Shown one piece after another: positions 1-64,000 of a stretch of 64,000 bases of DNA. The notes under the pieces are model-generated. The model had not been told where the DNA came from. It worked only from the letters and a program-made list of their open reading frames with translations, and searched no databases. The first letter of the stretch is position 1, and the number at the start of each line of letters is the position of its first letter. Origin of the DNA: a sulfur-oxidizing endosymbiont of Gigantopelta aegis (lineage in GTDB: Bacteria > Pseudomonadota > Gammaproteobacteria > GRL18); the NCBI RefSeq assembly GCF_016097415.1, contig NZ_JAEHGE010000001.1, positions 211,001-275,000 of the forward strand, read 5' to 3'. The translations under genes and the position numbers were made by a program.

Positions 1-3000
1 ACAAGACACCAATACGGTTTTGATATCCATATAGTTCAGGGTATTAGCAATACGATGAAACAAGACCTGATTATCCGTTGATATCGCCTGCCCTTTTGCG
101 GCTTCACCACCCGCCGTTTGAGGATAACCACAACAGAGATAGCCCGGCGGCAATACTGTTTGCGCACCGGAATGATACAGCATCGCCAAGGTCGCCATGC
201 CCACCTGACTGTATAAACGCTCCGAGCCACAACCGGGAAAATAAAACACCGCATCCGATTCTTCGGCATTTTTTCCGATAAGCTCGGCATTACGCAAAAT
301 AGGAATAGTAGTGCTGTCTTCTACCCCTAATAACTTGCGCATCGGCTGTGATGGAATATCCGCTGGCATGGGCTTTTTAACAAAGTTAATCACCTGCTCT
401 TTAATGGGCATTTTTCCATGGGTAGTATGGGGAATTTTACCTGCCACCAAAAAACCAAAACGCTTGGCGAATTGATGTCCCAGACGCTGAGCTTTATAAG
501 ACCATTCGATCATCACTTTACGCATGACGTTGATCACTGCCGGATCAGTCACATTAAGATAGGCCATGGCCAGCTTATTCATCAGCGAAAAGCGTTTTTG
601 TTTGCGATTGCGTAAAATCGTACGCATCTGAATAGATACATCACCAAAATCAATGTTCACCGGACAGGGATTCAAGCACTTATGACACACAGTGCAATGA
701 TCGGCGACATCATTCATCTCATCAAAATGACGGATGGAAATACCCCGACGAGTTTGCTCTTCATAGAGAAAAGCTTCCATGATCAGCCCCGTGCCCAGAA
801 TTTTGTTACGCGGTGAATAGAGTAAATTCGCTCGGGGAATGTGGGTACTACACACTGGCTTACATTTGCCACAGCGTAGGCAATCTTTGATCTCATTATT
901 CAGTGCACCCAGCTCACTGGCCTCAAGGATCAGTGCTTCTTGCTGCAACAATTGCAAGGAAGGCGTATAGGCATTTTCCAGTCCTGCATTCGCCATCAAT
1001 TTGCCAGGGTTAAAATGATTATCCGGGTCGACTTTATCTTTATAGGTTTTAAACGCCGCTAAAATATCATCATTTAAAAATTGTAACTTAGTAATGCCAA
1101 TGCCATGTTCACCGGAAATAACACCACCTAACTGTTCCGCCAGCCCCATGATTTCTTCCACCACCTTATCAGCGGTTTGCAACATATCATAGTCATTGGA
1201 ATGCACAGGAATATTAGTATGCACATTGCCATCACCGGCATGCATGTGAGTGGCAACAAATAATCGACCCGGACGAATATCAGCATGGATTTTATCCAAC
1301 TGTTCATTAATATCCGACAGATTCAGGCCACTGAATAATTCTTTTAATGGCCACTCAACTTCATCACGATAGGAAACCCGTAACACTCTTTTTTGTAATA
1401 GCTCAAAAAAGGTGAGCGATAATTGCTTTGTGTCTAATGAATAGGCGCTGGCAATACTGTCATCCAGTTGCCCTGCCGGTGTATCCAGTTGTTCCAATAA
1501 GCTATTCCAACGATATTGGACAGCATTAATCAGTTTCAATGCCGCTGTTTTCTTATCCTGCAGTATCGTATTGGTTTCTTCTGAGCCTTCAAATTCAGGG
1601 TTTTTTGAGCTGATTTTTAAATCACTATGTAAATATTTATCCACCGCCGCAACAATTTTTAACTTGTTTTTGATCGAGTGAATGATATTAATACGTTCAA
1701 TACCCAGGGTATATTCTGCCAATTTATCCAGAGGAATAACGACATCTTCATTGATTTTAAAGGCATTGGTATGAGAGGCAATCGCCGCCGTTCGAGCACG
1801 ATCCAACCAGAAATATTTTCGTGCTTCCGGGCTCACAGCAATAAAACCTTCGGCATCACGGGCATTGGCTAATTGCACAATTTTTGAAGCGGCACGTGCC
1901 ACCATATCTTCATCATCCGAAGCGATATCAGCAAGCAATACCATTTTGGGTAATTCAGTACGGGGGGATTTAGTGGAATAATCAACGGCCTTGATATAAC
2001 GCTCATCAAGATGCTCAAGACCGGCTAAGACCACCCCTTTTTGCGTTTTAAGATAGTCGATGGTTTCAACAATGGCGGGTACTGAATTGCCCATGTCCGA
2101 ACCGAAAAATTCCATACACACCGTACGAATATGTTGTGGCATAGTATGCAGGATAAACACGGCAGAGGTAATAATACCATCACAGCCTTCTTTTTGAACG
2201 CCCGGCAAGCCACCCAGAAACTTATTGGTGACATCCTTGCCCAGCCCCAATTTGCGCAAATCGGCACCGGGAATTTCTAACACAGTTTCAGATTCGATGT
2301 CTTTATTATTGGCCGCCATGCGCGTGACTTTAAAGCGCACGGTTTCGACCTCGTGGATCTTACCCAGATTATGATCCAAGCGTTCAATAGTCATCCAACG
2401 TGCATCCGGTGTGACCATTTTCCAAGACAATAAATTATCCAGCGTCGTACCCCACATGACCGCTTTTTTACCACCGGCATTCATGGAAATATTGCCACCG
2501 ATACAGGAAGCATCTTGTGACGTGGGATCAACAGCAAACACAAAGCCCTGCTCTTCTGCGCGTTCAGAGACTCTTCGTGTCACCACCCCGGCACCCGTTG
2601 CCACCGTCGGCACCGATATCAACTCACTGGCATCTGCATTATTCACCTGACAGCTCAATTGCTGCTGCACCACAGCACCTAGAGTATCCAGTTTTTCGGT
2701 ATTAATCACCACTGAATAAGCCGTCAGCGGCACCGCACCACCGGTATAGCCTGTGCCGCCACCACGCGGAATAATTGCCAGCCCCAAATCAATACAGGCT
2801 TGTACCAGCGCCTGAATTTCATCTTCGGTATCCGGTGTTAGCACCACAAAAGGATATTCCACCCGCCAGTCACTAGCATCTGTCACATGACTGACGCGGG
2901 ACAGCCCATCAAAGCAGATATTATCTTTACGGGTGATTTTATTAAGTGTTTTAAACACCCTGCGACGTTGTATCGCACTATCAATCAAGCCCTGCTGAAA

Positions 3001-3360
3001 GTCATTCACTGCCTGTTCAGCACTGGCTAATAATAACAATACCGATTCATTACCATCCGCACGCAGACGAATTTGTGTCAAACGATGATTTAAAGCCTCT
3101 AGCAAGGCATCACGGCGCTTGGGGTTTTCAATTAAGTCATCTTCAATAAATGGATTGCGCGACACCACCCAAATATCGCCTAATACTTCAAATAACATCC
3201 GTGCCGAACGTCCCGTCACACGTTTAGAACGTAGGGTATTTAAAACATTCCAGGATTCCTCCCCCAAAAAACGGATAATAATCTCTCTATCAGAAAAAGA
3301 GGTATAGTTATAAGGGATTTCACGAATATTGGTTAAAGCTATTTTTTTTGGGTCATTCAT
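1..3360 (-). CDS. FAD-linked oxidase / Fe-S dehydrogenase fusion (DUF3683 type), 3' end outside window
   Basis: This is a very large flavin and iron-sulfur dehydrogenase of the D-lactate/glycolate dehydrogenase type; 1120 codons are present and the frame is still open at base 1. The first ~100 residues resemble the DUF3683 region. An FAD-binding domain follows, with the motif [11 protein letters not shown] near residue 195. The FAD-oxidase C-terminal domain carries HAGDGNVH near residue 703. Two 4Fe-4S clusters follow ([11 protein letters not shown] near 828, [12 protein letters not shown] near 895). A CCG-type segment begins near 1042 (PGCGSERL). The start is the ATG at 3360, because an upstream ATG in another frame stops at once. 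The family is thought to pass electrons from a 2-hydroxy acid to the quinone pool; the true substrate cannot be told from sequence. Confidence 0.88.
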
Positions 3361-3589
3361 CGGGTCATACAAGACGGCTAGGAAAAGAGGCTAATTGTAA
3401 CAATTTAATCAGCAAAAGAAAAAGGATAGAAAATGAGGAGATTGTTTTTAGTTGAGAAACCACTCAATATGTTTTAAATTAATATCTATACCCGTGATAC
3501 GCTATTAAAAAGAAAAATAGACACTCAAGCAATCTGACCTATTGTTTGATTGGATTGTACCCCCTGATTGTAATTATTTTAATTAATCG
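3361..3589. other. Intergenic, no gene seen
   Basis: This stretch is AT-rich and lies upstream of the large dehydrogenase. It must hold that gene's promoter, but I could not fix a convincing -35/-10 pair. From about 3528 it carries a segment like the CTGACC/CCCCTGATT sequences that also flank the RAYT gene downstream (5150-5210). Confidence 0.4.
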
Positions 3590-3713
3590 TTTTACAGGTT
3601 ATTTTGGCTTTATTCGTAGCCACCCTACGGGTGAAGTCAAAATGTTCTGGAAAATCCTTAAGATTCAGTGCATAAGGCGGTCGCAGTAGGTTTAACTGAT
3701 TTTTTTAGGTTTA
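3590..3713. repeat. Dispersed repeat C, copy 1 (truncated)
   Basis: About 122 bases match the reverse complement of 45474-45597 with only three mismatches. The right end keeps the terminal motif ending in ACTGATTTTTTTAGGTTTA. The left terminal inverted repeat seen in copy 2 is missing here, so this copy is truncated. The repeat runs directly into a Fic-like gene fragment, which suggests that insertion removed the rest of that gene. Confidence 0.85.
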
Positions 3714-3844
3714 ACGCAAGGCAACAAAAACTTCTTCAACGAATGTTAGAAGAAGGCGCTTTTAGTGATGGTATTAGTCGCAAGAAATACAAAAATTTAG
3801 TACGCAGTTCTGATATAACAATAAAAACCAATAAAAACCAATAA
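3710..3844 (+). pseudogene. Remnant of a Fic-family protein (C-terminal end)
   Basis: An open frame without its own start reads NARQQKLLQRMLEEGAFSDG, then a segment ending RKKYKNLVRSSDIT, and stops at 3842-3844. This resembles the C-terminal winged-helix end of DUF4172-type Fic proteins (N-x-RQ..L..ML..G...G..RKY..L...S..T). Everything upstream has been replaced by repeat C, so only about 44 codons remain. The last codons run through a perfect 10-bp tandem duplication at 3821-3840. Assignment is by memory of the family pattern and is tentative. Confidence 0.45.
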
Positions 3845-3911
3845 AAAAGACTAAATAAGCAGGTTCAGAATCATTGTAAATACTGACTCTATTGACTTCT
3901 CACTCGCTCAG

Positions 3912-4001
3912 CTATTCTTCTGATAATTTAACAACAGCAAATAACATAACACCAGCAAATAGAATACCTATGAAAATGATTGCCAATGCAGCGTAATCCA
4001 T
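3912..4001 (-). CDS. Very small single-pass membrane protein (29 aa)
   Basis: This 29-residue peptide is almost entirely one hydrophobic segment (MDYAALAIIFIGILFAGVM to about residue 24), followed by KLSEE. Its ATG overlaps the stop codon of the upstream 76-aa gene by one base (TAATG), which argues for translational coupling and for this start rather than the longer frame reading from 4097. I do not recognise the family. The pairing of a two-TM protein with a one-TM micro-protein suggests a small membrane complex or a regulator, but nothing in the sequence proves a function. Confidence 0.5.
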   Translation of the reverse strand: MDYAALAIIFIGILFAGVMLFAVVKLSEE

Positions 4002-4231
4002 TATAACTCTCCTATTTCTTTGGTCTTTTTTGAAATATTGACCACTAATGCGATAATAGTCCCCAAAATAAAAATTGAAAAAACAACTCCAGCCCAAAAG
4101 AGCATGTCTATAAGAGCATCATCATAGCGTTTTAATAAACTACCAATAGTTATCACTAACACGCCGAACGCAATAGTCATTGCAACACGCAGAGTGGTCA
4201 GTATTTCCTTCACTTCATCAATTTTTCCCAT
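4001..4231 (-). CDS. Small two-TM membrane protein (76 aa)
   Basis: The protein starts MGKIDEVKEILTTLRVAM and has two hydrophobic segments, roughly residues 15-33 and 44-65, joined by a short charged loop (KRYDDALIDM), with a basic/acidic tail KKTKEIGEL. I chose the ATG at 4231 instead of 4252 because a good extended -10 (TGCTATACT) ends only seven bases before it, so 4252 would lie inside the promoter. The message would then begin at or within a base of the AUG. The gene is followed by the coupled 29-aa membrane peptide. Function unknown. Confidence 0.5.
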   Translation of the reverse strand: MGKIDEVKEILTTLRVAMTIAFGVLVITIGSLLKRYDDALIDMLFWAGVVFSIFILGTIIALVVNISKKTKEIGEL

Positions 4232-4238
4232 AAACCAA

Positions 4239-4265
4239 GTATAGCAAATCACAGCTCTATTTCAA
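4239..4265 (-). promoter_or_regulatory. Promoter with extended -10, probably giving a leaderless mRNA
   Basis: Read on the minus strand: TTGAAA at 4265-4260, a 15-base spacer, then TGCTATACT with the hexamer at 4244-4239. The expected transcription start falls at 4232/4231, which is the A of the ATG used for the 76-aa protein. The spacer is short, but the extended -10 can compensate. Confidence 0.5.
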
Positions 4266-4272
4266 TTGATAT

Positions 4273-4313
4273 AAAATTAACCGCTAGAAACTAAAAAAGA
4301 GTCGTTACTGACG
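4273..4313. repeat. 41-bp direct repeat flanking the RAYT, left copy
   Basis: These 41 bases recur at 5214-5254 with one mismatch (A at 4300 against G at 5241). The right copy contains the first arm and loop of a perfect terminator hairpin. In this left copy the second arm is missing and replaced by unrelated sequence, so it is a broken terminator. Confidence 0.85.
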
Positions 4314-4321
4314 CATACAAA

Positions 4322-4368
4322 TCAAAGAAATCAAAGCAAAATCAAAGCAAAATCAAAGGGTCAGAGTC
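4322..4368. repeat. AATCAAAG tandem repeats and left GGGTCAGAG end of the RAYT module
   Basis: AATCAAAG recurs about four times, partly as an 11-bp unit (AATCAAAGCAA). It leads into ATCAAAGGGTCAGAG at 4354-4368. The reverse complement of the right flank near 5147-5170 gives AATCAAGGGGTCA and AAGGGGTCAGAT, so the gene sits between inverted GGGTCAGA-type ends. Confidence 0.55.
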
Positions 4369-4436
4369 ATTGAATATCTTTTGATATCAAATATAATCAG
4401 TAATATGCAAGTAAAGACATATCAAAAGGATTTTAT

Positions 4437-5141
4437 ATGGCTCGTTTACCCCGGTTTAACTTACCCAACATTCCTCAACATATTATTCAAAGAGGCAATA
4501 ACCGACAGGCGTGTTTTTTTTCAGAGCAAGACAACACTGTCTATCTCGATAAATTAAACGAGTATAGTTTGCAGCATGAGGTTGCTATTCATAGTTATGT
4601 GCTAATGACAAATCATGTCCATCTACTACTAACACCTTCTACCCCTCAAGGTGCGAGTTTGCTCATGCAATCCCTAGGCCGATATTATGTTCGATATATT
4701 AATCAAAAGTATAATCGAAGCGGTACATTATGGGAAGGTCGGTATCGTTCAACAATTGTTGATGATGAAAGCTACTTATTAACTGTTTATCGTTATATAG
4801 AATTAAATCCCGTGCGCGCAAAAATGGTCATTAACCCCGCTGAATATCCTTGGTCAAGCTATAGAAAAAATGCAATGGGCAAAGCCATTAAACTCATCAA
4901 CCCTCACTCTTGCTATCAAGGATTAGGCAATAATGAGAAAAACAGACAGGAAAGTTACCAGTCACTATTTAAGCAAATAATCCCGGATTTTCAATTACAA
5001 GAAATTCGAGATGCTACTAATAAAGCTTGGGTTCTCGGTAGTAAAAAATTTAAAAAACAAATTGAAGATCAAACAGGTCGATGTACCTCACCATCAAGGC
5101 ATGGGGGGGATAGAAAATCACATGAATTTAAACTTAGATAG
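4437..5141 (+). CDS. REP-associated tyrosine transposase (RAYT)
   Basis: This is a 234-residue single-strand DNA transposase of the Y1/IS200-like class, of the RAYT branch. The HUH-type metal site is HVHLLL at residues 60-65. The catalytic tyrosine lies in the segment GRYYVRYINQKY (residues 81-92). The family signatures LWEGRYRS (about 98-105) and YIELNPVRA (about 121-129) and the PWSSY motif are all present. RAYTs are single-copy domesticated transposases credited with moving REP/REPIN elements. The module is bounded by GGGTCAGA inverted ends and, outside them, by 41-bp direct repeats. The gene looks intact and sits between the small membrane pair and the porin. Confidence 0.9.
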   Translation: MARLPRFNLPNIPQHIIQRGNNRQACFFSEQDNTVYLDKLNEYSLQHEVAIHSYVLMTNHVHLLLTPSTPQGASLLMQSLGRYYVRYINQKYNRSGTLWEGRYRSTIVDDESYLLTVYRYIELNPVRAKMVINPAEYPWSSYRKNAMGKAIKLINPHSCYQGLGNNEKNRQESYQSLFKQIIPDFQLQEIRDATNKAWVLGSKKFKKQIEDQTGRCTSPSRHGGDRKSHEFKLR

Positions 5142-5213
5142 AATCAACCAATCTGACCCCTTGATTTCGTGACCCCTTGATTTCTTAACCAATCTGCCCC
5201 CTTTATTTCTTTC

Positions 5214-5254
5214 AAAATTAACCGCTAGAAACTAAAAAAGGGTCGTTACTGACG
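5214..5254. repeat. 41-bp direct repeat flanking the RAYT, right copy
   Basis: This is the right copy of the repeat at 4273-4313, one mismatch in 41. It contains the first arm of the terminator at 5234-5269. The layout suggests that the RAYT module arrived together with duplication of this terminator sequence, or landed by recombination between two copies. Confidence 0.85.
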
Positions 5255-5269
5255 TAACGACCCTTTTTT
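5234..5269. terminator. Bidirectional Rho-independent terminator
   Basis: A perfect 16-bp stem (AAAAAAGGGTCGTTAC with its complement) and a TGAC loop, with A and T runs on both sides. It can end the porin transcript on the minus strand and the RAYT transcript on the plus strand. Confidence 0.9.
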
Positions 5270-5339
5270 TCTAAAGTCTGAGTGCTATTTATAAGGCTAG
5301 CTTATACATAGTTCCTCAGGATTCTTATCGAAATAAGAT

Positions 5340-6506
5340 TTAGAATTTGTGGATAATACCAACAGAGAATGCATCTGCATCATTACCAATTGAAGGTGAG
5401 TTAGCACTACCGTCGTGACCAGAGTTAGTCCAAGGAGTTGAAATAGAGTTCTTATTATTGTCTATGTCAGAGTAGGCTGCATATACAGTAGTACGCTTAG
5501 ACATTTTGTGATCTAAACCAACAGACCACATAGTCGCGCCATCTTTACATTTTAAAGCACCTGAATTTGCAGCACTGTTACCACCATTACAAGTTTTCAG
5601 ACCTGAATCATCACGGTCAACTAATTGCATCTTAATAGTATTGTTACCCATCGTATATGCTGCACCTAAAGTCCAGATTGATGGATCAATATCTTTAGTA
5701 AAGTTTTGGCTTTCCATGTCAACATAAGAAGCAGCTACTTTTAAGTCACCAAACTTATAAGTACCACCTACACGCCATGCACTGGAATTATCACGATCAG
5801 CTGGACGTGCTCCACCTGTAGGAACACGTCCATCTTCGTTATAATCAACATAAGCAACACCAGCCATTAAAGGACCATTTTTATAGATGGCATTAAAAGA
5901 CCATGCACTTGCATCAGAATCATCACCACTTAAATTAACACCAGTACCGGCATCAATTACATAAGCAATAGTTGAGCTAAAGCCATTCATGTTAGGTGTG
6001 ACATAAGCGACAACATTGCTAGCACGATTGTTGATTGTGCCGTTACGATTGTTGATTGTGCCGTTTTTAGCTAAACCAACACTAGTGATAATTGAACGAG
6101 TGTTACCCACTTGGTCATTAAATAAATCAATCTTACGACCAAAAGTTTTCATTGGTGAATCCCAACGACCAGCTAAAGCAGTACCCCAGTCACCCGATAA
6201 TGTAATTGCACGGTTACGAAGACTCATGTCTTTGCCGCCTTTATTACCGTCCATACTCACGCCCCACTCGATTAAGTAACCGACTTTCATGCCGTTACCT
6301 AAATCTTCAGAACCTTTAACACCGATACGTGAAGAGTTTGAGCTCATAGCCCACTCTTTATATTTAGTACCTTCGTTGTTACTAGTGTTGTTATCTAAAT
6401 AATCAATAGATGTATGAATCTTACCATATAGAGTAGGACCAGCAGCAATAGCCATCGCAGGAGCGATAACGGCAGCAGCTACAGCAGCAGCAATTAATTT
6501 TTTCAT
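5340..6506 (-). CDS. Gram-negative outer-membrane porin
   Basis: This 388-residue beta-barrel general porin of the Porin_4/OmpC-like family should trimerise in the outer membrane and admit small solutes. A classic signal peptide is visible: MKK, an alanine-rich core, and probable cleavage after AMAIA near residue 21. The mature start GPTLYGKIHTSIDY and the C-terminal strand ending in phenylalanine (AFSVGIIHKF) are the signature ends of porins. A 7-residue NGTINNR duplication near residues 148-161 lies in a likely surface loop. A Shine-Dalgarno AAGGAAA precedes the ATG. The gene is monocistronic, with a strong terminator downstream. Confidence 0.93.
   Translation of the reverse strand: MKKLIAAAVAAAVIAPAMAIAAGPTLYGKIHTSIDYLDNNTSNNEGTKYKEWAMSSNSSRIGVKGSEDLGNGMKVGYLIEWGVSMDGNKGGKDMSLRNRAITLSGDWGTALAGRWDSPMKTFGRKIDLFNDQVGNTRSIITSVGLAKNGTINNRNGTINNRASNVVAYVTPNMNGFSSTIAYVIDAGTGVNLSGDDSDASAWSFNAIYKNGPLMAGVAYVDYNEDGRVPTGGARPADRDNSSAWRVGGTYKFGDLKVAASYVDMESQNFTKDIDPSIWTLGAAYTMGNNTIKMQLVDRDDSGLKTCNGGNSAANSGALKCKDGATMWSVGLDHKMSKRTTVYAAYSDIDNNKNSISTPWTNSGHDGSANSPSIGNDADAFSVGIIHKF
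6024..6065. repeat. 21-bp perfect tandem duplication inside the porin gene
   Basis: Two identical 21-bp units encode NGTINNR twice. The unit is a multiple of three, so copy changes would vary loop length without breaking the frame. Confidence 0.9.
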
Positions 6507-6841
6507 TGTATTTCCTTGGTTTTATTAAGAACTTATAGTTTTTAAAATAGGTTATTAAAAACTAAATCTTGTTAGTGCTTCAAATGCAGTTGACTCAACT
6601 GCTTTAAAGCAATGTTTCACTGACATGGGTTAATTTAGTCTCTTTTTATCGAAAATGCAACAGTTATTTTTCAAAAAAACGACATTTATTCCAATTTTGT
6701 AAGATTTTTTGTCATTTATTTGTAACAAAACAACAAAATTTTAAGTAAAATCGCTTTTTCAAGCACTTATTTGCTTTTTATGTCGTGTTTTATAATTCAT
6801 TCACTGCTTTTTTATGTTGTTTTATTGCCACTAACATAGTT
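6507..6841. other. Porin upstream region, no gene
   Basis: AT-rich sequence of about 335 bases with many A/T runs, expected to carry the porin promoter and regulator sites. I see no open frame worth calling and could not fix a single promoter. Confidence 0.5.
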
Positions 6842-6951
6842 CGTAGGGTGGGCACGCCTTTTTGTGCCCACCTTTTGTACCTATGCAAGAAGAGTCGCTG
6901 AAACAGCGATGTTGACACAGCATGGGCAGATAAAGCCGTGCCCACCCTACG
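6842..6951. repeat. REPIN-like palindromic element, family A, copy 1
   Basis: CGTAGGGTGGGCACG (6842-6856) and its exact reverse complement (6937-6951) bound about 110 bases. Each end continues into a smaller TGCCCACC/GGGCA hairpin. The heads read GTAG, as in REP sequences. The right end supplies the stop codon of the HEPN gene at 6947-6949. Other copies are at 16296-16389, 31332-31507 and 29704-29761. Confidence 0.85.
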
Positions 6952-7396
6952 GGTGATGACTTTCAATATACTTCAATGTTGTTTTTGCGATAAAAATAAG
7001 CCGTTCACTATAGTCCAATAATTCAGCAAAGAGTTTTTCTAGTTCTTCATCGATATATTCATGAGCAATGGAATTTCTTAAATCTTTGATAGCACGAATA
7101 TCTTCAATGTTTTCAAATAGATGACGTTTATGAGCATTATTAACCACATCAATTAAGGTTCCCTGTGGTTCAAACTCTGCTTCGTCAATGCTTCTAAACA
7201 CTTTGCGGATTAAAAAGTCGGTACTGCGGGCAAAACGACTGGACAAGTTTTCAAAAATATCAAAATCAGCCATACTATAGCTATCTTTTAATCCGATAGA
7301 TTTTGCCTGCTCATAGGAGTGTTGCAACCAAGCGAGCTGCTTGATGAGAAGCCCAGCATTATATTGTAGAACATTCGTTTTCATCTTATTTGTCAT
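6947..7396 (-). CDS. hepT: HEPN-domain toxin (HepT-like)
   Basis: This 149-residue all-helical HEPN protein has the RX4HXY motif of HepT toxins at residues 107-114 (RNSIAHEY). HepT proteins are RNases; the partner MntA inactivates them by adenylating the motif tyrosine. The MNT gene lies 16 bases upstream on the same strand, so the two form one module. The last three codons and the stop (HHP, TAG) are encoded by REPIN-like element A1, so the natural C-terminus has probably been altered by that insertion. The start could also be the internal Met at residue 5. Confidence 0.82.
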   Translation of the reverse strand: MTNKMKTNVLQYNAGLLIKQLAWLQHSYEQAKSIGLKDSYSMADFDIFENLSSRFARSTDFLIRKVFRSIDEAEFEPQGTLIDVVNNAHKRHLFENIEDIRAIKDLRNSIAHEYIDEELEKLFAELLDYSERLIFIAKTTLKYIESHHP

Positions 7397-7412
7397 GTTT
7401 TAGATTGAAGTC

Positions 7413-7706
7413 TTATAGTTTGAGTGCTTGAGGATAGATCAGTTTTGCAAAAGGTGTATTAAAGCGACCATCATCAAGGATGATATCCATTTTTTGCTCA
7501 CCAAAGCGTTCATAAAAATCCCAACGCAATTTGGCCAAGTCTTTTTTGGCTAATTGTTTGGATATAACCAATAAATCAATATCGCCCCCCTTTTTATAAT
7601 CATCCACTCTTGAGCCGAAGAGATAGACTTGAGCTAATTTATCCAGCTCTGCTAGGGAAGTCTTGATGGTGTTAATTTCTTCGGTGGATAAGCGCATGTT
7701 ACTCAA
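7413..7706 (-). CDS. mntA: MNT-type nucleotidyltransferase antitoxin (MntA-like)
   Basis: This 97-residue minimal nucleotidyltransferase shows GSR at 31-33 and the metal-binding pair D42 and D44 (GGDIDLLV), the GSX10DXD pattern of the family. In known HEPN/MNT pairs this enzyme transfers AMP to the toxin and silences it. It is the first gene of the pair and is followed by hepT after a 16-base gap. An unusual tail follows the core (DIILDDGRFNTPFAKLIYPQ). A mobility-linked location near a RAYT and an IS fits a transferred module. Confidence 0.85.
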   Translation of the reverse strand: MSNMRLSTEEINTIKTSLAELDKLAQVYLFGSRVDDYKKGGDIDLLVISKQLAKKDLAKLRWDFYERFGEQKMDIILDDGRFNTPFAKLIYPQALKL

Positions 7707-7769
7707 TATCTTAGATAATGAAGTCTATGAGTTTTAATTATAACACATGAATTAATAGGCTCAGGCTTA

Positions 7770-8645
7770 TCAATTCAGCTTATTTCGAAGAACCTCTAAC
7801 TCTTTTTCTAAAGCATCTGCACGAATTTTTTCTTTTTCTTTCGCTGCAGCAATTTGTTTTATTTCATCTTCTTTTTGGTTTATCACTTCCTCTTTTTGAT
7901 TTATTTCGTCTTCATTTTGCTTTCTTTCTTCTTCCATGAGTCGTCGTGTTTGTTCTATCATTTGATCTTTATCAGATAATTTATCGTTTAACTGATTAAT
8001 TAATTCATCACCAAATGGAATATCAATATCCTTGAGAACAAAGCGTAATTTATAATTATCCACTCTCATATGCAGTCCAAGCATGTTGGAATAAACACCT
8101 TTACCTGATACGGCTGGAATTTCCTGATATGCGCTACCGTCCAGGCTGTATCCTTTTAATGTATATTTATCTGGATCAAACATAAAATACTCTGGAATGC
8201 CTATACGGGCAAACAAGTTTAGCTTTTCTACTTTATCTTTTCGCCTTGTCCCTTTGGACAAAATCTCCAATGCAAAATCAAGTCCTTTTTTCTCCCGCAA
8301 AACATTCCAGCTACTGCGATGATGATCGCTGACATCAAAAACTACCAGTAAATCCGGGTAAAATGCTCTTTCGCCTGGATATAGAGTATGTAAATCGGAT
8401 GCAATAAAAACTTTCTTTCCCTGATTGCCATAGAAACGCCGTAAGACTTCTGTCGCTGATACCCGAGCCTGAAAGTGCATGGTGGTTTCACCCATCAGAT
8501 TAAACTCATTTTCAAGTGCTGCAATAATCCTTTCTTCAACCTGCTTCTTTTGCGAAAAGGTTAATTGTTGCCATTCTTTTTCAGTAGGTACCAGAAGTGG
8601 ATCGCTTTGTGAGGGTTTAGTGTCTTTTATTTTAGTTGGATGCAT
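7770..8645 (-). CDS. Uma2-family (DUF820) nuclease-fold protein with coiled-coil tail
   Basis: This 291-residue protein has a PD-(D/E)XK-like Uma2 domain spanning about residues 15-215. The family signature is seen in FYPDLLVVFDVSD, LDFALEILSKGTR and the segment IPEYFMFDP. From about residue 225 the protein becomes a charged, Glu/Lys/Gln-rich coiled coil (repeats of INQKEE/INQKED). Uma2 proteins are common in cyanobacteria and some proteobacteria and their role is unclear; nuclease action is inferred from fold. It reads alone on the minus strand between the toxin pair and rpsI. Confidence 0.8.
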   Translation of the reverse strand: MHPTKIKDTKPSQSDPLLVPTEKEWQQLTFSQKKQVEERIIAALENEFNLMGETTMHFQARVSATEVLRRFYGNQGKKVFIASDLHTLYPGERAFYPDLLVVFDVSDHHRSSWNVLREKKGLDFALEILSKGTRRKDKVEKLNLFARIGIPEYFMFDPDKYTLKGYSLDGSAYQEIPAVSGKGVYSNMLGLHMRVDNYKLRFVLKDIDIPFGDELINQLNDKLSDKDQMIEQTRRLMEEERKQNEDEINQKEEVINQKEDEIKQIAAAKEKEKIRADALEKELEVLRNKLN

Positions 8646-8672
8646 AACAGCTTTCCTGATTATTCTCTTTTA

Positions 8673-8751
8673 TATGCTCGTGATACTTGAAAATGCAGAC
8701 TTCATTATTTTAACTTAAAGCCTCGCTACGTTTCCAAGTATCACGAGTATA
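8673..8751. repeat. Palindromic element family E, copy 1
   Basis: Seventeen-base arms (TATGCTCGTGATACTTG and CAAGTATCACGAGTATA, one mismatch) bound a 79-base element between the Uma2 gene and rpsI. A half copy of the same arm forms the end of panC at 28797-28811. Confidence 0.75.
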
Positions 8752-8773
8752 CATAGTAGCACGAACCTATAAC

Positions 8774-8811
8774 AAAAAAAGCCCTGCCAGTTTCCCGGCA
8801 GGGCTTTTTTG
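8774..8811. terminator. Rho-independent terminator after rplM-rpsI
   Basis: GCCCTGCC pairs with GGCAGGGC (8781-8788 with 8797-8804) around an 8-base loop, with an A7 run on one side and a T6 run on the other. It suits the end of the rpsI message and can also act in the opposite direction. Confidence 0.9.
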
Positions 8812-8858
8812 TACAACTTTTATCTTACATAGAGAGTAAGAAAAAGCGGTAAAACGAA

Positions 8859-8927
8859 TTAACGTTTTGAGTACTTTTAACGCTTAGAGTGCTTTTAACG
8901 TTTAGAGTACTTTTAACGCTTAGAGTA
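8859..8927. repeat. 18-bp tandem repeat of the rpsI 3' end including its stop codon
   Basis: On the minus strand the last codons of rpsI (TAC TCT AAG CGT TAA AAG) are followed by three more near-copies in the same frame: units at 8927-8910, 8909-8892, 8891-8874 and 8873-8859. Each codes Y/H-S-K-R followed by a stop. The first unit is the true S9 tail. Confidence 0.93.
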
Positions 8928-9302
8928 CTGGGGACGCTTACGGGCTTTATGTAGACCGATTTTCTTACGTTCAACTTGACGTGCATCACGGGTAACGAAA
9001 CCGGCTTTGCGTAGGGCTGGGCGTAGGGCTTCATCATACTCTATCAAAGCGCGTGTGATTCCGTGACGGATAGCACCGGCTTGACCGGTGTTACCACCAC
9101 CGCTGACGTTAACCATGATATCGAATTTTTCAAGTAATTCTGTCAATTCTAGTGGCTGACGAACAACCATTCTGGACGTTTCACGACCGAAGAATACGTC
9201 GATTGGACGACTATTAATAGTGATATCGCCTTTGCCTGGACGTAAATAAACGCGGGCAGATGAGCTTTTACGACGACCTGTTGCATAATATTGTGTAGAC
9301 AT
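8913..9302 (-). CDS. rpsI: 30S ribosomal protein S9
   Basis: This 129-residue protein starts [20 protein letters not shown] and keeps the S9 signatures [15 protein letters not shown] and the basic tail ending RPQYSKR. In S9 the tail reaches the decoding centre and touches P-site tRNA. It is the second gene of the rplM-rpsI operon, 12 bases after rplM, and is followed by a terminator. Directly after the stop the terminal codons are repeated three more times, each with its own stop, so any readthrough would add another K-YSKR tail. Confidence 0.98.
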
Positions 9303-9314
9303 AGTTTATCCTGC

Positions 9315-9743
9315 TTAGACATCTAGGGTCTTAGGTTGTTGAGCGGTATGTGGATGTTCGCTTCCGGCATACACTTTCATTTTCTTATACATAGCACGAC
9401 CTAAAGGATTTTTAGGTAACATACCTTTAACTGCCGCTTCAATAATGCGCTCAGGTGCTTTTTCTTGCAACTTTTCAAAGCTGATGCTTTTTAGGTTACC
9501 CACATAACCGGTATGGTGATGATACATTTTGTCAGTTCTTTTGTTACCAGTAACGTGAATTTTTTCAGCGTTAATGACAACGATATAATCACCGGTATCA
9601 ACGTGTGGTGTAAATTCTGGTTTATGTTTACCGCGAAGACGTCTGGCAATTTCCGTTGACAGACGACCCAGGGTTTTGTTTTCAGCATCAACGATATACC
9701 AGTCACGTTCAACAGTTTCTGGTTTCGCACTATATGTCTTCAT
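9315..9743 (-). CDS. rplM: 50S ribosomal protein L13
   Basis: This 142-residue protein starts [20 protein letters not shown] and carries the L13 signatures [16 protein letters not shown], the HHTGYVG segment and [19 protein letters not shown]. It is an early-assembly protein of the large subunit. It is first in the operon with rpsI. In E. coli the protein represses its own operon through the leader; the roughly 100-base untranslated stretch here leaves room for that, though I cannot point to the site. Confidence 0.98.
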
Positions 9744-9987
9744 TTTTACAGCGCCTGTATATTAATTTGTTTATTCTACATGTTTATTGAGTCGTCTGTG
9801 GTTTTATCCAGCAGAAGAATTGTTAATAAACACTTGTGTTTCAAAGAGCCCGAAATTATACATGAGTTTTCTAATTTTAAAAAGGGTTTTGCTTAAATTA
9901 GTTTTATTTATGTCTTTGTGCTTGAAAAATGCTTGAAGTAAGGTTGGGAAATGAATTTTTTGTGAAGATTTGAGGGATAAAAAAATA
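9744..9987 (-). promoter_or_regulatory. rplM leader and promoter region
   Basis: On the minus strand a TATAAT lies at 9860-9855, about 112 bases before the rplM ATG, which gives a leader of around 100 bases. The -35 is weak. The remaining bases up to the IS boundary at 9987 hold no gene. Confidence 0.45.
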
Positions 9988-10081
9988 CTTGATTACCCAT
10001 AAAGCTCCGCCATTTTTAGGAGCTTTCCATTCATAGGTGGCGTTTTCATCGCCACGCATAAAAACCTTGGCATCATGTCTT

Positions 10082-10939
10082 TTAAGTTAAAGCGTCAAAC
10101 CGATAACAAAATTCAGCAAGATACCGAGGTAAATGTTTTGAGTTAATGGAATGATAGCTTCCCTTCATAGAGTTTTTAATATTACCTATCATAGTGTTAA
10201 CCCAGATAAACTCAATTTTATCAACACTTGCCGCACCACCACCCGTGACGATTGGAACATGCTTACAGTCAGCTTCTTTAACCGCAGGAAAACAATTTAA
10301 CCCATCTGAGTAAACAGTACTTCCAGGTGTTAAATGAGTTTGTGCCCATCGTTTTATTTCACTGGATTTAAACCCTTTAAGCACATTTAAATTCATTGCA
10401 ATCGGGTGTCCATCTTCATTAGTAGAAACGGCTGCAACGAACGGTGTTTTATTTTCTGAACCACGACCTCTGGAGCCGCCTCTGTGCTCACCACCCCAGT
10501 AGGCATCATCAATTTGAATGATGCCTGATAAAGGTTTACTGTCATCACGTTCTTTCATAACCTGCATGATCTTTTGTTTCATACTCCAGGCTGTATTGTA
10601 GCTTACCTTAAGCTGTCTCTTTAATTCTAATGCTGAAACCGCTGTCTTCAATTGAGTCATAAGATGAATCGCTAAAAACCACTTAGATAAAGGCAGTTTG
10701 GTACTATCAAATATTGTCCCACAGGTTGCTGATGTCTGATGATGACAATGGTGGCACTGATAAAGATGGCGATGTTCTAGAGTGCAATAAGTCTTATTGC
10801 CACACTCTGGGCAAACAAATCCATCAGGAAATTTCCATTTAAATAAGGCTTGTCGGCACTGTTTGTCAGTGCCATAATCATTAAAAAGCTCAAATAAACT
10901 ATAACCTTCTTGAAACTGAATTTTATTTTTTGACATCAT
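10082..10939 (-). CDS. IS1595-family (ISXO2-like) transposase
   Basis: This is a DDE-type transposase of about 285 residues. An N-terminal zinc ribbon (CPECGNKTYC with CHHCHHQTS) binds DNA ends. A second region (TKLPLSKWFLAIHLM) is typical of the family. The catalytic domain holds the first Asp in QIDDAYWGGEHRGG, the second near YSDGLNCF, and ends with the conserved HLPRYLAEFCYRFD. I chose the ATG at 10939 rather than the GTG at 10951. Promoter-like TATAAT repeats lie directly upstream. Confidence 0.93.
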   Translation of the reverse strand: MMSKNKIQFQEGYSLFELFNDYGTDKQCRQALFKWKFPDGFVCPECGNKTYCTLEHRHLYQCHHCHHQTSATCGTIFDSTKLPLSKWFLAIHLMTQLKTAVSALELKRQLKVSYNTAWSMKQKIMQVMKERDDSKPLSGIIQIDDAYWGGEHRGGSRGRGSENKTPFVAAVSTNEDGHPIAMNLNVLKGFKSSEIKRWAQTHLTPGSTVYSDGLNCFPAVKEADCKHVPIVTGGGAASVDKIEFIWVNTMIGNIKNSMKGSYHSINSKHLPRYLAEFCYRFDALT

Positions 10940-10965
10940 TCTACTCCACACATAATCTATACTTT

Positions 10966-11003
10966 AATTATAGTATAATTATAGTATAATTATAGTATAA
11001 TTA
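10966..11003 (-). repeat. 11-bp AT tandem repeat carrying stacked -10 boxes in the IS
   Basis: The unit AATTATAGTAT is repeated three times with a partial fourth. On the minus strand each unit presents a TATAAT hexamer, spaced 11 bp apart, just upstream of the transposase start. Copy number could tune transposase expression. Confidence 0.75.
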
Positions 11004-11044
11004 TCGAAATATGGCGGAGCTTTGTGGGTAATCAAGAAAAAATA

Positions 11045-11345
11045 AGGCGCAACCAAGGGGGGGGAGTTACGCCGTTATAAAAACCACCAAAGGAGGATGG
11101 AGGTAAAAGTAACTGCTGGTCACTTCTTGTGAACAGTAATCAGTTAAATAACAATATACTGATATACTGATATACTATTATTTTGTCAAGTCTCTTTAAA
11201 AAATCAGTCTCTTTTTTTATGAATACATCGTTTCCATAAGGAATGCATTGTTATTAATACCTCAACTGAATGTATTTCTTTTAATTATTGATTGCTGTTC
11301 GTTATTCATTTGGGTAAACTATTGTTCTTATCATACGGAGGTGAT
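11045..11345. other. Intergenic with a G8 run, no gene called
   Basis: This interval holds a run of eight G at 11057-11064, a Shine-Dalgarno-like AAAGGAGG near 11090 directly abutting an 11-codon frame, and a repeated GATATACT segment near 11160. The abutting frame has no proper spacing, so I do not call it a gene. The SD for the next gene is at 11337-11345. Confidence 0.4.
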
Positions 11346-12263
11346 ATGACACATAGCCATGATCAAAATTTCAAAAATCTCATTTTAGATTATCCCATTC
11401 AGGCCATTCAATTTTTTGCCCCTCAGGAAAAGCTACCGAGTAATGAGTCTATCAAGGCTACCCCTTTGCGCCAGGAACAACTAAAGGAAAAATTGGGTGC
11501 TCGCTATAGAGAGCTTGATACACCCATTATGCTTGAATGGCCAAACAGTGATAAAAAGGCATTGATCTTTTTACTGGAAGAAGAAAGTCTAACGGCCCGT
11601 TTTTCTATTCGTCGTCTGGCTCACTATTGTTTGGATATAAGTGAGCTCTATAAAACAAGCTATATAGTGCCTGTCGTTATTTTTCTTAAGGGAGGGATTT
11701 ACCCGCAATCTTTAAAACTTGGTAGTGAGCATCATATTTTCTTAAATTTTCATTTTATTGCCTGTGATCTGAGTACCTTGGATGCCAACCAATACCTTGA
11801 AAGTAACAACCTTGTTGCGCGATTAAATCTCCCCTTAATGTGCTATAATGAGTCTCAGAAAGTGTCTATTTACGCACAGGCAATCAAAGGCTTGATGACT
11901 ATTGAGCCATCCATTAATCAACAAATGAAATATATTGATTTTATTGACCAATATATTGAACTCACTACTGAAGAACAGAAACTTTATCAAGATCGTTATT
12001 TAGCAGAAAATTCTGAAGGAGAACAATCAATGGGACATGCACAATTGCTTCGTGATGAAGGTATAGAACAAGGTATGCAACAAGGCATGCAGCAAGGAAT
12101 GCAACAAGGTGAGGCAATGTTATTGCTCCGCCAGATTGAGCGTAAATTTGGTAAGGTACCCGCCACGATTCAACAAAAGATACAACAGGCAGATACTGAC
12201 AGTTTATTATTATGGGCTGATAATATTTTAGTGGCTCAGCATTTGGAAGATGTTTTTGTATAA
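11346..12263 (+). CDS. Rpn/DUF4351-type PD-(D/E)XK-like protein
   Basis: This 305-residue protein starts at the ATG preceded by CGGAGGTGAT, an excellent ribosome site; the longer frame from 11292 lacks one. The N-terminal two thirds resemble the Rpn/YhgA-like family of putative transposase-derived nucleases (LEWPNSDKKALIFLLEEES, RRLAHYCLDI). A QGMQ tandem repeat follows, and then the C-terminal DUF4351-like helix region (LLRQIERKFGKVP). Rpn proteins promote RecA-independent recombination in E. coli; function here is inferred only. Such genes move readily. Confidence 0.7.
   Translation: MTHSHDQNFKNLILDYPIQAIQFFAPQEKLPSNESIKATPLRQEQLKEKLGARYRELDTPIMLEWPNSDKKALIFLLEEESLTARFSIRRLAHYCLDISELYKTSYIVPVVIFLKGGIYPQSLKLGSEHHIFLNFHFIACDLSTLDANQYLESNNLVARLNLPLMCYNESQKVSIYAQAIKGLMTIEPSINQQMKYIDFIDQYIELTTEEQKLYQDRYLAENSEGEQSMGHAQLLRDEGIEQGMQQGMQQGMQQGEAMLLLRQIERKFGKVPATIQQKIQQADTDSLLLWADNILVAQHLEDVFV
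12067..12108. repeat. 12-bp tandem repeat (QGMQ) in the DUF4351-type gene
   Basis: The protein segment EQGMQQGMQQGMQQGEA arises from about three 12-bp units. Units are in frame and differ only at silent positions, so the array is old enough to have drifted or is selected at the protein level. Confidence 0.8.
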
Positions 12264-12274
12264 CATCTTGTCGC

Positions 12275-12589
12275 TTAGCTCGGCAATTGCAGACGCTTGA
12301 CGACGTTGCCATTGACTAAGTGCTGCGCGATAATTTCATCGAGATCGGCTTCATTTTTAAAGGTATACCAGATCCCTTCGGGGTAGATCACTAACACCGG
12401 GCCCTGACCACAGCGTCCCATGCAACCTCCGCTATTAATTCGTACCTGTCCGGCATTATGGATACCTAAATCTTTGCATTTATTTTTCATATATTTACGC
12501 ATTTCGCGAGCATTGGAGCGCTGACAGCAATTACTGCCGTCTTCACGGTCATTGGTACACATAAACAGGTGCTTGGAATAATAGGACAT
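12275..12589 (-). CDS. 2Fe-2S thioredoxin-fold ferredoxin
   Basis: This 104-residue protein has a thioredoxin-like 2Fe-2S ferredoxin fold. Cysteines that can hold the cluster are C11, C21/C22, C56 and C60, in the contexts FMCTND, SNCCQR and GGCMGRCGQGP. The family passes single electrons; its partners are unknown. It is divergent from the glcF-like gene, with 88 bases between the two starts, so they may share a control region. It ends 12 bases from the convergent DUF4351-type gene. Confidence 0.87.
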   Translation of the reverse strand: MSYYSKHLFMCTNDREDGSNCCQRSNAREMRKYMKNKCKDLGIHNAGQVRINSGGCMGRCGQGPVLVIYPEGIWYTFKNEADLDEIIAQHLVNGNVVKRLQLPS

Positions 12590-12677
12590 TTTGGCAGGTG
12601 TTCTCCGAATTTATTTGCTTTGAGTGGTATAATAGCAGAATCTCTCTTAAAGAAATATTAGTGCTAGTGGATTATTT

Positions 12678-13913
12678 TTGACTATTCAACAAACAATTTC
12701 TCAGCTTACCAACCAGTGTGTTCTCTGTGGCTTATGTATTCCTCATTGTCCTACTTATCAGATATTTAGAACTGAGAATGAGTCACCACGGGGTCGGATT
12801 ACACTTTATAAAGCGTTGGCTGAAGCGCGTTTTGAAGTCTCAGATGAGAGTCGTGAAGGTTTGCTAACTTCATTGGATCACTGTCTGAGTTGCCGTGCCT
12901 GTGAAAAAATGTGCCCTTCTCAAGTGCAATATGGCCTTATCAATACCCTGGGTCGGGCATTAGTCGCCGAGCAATTTGCACAGAAAAAATCTTTATTGAA
13001 GTCCTTTGATAAGCAGCGATTAGTTGAGAAAGTATTGGTGACACCGGCTCTACATTCTTTAGTTAAATTTTCAGCAAAGTTCATAGCACCGCTTGAATCA
13101 TTGACTACTGGCAGTACTTATAGTGATGAGATTGCCCTTCAGCCATCTAAACTACGGGATTTTTATCCTGCCAATGCACCTCAAGCACAGGTAGTTTTGT
13201 TTAAAGGCTGTAGTAGTGACTTGTTTGGGCAACAAACATTGCTTGATGCCATTGTATTATTAAATGCCTGTCAATTTGATGTCATCGTACCGACTAAACA
13301 ACACTGCTGTGGTGGCATCAGCGCTCGTCAGGGTGATCAACAAGCGATGGCACAATTGACAGAACAGAACCGGCAACAATTTAAGCCGCTATTGAAAACC
13401 AGTCAGGCACTGATTTCTATCACCAATAGCTGCACGGCACAGCTTAAAGACTATGCTGATGTGGATTTTACTCATCAAGTGAATGATATTATTACTTTTT
13501 TAGCTCCGGCAATCAAAAGCAGTGGGCTACAGTTCGCGCCACTACCTATTGGATCGGGTTCACAACAGGTCGGGGTTCATGTGTCTTGCAGTTTGAAAAA
13601 TGTGCTCAAGGGAGATGATTTGTTATTTGATTTGCTGGCACAGATACCTAATATTGAATTAATAAAAATTGATGATCAATTTTGCTGTGGCGCGGCCGGT
13701 AGTTATATGATCCAATATCCCGATGTTGCTAATCGCTTGCTGGATGATAAAATAACTGCGGTGATAGCTCAAAGTTATGAGTTAATTGTGTCTTCAAACA
13801 TTGCTTGTAGTTTGCATTTTAAGCAGGGGTTGAAAACACATGAAGAAAAAATTGGCCGTCATGTTGAGGTCATTCATCCGATACAATTATTAGCACGGCA
13901 GTTAATTACATAG
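12678..13913 (+). CDS. glcF: GlcF-like Fe-S subunit of glycolate oxidase
   Basis: This 411-residue protein has two 4Fe-4S motifs at the N-terminus (CVLCGLCIPHCPTY near residue 15 and CLSCRACEKMCPS near 69) and two CCG-type domains (HCCGGISARQGD and FCCGAAGSYM). This is the GlcF layout. GlcF works with the flavin subunits GlcD and GlcE to oxidise glycolate into the quinone pool. Neither glcD nor glcE is in this window, so they must lie elsewhere or another flavoprotein serves. The start is a TTG with a weak AGTGGA upstream. coq7 follows after 8 bases. Confidence 0.85.
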   Translation: MTIQQTISQLTNQCVLCGLCIPHCPTYQIFRTENESPRGRITLYKALAEARFEVSDESREGLLTSLDHCLSCRACEKMCPSQVQYGLINTLGRALVAEQFAQKKSLLKSFDKQRLVEKVLVTPALHSLVKFSAKFIAPLESLTTGSTYSDEIALQPSKLRDFYPANAPQAQVVLFKGCSSDLFGQQTLLDAIVLLNACQFDVIVPTKQHCCGGISARQGDQQAMAQLTEQNRQQFKPLLKTSQALISITNSCTAQLKDYADVDFTHQVNDIITFLAPAIKSSGLQFAPLPIGSGSQQVGVHVSCSLKNVLKGDDLLFDLLAQIPNIELIKIDDQFCCGAAGSYMIQYPDVANRLLDDKITAVIAQSYELIVSSNIACSLHFKQGLKTHEEKIGRHVEVIHPIQLLARQLIT

Positions 13914-13921
13914 GAATCAAT

Positions 13922-14572
13922 ATGTCTACTCATCAACGTCAATATTCTGCACTGGATCATTTGCTGTTTAATATTGATACCGGCGTGCGTACTTTGTTAG
14001 GCGCACCGCAGACAACTGAAAGGAAAAATCCTGCTGAGGCACAGCCTGAGAGCGATCTCAGTGAGGCTGATAAGAAGCTTTCCGGACGTTTGATGCGCAT
14101 TAATCATGCTGGAGAAGTGTCGGCTCAGGGACTTTATCAGGGGCAGGCATTAACCGCGAAGCTACCGCATATTCGTGAACAAATGGAGCGTTCGGCACAG
14201 GAAGAAAATGATCACCTCGACTGGTGTGCCACTCGCTGTCAGGAGCTTGGCACACATGTTAGTTTATTAAGCCCGCTTTGGTATTTAGGCTCACTCACCA
14301 TTGGGGCTATTGCTGGTCGTGCTGGTGATAAGTGGAGTCTGGGCTTTGTTTCTGAAACGGAGCATCAGGTGGTGCGTCATTTGGATAGTCATTTGCAGCA
14401 GATGTCAGCAGAAGATCTTAAAAGTAGAGCGATTTTAGAGCAAATGAAAGAAGATGAGCTGCATCATGCAGTGATTGCCGAAGATGCTGGTGGGGCGAGC
14501 TTGCCTGCGGCAGTGAGGGCGGCGATGAAGCTTTCTTCTCAGGTAATGACACGCAGTGCGTATTATTTGTAG
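13922..14572 (+). CDS. coq7: Ubiquinone hydroxylase Coq7
   Basis: This 216-residue di-iron carboxylate protein carries out the last ring hydroxylation in ubiquinone synthesis. The ferritin-like iron ligands are visible in RINHAGEVSAQGLYQGQ, in EENDHLDWC, in SETEHQVVRHL and in EDELHHAVIAED. The length is normal for the short bacterial form. It lies 8 bases after the glcF-like gene, so the two are probably cotranscribed; the pairing fits, because glycolate oxidase feeds electrons into quinone. Confidence 0.95.
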   Translation: MSTHQRQYSALDHLLFNIDTGVRTLLGAPQTTERKNPAEAQPESDLSEADKKLSGRLMRINHAGEVSAQGLYQGQALTAKLPHIREQMERSAQEENDHLDWCATRCQELGTHVSLLSPLWYLGSLTIGAIAGRAGDKWSLGFVSETEHQVVRHLDSHLQQMSAEDLKSRAILEQMKEDELHHAVIAEDAGGASLPAAVRAAMKLSSQVMTRSAYYL

Positions 14573-14590
14573 TGTTCATGGCGGGTATTG

Positions 14591-14623
14591 TGATGCGCTT
14601 CGTACCTCAGCAGCATCCTACGA
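14591..14623. repeat. Palindromic element family D, copy 1
   Basis: GATGCGCTTCG, then CCTCAGCAGC and ATCCTACGA. On the other strand it reads TCGTAGGATGCTGCTGAGG and ends CGCATCA, a GTAG-headed REP-like unit. Other copies are at 28241-28274 and 42853-42886. Confidence 0.75.
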
Positions 14624-14701
14624 AAGCCTTTAGCAGCGATGGAAAGCCTTTAGCGGCAATGGGAAGCCTTTAGCGTAAATAAAAAGCCTTTAGCTAAATA
14701 A
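14622..14701. repeat. 20-bp tandem repeat, four units
   Basis: Units GAAAGCCTTTAGCAGCGATG, GAAAGCCTTTAGCGGCAATG, GGAAGCCTTTAGCGTAAATA and a degenerate fourth follow each other between coq7 and the metalloprotease. The last unit overlaps the metalloprotease stop codon (14694-14696). Confidence 0.9.
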
Positions 14702-15566
14702 AGAAGTCGATGAAGCTCTTTTGTTCTAAGACGCTGGCATTTTGAATGCGTTTGTAGGTATTTTGAATGTTTTTATCATTTTGATCTTGTTGTGGACTTA
14801 GAAAATCACTTTCAGGGGTGTTTGCATCGATATATTGAGCCTGAGTATCACGCACTTGTTGAGAAATATCGACTCGAGCCTGCACTTCCATTCGAGAGGC
14901 CTGGGCAGCAACGGAGCGATCTTGTGACGATGGATCGGCAGGTGCTGAAGCCGCACGACGAATACGTTGTGCTTTGTTCAGGGTTGCTTGGGGATCGCCT
15001 GCAACGGCAGAAGTATCAATGCTCACCTCACCACCCACCGCATAGCGTTTGTTATCGGGGCCAGTTTCATAGTCAAAACTAGCACCGCCTTGGGCTAAAT
15101 CACCGGCAGCAGAAAGATGTGCCTGCTCATGCGCTTTGACTTCGGTGTCTCGGCTACGTAACTTTTCAACTTCTAAACGCTCTGATTCGCTTAGTTCAGA
15201 TGAAAATTGCTCGGCTGGTTTGGTCTTATCGGTGGGTTCTTTTTCATCAGTGCTATTTTTATCAGTGCTATTTTTACCGGCAATGCCCGTCTGCTTTGCT
15301 GGTGCTTCACTGACCTCAGAATCACCTTTTGCACCGAGTATTTTCGGCTGCTGTGTTTTTGTTTGCGCTGTTTTTGTTGCTTCTGTTTGTGTAGCCTCTG
15401 TTTGTGTAGTGCTTGTATTTTGCTTATCAGCAAATGCGATCTGGCGTGCTTGAGCTGAGAAAGTCGCTGTATCTTGAGGCGCTGCGGCAACACGAAGCCC
15501 TTCTATCTGTCGAGCAGAATAGACTTGGGGGCTGATGCTTGAATTGACGGCACTATTAATGTTCAT
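14694..15566 (-). CDS. Putative SprA-type metalloprotease (CJM1_0395-like)
   Basis: This 290-residue protein has a conserved C-terminal half and a low-complexity N-terminal half. The zinc motif is HEQAH (segment VKAHEQAHLSAAGDLAQGG, about residue 147), followed by the family signature PDNKRYAVGGEVSID and the segment VAAQASRMEVQARVD. The N-terminal half is rich in Gln, Thr, Lys and Ala, with TEATQTEATK and NSTDKNSTDE repeats, and looks disordered. The family is annotated as a putative metalloprotease; activity is inferred from the motif only. It converges on coq7 and diverges from fabA. Confidence 0.78.
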   Translation of the reverse strand: MNINSAVNSSISPQVYSARQIEGLRVAAAPQDTATFSAQARQIAFADKQNTSTTQTEATQTEATKTAQTKTQQPKILGAKGDSEVSEAPAKQTGIAGKNSTDKNSTDEKEPTDKTKPAEQFSSELSESERLEVEKLRSRDTEVKAHEQAHLSAAGDLAQGGASFDYETGPDNKRYAVGGEVSIDTSAVAGDPQATLNKAQRIRRAASAPADPSSQDRSVAAQASRMEVQARVDISQQVRDTQAQYIDANTPESDFLSPQQDQNDKNIQNTYKRIQNASVLEQKSFIDFFI

Positions 15567-15776
15567 TAGCGTTTATTCGTATTCACAAATGCTCTCAAAT
15601 ATTGACAAAATCTTCTCTCAACAAAAAATGAGACTCCTCTAAGCCATTGGCGGCCAGATAAATTGAAACTTTAGGGTATAGGTAAAATTTTTTTGCAGAT
15701 GCCATAAGAATGAAAATCTGTTAAAATGCCCGAAATTAAATTTAGAACAACGCTTTATAAAAAGTAAAAGGTTTTT

Positions 15777-16292
15777 ATGAACAGACAAAACTCATTCAAT
15801 AGAGAAGAGTTATTGCAATGTGGTCGTGGTGAGATGTTTGGCCCCGGCAATGCGCAATTACCATTACCCAATATGCTGATGATTGATCGTATCGTCGATA
15901 TCAATGAAGATGGTGGCGCTCATGGTAAGGGCGGTATTATTGCAGAACTGGATATCAATCCTGATTTGTGGTTTTTCGATTGCCATTTTAAGGGTGATCC
16001 GGTGATGCCGGGTTGCCTTGGACTGGATGCTGTTTGGCAACTGGTTGGCTTTTATCTGGGCTGGCTAGGTAGTCCCGGTCGTGGCCGCGCCTTAGGGGTT
16101 GGTGAAGTAAAGTTCACTGGACAAGTGTTACCTACAGCGAAAAAAGTGACTTATAAATTGGATCTAAAGCGAGTCATTACCCGCCGTCTGGTCATGGGCA
16201 TTGCGGATGCCAGTATGTTGGTGGATGATAAAGAAATTTATACCATGAAAGACCTTCGAGTCGGTTTGTTTACTTCTACTGAAAACTTTTAA
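15777..16292 (+). CDS. fabA: 3-hydroxyacyl-ACP dehydratase/isomerase FabA
   Basis: This 171-residue hot-dog-fold enzyme introduces the cis double bond of anaerobic unsaturated fatty acid synthesis. Catalytic His70 and Asp84 fall at exactly the E. coli positions, in [13 protein letters not shown] and CLGLDAVW. Length is normal. AAAAGG lies just before the ATG. The FabB partner is not in this window. The gene is followed within four bases by a family A palindromic element. Confidence 0.97.
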
Positions 16293-16295
16293 TTT

Positions 16296-16389
16296 GTAGG
16301 GTGGGCATGGCTTCATCTGCCCACGCGGAAGCATGATTGTACTATTGTAAGTCTACCCAGCGTGGCCACAAAAAGCGTGCCCACCCTAC
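16296..16389. repeat. REPIN-like element, family A, copy 2
   Basis: GTAGGGTGGGCATGGC on the left and GCGTGCCCACCCTAC at 16375-16389 bound 94 bases, with inner TGCCCACGC/GCGTGG pairing. It lies between the convergent fabA and malQ genes and may serve as a hairpin at both 3' ends. Confidence 0.85.
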
Positions 16390-16406
16390 GGGTAAACAGT
16401 TCGTGT

Positions 16407-17930
16407 CTACGAAACCAGTCGTCCATAAAGCGTATTCATTTGTCTGCCCAGGTTTTTTGTTTCCTCATCCAGTTGTGCCCAGCTAAATTGCCATTGCCAG
16501 TTTCCTTCGGTGGTGCCCGGCGTATTCATGCGCTCTCCTTCTGCCAAGCCCATTAAATCCTGCATGGGGATAATCGCCAGCTTAGCCACCGATGCCATTG
16601 CTGTGTTCATGAGCACTTGGTTGAGTTGTTCATACGGGAAATTAAAATATTGCTGGAGATAATGTTTTTCATCGTCATTCAGCGTATTTAACCAGGCTTG
16701 TGTAGTGTCATTATCATGCGTGCCGGTATAGACCACACTATTGAGCTGATGATTATGGGGCAGGTAGGGATTACTGCTTTCACCGGAAAAGGCGAATTGT
16801 AATATTTTCATACCCGGTAAGTTAAATTTTTCACGCAGTTCGTTGACTTCATCGGTAATAATACCCAGGTCTTCTGCCACCAAGGCCAAATCGGGATAGG
16901 CCTGATAGAGAGCTGTGAGTAATTTTTCACCGGGGGATTTCACCCAACGACCATTAATGGCTGTCTCTTCTTCTGCGGGAATTTCCCAGCTGGCTTCAAA
17001 ACCACGAAAATGATCGATGCGTACCAAATCAAATAGGCTCTTTTGGGTCTGAATACGTGCTTGCCACCAGCTAAAATTGGTCTTTTCTATATTTTCCCAG
17101 TGATAATGAGGGTTCCCCCAACGCTGGCCGGTGGCAGAGAAATAATCGGGAGGCACGCCCGCCACAACATCAGAATGTCCCTGCTCATTGAGCTTAAAAA
17201 ATTGTCGTTGCGCCCAGACATCAGCACTATCATGTGCGACAAAGATCGGTAAGTCACCAAATAAATAAATGCCCTGCTCATTGGCATAATTTTTTAGTGA
17301 TGCCCACTGGCTAAAAAATAAAAATTGCTCAAATTGATAGGATAAAACTTGCGCTTTCAGGCGAATTCTCGCCTCATTTAAGGCTTCTGCTTCTCTGTTT
17401 TTCAGTGTGTCCGGCCAATCAACCCAGCTTTTTTGCTGCTGCTCATTTTTTAATGCACAATAAAGGGCAAAGTCATCCAACCAAAAAGCTTGTTCCTGAA
17501 TAAAGCGATAAAAGTGCTGGGACTCTTCACTTTTATCAGTCTCAGACTCCAATTGCTTATGAAAATGATTAAAGGCGATAGAGATACATTTTGAACGGCC
17601 ATACTTTGAAGTATAAGGGGCATCGGTAAAACAATGGTGCAAATCATATTCAGCCAGCCAACCCCGTTCAACCAACCATTGCAGGTCAATAAAATGTGGA
17701 TTGCCCGCATGAACTGATAAAGATTGATAAGGTGAGCCATCACCATGAGTCGGCCCAAGCGGCAGGGTTTGCCAGACGGTAAAACCCGTCGCTTTGAGAA
17801 AATCGACAAAACGGTAGGCATCTTCACCAATAACGCCCTGCCCATAAGGCCCGGGCAAAGAGGTCAAATGCAATAAAACACCTGAGCGACGGGTGTCCAG
17901 CGGTGCTGACTGATTATATTGACAATTCAT
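16407..17930 (-). CDS. malQ: 4-alpha-glucanotransferase (amylomaltase, GH77)
   Basis: This 507-residue enzyme transfers alpha-1,4-glucan segments between chains. GH77 signatures are visible: TSLPGPYGQGVIG at the N-terminus, then VAGVPPDYFSATGQRWGNP, VRIDHFRGFEASWEIPA with the nucleophile Asp, LVAEDLGIIT with the acid/base Glu, and YTGTHDNDTTQAWL. It is the last gene of a minus-strand operon glgC-GH57-malQ, 16 bases after the amylase. Its placement points to glycogen remodelling rather than maltose uptake. Confidence 0.96.
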   Translation of the reverse strand: MNCQYNQSAPLDTRRSGVLLHLTSLPGPYGQGVIGEDAYRFVDFLKATGFTVWQTLPLGPTHGDGSPYQSLSVHAGNPHFIDLQWLVERGWLAEYDLHHCFTDAPYTSKYGRSKCISIAFNHFHKQLESETDKSEESQHFYRFIQEQAFWLDDFALYCALKNEQQQKSWVDWPDTLKNREAEALNEARIRLKAQVLSYQFEQFLFFSQWASLKNYANEQGIYLFGDLPIFVAHDSADVWAQRQFFKLNEQGHSDVVAGVPPDYFSATGQRWGNPHYHWENIEKTNFSWWQARIQTQKSLFDLVRIDHFRGFEASWEIPAEEETAINGRWVKSPGEKLLTALYQAYPDLALVAEDLGIITDEVNELREKFNLPGMKILQFAFSGESSNPYLPHNHQLNSVVYTGTHDNDTTQAWLNTLNDDEKHYLQQYFNFPYEQLNQVLMNTAMASVAKLAIIPMQDLMGLAEGERMNTPGTTEGNWQWQFSWAQLDEETKNLGRQMNTLYGRLVS

Positions 17931-17946
17931 TTAGTTTTTCCAGATC

Positions 17947-19734
17947 TCATTCTTTTCCCGGGCGCATGGTACCACCGCCCGCAGGTGAACCACTGCCCTG
18001 GGTAAAGACTTGAGTGAGATAGCTGGGCGGTAAAACTCCCAGATATTGATATAATATGGATAAATTCAAGCGAAATAGGGATTCAAAACTACTCACAGAA
18101 TCGGCAGGATTGTAATCGCCAAACCACCAGAACCAGTCAGAGCCTTCGCAAACGGCCAATTGCTGTTCTGCTCTAGCCAGTTCGCCCGGATCAAGTTCTC
18201 TTCTGGCCACGACACTATCAAAACATTCTTTGGCCTGAATCAACATATCCCAACCACGGTTTTTTGCCCGATCACCAATCCAAGTGGAAAATGAGCCATA
18301 AACCCAGCTTCCAGCCACTAAAGAAGGCAATTTGGTGGGTGTTACATCGCTAGTAACGCAATCAGCAAACGTGCTTAATTCCATATCAGGGTGTTCAGCC
18401 AAACGCTGATACAGCGCTGTTAGGAAATAGTAGCCATTTTCCGGGTAATGCTCCCAGGCATTCTCACCATCCAAAATAATTGACACCACTCGACCGCGTT
18501 GATCGTCACGGTAGTTTACTATCGTTTCCAGATGCTCAACCAGATTACCTACTGCGTCATCGGCATGCCATTTAGAATAGGTAAAGCCAATTAAGTCCGA
18601 CAGGCCATCATCACGGAAAAAGCATTGAATGGGGCTGTTTTCGGTCTGTGAAGCATCTTGTGTGTCTGCTGCAGCAGCGTCTATAGTATAAGCTCGGTGC
18701 ACACCCACATGATTATATACATCGTCCAACATATCCGCACGACTGAGGCTATTGTTGAGTACGCTACCGCCGGTTGCAACCCATTGAAAGCCATATTCTG
18801 CTAAGATTTTCAGGGTTTCATCACTCACCGCCCCTTCTGACGGCCAACAGCCCACGGGCTTAAAACCAAAGTGATTTTTAAAAATATCCAGACCCTGTTT
18901 AATATGCCAATGCACCCGCTCTTTGCCACCCGGATAAGTGGTTTTTTCCGGTAATGGCACATCTGGCATAGCCTCTCTGGCAGAGTTTATGTCCAGCATT
19001 AAGGGCATAATCGGGTGGGCATAAGGGGTGACTGATAGTTCAATCTGTCCTGTCTGCGCCAGCCTACGATAGCGGTCAATAATATTATTATGAATATCAC
19101 CAATGACTTCCAACAATAAATAACGATCATTTAAGGTATAGTCACTTTCTTTGTACAGTAGGCGTTTTATGCGTGGGTCATTGCGCTTAACCGTTTCGCC
19201 AATCCAGGCCAGATGATGCCAGGTCAGCATATCAAAGAGATATTGTTCATGCAGATAAAAAACGGTATCGGGATTATCAATGAACCATTGCGACATATTA
19301 GCCAGTTTTTGATAAGCCGGAAAACGATCAATCAGACGCTCACGATTAGCACGCAAGCAGTCATTAATCAGTTGCAACCTGAATTGCGGGCTGGAAGGTA
19401 ATTTTTCACTGGTCAAACTGGCCAATAAGGGATCGCGCAGCGGGGTGTTATGACGTAAGAAGTCTTTGATTTGTTCTTTATAGTCTTCAATTTGTTCTAA
19501 TAAGGTGGGGGTAAAGTTAACGACAGCGCGGGCACCGGGAATATTTTCCAGATGATCCACCATATCCACATAGTCTTTAATGACGTGTAGATAGGTCCAG
19601 GGCAATTGGTATTCGTTCTTTCTTAGATCCCGATATTCTGGCTGGTGCATGTGCCAGCAGATGACAACTTTTAATTTGTCGTCACTTTTCTCTTCACTTT
19701 TTTCTTCAGTAAGGTCTTCATTTACAGTACTCAT
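17947..19734 (-). CDS. Glycoside hydrolase family 57 alpha-amylase/glucanotransferase-like
   Basis: This is a GH57 enzyme of about 595 residues. The first family motif is VVICWHMHQPEYRD; the nucleophile region is GCWPSEGAVSDETL; the probable acid/base Asp region is IILDGENAWEHYPENG. A Glu/Asp/Lys-rich N-terminus (EEKSEEKSDDK) precedes the domain. I chose the ATG at 19734, because the longer frame begins with TTG and AAGGGA sits at the right distance before this ATG. It lies between glgC and malQ, so glycogen processing is the likely role; whether it branches, debranches or hydrolyses is not clear. Confidence 0.88.
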   Translation of the reverse strand: MSTVNEDLTEEKSEEKSDDKLKVVICWHMHQPEYRDLRKNEYQLPWTYLHVIKDYVDMVDHLENIPGARAVVNFTPTLLEQIEDYKEQIKDFLRHNTPLRDPLLASLTSEKLPSSPQFRLQLINDCLRANRERLIDRFPAYQKLANMSQWFIDNPDTVFYLHEQYLFDMLTWHHLAWIGETVKRNDPRIKRLLYKESDYTLNDRYLLLEVIGDIHNNIIDRYRRLAQTGQIELSVTPYAHPIMPLMLDINSAREAMPDVPLPEKTTYPGGKERVHWHIKQGLDIFKNHFGFKPVGCWPSEGAVSDETLKILAEYGFQWVATGGSVLNNSLSRADMLDDVYNHVGVHRAYTIDAAAADTQDASQTENSPIQCFFRDDGLSDLIGFTYSKWHADDAVGNLVEHLETIVNYRDDQRGRVVSIILDGENAWEHYPENGYYFLTALYQRLAEHPDMELSTFADCVTSDVTPTKLPSLVAGSWVYGSFSTWIGDRAKNRGWDMLIQAKECFDSVVARRELDPGELARAEQQLAVCEGSDWFWWFGDYNPADSVSSFESLFRLNLSILYQYLGVLPPSYLTQVFTQGSGSPAGGGTMRPGKE

Positions 19735-19767
19735 CAAGGTCCCTTTTAGACTTTTTTAGCTATGACA

Positions 19768-21036
19768 TCATCTCACGGTATGTTTTTTCGGCCCAATCAT
19801 ATCTGAGGTCACTAGGACGATACCACCTTCTGACACCCGGAAATTCTTTTTATCCTCAGCGCGATCAACGCCAATTTTTGTACCCGCAGGGATCTGCGTG
19901 CCCTTGTCAATCACCGCATTTTTAATAATGCAATTTTGTCCTATCACCACTTCCGGCAAAATCACCGAATCTTCTATCAGCGAATAGGAATTCACCCGTA
20001 CATTGGAAAACAGCAGTGAATGCGATACTTTAGCACCAGAGATAATACAACCACCGGATACCATGGAATCAACGGCCATACCTCTGCGTTCATCGTCATC
20101 GAAGACAAATTTTGCCGGTGGTAATTGCTCTTGATAGGTCCAGATAGGCCAGATGTCATCATAAAGATTCAATTCTGGTGACACACCAATTAACTCCTGA
20201 TTCGCCTTCCAGAAAGCATCCAGTGTTCCCACATCACGCCAATAAGTTTGACTCTGCTCTTCTTTGTAATTAAAAGAGTAGGCAAAAGCACGGTATTTAT
20301 CTACCACATGCGGAATTATATCCTTACCAAAATCACGAGAGGAATTAGGATCATCCGCATCACGGATGAGTTGCTCGAATAAAAAGTCTTTATTAAAAAT
20401 GTAAATGCCCATAGAAGCCAAAGCACAATCTGGGTTGCCCGGTGAATGCTGGGGGTTTTCTGGTTTTTCAGCAAACTCAATAACGCGGTTATTCTCATCA
20501 ACAGCCATCACACCAAAGGCTTTAGCTTCCTCCACTGGTACTTCAAAACATCCCACGGTTAAATCCGCCTGGTTTTCAACGTGCTTGGCGAGCATGGCAC
20601 CATAGTCCATTTTATAAATATGATCACCGGCCAGAACCAGTATGTATTCAGGATTATGTACGCGCAAAATATCAAGATTTTGATAAATTGCATCCGCAGT
20701 CCCTAAATACCAATTGTCTTTGATACGTTGCTGTGCCGGCATGAGTTCCACAAATTCGCCAAACTCACCACGAAAATGCCCCCAGCCTTGCTGAATATGG
20801 CGGATCAGTGAATGAGATTTATACTGGGTGGCAACAGCAATACGACGGATACCGGAGTTAACACAATTTGATAGCGGGAAATCAATAATGCGGAATTTAC
20901 CGCCAAAGGGCACACTGGGCTTGGCTCGCCAGGCAGTCAGTTCTTTTAAACGTGAACCCTGCCCGCCAGCCAGGATAATGGCCAAGGTTTCACGGGTAAT
21001 ACGACTAACAAAGCGATGGGTGTTTTCAGTGGACAC
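19768..21036 (-). CDS. glgC: Glucose-1-phosphate adenylyltransferase
   Basis: GlgC makes ADP-glucose, the committed step of glycogen synthesis. Signatures: [33 protein letters not shown], the substrate region [23 protein letters not shown], and a C-terminal left-handed beta-helix ([19 protein letters not shown]). The start is set at the GTG at 21036, because AAGGAG lies six to seven bases before it and it gives the usual length (422 aa); the longer frame from 21075 begins with TTG and lacks this. It heads the operon glgC-GH57-malQ and is divergent from glgB. Confidence 0.96.
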
Positions 21037-21182
21037 TGAGCTCTCCTTGAGTGCTTGCGTTGAAAATAGGAACAAAAGTGTTGAAATAAAAAGTGTCAGG
21101 ATAAAATACTAGGTGCTCGATCCACTTCTACACTTTAATAGATAGGTTCAATTTAGCATAAAAGCAATACGACATACTGTTA

Positions 21183-21224
21183 ATCACATCTATTTATTGA
21201 TCGGAATCAATAAATAGATGTGAT
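21183..21224. promoter_or_regulatory. Perfect 18-bp inverted repeat between glgC and glgB
   Basis: Arms 21183-21200 and 21207-21224 (core CACATCTATTTATTGA) are exact complements around a 6-base TCGGAA spacer. It sits in the only control region of the divergent glycogen operons and has no T tail, so an operator is as likely as a hairpin. Two TATAAT boxes for glgB lie just downstream, at 21251 and 21272. Confidence 0.7.
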
Positions 21225-21305
21225 GCTTCAGCAATATAAATTTAAACTATTATAATTCTTTCAAATGACAGTATAATGAATCACTATCTTAGTTAGGAAT
21301 AGATC

Positions 21306-23513
21306 ATGCAAAGAAAAAGGAAAAAAGACAAGGAAAGGGAACAATCGTCACTACAACATGATTTATCCCGCATCATAGAAGCCAAACACCATGATCCCTT
21401 TTCAGTTCTAGGCTTTGATCAAGAAAACCAACTCATTCGCGTCTTTCTACCCGCGGCTGAAAACGTACAGCTCGTGCTACCTAGCAAGCCTGATGCAGAA
21501 CTTAGTCGAGTGCCTGAAAGTGATTTTTTCCAATGGCAGGGTGATCTCAGTTTACTGGACAAACACTTAGAATTAAAGTGGCTGGATAAAAGCGGCTATC
21601 AACATCAGGGCTATTACCCCTATACTTTCGCCCCTCAAATCAGTGACTTTGACCTACATCTTTTCAGCGAGGGCAAGTTATTACAATGTTATAACGTGCT
21701 AGGCTCACACCCCAGAACCATCGATGGCATTGAAGGCATGTTCTTCGCTACTTGGGCGCCGAATGCCGAGCGAGTCAGTGTCATTGCAGACTTTAATCAA
21801 TGGGATGGACGTGCTCACCCCATGCGGGTACGTGGTGATAGAGGTGTTTGGGAGTTATTTATTCCCGGGGTTAAAAATGCATATTTATATAAATATGAAA
21901 TTCTTAATCGCCATAGTGGTGAAGTCTTAGAAAAAATTGATCCCTATTCACAACAATATGAATATCGTCCTGCAACGGCCTCCATCACCTCAGCAACCGA
22001 TGATTATCAATGGCAGGATGCACAATGGTTAAGCCAGCGAGAAAAAGATAACTGGCAACACAGCCCCTTGTCCGTTTATGAACTGCACTTGGGTTCTTGG
22101 CAGCGAGGCTCACAAAATGAATTTCTTAACTACCGTGACTTGGCACATCGTATTGTTGACTACATAAAGCCGCTCGGTTTTACTCATATTGAGCTATTAC
22201 CGATTACCGAGCATCCGCTGGATGCTTCCTGGGGTTATCAGGCAACGGGCTATTTTGCCCCCACCAGTCGCTTTGGCAGTATTGACGATTTTAAGTACTT
22301 TGTTGATTATTGTCACCAGCATCATCTTGGCGTACTTGTTGACTGGGTGCCTGCTCACTTCCCTAAAGATCCCCATGGTCTGGCGCAATTTGATGGCAGT
22401 GCCTTATATGAACACGAAGATCCTCGACTCGGAGAACATCAGGACTGGGGGACTTTAATTTATAATTTAGGCCGCAATGAAGTTAAAAACTTTTTACTTG
22501 CTAGCGCCCTATTTTGGCTAGATAAGTTCCATATTGATGGACTCCGCGTGGACGCGGTAGCATCCATGCTGTATCTCGATTATTCTCGTGAAGAGGGTCA
22601 ATGGCTGGCCAATAAACATGGCGGCAATGAAAATCTCGAAGCCATTGATTTTCTCAAAGAGCTTAACCATCTGACCCATGTTGAGTATCCCGGTACCCTC
22701 GTCATCGCCGAAGAATCAACATCTTGGCCTCAAGTTACGCGCCCTGCTTGGTTAGGAGGCTTAGGCTTTACCATGAAATGGAATATGGGCTGGATGCATG
22801 ATATTTTAAATTATATGCAACTGGATCCGATCCATCGTCATTACCATCATGACAAACTCACTTTTGGCTTGCTGTATAGTTTTTCTGAAAACTTCCTGCT
22901 ACCTTTTTCTCATGATGAAGTCGTACATGGCAAAGGCTCAATGCTAGGTAAAATGCCCGGTGATGATTGGCAACAATTTGCTAACTTACGCCTGCTTTAT
23001 ACTTTTATGTTTACTTATCCGGGTAAGAAATTACTCTTTATGGGCAGTGAATTTGGCCAACGTGCAGAGTGGAATTTTGATCAGGCACTTGAATGGCATG
23101 AGTTGGAAGCCGACTCACATCGAGGGGTGAAAGATTTGGTGGCTCAACTGAATCATTTATACAGTGAAATTCCGGCATTACACTACTATGACTTTGATGC
23201 TCAAGGCTTTGACTGGGTCGATTGTCACGATTCTGACCAATCAATTCTTATTTATCAACGCAATGGACCCACTGATTCGGTCATCATTGTGTTAAATTTC
23301 ACCCCCGTTGTCCGAGAAAACTACCGGATTGGCGTACCTTTTGGCGGTCATTATGAAGAGCTTTTAAATTCTGACTCCAGTTACTATAATGGTACAAATA
23401 TAGGCAATAATAACCCCATTGTCAGTGAAGCAATACCTTGGATGGATAAAGATCATTCTATCAGTATCACTTTACCGCCTTTGGCAGGTCTTATTATAAA
23501 AATGATTGATTGA
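21306..23513 (+). CDS. glgB: 1,4-alpha-glucan branching enzyme
   Basis: This is a GH13 branching enzyme of 735 residues. An N-terminal carbohydrate-binding/E-set region (residues ~20-230) precedes the catalytic barrel. Catalytic residues are the nucleophile Asp in [13 protein letters not shown] (~416), the acid/base Glu in VIAEEST (~470) and Asp in [13 protein letters not shown] (~538). A very basic start ([12 protein letters not shown]) is unusual for the family. SD TAGGA lies upstream. It leads the plus-strand operon with glgA, 19 bases on. Confidence 0.97.
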
Positions 23514-23532
23514 AACAATAATAGATTAAGCA

Positions 23533-25092
23533 ATGAAATCTAACTATAAAATATTATTTATCAGTAGCGAAGTTTATCCCTTTGCCAAAACCGGCGGCTT
23601 GGGCGATGTCTCCAATAGCCTACCCAAGGCATTAAAAGATTTGGATCAGGACATTAGAATTTTAATGCCCGCCTATCCCTTTGCTATTCAAAAAGCAGAC
23701 TCGATTCAGTATGTTGCTAAAATTGATTTACCTGAACGGGGTTTTCCCGGTCATTTAGGCTTGTCTTATCAGCAACATCGTTCCAAAGAAAAAAATCAAC
23801 AAAATAGTGTTGCCATAATCGAAACCACTTTACCGGATAGCAAAGTCAAAGTCTGGATGCTTGAATCCGAATTATATAATCGCTCTGGCACACCCTATTC
23901 CGATGAAGACAATCAAGAATGGCCGGATAATGATTTTCGCTTTGCGCTATTAAATTATATCGCTGTTGAAATCGCCATGGGACGTACTGAGCTCAATTGG
24001 CAGGCTGATATAATACATGGCAATGACTGGCAGGCAGGTTTAGCAGCCGTGTTATTAGCTCAAGAAACAGTCGCTAAACGACCTGCCAGTGTTTTTACTA
24101 TTCATAATATGTCACACATGGGGGTTTATTCTCGCAAGCGTTTTGATCAATTAGAACTTGATCCGCAGTTATGGAATCATCATGAGTTAGAGTTTTACGA
24201 GAACTTTTCTTTTATTAAAGGCGGGCTAATTTTTTCTGATCGTATCAATACCGTTAGCCCCTCTTATGCCAAAGAAATTCAAACCGAAGAATTTGGCTAT
24301 GGCTTAGCGGGTTTATTAGCCCACCGAAAAGATCGACTTTCTGGTATCTTAAATGGCATCGACATGCAGGAATGGGATCCTGAAACCGATCCAATGATTG
24401 AAAAAAATTATTCCCTTAAAAACATTGCTGATAAGCAGGCGAATAAACTGTCTCTACAAAAACATTTTCATTTACCCGTCAATAAAAATGTTTTGCTATT
24501 AGGCATGGTGGCGCGACTGGTTTATCAAAAAGGCGTTGATCTGATCATCAAAGACATGGAGGATATTTTAGAGTTGCCCGTGCAGTTAGTGATCCTTGGC
24601 TCAGGAGATGAGGAATTAGAGAAACAACTCACTCAATGGGCGAAAAAATATCCCGAAAAAATTCAAATCCAATTAGGCTATGATGAAGCATTATCTCACC
24701 AAATCGAAGCCGGTGCAGATGCTTTTCTAATGTCTTCACGTTTTGAACCCTGCGGCTTAAATCAATTGTATAGTTTGCGCTATGGTACCATTCCTATTGT
24801 AAGAGAAACCGGTGGTTTGGCTGATACAGTGATTCATGCATCCAATGAAAACCTGAATAATAAAACGGCCACTGGTATTGTTTTTCATGAAGACAAAGGC
24901 TCGACGGTATTAGATGCAATCAAACTCACATCACTTTTATATCAAAGCAAAACCATTTGGCGCAAACTCACCAGCAATGCCATGAAGCAACACTTTTCCT
25001 GGCAAGAAAGTGCCGAGCATTATCTCAGCCTCTATACACAGGCCATTGAAGATAGAGATAAAATAAAAACTCAGAAGCCAATGATAAAATAA
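23533..25092 (+). CDS. glgA: Glycogen synthase (ADP-glucose type)
   Basis: This is a GT5 glucosyltransferase of 519 residues that extends alpha-1,4-glucan from ADP-glucose. The KTGGL motif is at residues 19-23 in EVYPFAKTGGLGDV. The C-terminal domain has LVYQKGVDL and the catalytic segment SRFEPCGLNQLYSLRYG, followed by ETGGLADTV. It follows glgB on the same strand and ends in a hairpin shared with the convergent zwf. Confidence 0.97.
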   Translation: MKSNYKILFISSEVYPFAKTGGLGDVSNSLPKALKDLDQDIRILMPAYPFAIQKADSIQYVAKIDLPERGFPGHLGLSYQQHRSKEKNQQNSVAIIETTLPDSKVKVWMLESELYNRSGTPYSDEDNQEWPDNDFRFALLNYIAVEIAMGRTELNWQADIIHGNDWQAGLAAVLLAQETVAKRPASVFTIHNMSHMGVYSRKRFDQLELDPQLWNHHELEFYENFSFIKGGLIFSDRINTVSPSYAKEIQTEEFGYGLAGLLAHRKDRLSGILNGIDMQEWDPETDPMIEKNYSLKNIADKQANKLSLQKHFHLPVNKNVLLLGMVARLVYQKGVDLIIKDMEDILELPVQLVILGSGDEELEKQLTQWAKKYPEKIQIQLGYDEALSHQIEAGADAFLMSSRFEPCGLNQLYSLRYGTIPIVRETGGLADTVIHASNENLNNKTATGIVFHEDKGSTVLDAIKLTSLLYQSKTIWRKLTSNAMKQHFSWQESAEHYLSLYTQAIEDRDKIKTQKPMIK

Positions 25093-25154
25093 CATAGAGC
25101 CTCCCCTTTTCGCCTCAGGGTGCCTACTTTTGGCAAAGGGGGAAACTCTATGTT
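25091..25154. terminator. Inverted repeat between convergent glgA and zwf
   Basis: AACATAGAG (25091-25099) pairs with CTCTATGTT (25146-25154), and the stem continues imperfectly through CCCCTTTT with AAAGGGGG. The stop codon of glgA is at its edge. It probably acts on both messages, though it lacks a clean T run. Confidence 0.6.
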
Positions 25155-25171
25155 ACTTATCTTGTCTTATA

Positions 25172-26686
25172 TTAGCTGTCACAATTTTTGGCATCTAGTT
25201 TATTGCGCCAAAACTGATCGTTGGAATCAAATAAACGAGAGGACACATCAGGACCCCAGGTGCCCGCTGGATAGGTGTGAATATAGTCCTGTTCTTCCAT
25301 CCAGGAGCGTAATACCGGATCGACAATTTGCCATGCCCATGAGACTTCATCAAAGCGTAAGAATTGTGATTGATCACCTTCCATGACTTCTAATAATAAG
25401 GCTTCATAAGCATCAATTTTAGCTTTGTTATCACAAGAATGGGCTTCAAGTTGGGTGATTTCCGTTTCCAATTCCAGGCCTGATTTTTTGACCTGCATTT
25501 CAATTCTCAAACATTCTTCTGGCTGAATATTTAATAAAATCCAATTGGGTTCCATTTGTTTTAATGCAGTATCTTTAAACAACTGCTGTGGCGGACGCTT
25601 GAAACGAATGCTCACTAAGAAGTTATTTTCTTTCATGCGCTTGCCGGTACGCAGGTAAAAAGGTACACCTTTCCAACGCCAATTATCCACATAGAGCTTC
25701 ATTGCTGCAAAAGTTTCCGTGGTACTTTTTTCAGCCACCCCTTCTTCTTCAAGATAGCCTGGCACTCTTTCACCATCAACATGACCACCGGAATATTGCG
25801 CACGAAAGGCATGCATATTCACCGAATTTCTACTGATAGGACGAATGGAACGCAGTGCTTTTACTTTTTCATCGCGTAAGGCATTTGCGTCTAAATTCGC
25901 CGGTGGTTCCATCACCACAAGGGCCAGCATTTGCAGTAAGTGACTTTGAATCATGTCTCGCAAAGCACCCGCAGAGTCATAATAATGCGAACGACCTCCC
26001 ACACCGGAGCTTTCAGCATGGGTGATTTGTACATGGTCAATATAATTGCGATTCCATAGCGGTTCAAGCAACAAGTTAGCAAAGCGGAACACTAAAATAT
26101 TTTGTACCGTATCTTTACCCAGATAATGATCGATACGATAAAGTTGCTCTTCTCTAAAACTCTTGTGCAATTGTGTATTTAACACTTCGGAACTTTCTAA
26201 ATCATGGCCGAAGGGTTTTTCAATCACTAGGCGACAATAGCCATTATGCTCTTCATGTAGGCCACTACTCACTAGATGCTTGGTGGTGAAATTATAATCC
26301 TGTGGGCGTATCGCTAAATAAAAAATATGATTAGCTGGGAAAGTATCTACATTTTCCAAGCGTTTTTTTAAAGCAACGAAAGACTCTTCATTTTGTAAAT
26401 CGCCTTGCTGAAAATGCAGGCGTCGGGTAAAACGCTCTAAAACCTGTGCATCGAGTCCACCACGAGCGCGGTCTTTTATTTCTTTAGTGACTTCTGTTTT
26501 CCACTGCTCATCATCCCAATCCCTGCGACCAAAGCCAACAATGGTCACTTCATCAGGCAAGCGTTTAGCTTCTTCCAGATGATATAATGCGGGAAGTAAT
26601 TTATTTTTACTCAAATGTCCCGTCACGCCAAAAATAATGAGCGTACAGGGTTCTTTAAGCAGTTTTTTATGTGAATTAGCATTCAT
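25172..26686 (-). CDS. zwf: Glucose-6-phosphate dehydrogenase
   Basis: This 504-residue enzyme is the first step of the oxidative pentose phosphate pathway and makes NADPH. The dinucleotide fold starts with [19 protein letters not shown], and the substrate motif [13 protein letters not shown] lies near residue 185. Further signatures include [12 protein letters not shown] and YLRTGKRM. It is the second gene of a gnd-zwf minus-strand pair, 12 bases after gnd. Next to glycogen genes, it probably draws on stored glucose. Confidence 0.97.
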
Positions 26687-26698
26687 GATTCAGTAGCC

Positions 26699-28117
26699 TC
26701 AATTCCATTCGTGATGAAAGAATTCACCCAAGGGCTTATCTATACGTTCAAAGGTATGGGCACCAAAATAATCGCGTTGGGCTTGTAGTAAGTTGGCTGG
26801 CACCGATGCCATGCGATAGCCATCATAAAAAGTAAGCGCAGCCGCAAAACCCGGTACAGGTATGCCTGATTCAATTGCCTTTGAGACTGTTTTACGCCAG
26901 CCATTTTGGGTATCACTGATGGTTTGTTGAAAAAAGTCATCCAGTAACAAGCTTTCTAATTGCGGATTGTTATTATAAGCCGCTTTAATATTATCTAAAA
27001 AGCGACTGCGAATAATACAACCACCACGCCACATCAAAGCAATACCACCATAATTCAAGTTCCATTGGTATTCTTTGGCCGCTTCACGCATCAACATATA
27101 ACCCTGTGTATAGGATATTATTTTTGAAGCATAGAGGGCTTCTTTAACAGCATTGATATAGTTATTTTTTTCATCTTCTGTATATTCAAAAGCCAGTGTC
27201 GGACCTTGCAATACTTGAGAGGCTTTGACTCGCTCTGACTTTAGAGCCGATAAGAAACGGGAAAATACTGCCTCACCGATTAGAGTTAAGGGAATTCCCA
27301 ACTCTAATGAATTAATTGCAGTCCATTTACCCGTGCCTTTTTGCCCGGCGGTATCCAGTATTTTATCGACTAATGGCTCGCCGTCCGTATCTTTAACGCG
27401 TAAAATCTCACTGGTAATTTCAATCAAATAGGAGTTCAGTTCACCCTCATTCCAACTTGTAAAAATATCCGCGATTTCATCCACACCTAAACTCATGCCT
27501 TCACGTAGAAATTGATAGGCTTCACAGATAAGCTGCATATCACCATATTCAATACCGTTATGTACCATTTTCACATAGTGACCCGCACCTTCTTCACCGA
27601 TCCAATCGCAACAGGGCTCACCATCTACTTTAGCGGTAATACTTTGGAGAATACCTTTGACTTGAGGCCAGCCATTTTTATTACCTCCGGGCATAATGGA
27701 AGGTCCATTTCGTGCACCTTCTTCACCACCAGAAATACCCGTACCTAAATAGATTATGCCTTGTTCTTCCAGTGCTTTTACCCGTCTTGTCGTGTCGGTA
27801 TAAAGTGAGTTTCCACCATCCATAATGATATCGCCGATGTCCAGATGGGGTAGCAATAGGTCAATAAAATGATCCACAACCTCACCGGCTTTGACCATTA
27901 ATAAGATACGTCGTGGTGATGACAGGCTGGCAACAAATTCTTCGATTGAATGACTACCAATAATGTTTGTTCCCTTGGCTTCACCCTTAAGAAAATCATC
28001 CACTTTGCTTGTGGTACGATTAAAGACAGCTAAGCGAAAACCGTGATCATTAATATTCAGGGCTAAATTTTGCCCCATTACTGCTAGTCCTATTAAGCCT
28101 ATATCAGCCTTTTCCAT
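26699..28117 (-). CDS. gnd: 6-phosphogluconate dehydrogenase (decarboxylating)
   Basis: This is the 472-residue long form that oxidises and decarboxylates 6-phosphogluconate to ribulose-5-phosphate. Signatures: nucleotide-binding GLAVMGQNLALNI, then IIMDGGNSLYTDT, the motif GISGGEEGARNGPSIMPGG, VKMVHNGIEYGDMQ with the catalytic Lys, and the C-terminal GYRMASVPANLLQAQRDYFGAH. It is the first gene of the pair with zwf. Confidence 0.97.
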   Translation of the reverse strand: MEKADIGLIGLAVMGQNLALNINDHGFRLAVFNRTTSKVDDFLKGEAKGTNIIGSHSIEEFVASLSSPRRILLMVKAGEVVDHFIDLLLPHLDIGDIIMDGGNSLYTDTTRRVKALEEQGIIYLGTGISGGEEGARNGPSIMPGGNKNGWPQVKGILQSITAKVDGEPCCDWIGEEGAGHYVKMVHNGIEYGDMQLICEAYQFLREGMSLGVDEIADIFTSWNEGELNSYLIEITSEILRVKDTDGEPLVDKILDTAGQKGTGKWTAINSLELGIPLTLIGEAVFSRFLSALKSERVKASQVLQGPTLAFEYTEDEKNNYINAVKEALYASKIISYTQGYMLMREAAKEYQWNLNYGGIALMWRGGCIIRSRFLDNIKAAYNNNPQLESLLLDDFFQQTISDTQNGWRKTVSKAIESGIPVPGFAAALTFYDGYRMASVPANLLQAQRDYFGAHTFERIDKPLGEFFHHEWN

Positions 28118-28240
28118 GGTAGCTCCAGTGTTGAATTTAAAAAATTCCGTTAATAGATGTTCATCTATAGTATAGAACTATTTAAGTGCATTTCTAGTGC
28201 TTTTTCAGTGATATTTAGCAATGATGTAAGCTATTTAATT

Positions 28241-28274
28241 TTGATGCGCTTCGTTCCTCAGCAGCATCCTACGA
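28241..28274. repeat. Palindromic element family D, copy 2
   Basis: Nearly the same sequence as 14591-14623 and 42853-42886 (TTGATGCGCTTCG, CCTCAGCAGC, ATCCTACGA). It lies between panD and gnd. A second partial arm, GGCATCGCATCATG, follows it directly. Confidence 0.75.
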
Positions 28275-28305
28275 GGCATCGCATCATGACAGGCAGGAAA
28301 AATGT

Positions 28306-28689
28306 TTAACTAACAGCCTGAACGGGGATCTGAGTATTGGTATGGCTAATATTATTGCCATCATCAACATAAACGAGGGTTGGTTGGTAGGTTTTCAGTT
28401 CTTCTTCATTCAAACTGGCATAGGCAGCAATGATGATTAAATCCTTGGGATTGGCCTTGTGAGCAGCAGCACCATTGATGGAAATAATGCGTGAACCAGC
28501 TTCGGCTTTAATAGCATAGGTCGAAAAACGTTCACCATTGCTAATATTGTAGATTTCGATTTGCTCGTATTCCAGAATACCTGCCGCAGTCATTAAATCC
28601 GTATCAATGGCACAGGAACCTTCATAATCAAGTTCTGAGTGAGTAACGGTGACTCGGTGTAATTTGCACTTAAGCATTGAACACTGCAT
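28306..28689 (-). CDS. panD: Aspartate 1-decarboxylase proenzyme
   Basis: This 127-residue pyruvoyl enzyme makes beta-alanine for pantothenate. The self-cleavage site is Gly24-Ser25 in DYEGSCAID, at the usual position counting from this ATG, which supports the start. Also visible is [15 protein letters not shown] and [20 protein letters not shown]. Last gene of the folK/pan group on the minus strand. Confidence 0.97.
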
Positions 28690-28784
28690 GGTTTATCCTA
28701 GTGAGTAATCGATGAATCAAATATGAACCGTTAAAAAAGGTGGGGTATTTTACCATGATTGATTTTTTTTTCAAATCGGGGGTT

Positions 28785-29669
28785 TTATTGTTTACATACT
28801 CGTGATACTTGCAGGTTGTCGAGTAAGCGTGTCGTGCCTAGGTATGCGGTGACCAGTATGACCAGTTCTTTATCATCGTCAGTGGGTAATGCTAAATTTC
28901 TTGCTCGAATACAGAGGTAGTCGGTTTTAAAGCCTTGGGCATCTAATTGTTTGATTGCATCTTGTTCTAATTGTGAATAATCACATACTTTTAGCTTGGT
29001 GGTATTATTTTTCAATTGTGTTGCTAATGACTTTAAGGTTTTAAATAATGCTATTGCTTGTTGTTTCTGAGAATCACTCAGATAAGCATTGCGAGAACTC
29101 ATTGCCAGACCCGTGCTTTCACGCACAATGGGATGGGCAATAATTTCAATCGGTAGGCACAAGTCCTTCACTAATTTATAAATGACTTGTAATTGCTGGT
29201 AGTCCTTAGCGCCAAAAATGGCCTTGTCGGGTTGCACCATATTGAACAGCTTGGTCACGATAGTGGCTACACCGGTAAAATGTCCGGGACGAGCAGCACC
29301 TTCCAGAATATCCGCTAGTTCAGGTGGCACTATCACTTGCATTTGATCTCTGCCACCGTTTGAGGATTCCGGATAGATATCAGACACTGCCGGAGCAAAG
29401 AGAATATCACAGTCTATTTGACGCAATTGCGCAGCATCTGCATCCAGAGTACGAGGGTATTCTGCAAAATCTTCCCCCTCACCAAATTGCAGGGGGTTGA
29501 CAAAAATACTACAGACTATGATATCAGCCTGGGCACTCGCCAATTCGACCAATTGCAAATGCCCTTGATGTAAATTACCCATGGTGGGCACAAAGCCTAT
29601 GCTTTTTCCGGCACTTTTGTGCTCTGCAATAAGCTGTCTTAGTTGAGCAATATGATGGATGATTTGCAT
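28785..29669 (-). CDS. panC: Pantothenate synthetase
   Basis: This 294-residue enzyme joins pantoate to beta-alanine. It shows FVPTMGNLHQGHL with the HIGH-like motif, FVNPLQFGEGEDFAEYPRT, FGAKDYQQLQVI and the MSSRNAYLS loop. The last codons (LQVSRV) are written by a half copy of palindromic element E (28797-28811), so the natural C-terminus may have been changed by insertion. Gap to panB about 100 bases, filled by a family A element. Confidence 0.96.
   Translation of the reverse strand: MQIIHHIAQLRQLIAEHKSAGKSIGFVPTMGNLHQGHLQLVELASAQADIIVCSIFVNPLQFGEGEDFAEYPRTLDADAAQLRQIDCDILFAPAVSDIYPESSNGGRDQMQVIVPPELADILEGAARPGHFTGVATIVTKLFNMVQPDKAIFGAKDYQQLQVIYKLVKDLCLPIEIIAHPIVRESTGLAMSSRNAYLSDSQKQQAIALFKTLKSLATQLKNNTTKLKVCDYSQLEQDAIKQLDAQGFKTDYLCIRARNLALPTDDDKELVILVTAYLGTTRLLDNLQVSRVCKQ
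28797..28811. repeat. Half copy of palindromic element E
   Basis: TACTCGTGATACTTG equals one arm of the element at 8673-8751 and lies inside the 3' end of panC. Confidence 0.6.
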
Positions 29670-29703
29670 GAATATAAAATCTTTGACTGTGGTTAAAAAG
29701 CTA

Positions 29704-29761
29704 ACTAGTGCCCATCCGTCAATAGGTTTTTTTATATAAAGAACCGTAGGGTGGGCACTAA
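29704..29761. repeat. Short family A element (copy 4)
   Basis: CTAGTGCCCATCCGT, then about 28 AT-rich bases, then CCGTAGGGTGGGCACTAA. The left 55 bases match 31332-31386 almost exactly; the long inner part of that copy is absent and the ends pair as TAGTGCCCA/TGGGCACTA. Confidence 0.8.
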
Positions 29762-29771
29762 CTAAAAAAAT

Positions 29772-30569
29772 CTAATTAAAACTATGTTCTGCACTGGGAA
29801 ATTGCCCATTTTTTACTTGTTCAACATAGGCTTTAAAAGCATCTTGAATGGAATTACTGTCATTTAAGAAATTTTTCACAAAGCTTGCGGGAGTTCCCTG
29901 AGTCAAGCCCAGCATGTCATAACTGACTAGGACTTGGGCATCACAAGCAGCACCAGCACCGATGCCAATGACGGGGATTTGTACGCTGGCGGTAATTTGT
30001 GCCGCTAATTCAGCCGGTACACATTCTAATAATAAAATATCCGTACCTGCCTGCTCTAAAGCAATAGCATCTTTGAGTATTTGTTCGGCTTCTTCTGGAG
30101 TACGTCCCTGAATTCGATAACCACCCATTTTATAAACTGATTGAGGCAATAAGCCCAGATGAGAACAAACCGCGATGCCACGATTTGCCATAAACTCGAT
30201 GCTGGCTAATAACGTTGCACCACCTTCAATCTTAACGATATGCGCACCACCCTCACTGATCAGGCGGGCAGAATTGCTATAAGTTTGTTTTTTGGTGACA
30301 TCAGCGGCAAAAGGCAAGTCAGACATAATCAATGACTTGTAGCACACTCTGGAGACATTGGCGGTATGGTAGACCATCTCATCCATAGTGACCGATAAGG
30401 TACTCGCCTGACCCTTAACAACCATGCCTAAGGAATCACCCACGAGAATCACTTCAACACCGGCATTTTCCTGAGCCATGGCAAAACTCGCATCATAAGC
30501 TGTTAGACAGGTAAATTTTTCACCTGCTTGCTTCATTTTTTTCAGTGTCGTTGTGGTTATTTTATTCAT
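29772..30569 (-). CDS. panB: Ketopantoate hydroxymethyltransferase
   Basis: This 265-residue TIM-barrel enzyme makes ketopantoate from alpha-ketoisovalerate. Signatures: FTCLTAYDASFA, VGDSLGMVVKGQASTL, DLPFAADVTK, VKIEGGA, HLGLLPQS and VIGIGAGAACDAQVLV. Together with panC and panD it gives the whole branch to pantothenate in one place. Confidence 0.97.
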   Translation of the reverse strand: MNKITTTTLKKMKQAGEKFTCLTAYDASFAMAQENAGVEVILVGDSLGMVVKGQASTLSVTMDEMVYHTANVSRVCYKSLIMSDLPFAADVTKKQTYSNSARLISEGGAHIVKIEGGATLLASIEFMANRGIAVCSHLGLLPQSVYKMGGYRIQGRTPEEAEQILKDAIALEQAGTDILLLECVPAELAAQITASVQIPVIGIGAGAACDAQVLVSYDMLGLTQGTPASFVKNFLNDSNSIQDAFKAYVEQVKNGQFPSAEHSFN

Positions 30570-30615
30570 ATTATTACAATGTTTCAGTCTCTATTTAGGC
30601 ACAGATCAAACCTTG

Positions 30616-30719
30616 TTTACACTTCAGATGTAGGATGTGGTGAGGAACGAACCGCATCAATGGTTTTAAATGTACGTCTTTGATGCGGTTCGTTCCTCAC
30701 CACATCCTACCAGTGTAAA
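30616..30719. repeat. REPIN-like element, family B, copy 1
   Basis: Two arms of about 40 bases (TTTACACTT, ATGTAGGATGTGGTGAGG, AACGAACCGCATCAA and their complement) form a near-perfect 104-base palindrome. Each half is a GTAG-headed REP-like unit that can fold on itself. A second copy at 45421-45707 has been split by another element. Confidence 0.9.
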
Positions 30720-30793
30720 GACAAATGCCTCGCTGCGCCCTGAAAGAAGTGCCCTTGGGGTGTATCTCCAAGTATTAGGGGTATATATTTACT

Positions 30794-31297
30794 CTAAATC
30801 CGCTCTAAACCTGCCCAACTTGTCTGTTTGGCTAAATCAGCTAAATGACCCAATGCTGGAATTTCAATATCAATACTCTGCTCAATGGCTATTTCAAACA
30901 AGGGGTGTATGACAAAATTACGCTGCTTGATTTGCGAGTGAGGAATCATCAGGTTCTCTGCCTGTACTATTTCTTCACCACGCTCACCAGCCAGTAAAAT
31001 ATCCAGGTCCAGTGTTCTAGCGCCCCATTTTTCCAGGCGTTTGCGCCCTTGTCTGGCTTCCAATTCATGTAATTGTTGCAATAATTGTTGTGGGTTTAAA
31101 TCACTGTCAATCAAGACCACCGCATTAATATAGTCATTTTGCCTCGGTGTATCAGGCAAGGTCAACGCCCGGCTTTGATAAAACGATGACTGACTGACAA
31201 TCACCATGACACCCGTATTGGCCATATTGCTCAAAGCGGTTCGTAGTTGCTCCACTGGCTTATCTAAATTACTGCCTAAACCGATGTAATAATTCAT
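30794..31297 (-). CDS. folK: HPPK, folate pyrophosphokinase
   Basis: This 167-residue enzyme transfers pyrophosphate to hydroxymethyl-dihydropterin in folate synthesis. It shows YIGLGSNLDKPVEQL, the FYQSRAL segment, DYINAVVLID, RWGxRxLDLD-like EKWGARTLDLDILLAG, and IPHSQIKQRNFVIHPL. It lies between pcnB and panB, separated from each by palindromic elements. Confidence 0.96.
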   Translation of the reverse strand: MNYYIGLGSNLDKPVEQLRTALSNMANTGVMVIVSQSSFYQSRALTLPDTPRQNDYINAVVLIDSDLNPQQLLQQLHELEARQGRKRLEKWGARTLDLDILLAGERGEEIVQAENLMIPHSQIKQRNFVIHPLFEIAIEQSIDIEIPALGHLADLAKQTSWAGLERI

Positions 31298-31331
31298 AAC
31301 TGATTAACTACTTTGCTTAATTATTTTGCTT

Positions 31332-31507
31332 AACTAGTGCCCATCCGTAAATAGGTTTTTTATATAAAGAACCGTAGGGTGGGCATGGCTTTATCTGCCC
31401 ACGCTGACTCAAGCGCTTATTATGTACACTTTCAGCGTGGGCACAAAAAGCGTGCCCACCCTACGGTCAAAATTATCAAATAATCCTAGAATAAACGGAT
31501 GGACACT
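31332..31507. repeat. REPIN-like element, family A, copy 3, with outer inverted ends
   Basis: Outer 15-bp ends CTAGTGCCCATCCGT and ACGGATGGACACTAG (one mismatch) enclose 176 bases. Inside, CGTAGGGTGGGCATGGC and GCGTGCCCACCCTACG form the core found in copies 1 and 2. It looks like a core element within a larger miniature inverted-repeat element. Confidence 0.85.
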
Positions 31508-31518
31508 AGCTATTTTAC

Positions 31519-32865
31519 TTAGCTATTTTTGCTTAAAACAGGCGTACGGCGACGCTTGCGCCGTTTTGATTTCTTTTGCCCCTTCACTAAAGCATCACAC
31601 ATCGCTTCCTGTTCGGATTGGTTTTTCGTTTGGATATCCGTCCACCAGGTACACAATGACGCTAATTCAGTTTCACCCACCTTATTTCTTAGCAATAGGA
31701 AATCATAACCGGCGCGAAAACGCTTATTGGTCAAGGTACGCATCGCACGCTTTCGCGTGGGATGTTGCAATTGTGACTGCATGTGCCAGATTTCCCGTAT
31801 CATTAAACTAAAACGCTTGGGAATTGAGGTATAAGCCTGCTGACGAGTAAGCACTTCACGGCTGGCACTGATTAAAGCTTCAATCTCATGCTCACCACGC
31901 TCTATAAAGCGATTTTTGTATTCATGCATGGGATACCAGAGCAATACCGCAAGAAAAAAGGCTGGATTGACTGATTTACCCGAAGCAATACGTTCATCAG
32001 TATTTCTTAAGGCCTGTTCAACAATTTTAAGTGTCTTCTCATCCTCTTGTGAGCCGATGATGGATGTTTCCGTCATCGGAAACAACAGCTCAAATAACTG
32101 GTATTCTCTGAGTAACTGAAAACATCTTAGGCCATAGCCACCCTGAAACAATTTAATGGTTTCATCAAATAAACGTGCGACCGGAATATCTTCTAGTAAA
32201 TGCCCTAATTCAAAAATCTGGTTGTTAGTTTCTTGCTCCATCTGAAAATCTAATTTAGCAGCAAAGCGCACAGCTCGCAGCATTCTAACGGGATCTTCAC
32301 GATAGCGCGTTTCAGCATCACCGATCATACGCAAAATTTTATTGTTTAAATCCTCCATACCACCTGTAAAATCAACAATCGAGTCATCACGAATATTGTA
32401 GTACAAGGCATTAATGGAAAAATCACGCCGCAGGGCATCTTCTTCCAGACTGCCAAACACATTGTCACGAATAATGCGGCCTTCTTTGTTTTGATCCGCA
32501 TGACTAGGGCTTTTGCCTTCGTGCGGGCCTCTAAACGTCGCCACTTCAATGACATCACGACCATAGAGAATATGCGCCAAACGAAAGCGACGACCGATTA
32601 AGCGGCAATTGCGAAACAAGCGTTTCACCTCATCCGGATGGGCATCAGTGGCGACATCAAAATCTTTGGGCTTTTTCCCCAGTAGTAAATCTCTTACTCC
32701 CCCACCCACAAGATATGCCTGATAGCCCGCGTCTTTTAGACGATAGAGCACCTTTAAGGCATTAGCACTGATGGCATCCCTGGAAACTCCATGCTCTTGA
32801 CTGGAGATAATCTGCTTTTTTATTTTTATTTTCATTCCTGATTTTCCATTGGAAAAAACAATCAT
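31519..32865 (-). CDS. pcnB: Poly(A) polymerase I
   Basis: This nucleotidyltransferase of about 448 residues adds poly(A) tails to RNA and promotes decay. Signatures: AYLVGGGVRDLLLG, KPKDFDVATDAHP with the metal-binding Asp pair, RLIGRRFRLAHI, RRDFSINALYYN and EDPVRMLRAVRFAAKL. The C-terminus is strongly basic (KGQKKSKRRKRRRTPV). The start is uncertain: TTG at 32880, ATG at 32865 or ATG at 32835 are all in frame; I give the middle one. It heads the pcnB-folK-panBCD series. Confidence 0.94.
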   Translation of the reverse strand: MIVFSNGKSGMKIKIKKQIISSQEHGVSRDAISANALKVLYRLKDAGYQAYLVGGGVRDLLLGKKPKDFDVATDAHPDEVKRLFRNCRLIGRRFRLAHILYGRDVIEVATFRGPHEGKSPSHADQNKEGRIIRDNVFGSLEEDALRRDFSINALYYNIRDDSIVDFTGGMEDLNNKILRMIGDAETRYREDPVRMLRAVRFAAKLDFQMEQETNNQIFELGHLLEDIPVARLFDETIKLFQGGYGLRCFQLLREYQLFELLFPMTETSIIGSQEDEKTLKIVEQALRNTDERIASGKSVNPAFFLAVLLWYPMHEYKNRFIERGEHEIEALISASREVLTRQQAYTSIPKRFSLMIREIWHMQSQLQHPTRKRAMRTLTNKRFRAGYDFLLLRNKVGETELASLCTWWTDIQTKNQSEQEAMCDALVKGQKKSKRRKRRRTPVLSKNS

Positions 32866-33005
32866 CCTGAAACTTATCAACTCATAATAATGAGTTATAT
32901 TACGTTTTTATTATGTTTTTTATTAGTTTGTTATTGAATTTATTATTGTTATTATCAAATTAAGCAATATTTAGTCTCTGTTTTAACATATACAGCTATA
33001 AACGC

Positions 33006-33629
33006 TCAATAATAAAGTTCTTCGGAGCTACTTTCACCGTATTTTATATTATTGATAATTTCATGCAGCTTTAAACTCAGATCATAACGACTACAAAAAT
33101 AATTCGTTGCTAACACGGGTCCATAAGCTGTAAATCCTGAGTTCTGCAGGGGTTTCCATCGGGGGCGTTCCCTAGGCAAAAACACCTTCTTACCGCTTTT
33201 ATCAAGCGCACCATAGGCGTAACTCTTTAAGTGTTGATCCGTGCAGCGCAGGCCATCATAAACCACATTGTCGGCACCACTTTTGGAACGAATCACCAAA
33301 CTATAACGAACCACTCTATCATGACCAATAACGATACTACTTTCATCAATAAAATATTGATAACTTTGATGTGTGGGGGGAGCATCAATAGGCAATAAGT
33401 TTTTTTCTAACGGGTATTGCGGTAAATTCGATGCATCCTCTTTCCAGACAAAATCTTCTACCCCTTCATTGTCCAGATTTTCATCAAAATGAGCGTCCCA
33501 ATTGTCCCACACATCAGCACTCGTTCCCGTGCTAATACCCGCACTAAAGATAAGTAAAACAAGGCAAGCCAATCGCTTTGCCTTTAAAGCTTTTCTCTCA
33601 ACACCTAATATTTTAACAGCCTTATTCAT
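33006..33629 (-). CDS. CNP1-like exported protein
   Basis: This 207-residue protein begins with a basic stretch and a hydrophobic core (RLACLVLLIFSAGIS) and a probable cleavage near TSA, so it should be periplasmic or membrane anchored. The mature part has the CNP1-like pattern: VVRYSLVIRSKSGADNVVYDG, LRCTDQHLKSYAYG, then RPRWKPLQNSG. Function of the family is unknown. It lies alone between pcnB and xseB, divergent from xseB. Confidence 0.8.
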   Translation of the reverse strand: MNKAVKILGVERKALKAKRLACLVLLIFSAGISTGTSADVWDNWDAHFDENLDNEGVEDFVWKEDASNLPQYPLEKNLLPIDAPPTHQSYQYFIDESSIVIGHDRVVRYSLVIRSKSGADNVVYDGLRCTDQHLKSYAYGALDKSGKKVFLPRERPRWKPLQNSGFTAYGPVLATNYFCSRYDLSLKLHEIINNIKYGESSSEELYY

Positions 33630-33834
33630 TCATAAATCTCAAATATATTCAATTATAGTAAGGTCTACCTAGAGTACACGCACCTAGTTTTATACACATT
33701 CAGCGCAGCTTAACATTCTATTTCACTAAAAAGCTTTACCATCTGCTAGCGCAATATTACAATTATGCTCAAATTTAGAGCGATTATAGCATTGAACGCA
33801 CCGGAAACACTGAATAAGCCAAACTATATGATAA

Positions 33835-34137
33835 AAAAAGTCAGTACTAGCAAACAAACAAGCAAGCAATAGCCGAAAAAAAGCAGACCAATCATTCAAT
33901 TTTGAAGCCTCACTCAATGAGCTGGAGAAACTGGTTGATGCCTTAGAAAACGGTGATTTAAGTCTGGAGCAATCCCTACAGGATTTTGAACGCGGCATTC
34001 ATCTGACCCGTGCCTGTCAAAGCGCCTTAACGGATGCCCAGCAAAAAGTACAAATTTTATTGGAGCAAGATCAATCCAGCTCGCTTGAAGATTATATTTC
34101 TCCCAGCACTTTGCCTTCTCAACCAGATAAAGCATAG
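33835..34137 (+). CDS. xseB: Exodeoxyribonuclease VII small subunit with no ordinary start codon
   Basis: The frame reads [19 protein letters not shown], then [20 protein letters not shown], then [20 protein letters not shown] and ILLEQ, the whole XseB family pattern. It is intact to the TAG at 34135. The frame opens at 33835 after a TAA, but no ATG, GTG or TTG precedes the conserved part; the first possible unusual start is a CTG at 33922, which is too late. An ATG at 33829 would join this frame if the A7 run at 33833-33839 had one more base. The gene is directly followed by ispA, the usual order xseB-ispA-dxs. Confidence 0.8.
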
Positions 34138-34149
34138 GATAGTCAGCCC

Positions 34150-35034
34150 GTGCAGCTAAAACAATTAACTCAAGACTATCAACAGCGTGTTGATCAGGCG
34201 CTTGAAACAATTCTTCAAAACAGTTCAAATATTGCCCCTGAACTACATCAGGCCATGCATTATAGTGTTTTTAATGGTGGCAAGCGTGTGCGTCCCTTAT
34301 TAGTCTACCTGACTGGAATGGCATTAAACATTGCACCAGAAAAACAAGATGCCGCCGCCTGTGCCGTGGAATTAATTCACTGCTACTCTCTGGTGCATGA
34401 TGATATGCCCGCCATGGACGATGATGATTTACGCCGAGGCAAGCCCACCTGCCATAAACAGTTTTCCGAAGCCACCGCATTACTCACCGGTGATGCCCTG
34501 CAAACACTGGCTTTTGAAGTGCTGGGAAAAAATACGCAGATTGATGCTGAGCAAATCGTAGCCACTATAAACGCCCTGGCTCATGCCAGTGGCGCTGCGG
34601 GCATGGCTGCTGGTCAGGCCATTGATTTAGCGGCGACCGGACAACAACTATCACTGCAACAACTAAAACTCATGCATGAACACAAAACCGGGGCATTAAT
34701 TCATGCCAGTGTCAAAATGGGGGCTTTATGCGCACCAGAAACAAGCGCAACTGAATTGGCTGCGCTGGAACAATATGCTAACAATATTGGCCTATCATTT
34801 CAGATCAAAGATGACATTCTGGACATTGAATCCGACACCGAAACATTGGGCAAACAACAAGGGGCTGATATTAGTCTCAACAAGGCCACCTATCCAGCCT
34901 TATTAGGTTTGGCTGGTGCCAAAGAAATGGCACAGCAATGCCATCAAAATGCATTGGATAGCCTCAATATTTTTGACCAAAAGGCCGATCCACTACGCTG
35001 GCTGTCAAAATATATAATTACCCGTGATCACTAA
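34150..35034 (+). CDS. ispA: Farnesyl diphosphate synthase (geranyltranstransferase)
   Basis: This 294-residue prenyl transferase has the first Asp-rich motif in LVHDDMPAMDDDDLRRGKPT and the second in IKDDILDIESDTE. GGKRVRPLL and GDALQTLAFE are also visible. It makes C15 diphosphate for quinone and undecaprenyl side chains. The start is a GTG 12 bases after the xseB stop, with AGGAT upstream. It is followed by dxs. Confidence 0.96.
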   Translation: MQLKQLTQDYQQRVDQALETILQNSSNIAPELHQAMHYSVFNGGKRVRPLLVYLTGMALNIAPEKQDAAACAVELIHCYSLVHDDMPAMDDDDLRRGKPTCHKQFSEATALLTGDALQTLAFEVLGKNTQIDAEQIVATINALAHASGAAGMAAGQAIDLAATGQQLSLQQLKLMHEHKTGALIHASVKMGALCAPETSATELAALEQYANNIGLSFQIKDDILDIESDTETLGKQQGADISLNKATYPALLGLAGAKEMAQQCHQNALDSLNIFDQKADPLRWLSKYIITRDH

Positions 35035-35156
35035 TTTAAGGTATAATCCCAAGTTGACCTGAAGCGCTTGCAGTAAAAACACTCTTTTAGACCGCTTTTT
35101 ATTCAGCTTTTTTGTTCCGTTTTGTAATTGCACTCTCATGATGATACCCCAATAAT

Positions 35157-37139
35157 ATGACTGATCTTTTGCGTTATCCTTTACTTGCCACGATTAAATC
35201 ACCGGATGATTTAAAAGGCCTGGATAACGAACAACTCTTATTACTCAGTCAGGAACTACGCACATTTTTATTGCACACCCTGAACGAAGTGGGTGGTCAC
35301 CTGTCTTCAAATCTCGGTGCCATTGAATTAACCGTTGCTTTGCATCATGTTTTCAATGCCCCTGCTGATAAAATTGTCTGGGATGTCGGCCATCAGGCCT
35401 ATCCACACAAAATACTCACCGGACGCGCCCAAACATTACGCAGCATACGCCTAAAAGGTGGCCTTTCTGGATTTCCAAAACGCTCAGAAAGCCCCTATGA
35501 TGCCTTTGGTGTAGGTCACTCAAGTACCTCAATCAGCGCCGCCTTAGGCATGGCAATTGCCGCCAAACAAAACGGTCGCCATAGCAAGTCCATTGCCGTT
35601 ATCGGCGATGGTGCAATGACCGCAGGCATGGCCTTTGAAGCCCTGAACCATGCCGGTGATCTGGATGCTGATTTGCTGGTGATTTTGAACGACAATGATA
35701 TGTCCATCTCACCCAATGTGGGTGGTCTATCCAATTATTTTGCCAAAGTCCTATCCGGAAAGTTTTATTCAACCGTTAAATCGAATTCCAAAAAGGTGCT
35801 CAGTTCTATGCCTTCAGTTTGGGAATTAGCCTGTCGTGCGGAAGAACACATGAAGGGTATGGTCGTGCCCGGTACACTCTTTGAAGAATTAGGCTTTAAC
35901 TATATTGGCCCAATTGATGGCCATGATTTACCCGCCCTGCTGACCACCTTAAAGAACGTTAAAGAATTACCTGGGCCACAATTTTTACATGTCGTTACGC
36001 AAAAAGGCAAAGGCTTCGAAGCAGCAGAAAAAGAACCCACTAAATACCATGCTGCGCCTCCGGGCTTTTATAACCAGGTACTGAATCAAACACAGCAAGA
36101 CTCAGAAGACAGTTCAAAGGATAGCACACAAGAAACTGCTGCCTTAGCCACAGCGCCTATCGGCCTGACCTATACCCAGGTTTTTAGTGAATGGATTGTC
36201 GATGCCGCCCATAAAAATGAACAATTAGTCGGCATCACACCCGCAATGCGTGAAGGCTCCGGACTGGTGGCTTTTTCAGAGCAATTTGAAGATCGCTACT
36301 ATGATGTCGGCATTGCAGAACAACATAGTGTCACTTTTGCCGCTGGTATGGCCTGTGAAGGCTTAAAACCCGTTGTTGCTATTTATTCCAGCTTTTTACA
36401 ACGTGCCTATGACCAACTGATTCATGATGTCGCCATCCAAAACTTACCGGTATTATTCGCCATTGACAGAAGCGGTATCGTCGGTGCGGATGGTGCAACG
36501 CATAGCGGTAATTTTGACTTAAGTTTTATGCGCTGTATTCCCAATATGACCATTATGGCACCGGCGGATGAAAATGAGTGTTACCACATGCTGGACTTTG
36601 GTTTCGCACTGAATTCACCCGTTGCAGTGCGTTATCCTCGTGGCAAAGGACCTGGCATTGCCATTAATAAACAACAAGACTTAGCCATCGAAGTGGGCAA
36701 GGGCAAATTAGCGCTTGATAATCAAGGCCTAAACAAAGAAAGCAAAGCAAACCAAGCTCTCCAGCGTGTTACTATTTTATGCTTTGGCAGCTTACTCAAT
36801 GAAGCCTTACTCGCTGCTAAAGCATTAGCCGCAAATTATCATATTAGCGTCTTCAATATGCGCTTTATTAAACCACTGGATAAACAACTGGTTCAGAAAC
36901 AAGCTCAAAACTGCGAACTACTCATTACTTTAGAAGATAATAGCATTATTGGTGGTGCCGGCAGTGCGGTCAATGAATGCCTGGCCATGCAAACAAAAAG
37001 CTCTGTCATGAATCTCGGCTTGCCCGATGAATTTCCTGAACATGCCACTCAACAACAGGTTCATCATGATTATGGCCTTGATTGTGAGGTGATTATTAAC
37101 ACCATTAAGCAGCAACTCTCTCAGCAAATCCCTCAGTAA
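35157..37139 (+). CDS. dxs: 1-deoxy-D-xylulose-5-phosphate synthase
   Basis: This is a thiamine-diphosphate enzyme of 660 residues and the first step of the MEP isoprenoid route. Signatures: GHLSSNLGAIELTVALHH, the TPP-binding AVIGDGAMTAGMAFEALN and NDNDMSISPNVGG, and the transketolase domain DVGIAEQHSVTFAAGMA and DRSGIVGADGATHSG. A low-complexity insertion (NQTQQDSEDSSKDSTQET) near residue 310-330 makes it slightly longer than usual. It is downstream of ispA; the 122-base gap holds a TATAAT near 35043. Confidence 0.97.
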   Translation: MTDLLRYPLLATIKSPDDLKGLDNEQLLLLSQELRTFLLHTLNEVGGHLSSNLGAIELTVALHHVFNAPADKIVWDVGHQAYPHKILTGRAQTLRSIRLKGGLSGFPKRSESPYDAFGVGHSSTSISAALGMAIAAKQNGRHSKSIAVIGDGAMTAGMAFEALNHAGDLDADLLVILNDNDMSISPNVGGLSNYFAKVLSGKFYSTVKSNSKKVLSSMPSVWELACRAEEHMKGMVVPGTLFEELGFNYIGPIDGHDLPALLTTLKNVKELPGPQFLHVVTQKGKGFEAAEKEPTKYHAAPPGFYNQVLNQTQQDSEDSSKDSTQETAALATAPIGLTYTQVFSEWIVDAAHKNEQLVGITPAMREGSGLVAFSEQFEDRYYDVGIAEQHSVTFAAGMACEGLKPVVAIYSSFLQRAYDQLIHDVAIQNLPVLFAIDRSGIVGADGATHSGNFDLSFMRCIPNMTIMAPADENECYHMLDFGFALNSPVAVRYPRGKGPGIAINKQQDLAIEVGKGKLALDNQGLNKESKANQALQRVTILCFGSLLNEALLAAKALAANYHISVFNMRFIKPLDKQLVQKQAQNCELLITLEDNSIIGGAGSAVNECLAMQTKSSVMNLGLPDEFPEHATQQQVHHDYGLDCEVIINTIKQQLSQQIPQ

Positions 37140-37267
37140 ATCACCTAGCGATTATGAGCTATGCTTGTTATCTCGCACATGGATGCCTATAATTTGATAA
37201 TAATACAAGAAAAAGCATTATCCTAGAAAAAATGCTTTGATAGTCGCTTTAGGAAATAGGGAAATAA

Positions 37268-37879
37268 ATGGGTCTTCTAACACTGCTAAAAAATATTTTT
37301 TCGTCACCCGAGCCGGAAAAAATTCCAGCCCCCGTTGCGAAGATAGAAATGCTGCAAGCCGGTGACGCTGAGCGTTTTAATAATGCGGGCAATGCCGACT
37401 CACCAGCCAATAAGGATGATTTTAATCACTCAAGCATTGATAGTGACACCCCCCATAAAATCGATGCCACGGTGCTGATCGTTGATGATTCAAAAACACA
37501 GATCGCCGCCTGTCAAAAATGGTTGGGCGCTGCGGGTTATAAGACCCTTACTGCGCTCGATGGTAAAGAAGGCATTATTAAGGCCACCAAGAAACAACCC
37601 GATCTCATCCTGATGGACATCGTGATGCCCAATGTTAACGGCTTTCAGGCAACACGCTATCTCAAGCGTCAAAGCACCACCAAGCACATTCCTATTGTCC
37701 TCATTAGTGGCGAAGAGCAATCTTCGGGCAAAGCCTGGGCAAAGAAATTAGGCGCGTGCTGCTTTATGGTGAAGCCCATGGATAAGGACAAACTGCTAAA
37801 CCTGACTCAGCGGATCGTCTCTCACTACAGCATTGCTCATGCGAGCTCGACTCATGAAGAGAACGAAAAATCGACATGA
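37268..37879 (+). CDS. Response regulator receiver protein (PilG/PilH-like)
   Basis: This 203-residue protein is a stand-alone CheY-type receiver with a ~70-residue unstructured N-terminal arm. The receiver begins ATVLIVDDSKTQIAACQKWL, with the phosphoacceptor Asp in DLILMDIVMPN near residue 117, the Ser switch in IVLISGEE, and the Lys in FMVKPMDKDKLL. The sequence style (DDSKTQ, GYKTLTALDGKEGI, PIVLISG) is that of the PilG/PilH chemosensory group, which would suit a cell with type IV pili. No output domain. Its last 28 bases overlap the convergent DUF2797 gene. Confidence 0.82.
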   Translation: MGLLTLLKNIFSSPEPEKIPAPVAKIEMLQAGDAERFNNAGNADSPANKDDFNHSSIDSDTPHKIDATVLIVDDSKTQIAACQKWLGAAGYKTLTALDGKEGIIKATKKQPDLILMDIVMPNVNGFQATRYLKRQSTTKHIPIVLISGEEQSSGKAWAKKLGACCFMVKPMDKDKLLNLTQRIVSHYSIAHASSTHEENEKST

Positions 37880-38712
37880 TAACCAGAGAATTTTCGGATA
37901 TTGATCACGCCAGTATCAAGGATTAAATACTGCCCTTTGATCCCCATCAACACCCCTTCGACCAAGGCTTGTTTATCCAAATTAAATGATTTCACCTTTT
38001 GTGGGTATTCAACGACTGGATAGAGAATTTCCGTCATCGCCTCATTATCAATTTTACTCACTGCACCCTCAGGCAATTCAGCTGATAATTGTTCAATTTG
38101 TGCCGCAAAAAATGCTTGTAATTCCTCTTGATGCAGTAGCAAATCAATTTCTTCCACCTGACCTTTGAGCATTCTTTGCCACTGCGTGCGATCAGAGATT
38201 TTTTCTTTGTATAAAATTTCCATCAAGCCGGAATAATAGCGCTGACTGACTTTAAAAATAGCCAAAGCCTGAATCGCCCCCTGATCAATCCAACGGGTAG
38301 GCAGTTGATCACCACGGGTAATACCCACTTTTATACCTGATGAATTTGCCAGATAAACATAGTGTGATTGCATACAATGATCTTGCCCCCATTGCGGTTC
38401 ACGGCAAGTACCCTGCTCAAAATGACATTTTTCCGGACTCATGATACATTTATCACAAGAAGCCAGACGGGTAAAACAAGGATAACAATGCCCTTGATTA
38501 AAGCTTTTATTGCTTTTACGACCACAGGCCACACAATGAATCTCATTTTTATAGCTGATGATCAGGCGCTTGCCCAGCAAGGCATTTAAATCAATTTTTT
38601 GTGGCTCAGCCCCTTCAAGCTCATCGACCAGAAGTAGCGAATAATTCACCGGTGTGGTGGCATTTTCATAATGAGTGTGCATTTTTCGTAAATGCCCGCT
38701 ATATGTTGTCAT
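37852..38712 (-). CDS. DUF2797 zinc-ribbon protein
   Basis: This 286-residue protein has a cysteine-rich region (CVACGRKSNKSF, CYPCF, CDKC, CREPQ) and the family signature YLANSSGIKVGITRGDQLPTR followed by RWIDQGA. The last part resembles a GIY-YIG-like fold (VGITR), which is known for DUF2797, but the function is not established. The 3' end overlaps the response regulator by 28 bases, and ampD lies 14 bases upstream on the same strand. Confidence 0.85.
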   Translation of the reverse strand: MTTYSGHLRKMHTHYENATTPVNYSLLLVDELEGAEPQKIDLNALLGKRLIISYKNEIHCVACGRKSNKSFNQGHCYPCFTRLASCDKCIMSPEKCHFEQGTCREPQWGQDHCMQSHYVYLANSSGIKVGITRGDQLPTRWIDQGAIQALAIFKVSQRYYSGLMEILYKEKISDRTQWQRMLKGQVEEIDLLLHQEELQAFFAAQIEQLSAELPEGAVSKIDNEAMTEILYPVVEYPQKVKSFNLDKQALVEGVLMGIKGQYLILDTGVINIRKFSGYHVDFSFSS

Positions 38713-38726
38713 AAGTTCCTACTTTG

Positions 38727-39275
38727 TTATTTTGTTAATGCCATGCGCCATTGCGCCCATTCAAAACCACTCCCTGGGTCAGTTTTTCTACCCGGTGCCA
38801 CATCACTATGTCCGACAATGCGTTCTGGCATAATGTCAGGATAATAAGCCAGCAAGGCACTAACAACCTCGGTTAGGGTCTCATATTGAGCTCTTTCAAA
38901 AGCACTATCATCGGTACCTTCCAACTCAATACCAATGGAAAAATCATTGCAGTTTTCCCGCTCACCTAATTTCGATTGCCCTGCATGCCAGGCACGCAAA
39001 TTCAGATCCACATACTGCAGCAACTCACCATCTCGGCGGATCAGTAGATGAGATGAGACTTTTAACTCACGCAGCGCATCATAATAGGGATCTTTATTAC
39101 AATCCAGCTCATTAGCAAAAAAAAGACTAATATCATTCCCCTCATAACACCCCGGCGGCAAGGATATTGAGTGCACGATAATGGCATCAATAGGCATTTT
39201 TTCAGGTCGTTCATTATGATTCGGTGAAGGATTTTTACGGGCTTGTTTGAACCAGCCGTCAGATATATCATACAT
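38727..39275 (-). CDS. ampD: N-acetylmuramyl-L-alanine amidase AmpD
   Basis: This 182-residue cytoplasmic zinc amidase recycles anhydro-muropeptides. Zinc ligands are in AIIVHSISLPPGC (His), VGHSDVAPGRKTDPG (His and Asp), and NLRAWHAGQS is the family core. In enterobacteria it keeps ampC silent; no ampC or ampR is in the window. It is the first gene of the ampD-DUF2797 pair. Confidence 0.95.
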   Translation of the reverse strand: MYDISDGWFKQARKNPSPNHNERPEKMPIDAIIVHSISLPPGCYEGNDISLFFANELDCNKDPYYDALRELKVSSHLLIRRDGELLQYVDLNLRAWHAGQSKLGERENCNDFSIGIELEGTDDSAFERAQYETLTEVVSALLAYYPDIMPERIVGHSDVAPGRKTDPGSGFEWAQWRMALTK

Positions 39276-39680
39276 AAGCGAAAAAAATACCCATTGTTTT
39301 GTTTTAATTAAGAAAAATGGCGTGAAAATATCTATAAAATAGTCTATTATTAGCGTTGAGTGAGAATATAGTCACTTTAAAATATTCAAATTAATAGCTA
39401 TTGACGAATTAAACATCAGAAACGACAAAACGAGCAGTAAAATTCATTATGAGTAATTAAATTTTTTTGTTATTGCGGACTGGCTCAAAGACATCATGGC
39501 TCAATAAATTTATGCTCTAAATCATACTCAGAGTTTATAGATTAGAGTTTATAAATTTTAGCTTAATTTAGTTTCACATACTGTTTTTGGTTCTAAGCAT
39601 TTTCTGCGCTAACAAACACCTGATTTATCAGGGTTCCAGCGGTAAAATCAACACCAAGAATAAAACATGGTATAGTTCAA
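39276..39680. other. Intergenic, promoters only
   Basis: This 405-base AT-rich gap separates ampD from the divergent DUF1631 gene. I see no open frame or RNA gene. A TATAGT box lies only four bases before the DUF1631 ATG at 39681, so either this box is not used or the real start lies a little downstream. Confidence 0.45.
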
Positions 39681-42287
39681 ATGCAACCGAAGAATAATAT
39701 ATTACAGTTCAGTAGACAAGAAACAAGTGTCTCTAAAAACGGGCGTTCATTACAAAAAAATAGTCTACCACAAAATTATCAATCACAAGACTCTCGTTTA
39801 CAAGATTCTCGTTTACAAGATTCTGAATCTCAAAATCCTCAATTGCAAAAGAATAGGGTACAAAGTTCAATGACACCTGAAGGTCCGTTAGGAGATTTAA
39901 TCAAGTATGCCAGCCAGTGGGCGAATAATGCTGTATCTAAATTATTTGATAATGTTGATACACAACTATTCGAGATGGCTGAAAAATCTGAAAACTCAAC
40001 TGATCAAAACATTTACTTCGACGCAATGCGCATTATCCGCTTACGTCGTAGCATCGCCTATGAAGAGTTTACCGCACGCATTCTTGAAAGCTTCAGTCTG
40101 CAAAGCATTCAAAACGGACAAAAAATCAATGCCACCAACGGCACTGATGACGATATTAATATAGACAATCTCACGCTTGTTGAAGACGATAACCTTGAAG
40201 AAGATTTAGCAACCCATAATATGATTGCTAAAGCTGAGAGAGATAACAAGGATTCACTTAACCAGCTTAACCAGAGAATGGTTTATCTTTATAATGATTT
40301 GAAAATCAATACCCTTAATAGCCCATTAGGCCCCACTTCATTGTGTAATTCATTTGCTGTGGCAGTGAACACCCTAGAAGCTGAAATTAAAGTTAAGTTA
40401 TTAATTTTCAAATTATTTGACATCAACTTCATCAGTCAGGTTAATGAGCTCTATGAAAATTCCAACCGACTCCTAGTTGAAAAAGGCATACTCCCAAACC
40501 TTAAAGCAAGTTACAAGGATGCCGTTAAGAGAAATCCTCGTCCTGCTGGTGACGGCTTAGGGGGTCTAATCAACACCCCCGTGCAAGACGGTGGCGGAGA
40601 AATGGGCGATACAGACTTTCCACAGTATGCCGAGCAAGGCATGGGTAGTGAAGAAGATGCACAGGCCTTTGCCCTGATTCAACAACTTATTTCTCAAAAT
40701 AGACCTCAGCAACAATCGGTGCCTCAGGCACAATACGCTTCAACCGAAGATGTCGTGTCATCCTTGTCACAATTACAAATTTCACCGGACATGCTGGCAA
40801 ACAATAATACGGTCAACACCGGCGGTGTCATGGCAGGTAGTGGCGCAGGGGCTATCACTAGCGGTTTACTTAAAGAAGCCTTAAAACAGTCACTACAATC
40901 CAGTCAACACAAGCAAGCTATCAACCAGAATGATGATGACTTAATTGATGTCATTGGAATGTTATTTGATTTTATCCTTGATGATCACAATCTTGTTGAC
41001 TCTGTTAAGTCCCTGCTGAGCCGTCTGCAAATTCCAATCATTAAAATTGCCTTACAAGACAAAGGTTTTTTTAGAAGCAAAAGTCACCCAGCCCGCAAAC
41101 TCCTCAACGAATTAGCCAATGCGGGCTTAGGGGTGACCGATGCCACCAATGCCCAAGACAGCCCACTATTTCTTAAGCTAGAAAGTCTGGTCAGCCGTGT
41201 AAGTAACGAACAGGCCGACGAAAGTGATAGCGCTTTTTTTGAAGAACTACTCGAAGATCTACATCGATTCTTAATCCAGTTCAACCAGGGTAATGGCCAT
41301 AGAAAAGGCCCTTCAAAAGAAGCCGCATTGAAATTGGTCTGTACCGAACTCAATTCACGTATGAGCACAAAGACACTACCCAGAAATATTGTGCTATTAC
41401 TTGAACGAGTCTGGAAAGATGTCATGTTTGATATATTTTTCACTGATGGCATGGAAAGTGACGAATGGGATATGGCCATGACCTTTGTTGATACCCTGAT
41501 TTGGAGTATTGATCCCAAGGCCGATATTCAAAGCCAAAAACAATTGGTGCGAGTCATACCAGGAATTTTAAATGCATTAAATGCTGGCCTCGATAGAATT
41601 CACTACCCCAAAGAACTCCGCGAACAGCTATTACAAGATTTACAAAACTGCCATCTCGCCTGCATGAAAGGTCAGGATATCAATGATAGTGAGCTATCAC
41701 AAAATGAAGCAATCTATCTTTCTAAAGAGCATTTAAATGCTATTCAGCGTCGTCGTAGTACCGACGCTCACGATCTACCACCAACAGCGACAACAGCAGC
41801 AGAGGCTGGTACTGCCGCGCCGGTGACTGAGACATTCGATGGTAGTGAGTTAACGCCTGAAGAGTTGGAAAGCATCGATGCTGGTATTGATATCATGTTG
41901 GATGGTGACTTATCTAACTTGGATGCCCTAGAAGAAGAAGACCTACTCGCCTCCTTAGAGGATGGCTCAGAAGAAGCCATCGCCGATGATGGTGATACAG
42001 ATTTAATAGAAGACAGCTTTACCCAACAGGCACGTGCTCTAACAGCCGGAGCCTGGGTCGAATTTCAAGGCAGTGACGACAAAAGCTATCGCGCAAAAAT
42101 ATCCTGGATGAGCGAAGATGCCAGCGCCTATATTTTTGTCACCCAAACGGGTCAGATTGCCGAGAAATCCTTACAAGGCCTAAGTGAATCACTCAGAAAC
42201 AAGCAAGCTGTCATTTTAGATGAGTCGCCGGTCTTTGAACGTGCCATGGATGCAGTGCTAGAAGGCCTGCAAGAAAACGTGGAATAA
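39681..42287 (+). CDS. DUF1631 family protein
   Basis: This large soluble protein has 868 residues. It opens with a glutamine- and serine-rich tail with QDSRL repeats (residues ~30-55). The helical central region (residues ~70-720) is typical of DUF1631. Then comes an acidic linker (EEDLLASLEDGSEEA), and the C-terminal domain begins with ARALTAGAWVEFQGSDD near residue 785 and ends with VFERAMDAVLEGL. The family has no known reaction. The following aspartic-protease gene may be cotranscribed. Confidence 0.85.
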   Translation: MQPKNNILQFSRQETSVSKNGRSLQKNSLPQNYQSQDSRLQDSRLQDSESQNPQLQKNRVQSSMTPEGPLGDLIKYASQWANNAVSKLFDNVDTQLFEMAEKSENSTDQNIYFDAMRIIRLRRSIAYEEFTARILESFSLQSIQNGQKINATNGTDDDINIDNLTLVEDDNLEEDLATHNMIAKAERDNKDSLNQLNQRMVYLYNDLKINTLNSPLGPTSLCNSFAVAVNTLEAEIKVKLLIFKLFDINFISQVNELYENSNRLLVEKGILPNLKASYKDAVKRNPRPAGDGLGGLINTPVQDGGGEMGDTDFPQYAEQGMGSEEDAQAFALIQQLISQNRPQQQSVPQAQYASTEDVVSSLSQLQISPDMLANNNTVNTGGVMAGSGAGAITSGLLKEALKQSLQSSQHKQAINQNDDDLIDVIGMLFDFILDDHNLVDSVKSLLSRLQIPIIKIALQDKGFFRSKSHPARKLLNELANAGLGVTDATNAQDSPLFLKLESLVSRVSNEQADESDSAFFEELLEDLHRFLIQFNQGNGHRKGPSKEAALKLVCTELNSRMSTKTLPRNIVLLLERVWKDVMFDIFFTDGMESDEWDMAMTFVDTLIWSIDPKADIQSQKQLVRVIPGILNALNAGLDRIHYPKELREQLLQDLQNCHLACMKGQDINDSELSQNEAIYLSKEHLNAIQRRRSTDAHDLPPTATTAAEAGTAAPVTETFDGSELTPEELESIDAGIDIMLDGDLSNLDALEEEDLLASLEDGSEEAIADDGDTDLIEDSFTQQARALTAGAWVEFQGSDDKSYRAKISWMSEDASAYIFVTQTGQIAEKSLQGLSESLRNKQAVILDESPVFERAMDAVLEGLQENVE
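39790..39831. repeat. 15-bp tandem repeat in the DUF1631 gene
   Basis: The unit GATTCTCGTTTACAA is repeated almost three times and encodes QDSRL copies. It is in frame. Confidence 0.8.
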
Positions 42288-42343
42288 CGATCTTCAATAA
42301 ATACCCGCACCTTAAGACACAATCAGGAAGCCAGCAACTTGGC

Positions 42344-42823
42344 GTGATCATGATGGTCATTGCCATGGCTGTTGGCCTGTTCTTATTGACCCAATATTTT
42401 CAAGACGTCCTAAGCACGCAAGATAATCCCAATCAAAATATTGCCACCACCCATGATGGTCAAGTTAAGGAAGTTAGCCTCAAACGTAATCGTGCTGGTC
42501 ACTATGTTGCCACGGGCAGTATTAACGGCCAGCAGGCAGTCTTTCTGCTGGACACCGGGGCAACCTATGTGGCTATCCCCGAACATCTTGCTGCCCGCCT
42601 GAACCTAGCAAAGGGGCAACAAATTCAACTTTCTACCGCCAATGGCCGTAGCATCGGTTATCGAACCCGCATCCAAAGGCTCAGTATCGGTCAAATTCAT
42701 TTATACAATATAAAAGCTGTCATTACGCCGAATCTTGAAGATATTTTGTTGGGTATGTCGGTCTTAAAACAACTGGAATTTACCCAGCGGGGTAAATTCC
42801 TTACCATACGACAGTATTTATAA
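42344..42823 (+). CDS. Retropepsin-like aspartic protease, TIGR02281 type
   Basis: This 159-residue protein has one N-terminal membrane anchor (VIAMAVGLFLLTQYF) and a single-lobe aspartic protease domain facing outward. The catalytic DTG is at residues 70-72 in FLLDTGATYVAIP, and the second signature is ILLGMSVLKQLEF. Active forms would be dimers, as in retropepsins. The substrate is unknown. The start is a GTG, with two ATGs at +6 and +9 as alternatives. It lies 56 bases after the DUF1631 gene. Confidence 0.85.
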   Translation: MIMMVIAMAVGLFLLTQYFQDVLSTQDNPNQNIATTHDGQVKEVSLKRNRAGHYVATGSINGQQAVFLLDTGATYVAIPEHLAARLNLAKGQQIQLSTANGRSIGYRTRIQRLSIGQIHLYNIKAVITPNLEDILLGMSVLKQLEFTQRGKFLTIRQYL

Positions 42824-42852
42824 ACTAAGATTCAGGCTAACGACTGTGCAGA

Positions 42853-42886
42853 TTGATGCGCATCGTGCCTCAGCAGCATCCTACGA
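42853..42886. repeat. Palindromic element family D, copy 3
   Basis: TTGATGCGCATCG, CCTCAGCAGC, ATCCTACGA. It overlaps the stop codon of the alanine symporter, whose TAG is at 42881-42883 on the minus strand. Confidence 0.75.
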
Positions 42887-44236
42887 ATAGGACTTGTTTT
42901 TCATTGCCTCACGGGTGAGTTTAAAAATCACTGGACTGAGTAATAAGAGGGCAATCAAGTTAGGCAATGCCATGAGCGCATTTAAAGTATCGGCTAATAA
43001 CCAGATAAAACTTAAGTCCCCCAACGCACCAATTGGCACAGCCACAATCCATAAAACCCTAAAAATCATGACCGACTTTACTCCAAACAAATATTCCGTA
43101 CAGCGCTCACCATAAACACTCCAACCCAAAATAGTCGTAAAAGCAAACACCGCCTGTGCTAAAGTCACCACGATGCCACCCATTTCCGGCATCACCTGCT
43201 CAAAAGCCGCAATTGTCAATGCAGTGCCCTGAATACCTGACGTCCATACTCCCGTGATAACAATCGCCAGACCAGTAATACTACAAACAACAATGGTATC
43301 AATAAACGTCCCAAGCATAGCAATCATGCCCTGACCGACAGGGTTATTTGTTTTCGCCGCCGCATGGGCAATCGGCGCACTACCCAAGCCCGCTTCATTA
43401 GAAAAAATACCCCTTGCAACCCCCCATTGAATGGCCATAATAATCGTTGCCCCAGCAAAGCCTCCCGTTGCCGCTACCGGATTAAAAGCACTCTCAACAA
43501 TCAAGGCCAATGCAGCAGGAACCTCAGAAAAATGGGTCAGCAAAATAACTAATCCAGCGCCCACATAAGCAATAGCCATAATCGGCACCAACTTACCTGC
43601 CACCTGGGCAATACGTTTAATGCCGCCCAAAACCACTGCACCAGTCAAAATAAACAAACCCACCGCAGTCACCCACTCAGGAATATTAAATTGCGTCACC
43701 AAGGCATTAGCCACCGAATTAGCCTGCACCGTATTACCGATACCAAATGAGGCTAAAGCGCCAAATAAAGCAAAGGAGAAACCCAGCCAAAGCCATTTTT
43801 TCCCCAGACCATTTTTAATATAATACATAGGTCCACCGAGATAACTGCCATTTTCATCCACCTCTCGATAATGCACCGCGCAAACCGCTTCAGCATACTT
43901 AGTCGCCATACCAATCAAGGCCGTCAACCACATCCAGAACAAAGCCCCCGGCCCACCAATAAAAATAGCCGTGGCCACCCCGGTAATATTACCCGTGCCG
44001 ATCGTTGCCGATAAAGAGGTCATCAAGGCATTAAAAGGCGAAATTTCCCCTTCTAGCTTAGCCGATGCATCCGACCTGCCCTGCCAAAGCAATTTAAAAC
44101 TCTTAAACAAATTGAGCAAGGGCATGAATCTAAGCCCTAACATCAAAAACAGCCCCGTACCAAAAATCATCACCAGCATAGGCTTGCCCCATACAAATGA
44201 ATTCAACTCACTCAAAAACCCCGTTATCAACTCCAT
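42881..44236 (-). CDS. Sodium:alanine symporter (AGCS family)
   Basis: This 451-residue inner-membrane protein has about ten or eleven hydrophobic segments. Family signatures: ISPFNALMTSLSATIGTGN, the GPGALFWMW loop, GGPMYYIKNGLG, and GVARGIFSNEAGLGSAPIAH. It imports alanine or glycine with sodium. Its C-terminal residues (SYS) and the stop codon come from family D element copy 3. It stands alone on the minus strand. Confidence 0.95.
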   Translation of the reverse strand: MELITGFLSELNSFVWGKPMLVMIFGTGLFLMLGLRFMPLLNLFKSFKLLWQGRSDASAKLEGEISPFNALMTSLSATIGTGNITGVATAIFIGGPGALFWMWLTALIGMATKYAEAVCAVHYREVDENGSYLGGPMYYIKNGLGKKWLWLGFSFALFGALASFGIGNTVQANSVANALVTQFNIPEWVTAVGLFILTGAVVLGGIKRIAQVAGKLVPIMAIAYVGAGLVILLTHFSEVPAALALIVESAFNPVAATGGFAGATIIMAIQWGVARGIFSNEAGLGSAPIAHAAAKTNNPVGQGMIAMLGTFIDTIVVCSITGLAIVITGVWTSGIQGTALTIAAFEQVMPEMGGIVVTLAQAVFAFTTILGWSVYGERCTEYLFGVKSVMIFRVLWIVAVPIGALGDLSFIWLLADTLNALMALPNLIALLLLSPVIFKLTREAMKNKSYS

Positions 44237-44292
44237 CTTTTACCCTTAGATTTTTAATTTTTAAAAACACAAAAGCGGCTTAAATCTTCTTC

Positions 44293-44378
44293 GTGGGTTG
44301 GTGCTGAGCATAGCGATGCCCAACAAAGGTGCTTGATTCTACTATTGTTGGGCATCGCTACGCTCAGCACCAACCTAC
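44293..44378. repeat. REPIN-like element, family F
   Basis: Arms of 33 bases (GTGGGTTGGTGCTGAGCATA and GCGATGCCCAACA, and their complement with two mismatches) enclose a 20-base loop. On the far strand the head is GTAGGTTGG. It lies upstream of the alanine symporter and of nadC. The rest of the 44237-44541 gap carries no gene. Confidence 0.85.
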
Positions 44379-44541
44379 AAAGTTGTCGTAACATTAAGCT
44401 TGAAAAAGGTCGCATTATTGTGAAGAACCATAGGCTAACACAGTCAATTTAGAAATCACTCAAATTTCATTTAGTATTAACTTTGAAATCCATCCCCGAA
44501 GCAGATAAAATCACCTAACCCAAACCAGTTCAGGACATGAC

Positions 44542-45393
44542 ATGCTCCCCCACTCAATTATTCAATCCCAAGTTAGACAAGCACTCGCCGAAGACATCGG
44601 TTCAGGCGATCTCACCGCAGCCCTCATTCCTGAAAATAAGCAATCAACCGCCCATCTCATCTGTAGAGAATCCGCAATACTTTGTGGTACACAATGGTTC
44701 AATGAAGTATTTCAACAATTAAGCACAGCGAATGCAAGCACCCATATTGATTGGCATGTAAAGGATGGCGATAGCATTGTAGCAGAGCAATGTATCTGTA
44801 CCCTCAGTGGTAACGCCCGACTCTTGCTCACGGGCGAACGCACTGCTATGAATTTTTTACAAACACTGTCCGGCACGGCCACAGTCACCGCCAGTTATGT
44901 TAAACAATTACAAAACAGCCCAATCAAATTACTCGACACCCGAAAAACCATTCCTGGACTCAGAGCAGCACAAAAATATGCAGTCACCTGTGGCGGTGGC
45001 AACAATCATCGTCACGGCCTATTTGATGGTATCCTAATCAAAGAAAATCACATCATGGCAGCAGGTTCGATTGGCCAGGCCATACATGCAGCCCGAGAAA
45101 ACAGCCCTCATACCCTAAAAATTGAAGTGGAAATTGAAACACTGGAAGAAATAGAAGAAGCACTGCAAGCAAAGGCTGACATTTTACTCTTAGACAATAT
45201 GAACAATACCCTGCTACAACAGGCCGTTGCCCTTAATCACCAACACGCACATTCCGCCAAACTAGAAGTGTCCGGCAATATCACCCATGAACGTCTTAAC
45301 GAGCTTGCTCAAATCGGTATCGACTATATTTCAACGGGCGCGATTACCAAGCACCTGAGAGCCATTGATTTTTCCTTACGTTTTGAAAAATAG
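44542..45393 (+). CDS. nadC: Quinolinate phosphoribosyltransferase (decarboxylating)
   Basis: This 283-residue enzyme makes nicotinate mononucleotide from quinolinate for NAD. Signatures: EDIGSGDLTAALIP, GERTAMNFLQTLSGTAT, LLDTRKTIPGLR, KYAVTCGGGNNHRHGLFDG with ILIKENH, and ILLDNM. It normally works after NadA and NadB, which are not in this window. It stands alone. Confidence 0.96.
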   Translation: MLPHSIIQSQVRQALAEDIGSGDLTAALIPENKQSTAHLICRESAILCGTQWFNEVFQQLSTANASTHIDWHVKDGDSIVAEQCICTLSGNARLLLTGERTAMNFLQTLSGTATVTASYVKQLQNSPIKLLDTRKTIPGLRAAQKYAVTCGGGNNHRHGLFDGILIKENHIMAAGSIGQAIHAARENSPHTLKIEVEIETLEEIEEALQAKADILLLDNMNNTLLQQAVALNHQHAHSAKLEVSGNITHERLNELAQIGIDYISTGAITKHLRAIDFSLRFEK

Positions 45394-45420
45394 TGGCGAC
45401 TCAGTGACCGCTAAACTTGC

Positions 45421-45707
45421 TTTACACTTCAAATGTAGGATGTGGTGAGGAACGAACCGCATCAATGGCTTTAAACCTAAAAAAATCAGTTGAACCTACT
45501 GCGACCGCCTTATGCACTGAATCTTAAGGGTTTTCCAGAACATTTTGACTTCACCCGTAGGGTGACTACGAATAAAGCCAAAATAACCTGTAAAACCCTT
45601 AATCTTTAGCACCTAAGTCGCTCTCGCTACGATTCAACTGATTATTTTAGGTTAAACAAACGTTTTTGATGTGCTTCGTTGCACTCATCGCATCCTACAA
45701 GTGTAAA
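45421..45707. repeat. Family B element, copy 2, split by element C
   Basis: The left arm (TTTACACTT, ATGTAGGATGTGGTGAGG, AACGAACCGCATCAATGG) equals that of 30616. The right arm (GATGTGCTTCGTTGC and CATCCTACAAGTGTAAA) is a diverged partner. Between them lies element C with its own inverted ends, so this is a nested insertion. The full gap 45394-45739 holds no gene. Confidence 0.85.
45471..45657. repeat. Dispersed repeat C, copy 2, complete with inverted ends
   Basis: The left end TTTAAACCTAAAAAAATCAG and the right end, whose complement reads GTTTAACCTAAAATAATCAG, form about 25-base inverted ends. The body from 45474 to 45597 equals copy 1 at 3590-3713, reversed, with three mismatches. Confidence 0.85.
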
Positions 45708-45739
45708 GATAAATAAGCTTATTTGATCTGTCCAGCGAC

Positions 45740-46942
45740 TCAAGCACCTGTATTTAGTATTTCAGGTAGCGTCATTAAGGCTTTTTCCATGGGCAATACA
45801 GTGATCTCTCCTTCATAAAAGCTGTCTTTCCCACCATAAATAAGATAAGCCTTGACCATGGGATAGTCTTTTATAAATGCTTTAAGCCCTTTGAGATCAT
45901 TGCGACTATACTTAGACTTACGCTTTACCTCAAAGGCCAAAAGTCCCCTTTCACCATACAAAACAAAACCAACTTCAACTTGATCCGCTGTTCGCCAATA
46001 ATAAATTTCATAAGCTAGTTTATGATACGCATTGATTGCTCTGAGCTCTTGAAGAAATAAGGTTTCTAATGCCGCACCGTCAATTTCTTCAGGCGAATCC
46101 AAGGGACCCTTAGGACGAATACTGCGATAAATTCCCACATCAAAATAATAAAATTTAGGGTGCTGCAATAGTCGACGTTTCGCTTTTTTAGTAAAAACGG
46201 GCACGCGTATAGCAAGCAGTAAGTCTTCTAAAATAATAAAATAACTTTCAACTAATTTACGATTTAAACCACACTCTCGTGCGACCGCAGTGATATTCAG
46301 CGTTTCCCCCTGAGAAAAGCTCGCCACTTGCAGAAAACGCGCATAAGCCTCTAAATTTCGAGTTAAACCTTCTTGTAATACTTCTTCTTTGAGATAGGTT
46401 GAGACATAAGAATACAAATAATCACGACTACTTTCCGCATCAGTACTCGATTCATGATAAAGACTCGGTAAGTGTCCATATTGCAATGAATGCTTTAAAT
46501 TAAATTGTGAGCCCAGCTCCGCCACAGTCAAGGGATACATAAAATAAGTCAATGCTCTTCCTGCCAATAAATTAACACCCTGTTTGCGCAGCTTCCTAGC
46601 ACTAGAGCCGGTCAAAATAAAGCGTATCGAGGTCGCTTCAATCAGACGATGTACTTCATTTAACAATGCAGGAATGCGTTGAATTTCATCAATAATCACG
46701 TCACCTTGATAATTAGGGGGGATATAGGAATTGAGTTGCTCAGGGGCAGCCAGCAAGCGAAAATAATGTTCAGAATCCAATAGATCGATATACACACTAT
46801 CGACACATTGTTGTTTTAACCAAAACGATTTTCCCGTGCCTCTAGGACCCAGTAAAAAACAACTTTTTGATGGCGAAAGCTTAATGAGGCGCTCAAATTC
46901 CATATCAATATGACCTATGGCGTTAAAAACTCCATAATACAC
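45740..46942 (-). CDS. AAA ATPase with DUF4143 domain
   Basis: This is a 400-residue ATP-binding protein of the AAA_14/DUF4143 group. Walker A is LLGPRGTGKSFW (near residue 32), Walker B is DVIIDEIQRIPAL, and the sensor is RFILTGSSARKLR. The C-terminal DUF4143 part has LTRNLEAYARFLQVASFSQG and a PD-(D/E)XK-like end (VGFVLYGERGLLAFEVKRK). These genes are frequent and mobile, and their cell role is not known. It is placed between repeat element B2 and thiO. Confidence 0.88.
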   Translation of the reverse strand: MYYGVFNAIGHIDMEFERLIKLSPSKSCFLLGPRGTGKSFWLKQQCVDSVYIDLLDSEHYFRLLAAPEQLNSYIPPNYQGDVIIDEIQRIPALLNEVHRLIEATSIRFILTGSSARKLRKQGVNLLAGRALTYFMYPLTVAELGSQFNLKHSLQYGHLPSLYHESSTDAESSRDYLYSYVSTYLKEEVLQEGLTRNLEAYARFLQVASFSQGETLNITAVARECGLNRKLVESYFIILEDLLLAIRVPVFTKKAKRRLLQHPKFYYFDVGIYRSIRPKGPLDSPEEIDGAALETLFLQELRAINAYHKLAYEIYYWRTADQVEVGFVLYGERGLLAFEVKRKSKYSRNDLKGLKAFIKDYPMVKAYLIYGGKDSFYEGEITVLPMEKALMTLPEILNTGA

Positions 46943-46983
46943 CTATTTATTGACTTATCAACTCCATTTTACAGACTTTAACA

Positions 46984-48129
46984 TCAAATAGCCGTGCGTA
47001 AATCTATTTGACTGCAATCATTTACTAGGCGCTCTTCACTTAACAAGTAAGGCTTGGGATCCACAATACTCGCTTGAGATAAAAGCTGGTTGACCAATAG
47101 CTGACAGGAAGCTAGGCCAATGACAACGCCATTGCGAAAATGACCGGCATTGAGATAAAGGTTTTTAAGCTCTGGATGCTCGCCAATATAGGGAACACCA
47201 TCAATAGAACCCGGGCGAAGACCCGCCCATTGTTTTTCCACTGGGTAATCACGCAAAGCAGGAATAATACGATAGGCTTCCTGCTTTAACTCCTCTAAAA
47301 CTGTATCGCTGGTGGTTTTATCAAAGTCATTAAATTCCAGAGTGCTGCCCAAAACCACTCGACCATCTTTGCGGGGGATCACATAGCGGCCTTTACTCAG
47401 TACAATACGTGATACTACACCGGGTTTGGCTTTAAAGACGATCATTTGACCTTTGACCGGGGCAATTTTGGGTGCTTTCACCCATTGCTCCAACAAACGT
47501 GCGCTCCAGGCACCACCGGCAACTACTACTTGATCGGCATAAAAAGAGCCCTTATCCGTCAGCACACCTTTAACCACCTCCCCTTCAGAGATAAAAGATA
47601 AAGCTTGAGTTTGTTGTTCAATGGTTACGCCCAAAGCCAGCAAGTCTTCTCGTAAAGCTCTCACCAGTCGTGGATTACGCACTTGTCCGATAGAAGAAGT
47701 AAGCCAGCCCTGCTTATTCCCTGATAACGACACATCACTTAAACCTGGTTCAATGGCTTTTAAAGCATCGCCAGACAAGCATTCAAAAGGATAGTGAAAC
47801 TTTTTTTCCCAGGCAAGCGCCTGCTCCAGTTCATCCTCAATGTCCAAATACAATAAACCGCTTTGTAAATATTCCGGATCAATCCCGGAGTTTTGCTGAA
47901 TGTCCGCTAATACATCAGGATAGTGAGCTTGCCCCCATTGCGCCAATGCCGTTACCGGATCGCTATAACGCCAGGGGTAAAGAGGAGACAGGATACCGCC
48001 GCCAGCCCAGGAAGATTCCTGACCCGCATAGCCCTGTTCAATGATGGTGACAGAGACACCCGCCTGGCGAAGCAAACGGGCAGTGAGCATGCCGATAATG
48101 CCGGCACCGATAATAAGAGTTTTATTCAT
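46984..48129 (-). CDS. thiO: Glycine oxidase ThiO (FAD-dependent)
   Basis: This 381-residue flavoprotein oxidises glycine to the imine used in making the thiazole of thiamine. The FAD fold begins with LIIGAGIIGMLTARLLRQAG. Further signatures are SSWAGGGILSPLYPW, VVVAGGAWSARL, GRVVLGSTLEF and KQWAGLRPGSIDGVPYIG. It is just downstream of pilE on the same strand (34 bases), as a D-amino acid oxidase gene is in Pseudomonas. No other thi genes are in the window. Confidence 0.93.
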   Translation of the reverse strand: MNKTLIIGAGIIGMLTARLLRQAGVSVTIIEQGYAGQESSWAGGGILSPLYPWRYSDPVTALAQWGQAHYPDVLADIQQNSGIDPEYLQSGLLYLDIEDELEQALAWEKKFHYPFECLSGDALKAIEPGLSDVSLSGNKQGWLTSSIGQVRNPRLVRALREDLLALGVTIEQQTQALSFISEGEVVKGVLTDKGSFYADQVVVAGGAWSARLLEQWVKAPKIAPVKGQMIVFKAKPGVVSRIVLSKGRYVIPRKDGRVVLGSTLEFNDFDKTTSDTVLEELKQEAYRIIPALRDYPVEKQWAGLRPGSIDGVPYIGEHPELKNLYLNAGHFRNGVVIGLASCQLLVNQLLSQASIVDPKPYLLSEERLVNDCSQIDLRTAI

Positions 48130-48163
48130 AGAGGATAGAATATCAGAAATCCTCCCCTTAAAT

Positions 48164-48625
48164 CTAGCGCCAACAATCTGCCAAGGACGCTGTATTATTA
48201 GTAATCCCCTGAAAATTGGTATGCGTCAGGGTAAAATCACCACAATCATCTCCAGCCATTGAGCCCGCTCGTGCAGCCTCTAACGTATAAGTGTTGGCCG
48301 TCACTAATGAAATAGTCAAATCATAATAAGCAACTCCCCCATCAACAGGTACAGTGGCTGAGAAAGATCCTGGATCACCACCAGCAACACAAGTGCCTAC
48401 AACTCCCCCATTTTCTGAACCACAATAGGTATTATTTTCTGTGTAAAAACGTTCCATGGTACTGGCTAACCCATATAAAGCCCCCTGAGCATCAGCACGT
48501 TTAGCTTTTCGTATATACTCTTGATAGGCTGGTGCTGCAATTGCCGCCAATATAGATATAATAGCAATAACGATCATCAGTTCAATCAAAGTAAAACCCA
48601 ATACTTTATCTAATTTTTTTTTCAT
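48164..48625 (-). CDS. pilE: Type IV pilin-like protein PilE
   Basis: This 153-residue prepilin has the leader MKKKLDKVLG and cleavage before FTLIELMIVIAIISILAAIA, with Glu5 in place. The tail has four cysteines, the last in SLADCWR, as in PilE minor pilins. It follows pilY1 after a 96-base gap and is the last pilin gene of the fimT-pilVWXY1-pilE series. It primes or becomes part of the pilus. Confidence 0.94.
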   Translation of the reverse strand: MKKKLDKVLGFTLIELMIVIAIISILAAIAAPAYQEYIRKAKRADAQGALYGLASTMERFYTENNTYCGSENGGVVGTCVAGGDPGSFSATVPVDGGVAYYDLTISLVTANTYTLEAARAGSMAGDDCGDFTLTHTNFQGITNNTASLADCWR

Positions 48626-48721
48626 GTTAAGTAATCACTTCTTATATCAAATAAACATTAATCAAACTCAAAAATAGCTTCTAAATTAATCCAAATTTAC
48701 TTAACTTAGAAGCATAGCACC

Positions 48722-51700
48722 TTAGAAGCTCAACTGTTTCCAGGAAACACGTCCCTCATAGCCTGGCCCTGGATTTTCACCCGTCACCATAATTCCCCCA
48801 GAAGAACCACTATTGTATTTATACTCAATACCATCACCGGCAATAATACCCGGCGTCGAAATAATACCTTCGTTTGAATGCTTACCACTGGCAGGCACTT
48901 TGATGGTAGTTGGAGTACCATTAATGATGACAGAAATAGTCACAAAGTCTGCTTGTCCAAAGGTACCACTGCCGTCAAAATCAAAAGGCGAGTAAGGTAG
49001 GCGAGCACCCGAAACGGCATCAACTTCCATTAACCAGCCTCCACCGCCATTATCACAAACATTAGCAGAAGGATGTAAGGTAGTGAAAATAATACGACCA
49101 TTTCTTAATATGGAATCGCTGACCTGGCGTTCACCATGATTATTGGTATTACCACCTTCCTTATTATAGAGATCCATAAACCAGCCCATGTCCTCCGGTA
49201 TTGCTGGTGCAGCAGAAGGATCACCTTCCCAGTCAATCGCATTGTCCGTCGTTACACGGGCATCAATAATCGAGTCACCATCAATATCAACTTCCTGAGT
49301 GATTTCCTGCTCCAGTAGGTCAGCCGCGACTATTTCGCCTTTGGCAGGGTCATTTTGATCCCAAATACCATAGTATGATTGATCAAGTTGGCCGCTCACA
49401 GCATTATCCGTGGTTTCGATATATTGACCAGTACCAAAATAAACCAGAAATCCCGATTGGTTAGGGTGAAAATTAACTTCTGGTCGGGTAGTAATCGGTT
49501 GACGACGAAAGGTATCAATACACTCAGTGGCAGTATTAATCGAACCATCAATAACCGACCCATCACTACCATCGACACAGTAACCATTTGCGGTTGTTTC
49601 ACCCTGAGTAATAAATAAAGGCTTATCATTAGTAGGTGCTACGCTAGTACCACCATGGAAAATATTCCAATCGGCAATAGTGCCACTGTTCACATCAAAC
49701 TTCCAAAGATTACCGTAGAGATCACCACCATAAATATAGTCTATTTTAGAATCACCATCCACATCAACCGGTGATACAGAGGCTAAGCCATTAGGACGTC
49801 CACTGACAGTGATATTACCCGCAGCATCAGTCGCCTTACCACTGGCAGGGTCACTTAAGCCAACCCCCGTATCGATTTTTTTAAGTAACACACCATCAGA
49901 CAATCTGACGATATATAAAACCGCGTTACCCGTAGTGCTCACATTAGCATCTGAAACTGTATTATTGTAGCCATTGCCAAACACTGCGGCCCAGTCGCCA
50001 TTTTGCATACGGACAATGTTGGGGCGACTATAGGTATAACCTAAGTCTTGGTCATCCGCATCATTAAATTCCCATAGCACTTTAGCAGCCAAATCAGCTT
50101 CTGAGGTGATTGCACCTGGATCGGTTACATCCAGTGCATAAAGCCCCTGACCACCGGCTCTCAAGCCTCCGACCAAAACAGTATGCCATGCGCTACTAAA
50201 AAAAGCATCGACAACCACTGGAGAACCATCCACCGTGTATTGATGGCTATAATTAGGTTGTGCCAGCGCGGGTAATTTTTTCAGCACATCACTGGGTACA
50301 TAGGCAAATAGTTCTGAACCAAAATTAGACGAGTCAATCACATCGTTTTCATCGCAATCCAAACTATTGGCATTAAAGGCATGTAACATGCCATCGTTTG
50401 AACCCACATAAATCACCGGTAGGCGGCCATCAGAGGTAATGGGTGTGCCACACTTCTTACCATCATTTTGCGCAACAACACTCGCCACAAAAGTTGAATA
50501 CAAATTACTATTGCCTTCTAAGTTATCAGGATAATTAAAATCAGGCTTACCACTGACATAAACCGGCGATGAATTCACCATATCACCTAAAGGAATTCTG
50601 TCCTTTAAGCCACTATTGAGTGTGGCATTACTTTTAGAAATGCTATTTTCCACCTTAGGACGGTCTCGATAAGTGCCGCCATTGCTCTGTTCATTTGAAT
50701 CATCACCGCGTAGATAGTCCAGTAAATCACTACTGACTAATAATGTCGATTGTACCGTAGTCAGCTCAGATGGAGTCGGGCTTGCGGTATTAGCTGGCCA
50801 ACGAAATGGAACACCAATCGTGCCATTATGCGTAGCAATAATGCGAGCCCCATGAGTAGTAGGCAAATAACTGGCAGTGATACCCGTGCCCAGAGTACCG
50901 TCATTGGGGTTAACCAAAAAGGCCAGCATTTCACCTGTCCAGTCATTACTGGAAAAACGTGCCTGGAACACCGTAGTATCACTGCTTAAACTACCCGTAT
51001 TGACACTGACCGCAGAAGACGAACTGTCATTGATTGCGGCCGTAAAAGCGGCTGTTAATGCGGTTTCTAAGGCCGCACCATCACCCGCTAAATAGGCTAT
51101 ACCACCGGCATTATCCGCCGTATCCTGTAATACTTGTGGAATACTATTAGCACCAAAGGCAACGGTATAGACTTTAACAAATTGATCACCAGCAATATCA
51201 GTACGTAAATCTCGATCGCCATCACCGGTTACCGGGTCAGCACAATTGCCTGAACCACCACCTACAGTCGCACAAAAGCCATAATAGGCAACATCATCGA
51301 GTAAGTCCGATTTGTTAGTAATCAAGTCATCAGCATTTGAATCACCATCAAAATCAAGCGGTGTAAAACCTGGTACCGTTGAATCTTGGTATGGTTCACC
51401 ATCAGTGAAAACAATGACACTGGTATCAATACATTCCAGCGTTCTTCCTTCAGTGACATCATAATAGGGATCATCCACAGTATTAGGATCAGGATCAAAG
51501 TCATTCACTCCACCAACAGCAGTATACCTTGGAGGCTCCTGTTCTAGGTAACGAATTACTTCCCATAAGTTCTCAGCTAAAGGCGTGGTTCCCCATACCA
51601 GCGGGTAATTTTCCAATAAGTCAGCGGCAGCATTGGCACTCATACCCATGCGATTAGAGACATCCCTATAGCCTTGCTCTGCTGCGGGCATACTCGTGTT

Positions 51701-52699
51701 GGTTGGTTTTTTTACAAAGGGATTATTAGGCAATTTAAAGTTCATCGTACCGCCATTGACATTCTGATTATATATGTCATTAGCATTCGGATTATAACGA
51801 TAGAACGATACACCTAAGCGTACCTTACTCTCAATATCATGCAATAAGCCTTCAGGCTTATTAGCCACAACTAATGCCATATTAAATTCTTTTATGCCTC
51901 CGGAGAATGCAAAAAAGCCAACCTCTTCGTTACCATGAGTCACTTCAGAATCACATGATTTTTCTTCTTCTACAAACACTTTTGCAGACGTCGCACTGAG
52001 CGATTTTAATCTCAAAACAGCCGTATCCTGATCATTATCTGTTTGCATTGAAGAAATAAAGAATGGTGCACTTGGAAAAGCAGGGCTAATAGCAAAGGTA
52101 TTTGTCTTATCGGCATTACTCACACCGCTAAACTTAGCCACTTCAAGCTGCCAATTAGGTAGATTGCTCGTGTCATTCACGATCCCCTTTTCAATGGCAA
52201 TGAAATTGACATCAGTCAAGCCGCGACCACCTAATTTTTCCTCTTCTTGTAAAAAAAGCTTAAAATTCGAACTGCCTACAGAGTGTACTCTAGAGGTAAC
52301 AGTTCGAGTATTGCTATAACCAATAACGGATGAAACAACAATGGGATCTGTCAGCGTATTACCATAATTAACTGTTACACTATTCGTATCGTCAATAAGA
52401 CAGGAGCCATCGAAAGTATATTCTTTATCGGTATTCTCCTTGCCCGCAACAGCCTTTATACCGCCAGGCAAATCATGAGACCCTAACTCCATCACCGTAT
52501 AGTAAACGGTTTCCTTGATATGATTACCATCCTTGTAATACCATTCTTGCATATTCACTTCAAATCCCGTCGGCGTAATATTTCGAATACGTACAACACT
52601 GGGATCTCCACCATTAACCGTAGGGGTTTTAGCCACTACTATCGGATTAGAATAACTATTAACAAATGAAACAGACTTCCACGAAGCGTTAGTAAGCAC
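48722..52699 (-). CDS. pilY1: PilY1 C-terminal part (after frameshift)
   Basis: This 1325-residue open frame carries the three beta repeats, the second half of the vWA domain and the beta-propeller. The GTG at 52699 is only the first possible start in this frame. Sequence upstream of it, back to the G7 run, still reads as PilY1 (LIYNDSGNTIGEFGSATVDP), so this is not an independent gene start. It has no ribosome site. Confidence 0.85.
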   Translation of the reverse strand: MLTNASWKSVSFVNSYSNPIVVAKTPTVNGGDPSVVRIRNITPTGFEVNMQEWYYKDGNHIKETVYYTVMELGSHDLPGGIKAVAGKENTDKEYTFDGSCLIDDTNSVTVNYGNTLTDPIVVSSVIGYSNTRTVTSRVHSVGSSNFKLFLQEEEKLGGRGLTDVNFIAIEKGIVNDTSNLPNWQLEVAKFSGVSNADKTNTFAISPAFPSAPFFISSMQTDNDQDTAVLRLKSLSATSAKVFVEEEKSCDSEVTHGNEEVGFFAFSGGIKEFNMALVVANKPEGLLHDIESKVRLGVSFYRYNPNANDIYNQNVNGGTMNFKLPNNPFVKKPTNTSMPAAEQGYRDVSNRMGMSANAAADLLENYPLVWGTTPLAENLWEVIRYLEQEPPRYTAVGGVNDFDPDPNTVDDPYYDVTEGRTLECIDTSVIVFTDGEPYQDSTVPGFTPLDFDGDSNADDLITNKSDLLDDVAYYGFCATVGGGSGNCADPVTGDGDRDLRTDIAGDQFVKVYTVAFGANSIPQVLQDTADNAGGIAYLAGDGAALETALTAAFTAAINDSSSSAVSVNTGSLSSDTTVFQARFSSNDWTGEMLAFLVNPNDGTLGTGITASYLPTTHGARIIATHNGTIGVPFRWPANTASPTPSELTTVQSTLLVSSDLLDYLRGDDSNEQSNGGTYRDRPKVENSISKSNATLNSGLKDRIPLGDMVNSSPVYVSGKPDFNYPDNLEGNSNLYSTFVASVVAQNDGKKCGTPITSDGRLPVIYVGSNDGMLHAFNANSLDCDENDVIDSSNFGSELFAYVPSDVLKKLPALAQPNYSHQYTVDGSPVVVDAFFSSAWHTVLVGGLRAGGQGLYALDVTDPGAITSEADLAAKVLWEFNDADDQDLGYTYSRPNIVRMQNGDWAAVFGNGYNNTVSDANVSTTGNAVLYIVRLSDGVLLKKIDTGVGLSDPASGKATDAAGNITVSGRPNGLASVSPVDVDGDSKIDYIYGGDLYGNLWKFDVNSGTIADWNIFHGGTSVAPTNDKPLFITQGETTANGYCVDGSDGSVIDGSINTATECIDTFRRQPITTRPEVNFHPNQSGFLVYFGTGQYIETTDNAVSGQLDQSYYGIWDQNDPAKGEIVAADLLEQEITQEVDIDGDSIIDARVTTDNAIDWEGDPSAAPAIPEDMGWFMDLYNKEGGNTNNHGERQVSDSILRNGRIIFTTLHPSANVCDNGGGGWLMEVDAVSGARLPYSPFDFDGSGTFGQADFVTISVIINGTPTTIKVPASGKHSNEGIISTPGIIAGDGIEYKYNSGSSGGIMVTGENPGPGYEGRVSWKQLSF

Positions 52700-52766
52700 T
52701 TTGCCCGCACCGACTTTCGGATCTACAGTAGCAGAGCCAAATTCACCAATGGTATTACCCGAATCA

Positions 52767-53480
52767 TTATATATAAGCCCCCCCTCCAGCAGTCGTTAAC
52801 TTGGCATAGGGATCATAACTTGTTTTAATGCCTCCACCTGCAGCAGGTGAAATCATTTCCATACTTGAACCATTTGGTACTGGTGAAAATTGGCTACTAA
52901 TACTTGAGCTCCGGCTAATGGTACTACCACTGTTATCATCTCTGGGCTCATTATTAGCAATGAGTTTAAAATTCAAGCCTGAACCATAGGTATAAGACGT
53001 ACTGGATTCAAGCTTCCCCCCCATTAAGACCTTACGACTGGCATCAATCCGTCGAGTCGTCATCCAGTTTAAAAAATTACCACTCCAACAGGTGAAATTA
53101 TTAGTCGCTGGGGTACAGCTAGATTCTTTAAACGCACCCGTTTTAGTGGTATCAATGGTTGTCATTGGCGCATAGCCTGCGGCATTAACCGGAATTGACG
53201 GATCATATTCATAGTTTTGCGTACTTTCAAAAATGCCATAATAAGCAATACTATTATTAAAGCCTCCACCATACATTTTAGATTTCATACTGCCTGAGTT
53301 ATCCAGCATCACTATTACATTCGGTTTTGCACCGGTGGTTAAGAACAAGGGTTCTTCAGCCAGGCCAAGAGGAACGGCACGCACCGGTGTTGGAATTAAA
53401 GCCGATAAACTCACAACCAGCCCTATTAAGACAAGACTAGTGTGTTTCATCATCAATGGTTTTATATTTAGTCTATTCAT
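52767..53480 (-). CDS. pilY1: PilY1 N-terminal part (truncated by frameshift)
   Basis: This 237-residue open frame starts MNRLNIKPLMMKHTSLVLIG with a signal peptide ending near VRA. It then holds the start of the vWA domain (PNVIVMLDNSGSM) and a conserved PilY1 stretch (CWSGNFLNWMTTRRIDASRK), and stops shortly after the glycine run (TTAGGGAYI). It starts three bases after pilX, as expected in an operon. Confidence 0.88.
   Translation of the reverse strand: MNRLNIKPLMMKHTSLVLIGLVVSLSALIPTPVRAVPLGLAEEPLFLTTGAKPNVIVMLDNSGSMKSKMYGGGFNNSIAYYGIFESTQNYEYDPSIPVNAAGYAPMTTIDTTKTGAFKESSCTPATNNFTCWSGNFLNWMTTRRIDASRKVLMGGKLESSTSYTYGSGLNFKLIANNEPRDDNSGSTISRSSSISSQFSPVPNGSSMEMISPAAGGGIKTSYDPYAKLTTAGGGAYI
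52778..52784 (-). repeat. G7 homopolymer at the pilY1 frameshift
   Basis: Seven C on the plus strand (seven G in the coding strand) follow GCTGGA. Six would restore the pilY1 frame. Such runs are classical slippage sites. Confidence 0.9.
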
Positions 53481-53483
53481 CGT

Positions 53484-54038
53484 TTAATACCTTCTTGTAA
53501 AAGAGGTTTGTAATAACATTCGGGTTAAATCACTACCACCGGTACCCTTCGAGGTCACACGATAGAAGGTGCGACCTGCCTGTTTACCCTGCCCCGTCGA
53601 TAAGCTATCCGGAACAAATTCCTGCTCTTCAATCACATACCGGGGAGCAGTAGCAACTAGGCTGGAGCTTAAGCCGGTAGCCGCTATTGAGTTGGTCGCT
53701 GTTGCCCACCAGGAATTAGCACACTGACGCCACCACATATCATTACCCGTGCAAACAGCACCGGCTTCCATCAACGACCAGACCTGGGATGTGGATGGCG
53801 ATGAATTATCATCAGGCCTGTTGACCTGGCTTTGCAACCAACCTTCACCAACACGCACTGCAAACTCAGCTGCCTGAAAGGCTCGATTTGAATCGTTAAA
53901 ATTGCCCGCCATTTTTTCTTCCAAAATGGTTGTTTGCATACCACTAATACCCAGAAGGGTTAGAATTAAGAGAAAAATCAAACTGACAAAAAGCGCCACG
54001 CCCCGTTGATTAGCAGTCTTTACATTAATTGTTCGCAT
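53484..54038 (-). CDS. pilX: Type IV pilus minor pilin PilX
   Basis: This 184-residue prepilin has leader MRTINVKTANQRG and mature start VALFVSLIFLLILTLLGISG, without Glu5, which is normal for PilX. EEKMAGNFNDSNRAFQAAE is the PilX core motif. It should form part of the tip complex with PilV, PilW and PilY1. Gene gap to pilY1 is three bases. Confidence 0.93.
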   Translation of the reverse strand: MRTINVKTANQRGVALFVSLIFLLILTLLGISGMQTTILEEKMAGNFNDSNRAFQAAEFAVRVGEGWLQSQVNRPDDNSSPSTSQVWSLMEAGAVCTGNDMWWRQCANSWWATATNSIAATGLSSSLVATAPRYVIEEQEFVPDSLSTGQGKQAGRTFYRVTSKGTGGSDLTRMLLQTSFTRRY

Positions 54039-54051
54039 AAATATAAACGTC

Positions 54052-54957
54052 CTAATTTAATCGATTTCGTAGTGCAATGGTGGCCGAATAGTCTTTACTA
54101 ATTCGATTATCTGTCGCACCATTATAAGCACGGGAATTGAGTGCAACATTATCATTAATTGTTCGTAGCGTTAGCGTTAGTTTAACGCTAACAACCGTAG
54201 ACATATCTAAGCCTGCTGTGCCTGCAGCTACATAATAATCCGCGACCATATCTGAATTACTATCACCGCCGAATAAGATTTGCATATTTTCCACGCCTTC
54301 AATTAAGGGCTGCGCGCCTGTCCCATCATTCATAAAGAGAGTTGGAACGCCCCCACTCACACCGAGAGCATAGGTCGTTTGTTGTAATTTATGCACTGAG
54401 GCAATCGTATAGGACTGTTTCAGTGCATCTGCAATCGTCAATGTATTGCCTGACACATTAGTAATTGAAGTAATTTGTGCAGATTTACAATTATTAATCA
54501 TGATATCATCCCCCACAGCAAAGCCGCTGGCATCATCCATCACAATAGAAGAACCACTTGCACTCACAACACTACTGGCATCTTCAGAGGCCGAAATCAA
54601 ACGAATAGTATCACTATCTACTAATCCTGTTACTGGTTGATCATCTTGCGCAGATAAGCCGGGGGAAGATTCTGTGGCTGTCCCGCCGCCATAACCCGCC
54701 ACTAAAAAACCTGCATCAGCCACATTATCCCAACGTCCTGCACAGCCCCAGTGGTCAGCGCCACGAATTGAGCGCGTCATAAACCCAATAGCAAAGCGGG
54801 CATTTTCCTGCATTCTTGACATGGCTTCTGTCACACGATAGGTTTGTTTATTTGAAATATATATTTGCCCAACACCGGCCAATAAAATCAAACTGATGGT
54901 CATAGCAATCATAATTTCAATCAGCGATAAGCCCTTTTGGGATACTCTATTTTTCAT
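54052..54957 (-). CDS. pilW: Type IV pilus minor pilin PilW
   Basis: This 301-residue prepilin has leader MKNRVSQKG and mature start LSLIEIMIAMTISLILLAG. The PilW pattern is seen in QTYRVTEAMSRMQENARFA and HWGCAGRWDN. The start codon overlaps the pilV stop by four bases (ATGA), showing coupling. Part of the minor pilin operon. Confidence 0.93.
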   Translation of the reverse strand: MKNRVSQKGLSLIEIMIAMTISLILLAGVGQIYISNKQTYRVTEAMSRMQENARFAIGFMTRSIRGADHWGCAGRWDNVADAGFLVAGYGGGTATESSPGLSAQDDQPVTGLVDSDTIRLISASEDASSVVSASGSSIVMDDASGFAVGDDIMINNCKSAQITSITNVSGNTLTIADALKQSYTIASVHKLQQTTYALGVSGGVPTLFMNDGTGAQPLIEGVENMQILFGGDSNSDMVADYYVAAGTAGLDMSTVVSVKLTLTLRTINDNVALNSRAYNGATDNRISKDYSATIALRNRLN

Positions 54958-55430
54958 GGCTGAAACTCCGTTATAAATGCCACTGTGGCGTTGTTATTTC
55001 TATCATCCAACCAAGTTATTGTCACTGTAAAAATATCACCGGTACGAGCAGTCGTGCCTACACCATCGGGTAGTCTCGCTGCCACATCAGTTCCCCAATC
55101 GACAATACTGGTATCCGCCATTTCAGTGGTTGAACAAGTACCATTTATGGTTCTACAATTCGGTTCCACTGAAATGCTTAAATTTGAAGTATCAAACGGC
55201 CCATCAAAATCACCGGCATCAACAGCCGTTTTGTTGCTCCTTAAAATATCTCCAAATTCAGAGGCTAAAATCGATGCCTGAGTTCTTAAATTAGCACTAT
55301 TATTGTTGCGCATCCCTGTGACTTGCAAACCTGCCACTCCTAGCAAGCCAATTGATAAAATGACGACAGCAACAAGCACTTCAATCATTGTCAGGCCAGC
55401 ACTTGCCTTGGTATTATTTAAATTTTTCAT
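54954..55430 (-). CDS. pilV: Type IV pilus minor pilin PilV
   Basis: This 158-residue prepilin has the leader ending KASAG and mature start LTMIEVLVAVVILSIGLLG. The motif AGLQVTGMRNNNSANLRTQA is typical of PilV. It follows fimT after 20 bases and overlaps pilW. Confidence 0.92.
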   Translation of the reverse strand: MKNLNNTKASAGLTMIEVLVAVVILSIGLLGVAGLQVTGMRNNNSANLRTQASILASEFGDILRSNKTAVDAGDFDGPFDTSNLSISVEPNCRTINGTCSTTEMADTSIVDWGTDVAARLPDGVGTTARTGDIFTVTITWLDDRNNNATVAFITEFQP

Positions 55431-55450
55431 TATGATTAATTAATTCCTTA

Positions 55451-56023
55451 CTAACAATTACTGGATGACACATTGGCTCGACCCGTTGGACTCACTGTAA
55501 TAGCACGTTGCTCACCTGCCCCACAGCCGGTTGCATTTAATGTCAGCGTTAAAGTGCTCTGTGGCAAACCTCTTGCGGTATAGATAATACGAGTGGCACT
55601 GCCCGTTAAGCTCAAAGCACCATTCAAAGCTTTATAACTTCTTAATAAGCAGTCTTCAGAGGCCTCATTATTGCTAACTTCACATAAATTCACATCGGCA
55701 TCATCATCAAAAGTGCCGTTAGCATTCAAATCCTGAAAAATTATCCAGCCGACACTCCAATCATTTGCGCCACTACATGAACGTGGTGAGGTCTGATCAT
55801 TGCTGGCACAAACAGTGACCGCCGAAGAACGTTTAATCGCTTCCGAACGTGCTATATTTAAAGCAGTATGTACTGAATTTGCCTGTGTTGTCGTACGATT
55901 TGTACGAAGAGTCCTATCAAAAGATGGCAGGGCTAATGACAACAAAATTGCTGCAATTGCAATCGTTATCATCAATTCAATCAGAGTAAAGCCATTTATG
56001 TTTTTATGTGATTTTATATTCAT
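55451..56023 (-). CDS. fimT: GspH/FimT-type minor pseudopilin
   Basis: This 190-residue prepilin has leader MNIKSHKNING and mature start FTLIELMITIAIAAILLSLA, followed by NSVHTALNIARSEAIKRSS and WSVGWIIFQDLNANG, the FimT/FimU signature. It is first in the minor pilin operon. It could equally be called fimU; the two cannot be told apart here. Upstream lies ispH, on the same strand. Confidence 0.92.
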   Translation of the reverse strand: MNIKSHKNINGFTLIELMITIAIAAILLSLALPSFDRTLRTNRTTTQANSVHTALNIARSEAIKRSSAVTVCASNDQTSPRSCSGANDWSVGWIIFQDLNANGTFDDDADVNLCEVSNNEASEDCLLRSYKALNGALSLTGSATRIIYTARGLPQSTLTLTLNATGCGAGEQRAITVSPTGRANVSSSNC

Positions 56024-56158
56024 AGTTTATTTATATACTTAAGGTTTTAAAAAGTCATCCTGATTACGACCAATGCCAAGCTATCACAGACAAACGGTTA
56101 AAAATAATATTATTTTGTAAACAGCTTCACATACTGCGATTCAACAAATCTTCCATGA

Positions 56159-57112
56159 TTAAATATTCTGTAATTCTTTGGGCAAAGAAAAAACAACCGT
56201 TTCTTTTTCTCCTATCTCAACACTATCGGCTTCAACTCCTTGTTTTTTTAGAAAATCAACCACTTCTTCTACCAAATATTCTGGTGCTGAGGCTCCTGCT
56301 GTTACACCAATTTTAGCTCCATCCACTAGCCATTGAGTTTGAATTTCATCAGCAGAATCAATCAAATAGGCTCTAGCGCCCTGTTTTTCTGCCACTTCAC
56401 GCAAGCGATTTGAATTTGAACTATTGGGCGAGCCTACAACTAAGACCAAATCTGAACTTTGTGATAAAGTTTTTACTGCATCTTGACGGCTTTGTGTGGC
56501 ATAGCAAATATCATTCTTCTTTGGCCCGGCAATTTTAGGGTAACGTTCTTTCAGAGCATTAATCACCTCCGAGGTATCATCCATGGACAGTGTTGTTTGG
56601 CTCACATAAGCCAATTTATCCGGATTTTGCACCGCTAAATGCATAACATCAGCAGGCGTTTCAACTAAATAAATTCCTCCGCCCTGCTTATCGTCATACT
56701 GCCCCATAGTACCCTCTACTTCGGGGTGACCTGTATGGCCAATAAGAATACACTCTGTACCTGACTGACTAAACCTCGACACTTCCAGATGTACTTTGGT
56801 GACTAATGGGCAGGTCGCATCAAACACTTTCACATCTCGACTCTCTGCTTCTTTTTTTACCGCTTTAGACACACCATGGGCACTGAAAATAACAATCGTA
56901 CCATCGGGCACATCCTTCAACTCTTCGACAAAAATAGCACCCCGGTTTTTTAAGGATTCAACAACAGCTCGGTTATGAACAACTTCATGGCGCACATAAA
57001 TAGGCGCACCAAATAGCGTCAGGGCACGATCAACAATTTCAATAGCACGATCAACACCGGCACAAAATCCTCGCGGATTGGCTAATTTTAATTGCATCTC
57101 TTTAGCAGACAT
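56159..57112 (-). CDS. ispH: 4-hydroxy-3-methylbut-2-enyl diphosphate reductase
   Basis: This is an Fe-S enzyme of 317 residues at the last step of the MEP route. Cluster cysteines are in [24 protein letters not shown] and [13 protein letters not shown]; the substrate site has VRHEVVHN and [14 protein letters not shown] set the start at the ATG at 57112, because AAAGGAAA stands eight bases before it and the length is normal; the longer frame would need a GTG at 57163. It has its own upstream region, after a terminator for fkpB. Confidence 0.96.
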
Positions 57113-57163
57113 TTTTTTTCCTTTATTATGACTATCTTTTTCTGTACTCATTTCTGTAAGCAC

Positions 57164-57459
57164 TTTCCGACATTTGAATCAGAAAATTCTTACAATTCTA
57201 TCAGATGTTTCTTGCTGTGTAATACCACACATAAGATTATACTCTTTATCAGCTTGAAAAGAGCCTGAAGGAACAGGACAGATTAAGCAAGGAGCATACT
57301 GCAACAGGTTAAGATGCTTGAAATAAGAATAGTAAGCCAGGGAGGTTTGCTTTCGTAGTATCGTGAAATGATATAATTTTATTAAAACTTGAAAATGGAC
57401 TTGAATTGCGGGAATTTTAGAGGGAACTCATTTTTTTTGGCAGGATGCCATTACTTTAG
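57164..57459. other. ispH upstream region, no gene
   Basis: About 300 AT-rich bases between ispH and the fkpB terminator. It must contain the ispH promoter; a TATAAT sits at 57372-57377 on the plus strand only, and I could not fix the minus-strand box. No open frame or RNA gene is visible. Confidence 0.4.
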
Positions 57460-57496
57460 AAAAAGGATATTATTGAAGTAATAATATCCTTTTTTT
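57460..57496. terminator. Rho-independent terminator after fkpB
   Basis: A perfect 15-bp stem (AAAAAGGATATTATT, 57460-57474, with 57480-57494) has the five-base loop GAAGT, with A/T runs on both sides. It lies 12 bases beyond the fkpB stop and separates fkpB from ispH. Confidence 0.9.
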
Positions 57497-57507
57497 ATGC
57501 CCATGAT

Positions 57508-57963
57508 TTACTTTACAGCCACAACCTCAACAGCAAAAACCACTTCATGACCGGCCAATGGATGATTAAAATCCACTAGCACTTTATCTTCTTTTATCTC
57601 CATCAAAATACCGGGAATTTGTTCACCTGATGGGGTGCCAAACTCAACCAGCAAGCCTTCTTCAAGCTCAACATCTAGATCAAACTCAGCTCTCTCCATC
57701 CAATGCTTATTGGCTTCATCGGGAAAACCAAAGGTATCACGCGGGTCAAGACTGACCTGTTGCTTGTCGCCTACCGTTAAATCCATTAGCACTTCTTCTA
57801 AGGCGGCGATCATAGAACCATCACCCATAGTAAAGGTCATCGGCTCACCATCTTGGGTGCCATCAACGGCTGAACCATCAGCCAGAGTAAGGCTGAAATG
57901 CATCGTTACTGTGCTATCAGCGGTTATTTTTTTTTCAGATGTTGAATTTGTCGAATTTGTCAA
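57508..57963 (-). CDS. fkpB: FKBP-type peptidyl-prolyl isomerase (SlpA/FkpB type)
   Basis: This 151-residue prolyl isomerase has an FKBP fold with an inserted IF domain. Signatures: TVTMHFSLTLADGSAVDGT, EPMTFTMGDGSMIAALEEVL, KQQVSLDPRDTFGFPDE, and VLVDFNHPLAGHEVVFAVEV. It helps ribosome assembly or folding in the cytoplasm. Usual neighbour of lspA and ispH in gammaproteobacteria. Confidence 0.94.
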   Translation of the reverse strand: MTNSTNSTSEKKITADSTVTMHFSLTLADGSAVDGTQDGEPMTFTMGDGSMIAALEEVLMDLTVGDKQQVSLDPRDTFGFPDEANKHWMERAEFDLDVELEEGLLVEFGTPSGEQIPGILMEIKEDKVLVDFNHPLAGHEVVFAVEVVAVK

Positions 57964-58009
57964 TGTCAGACCTTTATTTTAAAAGAAAGGGATTAAATAG
58001 GAGAATTAA

Positions 58010-58642
58010 TTAATGGGGGGTGTTTTTTGGCTCTTCTTTTGGCTCTTCTTTTGGCTCTTCTTTTGGCTCTTCTTTTGGCTCTTCTTTTGGCTCTTCTTTT
58101 GGCTCTTCTTTTGGCTCTTCTTTTGGCTCTTCTTTTGGCTCTTCTTTTGGCTCTTCTTTTGGCTCATCTTTAGAAAAAATGGCATCAATGATCAGCATAA
58201 ATGCCCCCACACTGATCGCCATATCAGCCACATTAAATGCCGGCCAATGTTTGGCAGGGCTTTGAGGATTGGCCTGGTAATAAAAATCCAGAAAATCGAC
58301 TACATAGCCCAGAGTCAGTCGGTCCCACAAATTACCTAAGGCACCGCCTAATACCAGCGCCAGTGAAATAGCCACCCAGCGCTCATGATCTTGCAAGCGT
58401 TTCAGCCAGAGCAAAATCACTACACTGACCACAAAGGCTATGATGGCAAAAAACCAGCGCTGCCAGCCAGACTCTTCCGCTAGAAAACTAAAGGCTGCAC
58501 CGGGGTTATGCGCCAAGGTCAAATTAAACCAACCCGGAATAACGGTCAACGTTTCATACAGCTCAAAATTTTGACTCGCCAGTGCCTTAGTGCCTAGATC
58601 CAGGATCACAACCAATAAGGTCAGCCATAACCACTTTAACAT
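58010..58642 (-). CDS. lspA: Lipoprotein signal peptidase with repeat-extended C-terminus
   Basis: LspA cuts lipoprotein signal peptides in the inner membrane. Four TM segments are visible, at about 1-20, 60-80, 88-106 and 128-152. The catalytic Asp residues lie in GYVVDFLDFY and FNVADMAISVG; GGALGNLWDR and NPGAAFSFLA are also family motifs. The usual protein ends near residue 160; here a tail of 11 perfect KEEP units and a short NTPH end bring it to 210 residues. The tail is highly charged and comes after the last TM segment, so it should face the cytoplasm. The gene follows ileS. Confidence 0.95.
   Translation of the reverse strand: MLKWLWLTLLVVILDLGTKALASQNFELYETLTVIPGWFNLTLAHNPGAAFSFLAEESGWQRWFFAIIAFVVSVVILLWLKRLQDHERWVAISLALVLGGALGNLWDRLTLGYVVDFLDFYYQANPQSPAKHWPAFNVADMAISVGAFMLIIDAIFSKDEPKEEPKEEPKEEPKEEPKEEPKEEPKEEPKEEPKEEPKEEPKEEPKNTPH
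58029..58172. repeat. 12-bp minisatellite at the lspA 3' end, 11 perfect units
   Basis: GGCTCTTCTTTT is repeated 11 times without any change (58029-58160), and a twelfth unit has two changes (GGCTCATCTTTA). Units are multiples of three, so all copy numbers keep the lspA frame. Perfect identity suggests recent expansion. Confidence 0.97.
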
Positions 58643-58681
58643 CCGGCAATCACTCGTCTAAGCTTATGTATAACGACGCAC

Positions 58682-61498
58682 TTATGCATAACGACGTACT
58701 TCGCCGTCACCGGAGACATTATCCACACAGCGACCACATAATTCCGGATGTTCGCTATGGCTACCAACATCTTCAAGGTGATGCCAGCAACGCACACATT
58801 TCTCATGCCCTGAGGCCTTAACGTTGAGTGCCAGACCGGCAACATCTTCAATCTCAACCGCATCAGCAGGCTTATCTGCCAAGGGATGTAAGCGCACCGC
58901 CGAAGTAATCAGGACAAAACGCAATTCATTGTCTAATTGCGCTAACACTTTAAGCAATGCATCATCACAATACAGGTCAACCTCTGCATCCAGTGAAGAA
59001 CCAATGGTTTTGTCTACCCGCAATTTTTCCATTTCTTTACTACAGGCAACGCGCACACTGAGCACTTGCTGCCAGAAGGTATTATCCATAGCCTCTTTTG
59101 TCTGCGCAGGGAATGCATACCAGGTTTCAAAGAATACTGAATCGGTATGTTCACCGGGGACAAATGGCCATAATTCTTCTGCCGTAAAGGTCAAAATTGG
59201 CGCTATCCAACGGGTCATGGCTTCAATAATGTGATATAAAGCAGTTTGTGCCGAACGTCGCGCCACGCTGTCTTCTTGTGTGGTGTATTGACGATCTTTA
59301 ATCACATCCAGATAAAATGCGCCTAAGTCCATAGCACAGAAGTTATGGACTTTTTGGTAGACAATATGAAAGTCATATTGCTCGTACGCACCAATAATTT
59401 CCTGCTGTAACTCTTCTGCTGTCACCATAATCCAACGATCCAGTGGTAACATTTGTTCTGTACTTAAGCTATTTTTTTCTGGCTCAAAACCATCCAGATT
59501 TGCCAGCATAAAACGGGCGGTATTACGAATACGGCGATAGGCATCCGCGGTACGTTTTAAAATCTCATCAGACACGGTGATTTCACCGGTATAATCCGTT
59601 GATGATACCCATAGGCGTAGAATATCTGCACCTAAGGTTTTCATGATTTTTTGTGGAGCCACGACATTGCCCTTGGACTTGGACATTTTTTTGCCCTGTG
59701 CATCCACTACAAAGCCATGCGTCAGCACTTCTTTATAGGGTGCGACATCGTTCACGGCCACCGAAGTTAGCAAGGACGACTGAAACCAGCCACGATGCTG
59801 ATCCGAGCCTTCCAGATACAAGTCCGCTGGAAATTGCAGTTCTTCTCGCTCATTGATCACACAAGCATGAGTCACACCGGAGTCAAACCAGACATCCAGG
59901 GTATCAGTAACTTTACTATAGTCTTTGGCATCATCGCCAATCAGTTCTGCTGCATCTAAATCAAACCAGTCATCAATACCCTTTTCGGCGACGCGCTGAG
60001 CAATGGTTTCGATCAATTTCGGGGTATCAGGGTGTAATGCCTGCGTTTCGTTATGAACAAAAACCGCAATCGGCACACCCCAGGTACGCTGACGGGAGAT
60101 ACACCAGTCCGGACGATTTTCCATCATGCCTTCAATGCGTGCCTTGCCCCAATCCGGTAGCCAGGTGGTTTTTCTCGCGGCATCAATCGCCAAACCACGC
60201 AAGCCGCTTTGATCCATGCTGATAAACCATTGTGGTGTCGCACGAAAAATGATCGGGGTTTTATGTCGCCAGCAATGAGGATAGCTATGCAATAACTCAT
60301 AATGATTCAGCAATGCGCCTTTTTCCCGCAAAACTTCCAGCACCAGCGGGTTAGCTTTAAAGATATGCTGACCTTCAAATAATTCTGTCCCGGTGACGAA
60401 ACAACCATTGGGACCGACAGGATTATCCACTTCCAGGTCATATTTCAGACCCACAATATAATCTTCCTGACCATGACCCGGCGCAGTATGCACTGCACCC
60501 GTACCTGAATCAGCGGTCACATGCTCGCCGAGAATAATAGGTACTTGACGATCATAAAAAGGATGTTGCAATAACTGCATTTCTAAATCAGCACCCTTAC
60601 AACGCCCTAGTACTTCGTAGTCTTCAACGCCATAGCGCTTCATGGCTCGTTCATACAAATCTTCTGCCAGAATTAATATCCCGACTTCTGACTTCACTAG
60701 CACATAGTCAAATTCAGCATGTAATGCAACTGCTTGGTTAGCGGGTAAGGTCCAGGGTGTCGTGGTCCAGATCACGGCACTGATAGCCATGTCAGAGTCA
60801 TCACTGGCAGCAAACTTCTCTAGCACTGCTGATTTGTCTAACACCTGAAAACGCACATCTATCGCAGGTGAATTTTTATCTTCATATTCCACTTCGGCTT
60901 CTGCTAAGGCAGAAGCACAACTAGTACACCAGTGAACCGGCTTAGAGCCCTTGTGTAAGTGTCCTTTGTCGATAATTTTACCCAGGGTTCGGATAATATT
61001 GGCTTCAAAGTTAAAGTCCATGGTCAGATAAGGATTATCCCAATCACCCATCACGCCCAGACGTTTAAAATCTTCTTTCTGGCCTGCCACTTGCTTTTTA
61101 GCATAGTCACGACAACCATTGCGGAAGGTTTTGGCATCCACTTTAACGCCCGGCTTGCCCATTTTTTTCTCAACATTGAGCTCGATGGGTAGGCCATGAC
61201 AATCCCAACCGGGAATATAGGGTGCATCATAGCCACCCAAGGTCTGAGATTTGATAATAATATCTTTCAAGATTTTATTGACCGCATGGCCAATATGAAT
61301 ATTGCCATTGGCATAAGGAGGGCCATCATGCAGAATAAATTTAGGCCGACCCGCCGCGATTTCACGCAACTTCTGGTACACACCGTTTGTTTCCCATTGT
61401 GCCAACATACCAGGTTCCCGCTGTGCCAGATTGGCCTTCATGGGGAACTTAGTCTTAGGTAAATTCAGGGTCTCTTTGTAGATATTCTGCTTGCTCAC
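58682..61498 (-). CDS. ileS: Isoleucyl-tRNA synthetase
   Basis: This class I synthetase has 938 residues. HIGH motif in [22 protein letters not shown] motif in [14 protein letters not shown], editing domain with [15 protein letters not shown] and [16 protein letters not shown], and a C-terminal zinc site [10 protein letters not shown] with CGRCVDNV. It belongs to the bacterial type. The order ribF-ileS-lspA is conserved in gammaproteobacteria. Confidence 0.98.
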
Positions 61499-61628
61499 TT
61501 GCTTCTCACTTTTTAAGCTTTTTTGCTGAAATTTTTACTATTTACTTTATAAACATTTAAATTATAGTGATTCAATTCATTACAACACACCATAGAGTAT
61601 CAGGTTGAACCGTCTGTCTTTACAGGCT

Positions 61629-62645
61629 TTACTTTGAAAAATAGCGTTTAGCCTCAACCACATCATTTAAAATTTGCTCTTTTAACAAATCAAACGAGTC
61701 GAATTTTTTTTCATCGCGAATTTTGTGTAAAAAATCCACATGAACTAATTTGCCATATAAATCGCCATCATAATCAAATAAATGCACTTCTAATAAACCT
61801 TTTAGGCCATCAACCGTTGGCCGATAACCAATGTTTGCTATACCATCCATGCCTTGCTTATCTGAGTCAGGGCTGTGTTTAATGGTATTCTTGCACACAC
61901 CTAAATCACGTCCCCAAAGTCGAACGGCAAACACGCCCGACACCGCAGGTGTTGCTCGATGTAAGGGCACATTAGCCGTAGGGAAACCAATGGTTCTCCC
62001 CCGCTTGGCGCCATGCTGAATGTGACCCGACATCCAATAAGGCCGTTTCAGCAAGCTCTGAGTCAATTCCATATCACCCGCTTCAAGCGCTTGACGAATA
62101 CGGGTACTACTGACCCGTTCACCGGCAAGAGAAAATGTTGCGGTACTTTCAACTATAAAGCCAAAGTCTTTGCCACTTTCTAATAGGGTCTTAAAATTTC
62201 CACAACGATCCTTACCAAACTGGAAATCATCGCCCACTTGCAAGTATTTTACACCCAGCTTATCAACCAGTACTTGTTGCACAAACTCCGGCGCACTTAA
62301 TTGAGAAAAAGACTGATTGAAATGAATCACCAGTAATTTATCAATGCCACAATCCGCAATGACTTCAGCCTTGTCTCGAAAACGTGTTAAACGTGCGGGA
62401 CTTTGTTTAGGTACAGAAGGTTTAGGTACAGAAGGTTTAGGTACAGAAAGTTTGGGCGCAAAAAATTCCTGTGGCTGTGGTTCAAAGGTGATCACAATTG
62501 CCGGCAAATTATTTGCCCGCGCTTTGTCACACAATTGCGCCAATATATGCTGATGCCCACTATGCACACCATCAAAATTACCAATCGTAGCGACACAGCC
62601 ATTTTCTTGCTGGCTTAAATTATGTAAGCCACGAATTATTTCCAT
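61629..62645 (-). CDS. ribF: Riboflavin kinase / FAD synthetase with proline-rich insert
   Basis: This bifunctional enzyme of 338 residues turns riboflavin to FMN and FAD. Signatures: ATIGNFDGVHSGHQHIL, FEPQPQEFF, LQVGDDFQFGKDR, SSTRIRQALEAGD and RTIGFPTANV. Between FEPQP and PARLTRFRDK there is an insert of about 15 residues built from VPKPS repeats, which the E. coli enzyme lacks. It lies between murJ and ileS. Confidence 0.96.
   Translation of the reverse strand: MEIIRGLHNLSQQENGCVATIGNFDGVHSGHQHILAQLCDKARANNLPAIVITFEPQPQEFFAPKLSVPKPSVPKPSVPKQSPARLTRFRDKAEVIADCGIDKLLVIHFNQSFSQLSAPEFVQQVLVDKLGVKYLQVGDDFQFGKDRCGNFKTLLESGKDFGFIVESTATFSLAGERVSSTRIRQALEAGDMELTQSLLKRPYWMSGHIQHGAKRGRTIGFPTANVPLHRATPAVSGVFAVRLWGRDLGVCKNTIKHSPDSDKQGMDGIANIGYRPTVDGLKGLLEVHLFDYDGDLYGKLVHVDFLHKIRDEKKFDSFDLLKEQILNDVVEAKRYFSK
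62408..62455. repeat. 15-bp tandem repeat inside ribF
   Basis: The unit TTAGGTACAGAAGGT occurs three times with one or two changes and encodes VPKPS copies on the minus strand. The insert is in a loop between two conserved motifs and preserves the frame. Confidence 0.9.
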
Positions 62646-62707
62646 TGCTTTCTCTCAATAAAACCTAGGATTTTACAACAATTTGAAAGCTTAGAGTAGA
62701 GATGTTT

Positions 62708-64000
62708 TTATTTCGCGGGGAAAAAATTTCGTTTTCGCACACCCAGAGCAAACAAGCAGACAAAATAAGCCCCTATTGCCAGTCCAATGGCCAATAATAA
62801 CTGCCCGATACGCTCAGTACCTGACCAATTTAACCATTGTTCCAAGTCATGCTGAGTCTGCCATAAAACGGCTAACATCACCCCATTGGCAACAGCGACT
62901 TGCAACCAAACCTTGGGCCAGCCTTTGGATGGCCAATAGACCTCATGCTTGCGTAACCAACGGTATAATAAAAAGGCATTACTAAAGGCAGAAATGGATG
63001 TCGCAATCGCTAGACCAGCATGCGCACCCGGATAATCAAGTAAAAACCAAGGAAGGACGATAGCAATATTAAACAGCATATTGATCACTAAGGCTTTAAT
63101 GCCAATTTTAACCGGCGTTTTGGTGTCCTGACGTGAATAAAAGCCCGGTAATAGGACTTTGACTAAAATAAAGCCCACCAAGCCCACACTATAGGCCATC
63201 AGACTCATGGCTGACATTTCTATATCGTTCTGAAGGAATTTATCACTGCCAAATAAAGTGGCAATAATGGGTGCAGCAAGCATAAATAAGCCCACTGCCG
63301 ATGGTACGCCCAGATAAATCACCCAACGGATCGCCTTATCCAGCGTGGCCGAGAATTCTTCTCTGGAGTCTTTAACATGTTGCTTTGATAAACTCGGTAG
63401 GATCACCGTTGCCAAAGCAACACCCAAAATACCTAAAGGAAATTCCATGAGACGATCAGAATAATACAACCAGGAAATACTCCCCGTCGCCAACATAGAA
63501 GCAATAATGGTATCGAGTAATAAATTAATTTGCATCACAGAAGCCCCAAAAAGAGCGGGCACCATCAGCTTTAGAATTTTTTTAACCCCGGCATGTCGCC
63601 AATTCCACTTCGGCCAACTTAAAAAGCCCATGCGGGCAATAAAGGGCAGTTGAAAGAGCAATTGTAATAAACCTGCTAAAAACACCCCGATAGCCAGGCC
63701 CATTACCGGTTCAGCCATAAGCGGTACAATCCAGAAGGTTGCTGAAATCAAGACTAAATTAAGAATGACCGGCGTAAAAGACGGTACCGCAAATTGCTCA
63801 TAGGTATTTAAAATGCCTCCGGCAAAAGCCACCAGAGAAATAAATAAAATGTAGGGAAAGGTAAAGCGTAATAAATTGACCGTCAGTTCATATTGCGTCT
63901 GATTGGCCTGATCCAGATAACCGGGTGCAAAAACCATAATGACAATCGGCGCAGCAATGACACCAAACACAGTAAAAAGAAAGAGTATGCCACCCAAAGT
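62708..64000 (-). CDS. murJ: Lipid II flippase MurJ, 5' end outside window
   Basis: About 430 residues of a membrane protein of the MOP superfamily that flips lipid II across the inner membrane. Signatures: FPYILFISLVAFAGGILNTY, INLLLDTIIASML, YYSDRLMEFPLGILGVALAT, and VLLPGFYSRQDTKTPVKI. The frame is open at base 64000, so the N-terminus (perhaps 80 residues) is missing. Ends 62 bases before ribF, the normal order. Confidence 0.95.
   Translation of the reverse strand, partial: TLGGILFLFTVFGVIAAPIVIMVFAPGYLDQANQTQYELTVNLLRFTFPYILFISLVAFAGGILNTYEQFAVPSFTPVILNLVLISATFWIVPLMAEPVMGLAIGVFLAGLLQLLFQLPFIARMGFLSWPKWNWRHAGVKKILKLMVPALFGASVMQINLLLDTIIASMLATGSISWLYYSDRLMEFPLGILGVALATVILPSLSKQHVKDSREEFSATLDKAIRWVIYLGVPSAVGLFMLAAPIIATLFGSDKFLQNDIEMSAMSLMAYSVGLVGFILVKVLLPGFYSRQDTKTPVKIGIKALVINMLFNIAIVLPWFLLDYPGAHAGLAIATSISAFSNAFLLYRWLRKHEVYWPSKGWPKVWLQVAVANGVMLAVLWQTQHDLEQWLNWSGTERIGQLLLAIGLAIGAYFVCLFALGVRKRNFFPAK

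Follow-up and report, generated by a model that had tools for sequence, protein, structure and literature searches.

The lspA gene of the sulfur-oxidizing Gigantopelta aegis endosymbiont ends in an array of 12-bp repeats that is probably a young, in-frame tandem expansion within an unconstrained C-terminal tail. Most likely, the tail records a recent and harmless copying slip. The array lies within a window of 64,000 nucleotides (the whole stretch of DNA analyzed), where the gene order is ileS-lspA-fkpB-ispH. The features of this locus are as follows:

58010-58642, minus strand: lspA, lipoprotein signal peptidase, 210 amino acids with repeat tail (open reading frame [ORF], TIGR00077, structures, AlphaFold)
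58025-58156, minus strand: eleven perfect 12-bp units, GAAGAGCCAAAA on the gene strand, encoding EEPK (sequence, TRF, shuffles)
58157-58168, minus strand: variant edge unit GATGAGCCAAAA (DEPK), at the 5′ end of the array in the gene (sequence)
58682-61498, minus strand: ileS, upstream neighbor (named from sequence and gene order)
57508-57963, minus strand: fkpB-like FKBP-type peptidyl-prolyl isomerase, downstream neighbor (ORF, family model)
56159-57163, minus strand: ispH, downstream neighbor (ORF, family model)

Read on the plus strand, the array contains 11 perfect copies of TTTTGGCTCTTC, adjoined by a twelfth unit with a single change (TTTTGGCTCATC); in gene orientation, lspA closes with TCTAAA GATGAGCCAAAA (GAAGAGCCAAAA)x11 AACACCCCCCATTAA. 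TRF reported 12 bp × 12.2 with 99% matches and a score of 287, the strongest in the window, where the next score was 114. With one mismatch allowed, the chance expectation for the TTTTGGCTCTTC unit in the whole window is 0.55, and none of 100 shuffles reached 12. A sequence-only reading of this DNA had described eleven identical 12-bp units that add a KEEP tail to LspA. Our analysis bears this out and adds the variant unit; KEEP is a rotation of EEPK, which the unit encodes in the lspA frame. The same reading remarked that several frames are open through the repeat, on either strand, which is true yet trivial for a 12-mer with no stops and therefore carries no weight. As the units are a multiple of three, preserve the frame, and lie within a gene, the array has the form of a coding minisatellite.

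The ORF carrying the array encodes the essential membrane enzyme LspA, as it scores 137.9 bits against TIGR00077 (cut-off, 73.95). LspA structures 9emz and 5dir align to residues 2-159 (E about 1e-48), and residues N104, D107, R108, N137, and D140 (source numbering) are invariant in an alignment of 20 LspA sequences, with the two catalytic aspartates in conserved motifs. In the AlphaFold model, helices span residues 2-25, 49-55, 60-82, 88-110, and 138-156, while the tail lacks secondary structure, with pLDDT dropping to 54-63. Each EEPK unit of the tail has a net charge of one negative. The array is thus predicted to give LspA a long, acidic, flexible (EEPK)n tail and to leave the catalytic core intact. 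This agrees with the earlier proposals that the tail starts after the last transmembrane helix, which in the model ends at residue 156, and that activity is probably retained because the tail lies beyond the core, whose residues appear intact in the 20-sequence alignment. The membrane topology of LspA is established, and it would place the repeat tail in the cytoplasm.

Several observations argue that the expansion is recent. The 11 perfect units are identical at synonymous sites as well, and the sole variant unit is at one edge. A two-unit 12-bp pattern had no copy outside lspA in the 4.91-Mb source genome, and 368 other genomes of the class gave no hit to a three-unit pattern covering all synonymous codons. 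The latter result rejects the idea that KEEP repeats are a class general to Gammaproteobacteria. Of the two origins that the sequence-only reading had offered, recent expansion or gene conversion, the identical units and edge variant favor the first, and conversion from elsewhere is not supported, given the lack of a second copy. A fixed tail of equal length in relatives, which that reading had named as a possibility to check, does not apply, since their lspA genes carry no such tail. As far as one genome per species shows, the array appears to be local, recent, and species-specific. Judged by titles and abstracts, the literature we found contains no description of a tandem repeat in lspA.

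The number of units could instead be a product of assembly, inflated or collapsed, although we consider this unlikely. A genome of this symbiont was assembled with Unicycler from Illumina and Nanopore reads into 11 scaffolds totaling 4.91 Mb (PMC7895826); the sequence we analyzed has 4,910,116 bases in 11 contigs. At 147 bp, the array has roughly the length of one Illumina read, and the exact number of eleven is not secure. Against this, the array sits inside a 4.2-Mb contig, the frame is intact on both sides, and the edge unit is distinct. A wrong unit number is possible; a wholly invented array is unlikely.

To place the tail among its relatives, we compared the residues that follow the last helix in 85 LspA proteins (a few sequences being counted twice under two locus names). 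These tails range from 2 to 54 residues, with most between 5 and 16. The source tail, at 54 residues, is the longest, followed by those of two congeners, G004 (38 residues) and G013 (32 residues). Other congeners usually have hydrophilic tails of 8-12 residues, such as SKEPPASE, SKDQKTSSDKN, and TKDKPDSDT, and G005, the sister of G013 (99% support), also has a short tail. The long tails of G004 and G013 are built of another, degenerate unit of ~18 bp, AAAGAGCC(T/A/C)TCAGCNN(A/G)T. They look unrelated, or distantly related, to the source tail, and they have grown at the same lspA site. The sequence-only reading missed this 18-bp family at lspA, as finding it requires other genomes.

Alternatively, the tail could be functional, as a selected acidic, flexible extension that would tether LspA to a partner or tune its amount. 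The reading frame and the downstream fkpB are intact, and the family arrays at the lspA site of the two congeners also yield hydrophilic, charged tails. However, unit, length, and sequence differ between congeners, and most have no such tail; the source tail has no predicted structure, and mere tolerance would also leave hydrophilic tails. We regard a functional tail as improbable. Since a perfect array carries no substitutions, selection on the lspA tail cannot be read from the array itself.

We examined the distribution of the 18-bp family by searching for AAAGAGCCNTCAGCNNAT followed by AAAGAGCC with up to three mismatches, using the reversed pattern as a control. Matches were obtained in 14 of 16 genomes of the genus, with as many as about 100 sites per genome; the control gave none. 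The G004 lspA tail was itself among these blind matches. The family also occurs in genus g3, of the same taxonomic family. Outside the genus, the pattern was found in only 4 of 141 genomes of the class, with one to three matches each. A sequence profile made from three 18-bp units (R1) gave, at E 1e-4, 113 matches in G005, 56 in G013, 37 in G004, 21 in the source genome, 13 in G021, 10 in G007, 3 in G001, and 1 in G018 (several matches per array), and none in G011, G016, or four other genomes of the class. In these searches, the family is a dispersed minisatellite that is strong in two genera of one taxonomic family and nearly absent from about 140 other genomes of the class. Our literature search, whose coverage leaves out most subscription journals, found no dispersed in-frame minisatellite in sulfur-oxidizing bacteria.

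R1 matches the lspA tails of G004 and G013 at E 1e-13 and 8e-7, respectively. In G013, a three-unit family array also lies between ileS and lspA (R1 E 3e-11; L002 2062-2111, minus strand; G013:C96:42110-42159), so that this operon holds two arrays of the family. The corresponding junction in the window carries an 18-bp tandem duplication (CTTATGCATAACGACGCA x 2.2; 58663-58701) that covers the terminus of ileS, immediately ahead of lspA; the junction is the same and the sequences differ. Directly after lspA, genus g3 (L010, L013, and L014) carries a repeated word, GCGCTGAG, and its inverse.

It is possible, though in our view doubtful, that the 12-bp array descends from the 18-bp family by shortening and renewed expansion. 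A AAAGAGCC-TCAGC array would have come to the 3′ end of an ancestral lspA, as in G004 and G013, and would then have shrunk and regrown from the core GAAGAGCCA. Gene end, strand, and reading frame (KEP/EEP) are common to the source array and the family arrays of G004 and G013, as is the core AAGAGCCA, and only 32 of 2,000 shuffles of the 12-bp unit matched its similarity score. However, an equal score is reached by 331 of 2,000 random units (17%) that code for E, E, P, and K, whatever the order. Moreover, R1 reports no lspA array in the window, even at E 10; the period is 12 rather than 18; and the branching order of the source, G004, G008, and G009 is not resolved in the tree. A more cautious statement is that in-frame repeats are tolerated in the tail of LspA and have grown there more than once.

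Our preferred origin remains a young in-frame expansion. Replication slippage or unequal exchange would have copied a short seed in the unconstrained C-terminal tail, something like DEPK-EEPK, 12 bp at a time and without loss of frame. The product would be a disordered, acidic (EEPK)n tail, and the protease core would be left alone. Slippage as the mechanism, near-neutrality, and an unstable copy number are what we infer for this array. The lineage also seems predisposed to in-frame repeats, as the 18-bp family is present at the lspA site of two congeners and in many genes across two genera.

The 18-bp units themselves show a regular organization. Across 105 distinct arrays, successive units were spaced by exactly 18 bp 373 times, with spacings of 36, 21, and 24 bp far behind. 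The consensus is not a palindrome. Positions 7 and 13 of the unit co-vary (C-G 365, T-A 63, T-G 55, and C-A 40), with most units of two types, GAGCC-CAGC and GAGTC-CAAC. A hairpin was considered and rejected, since only about two pairs would form and two sub-lineages of units are the simpler reading.

Within the window, one array away from lspA is related to the family:

14622-14704, plus strand: weak non-coding array related to the 18-bp family, with degenerate GAAAGCCTTTAGCAGCAATG-like units (TRF; R1 E 2e-4 and 0.001)

It has stops in all six frames. Elsewhere in the source genome, the arrays include 13 LPVEDS units in a 596-codon frame, an array directly after a signal-peptide-like stretch, and a short family-like insert in a KsgA/RsmA-like methyltransferase. 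The gene with this insert is present on two contigs (L317, C1:941744; L318, C3:252575), reflecting either duplication or redundant assembly. An 18-bp Gly-Ser array of about 13 units lies in a 1,314-codon frame (L134 16525-16766). We also observed an 11-bp tandem repeat, ATAATTATAGT or ATAATTATACT, at 10952-11004 of the window and at several other places in the source genome (L131, L133, L147, L159, and L168); no open frame runs through it, and it recurs at a spacing of roughly one helical turn. Tandem-repeat frequency was assessed on a 0.98-Mb sample.

Many arrays of the 18-bp family lie in frame within proteins or at their ends. We considered 88 arrays, picked from pattern matches rather than at random, in open frames of at least 150 codons; these frames run from stop to stop and are not proof of genes. 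The arrays read EPSAxK in 41 cases and AEGSLx in 43, two readings that derive from opposite strands of one DNA unit. Other open readings of the consensus were rare (KSLQxI twice and LKALYx once), and one array was in a further phase. That one DNA unit is read from both strands points to spread at the DNA level, and the preference for two hydrophilic readings suggests that selection acts on the protein. By Pfam, four proteins have a single domain that spans the insert: an aldose-epimerase family protein, MurD, a GmhB-like phosphatase, and a histidine kinase. In UvrA, a HemW-like protein, and RecX, the insert has family domains to either side. Arrays were also found in GyrA-like and RNase E-like C-terminal regions (named from sequence). 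Congener loci with in-frame family arrays include L230, L271, L235, L185, L188, L206, L257, and L225, among others.

LpxK provides a clear example. Between TEKDAVKC and WYLPIKA, G005 has about seven units and G013 about four. The eight other congeners aligned across this site (two more did not align there), including the source species, have no array and plain linkers of varying length. Given the sister relationship of G005 and G013 (99% support in a tree built from lspA, fkpB, and ispH), the simplest reading of the alignment is one in-frame gain in their ancestor, followed by a change in length.

Taken alone, the lspA array is a clear but ordinary coding minisatellite. What is rarer emerges from the relatives: a short DNA unit occurs, in two opposite readings, within many conserved enzymes, including some that are essential in model bacteria, and its presence and copy number differ between sister species. 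If confirmed, these arrays would provide dozens of natural experiments on which sites in folded proteins accept linkers and on how DNA repeats spread through coding sequence. They also serve as a warning that, in the genomes of these symbionts, repeats influence gene length, domain assignment, and the points at which contigs break. Symbionts of lucinid clams that appear to be among the congeners studied here (loci L043 and L048) were assigned to Thiohalomonadales, family SZUA-152, in one clade with the Gigantopelta aegis symbiont (PMC9938160). In the widest reading, for which our confidence is evenly divided, a selfish-like 18-bp minisatellite spreads as DNA in two genera of sulfur-oxidizing gammaproteobacteria, including animal symbionts, and seeds arrays in housekeeping genes in both orientations, where they are tolerated because two of the readings, EPSAxK and AEGSLx, are soluble linkers. 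The family would then be a tandem-repeat counterpart of Rickettsia palindromic elements (RPEs), and the KEEP tail of LspA would have arisen locally, as an offshoot or by-product of this tendency.

How do these repeats compare with known systems? The lspA array resembles coding minisatellites and intragenic VNTRs, which likewise consist of short perfect tandem units, a multiple of three in length, within a gene. Coding minisatellites are expected to change length via slippage. In our case the carrier is the lspA tail, and with one strain, length variation is expected by analogy. For the 18-bp family, and not for the lspA array, RPEs provide the closer parallel. RPEs are palindromic elements of about 150 bp (Ogata 2000, 2002; as reviewed in PMC10969869). 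In both cases, repeats scattered as DNA have been joined in frame to unrelated housekeeping genes, and the LpxK array of G005 and G013 is, like an RPE, an in-frame insertion absent from orthologs, here those of eight congeners. In contrast to RPEs, which we compared by description only, the 18-bp family is tandem, non-palindromic, and made of 18-bp units rather than an approximately 150-bp palindrome. PARCELs are also tandem repeats spread among coding sequences; however, they encode a 25-residue amphipathic motif, occur in ORFs without assigned function, and have dyad symmetry in their DNA, whereas the 18-bp family places hydrophilic units of 6 residues within known enzymes. Small dispersed repeats of about 20 bp (PMC2884548), compared by description only, are likewise very short, dispersed, and tandem, and the 18-bp family differs from them in lying mostly inside reading frames. 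By this comparison, the 18-bp family would be a lineage-specific, in-frame minisatellite that resembles RPEs in its effect and is built differently.
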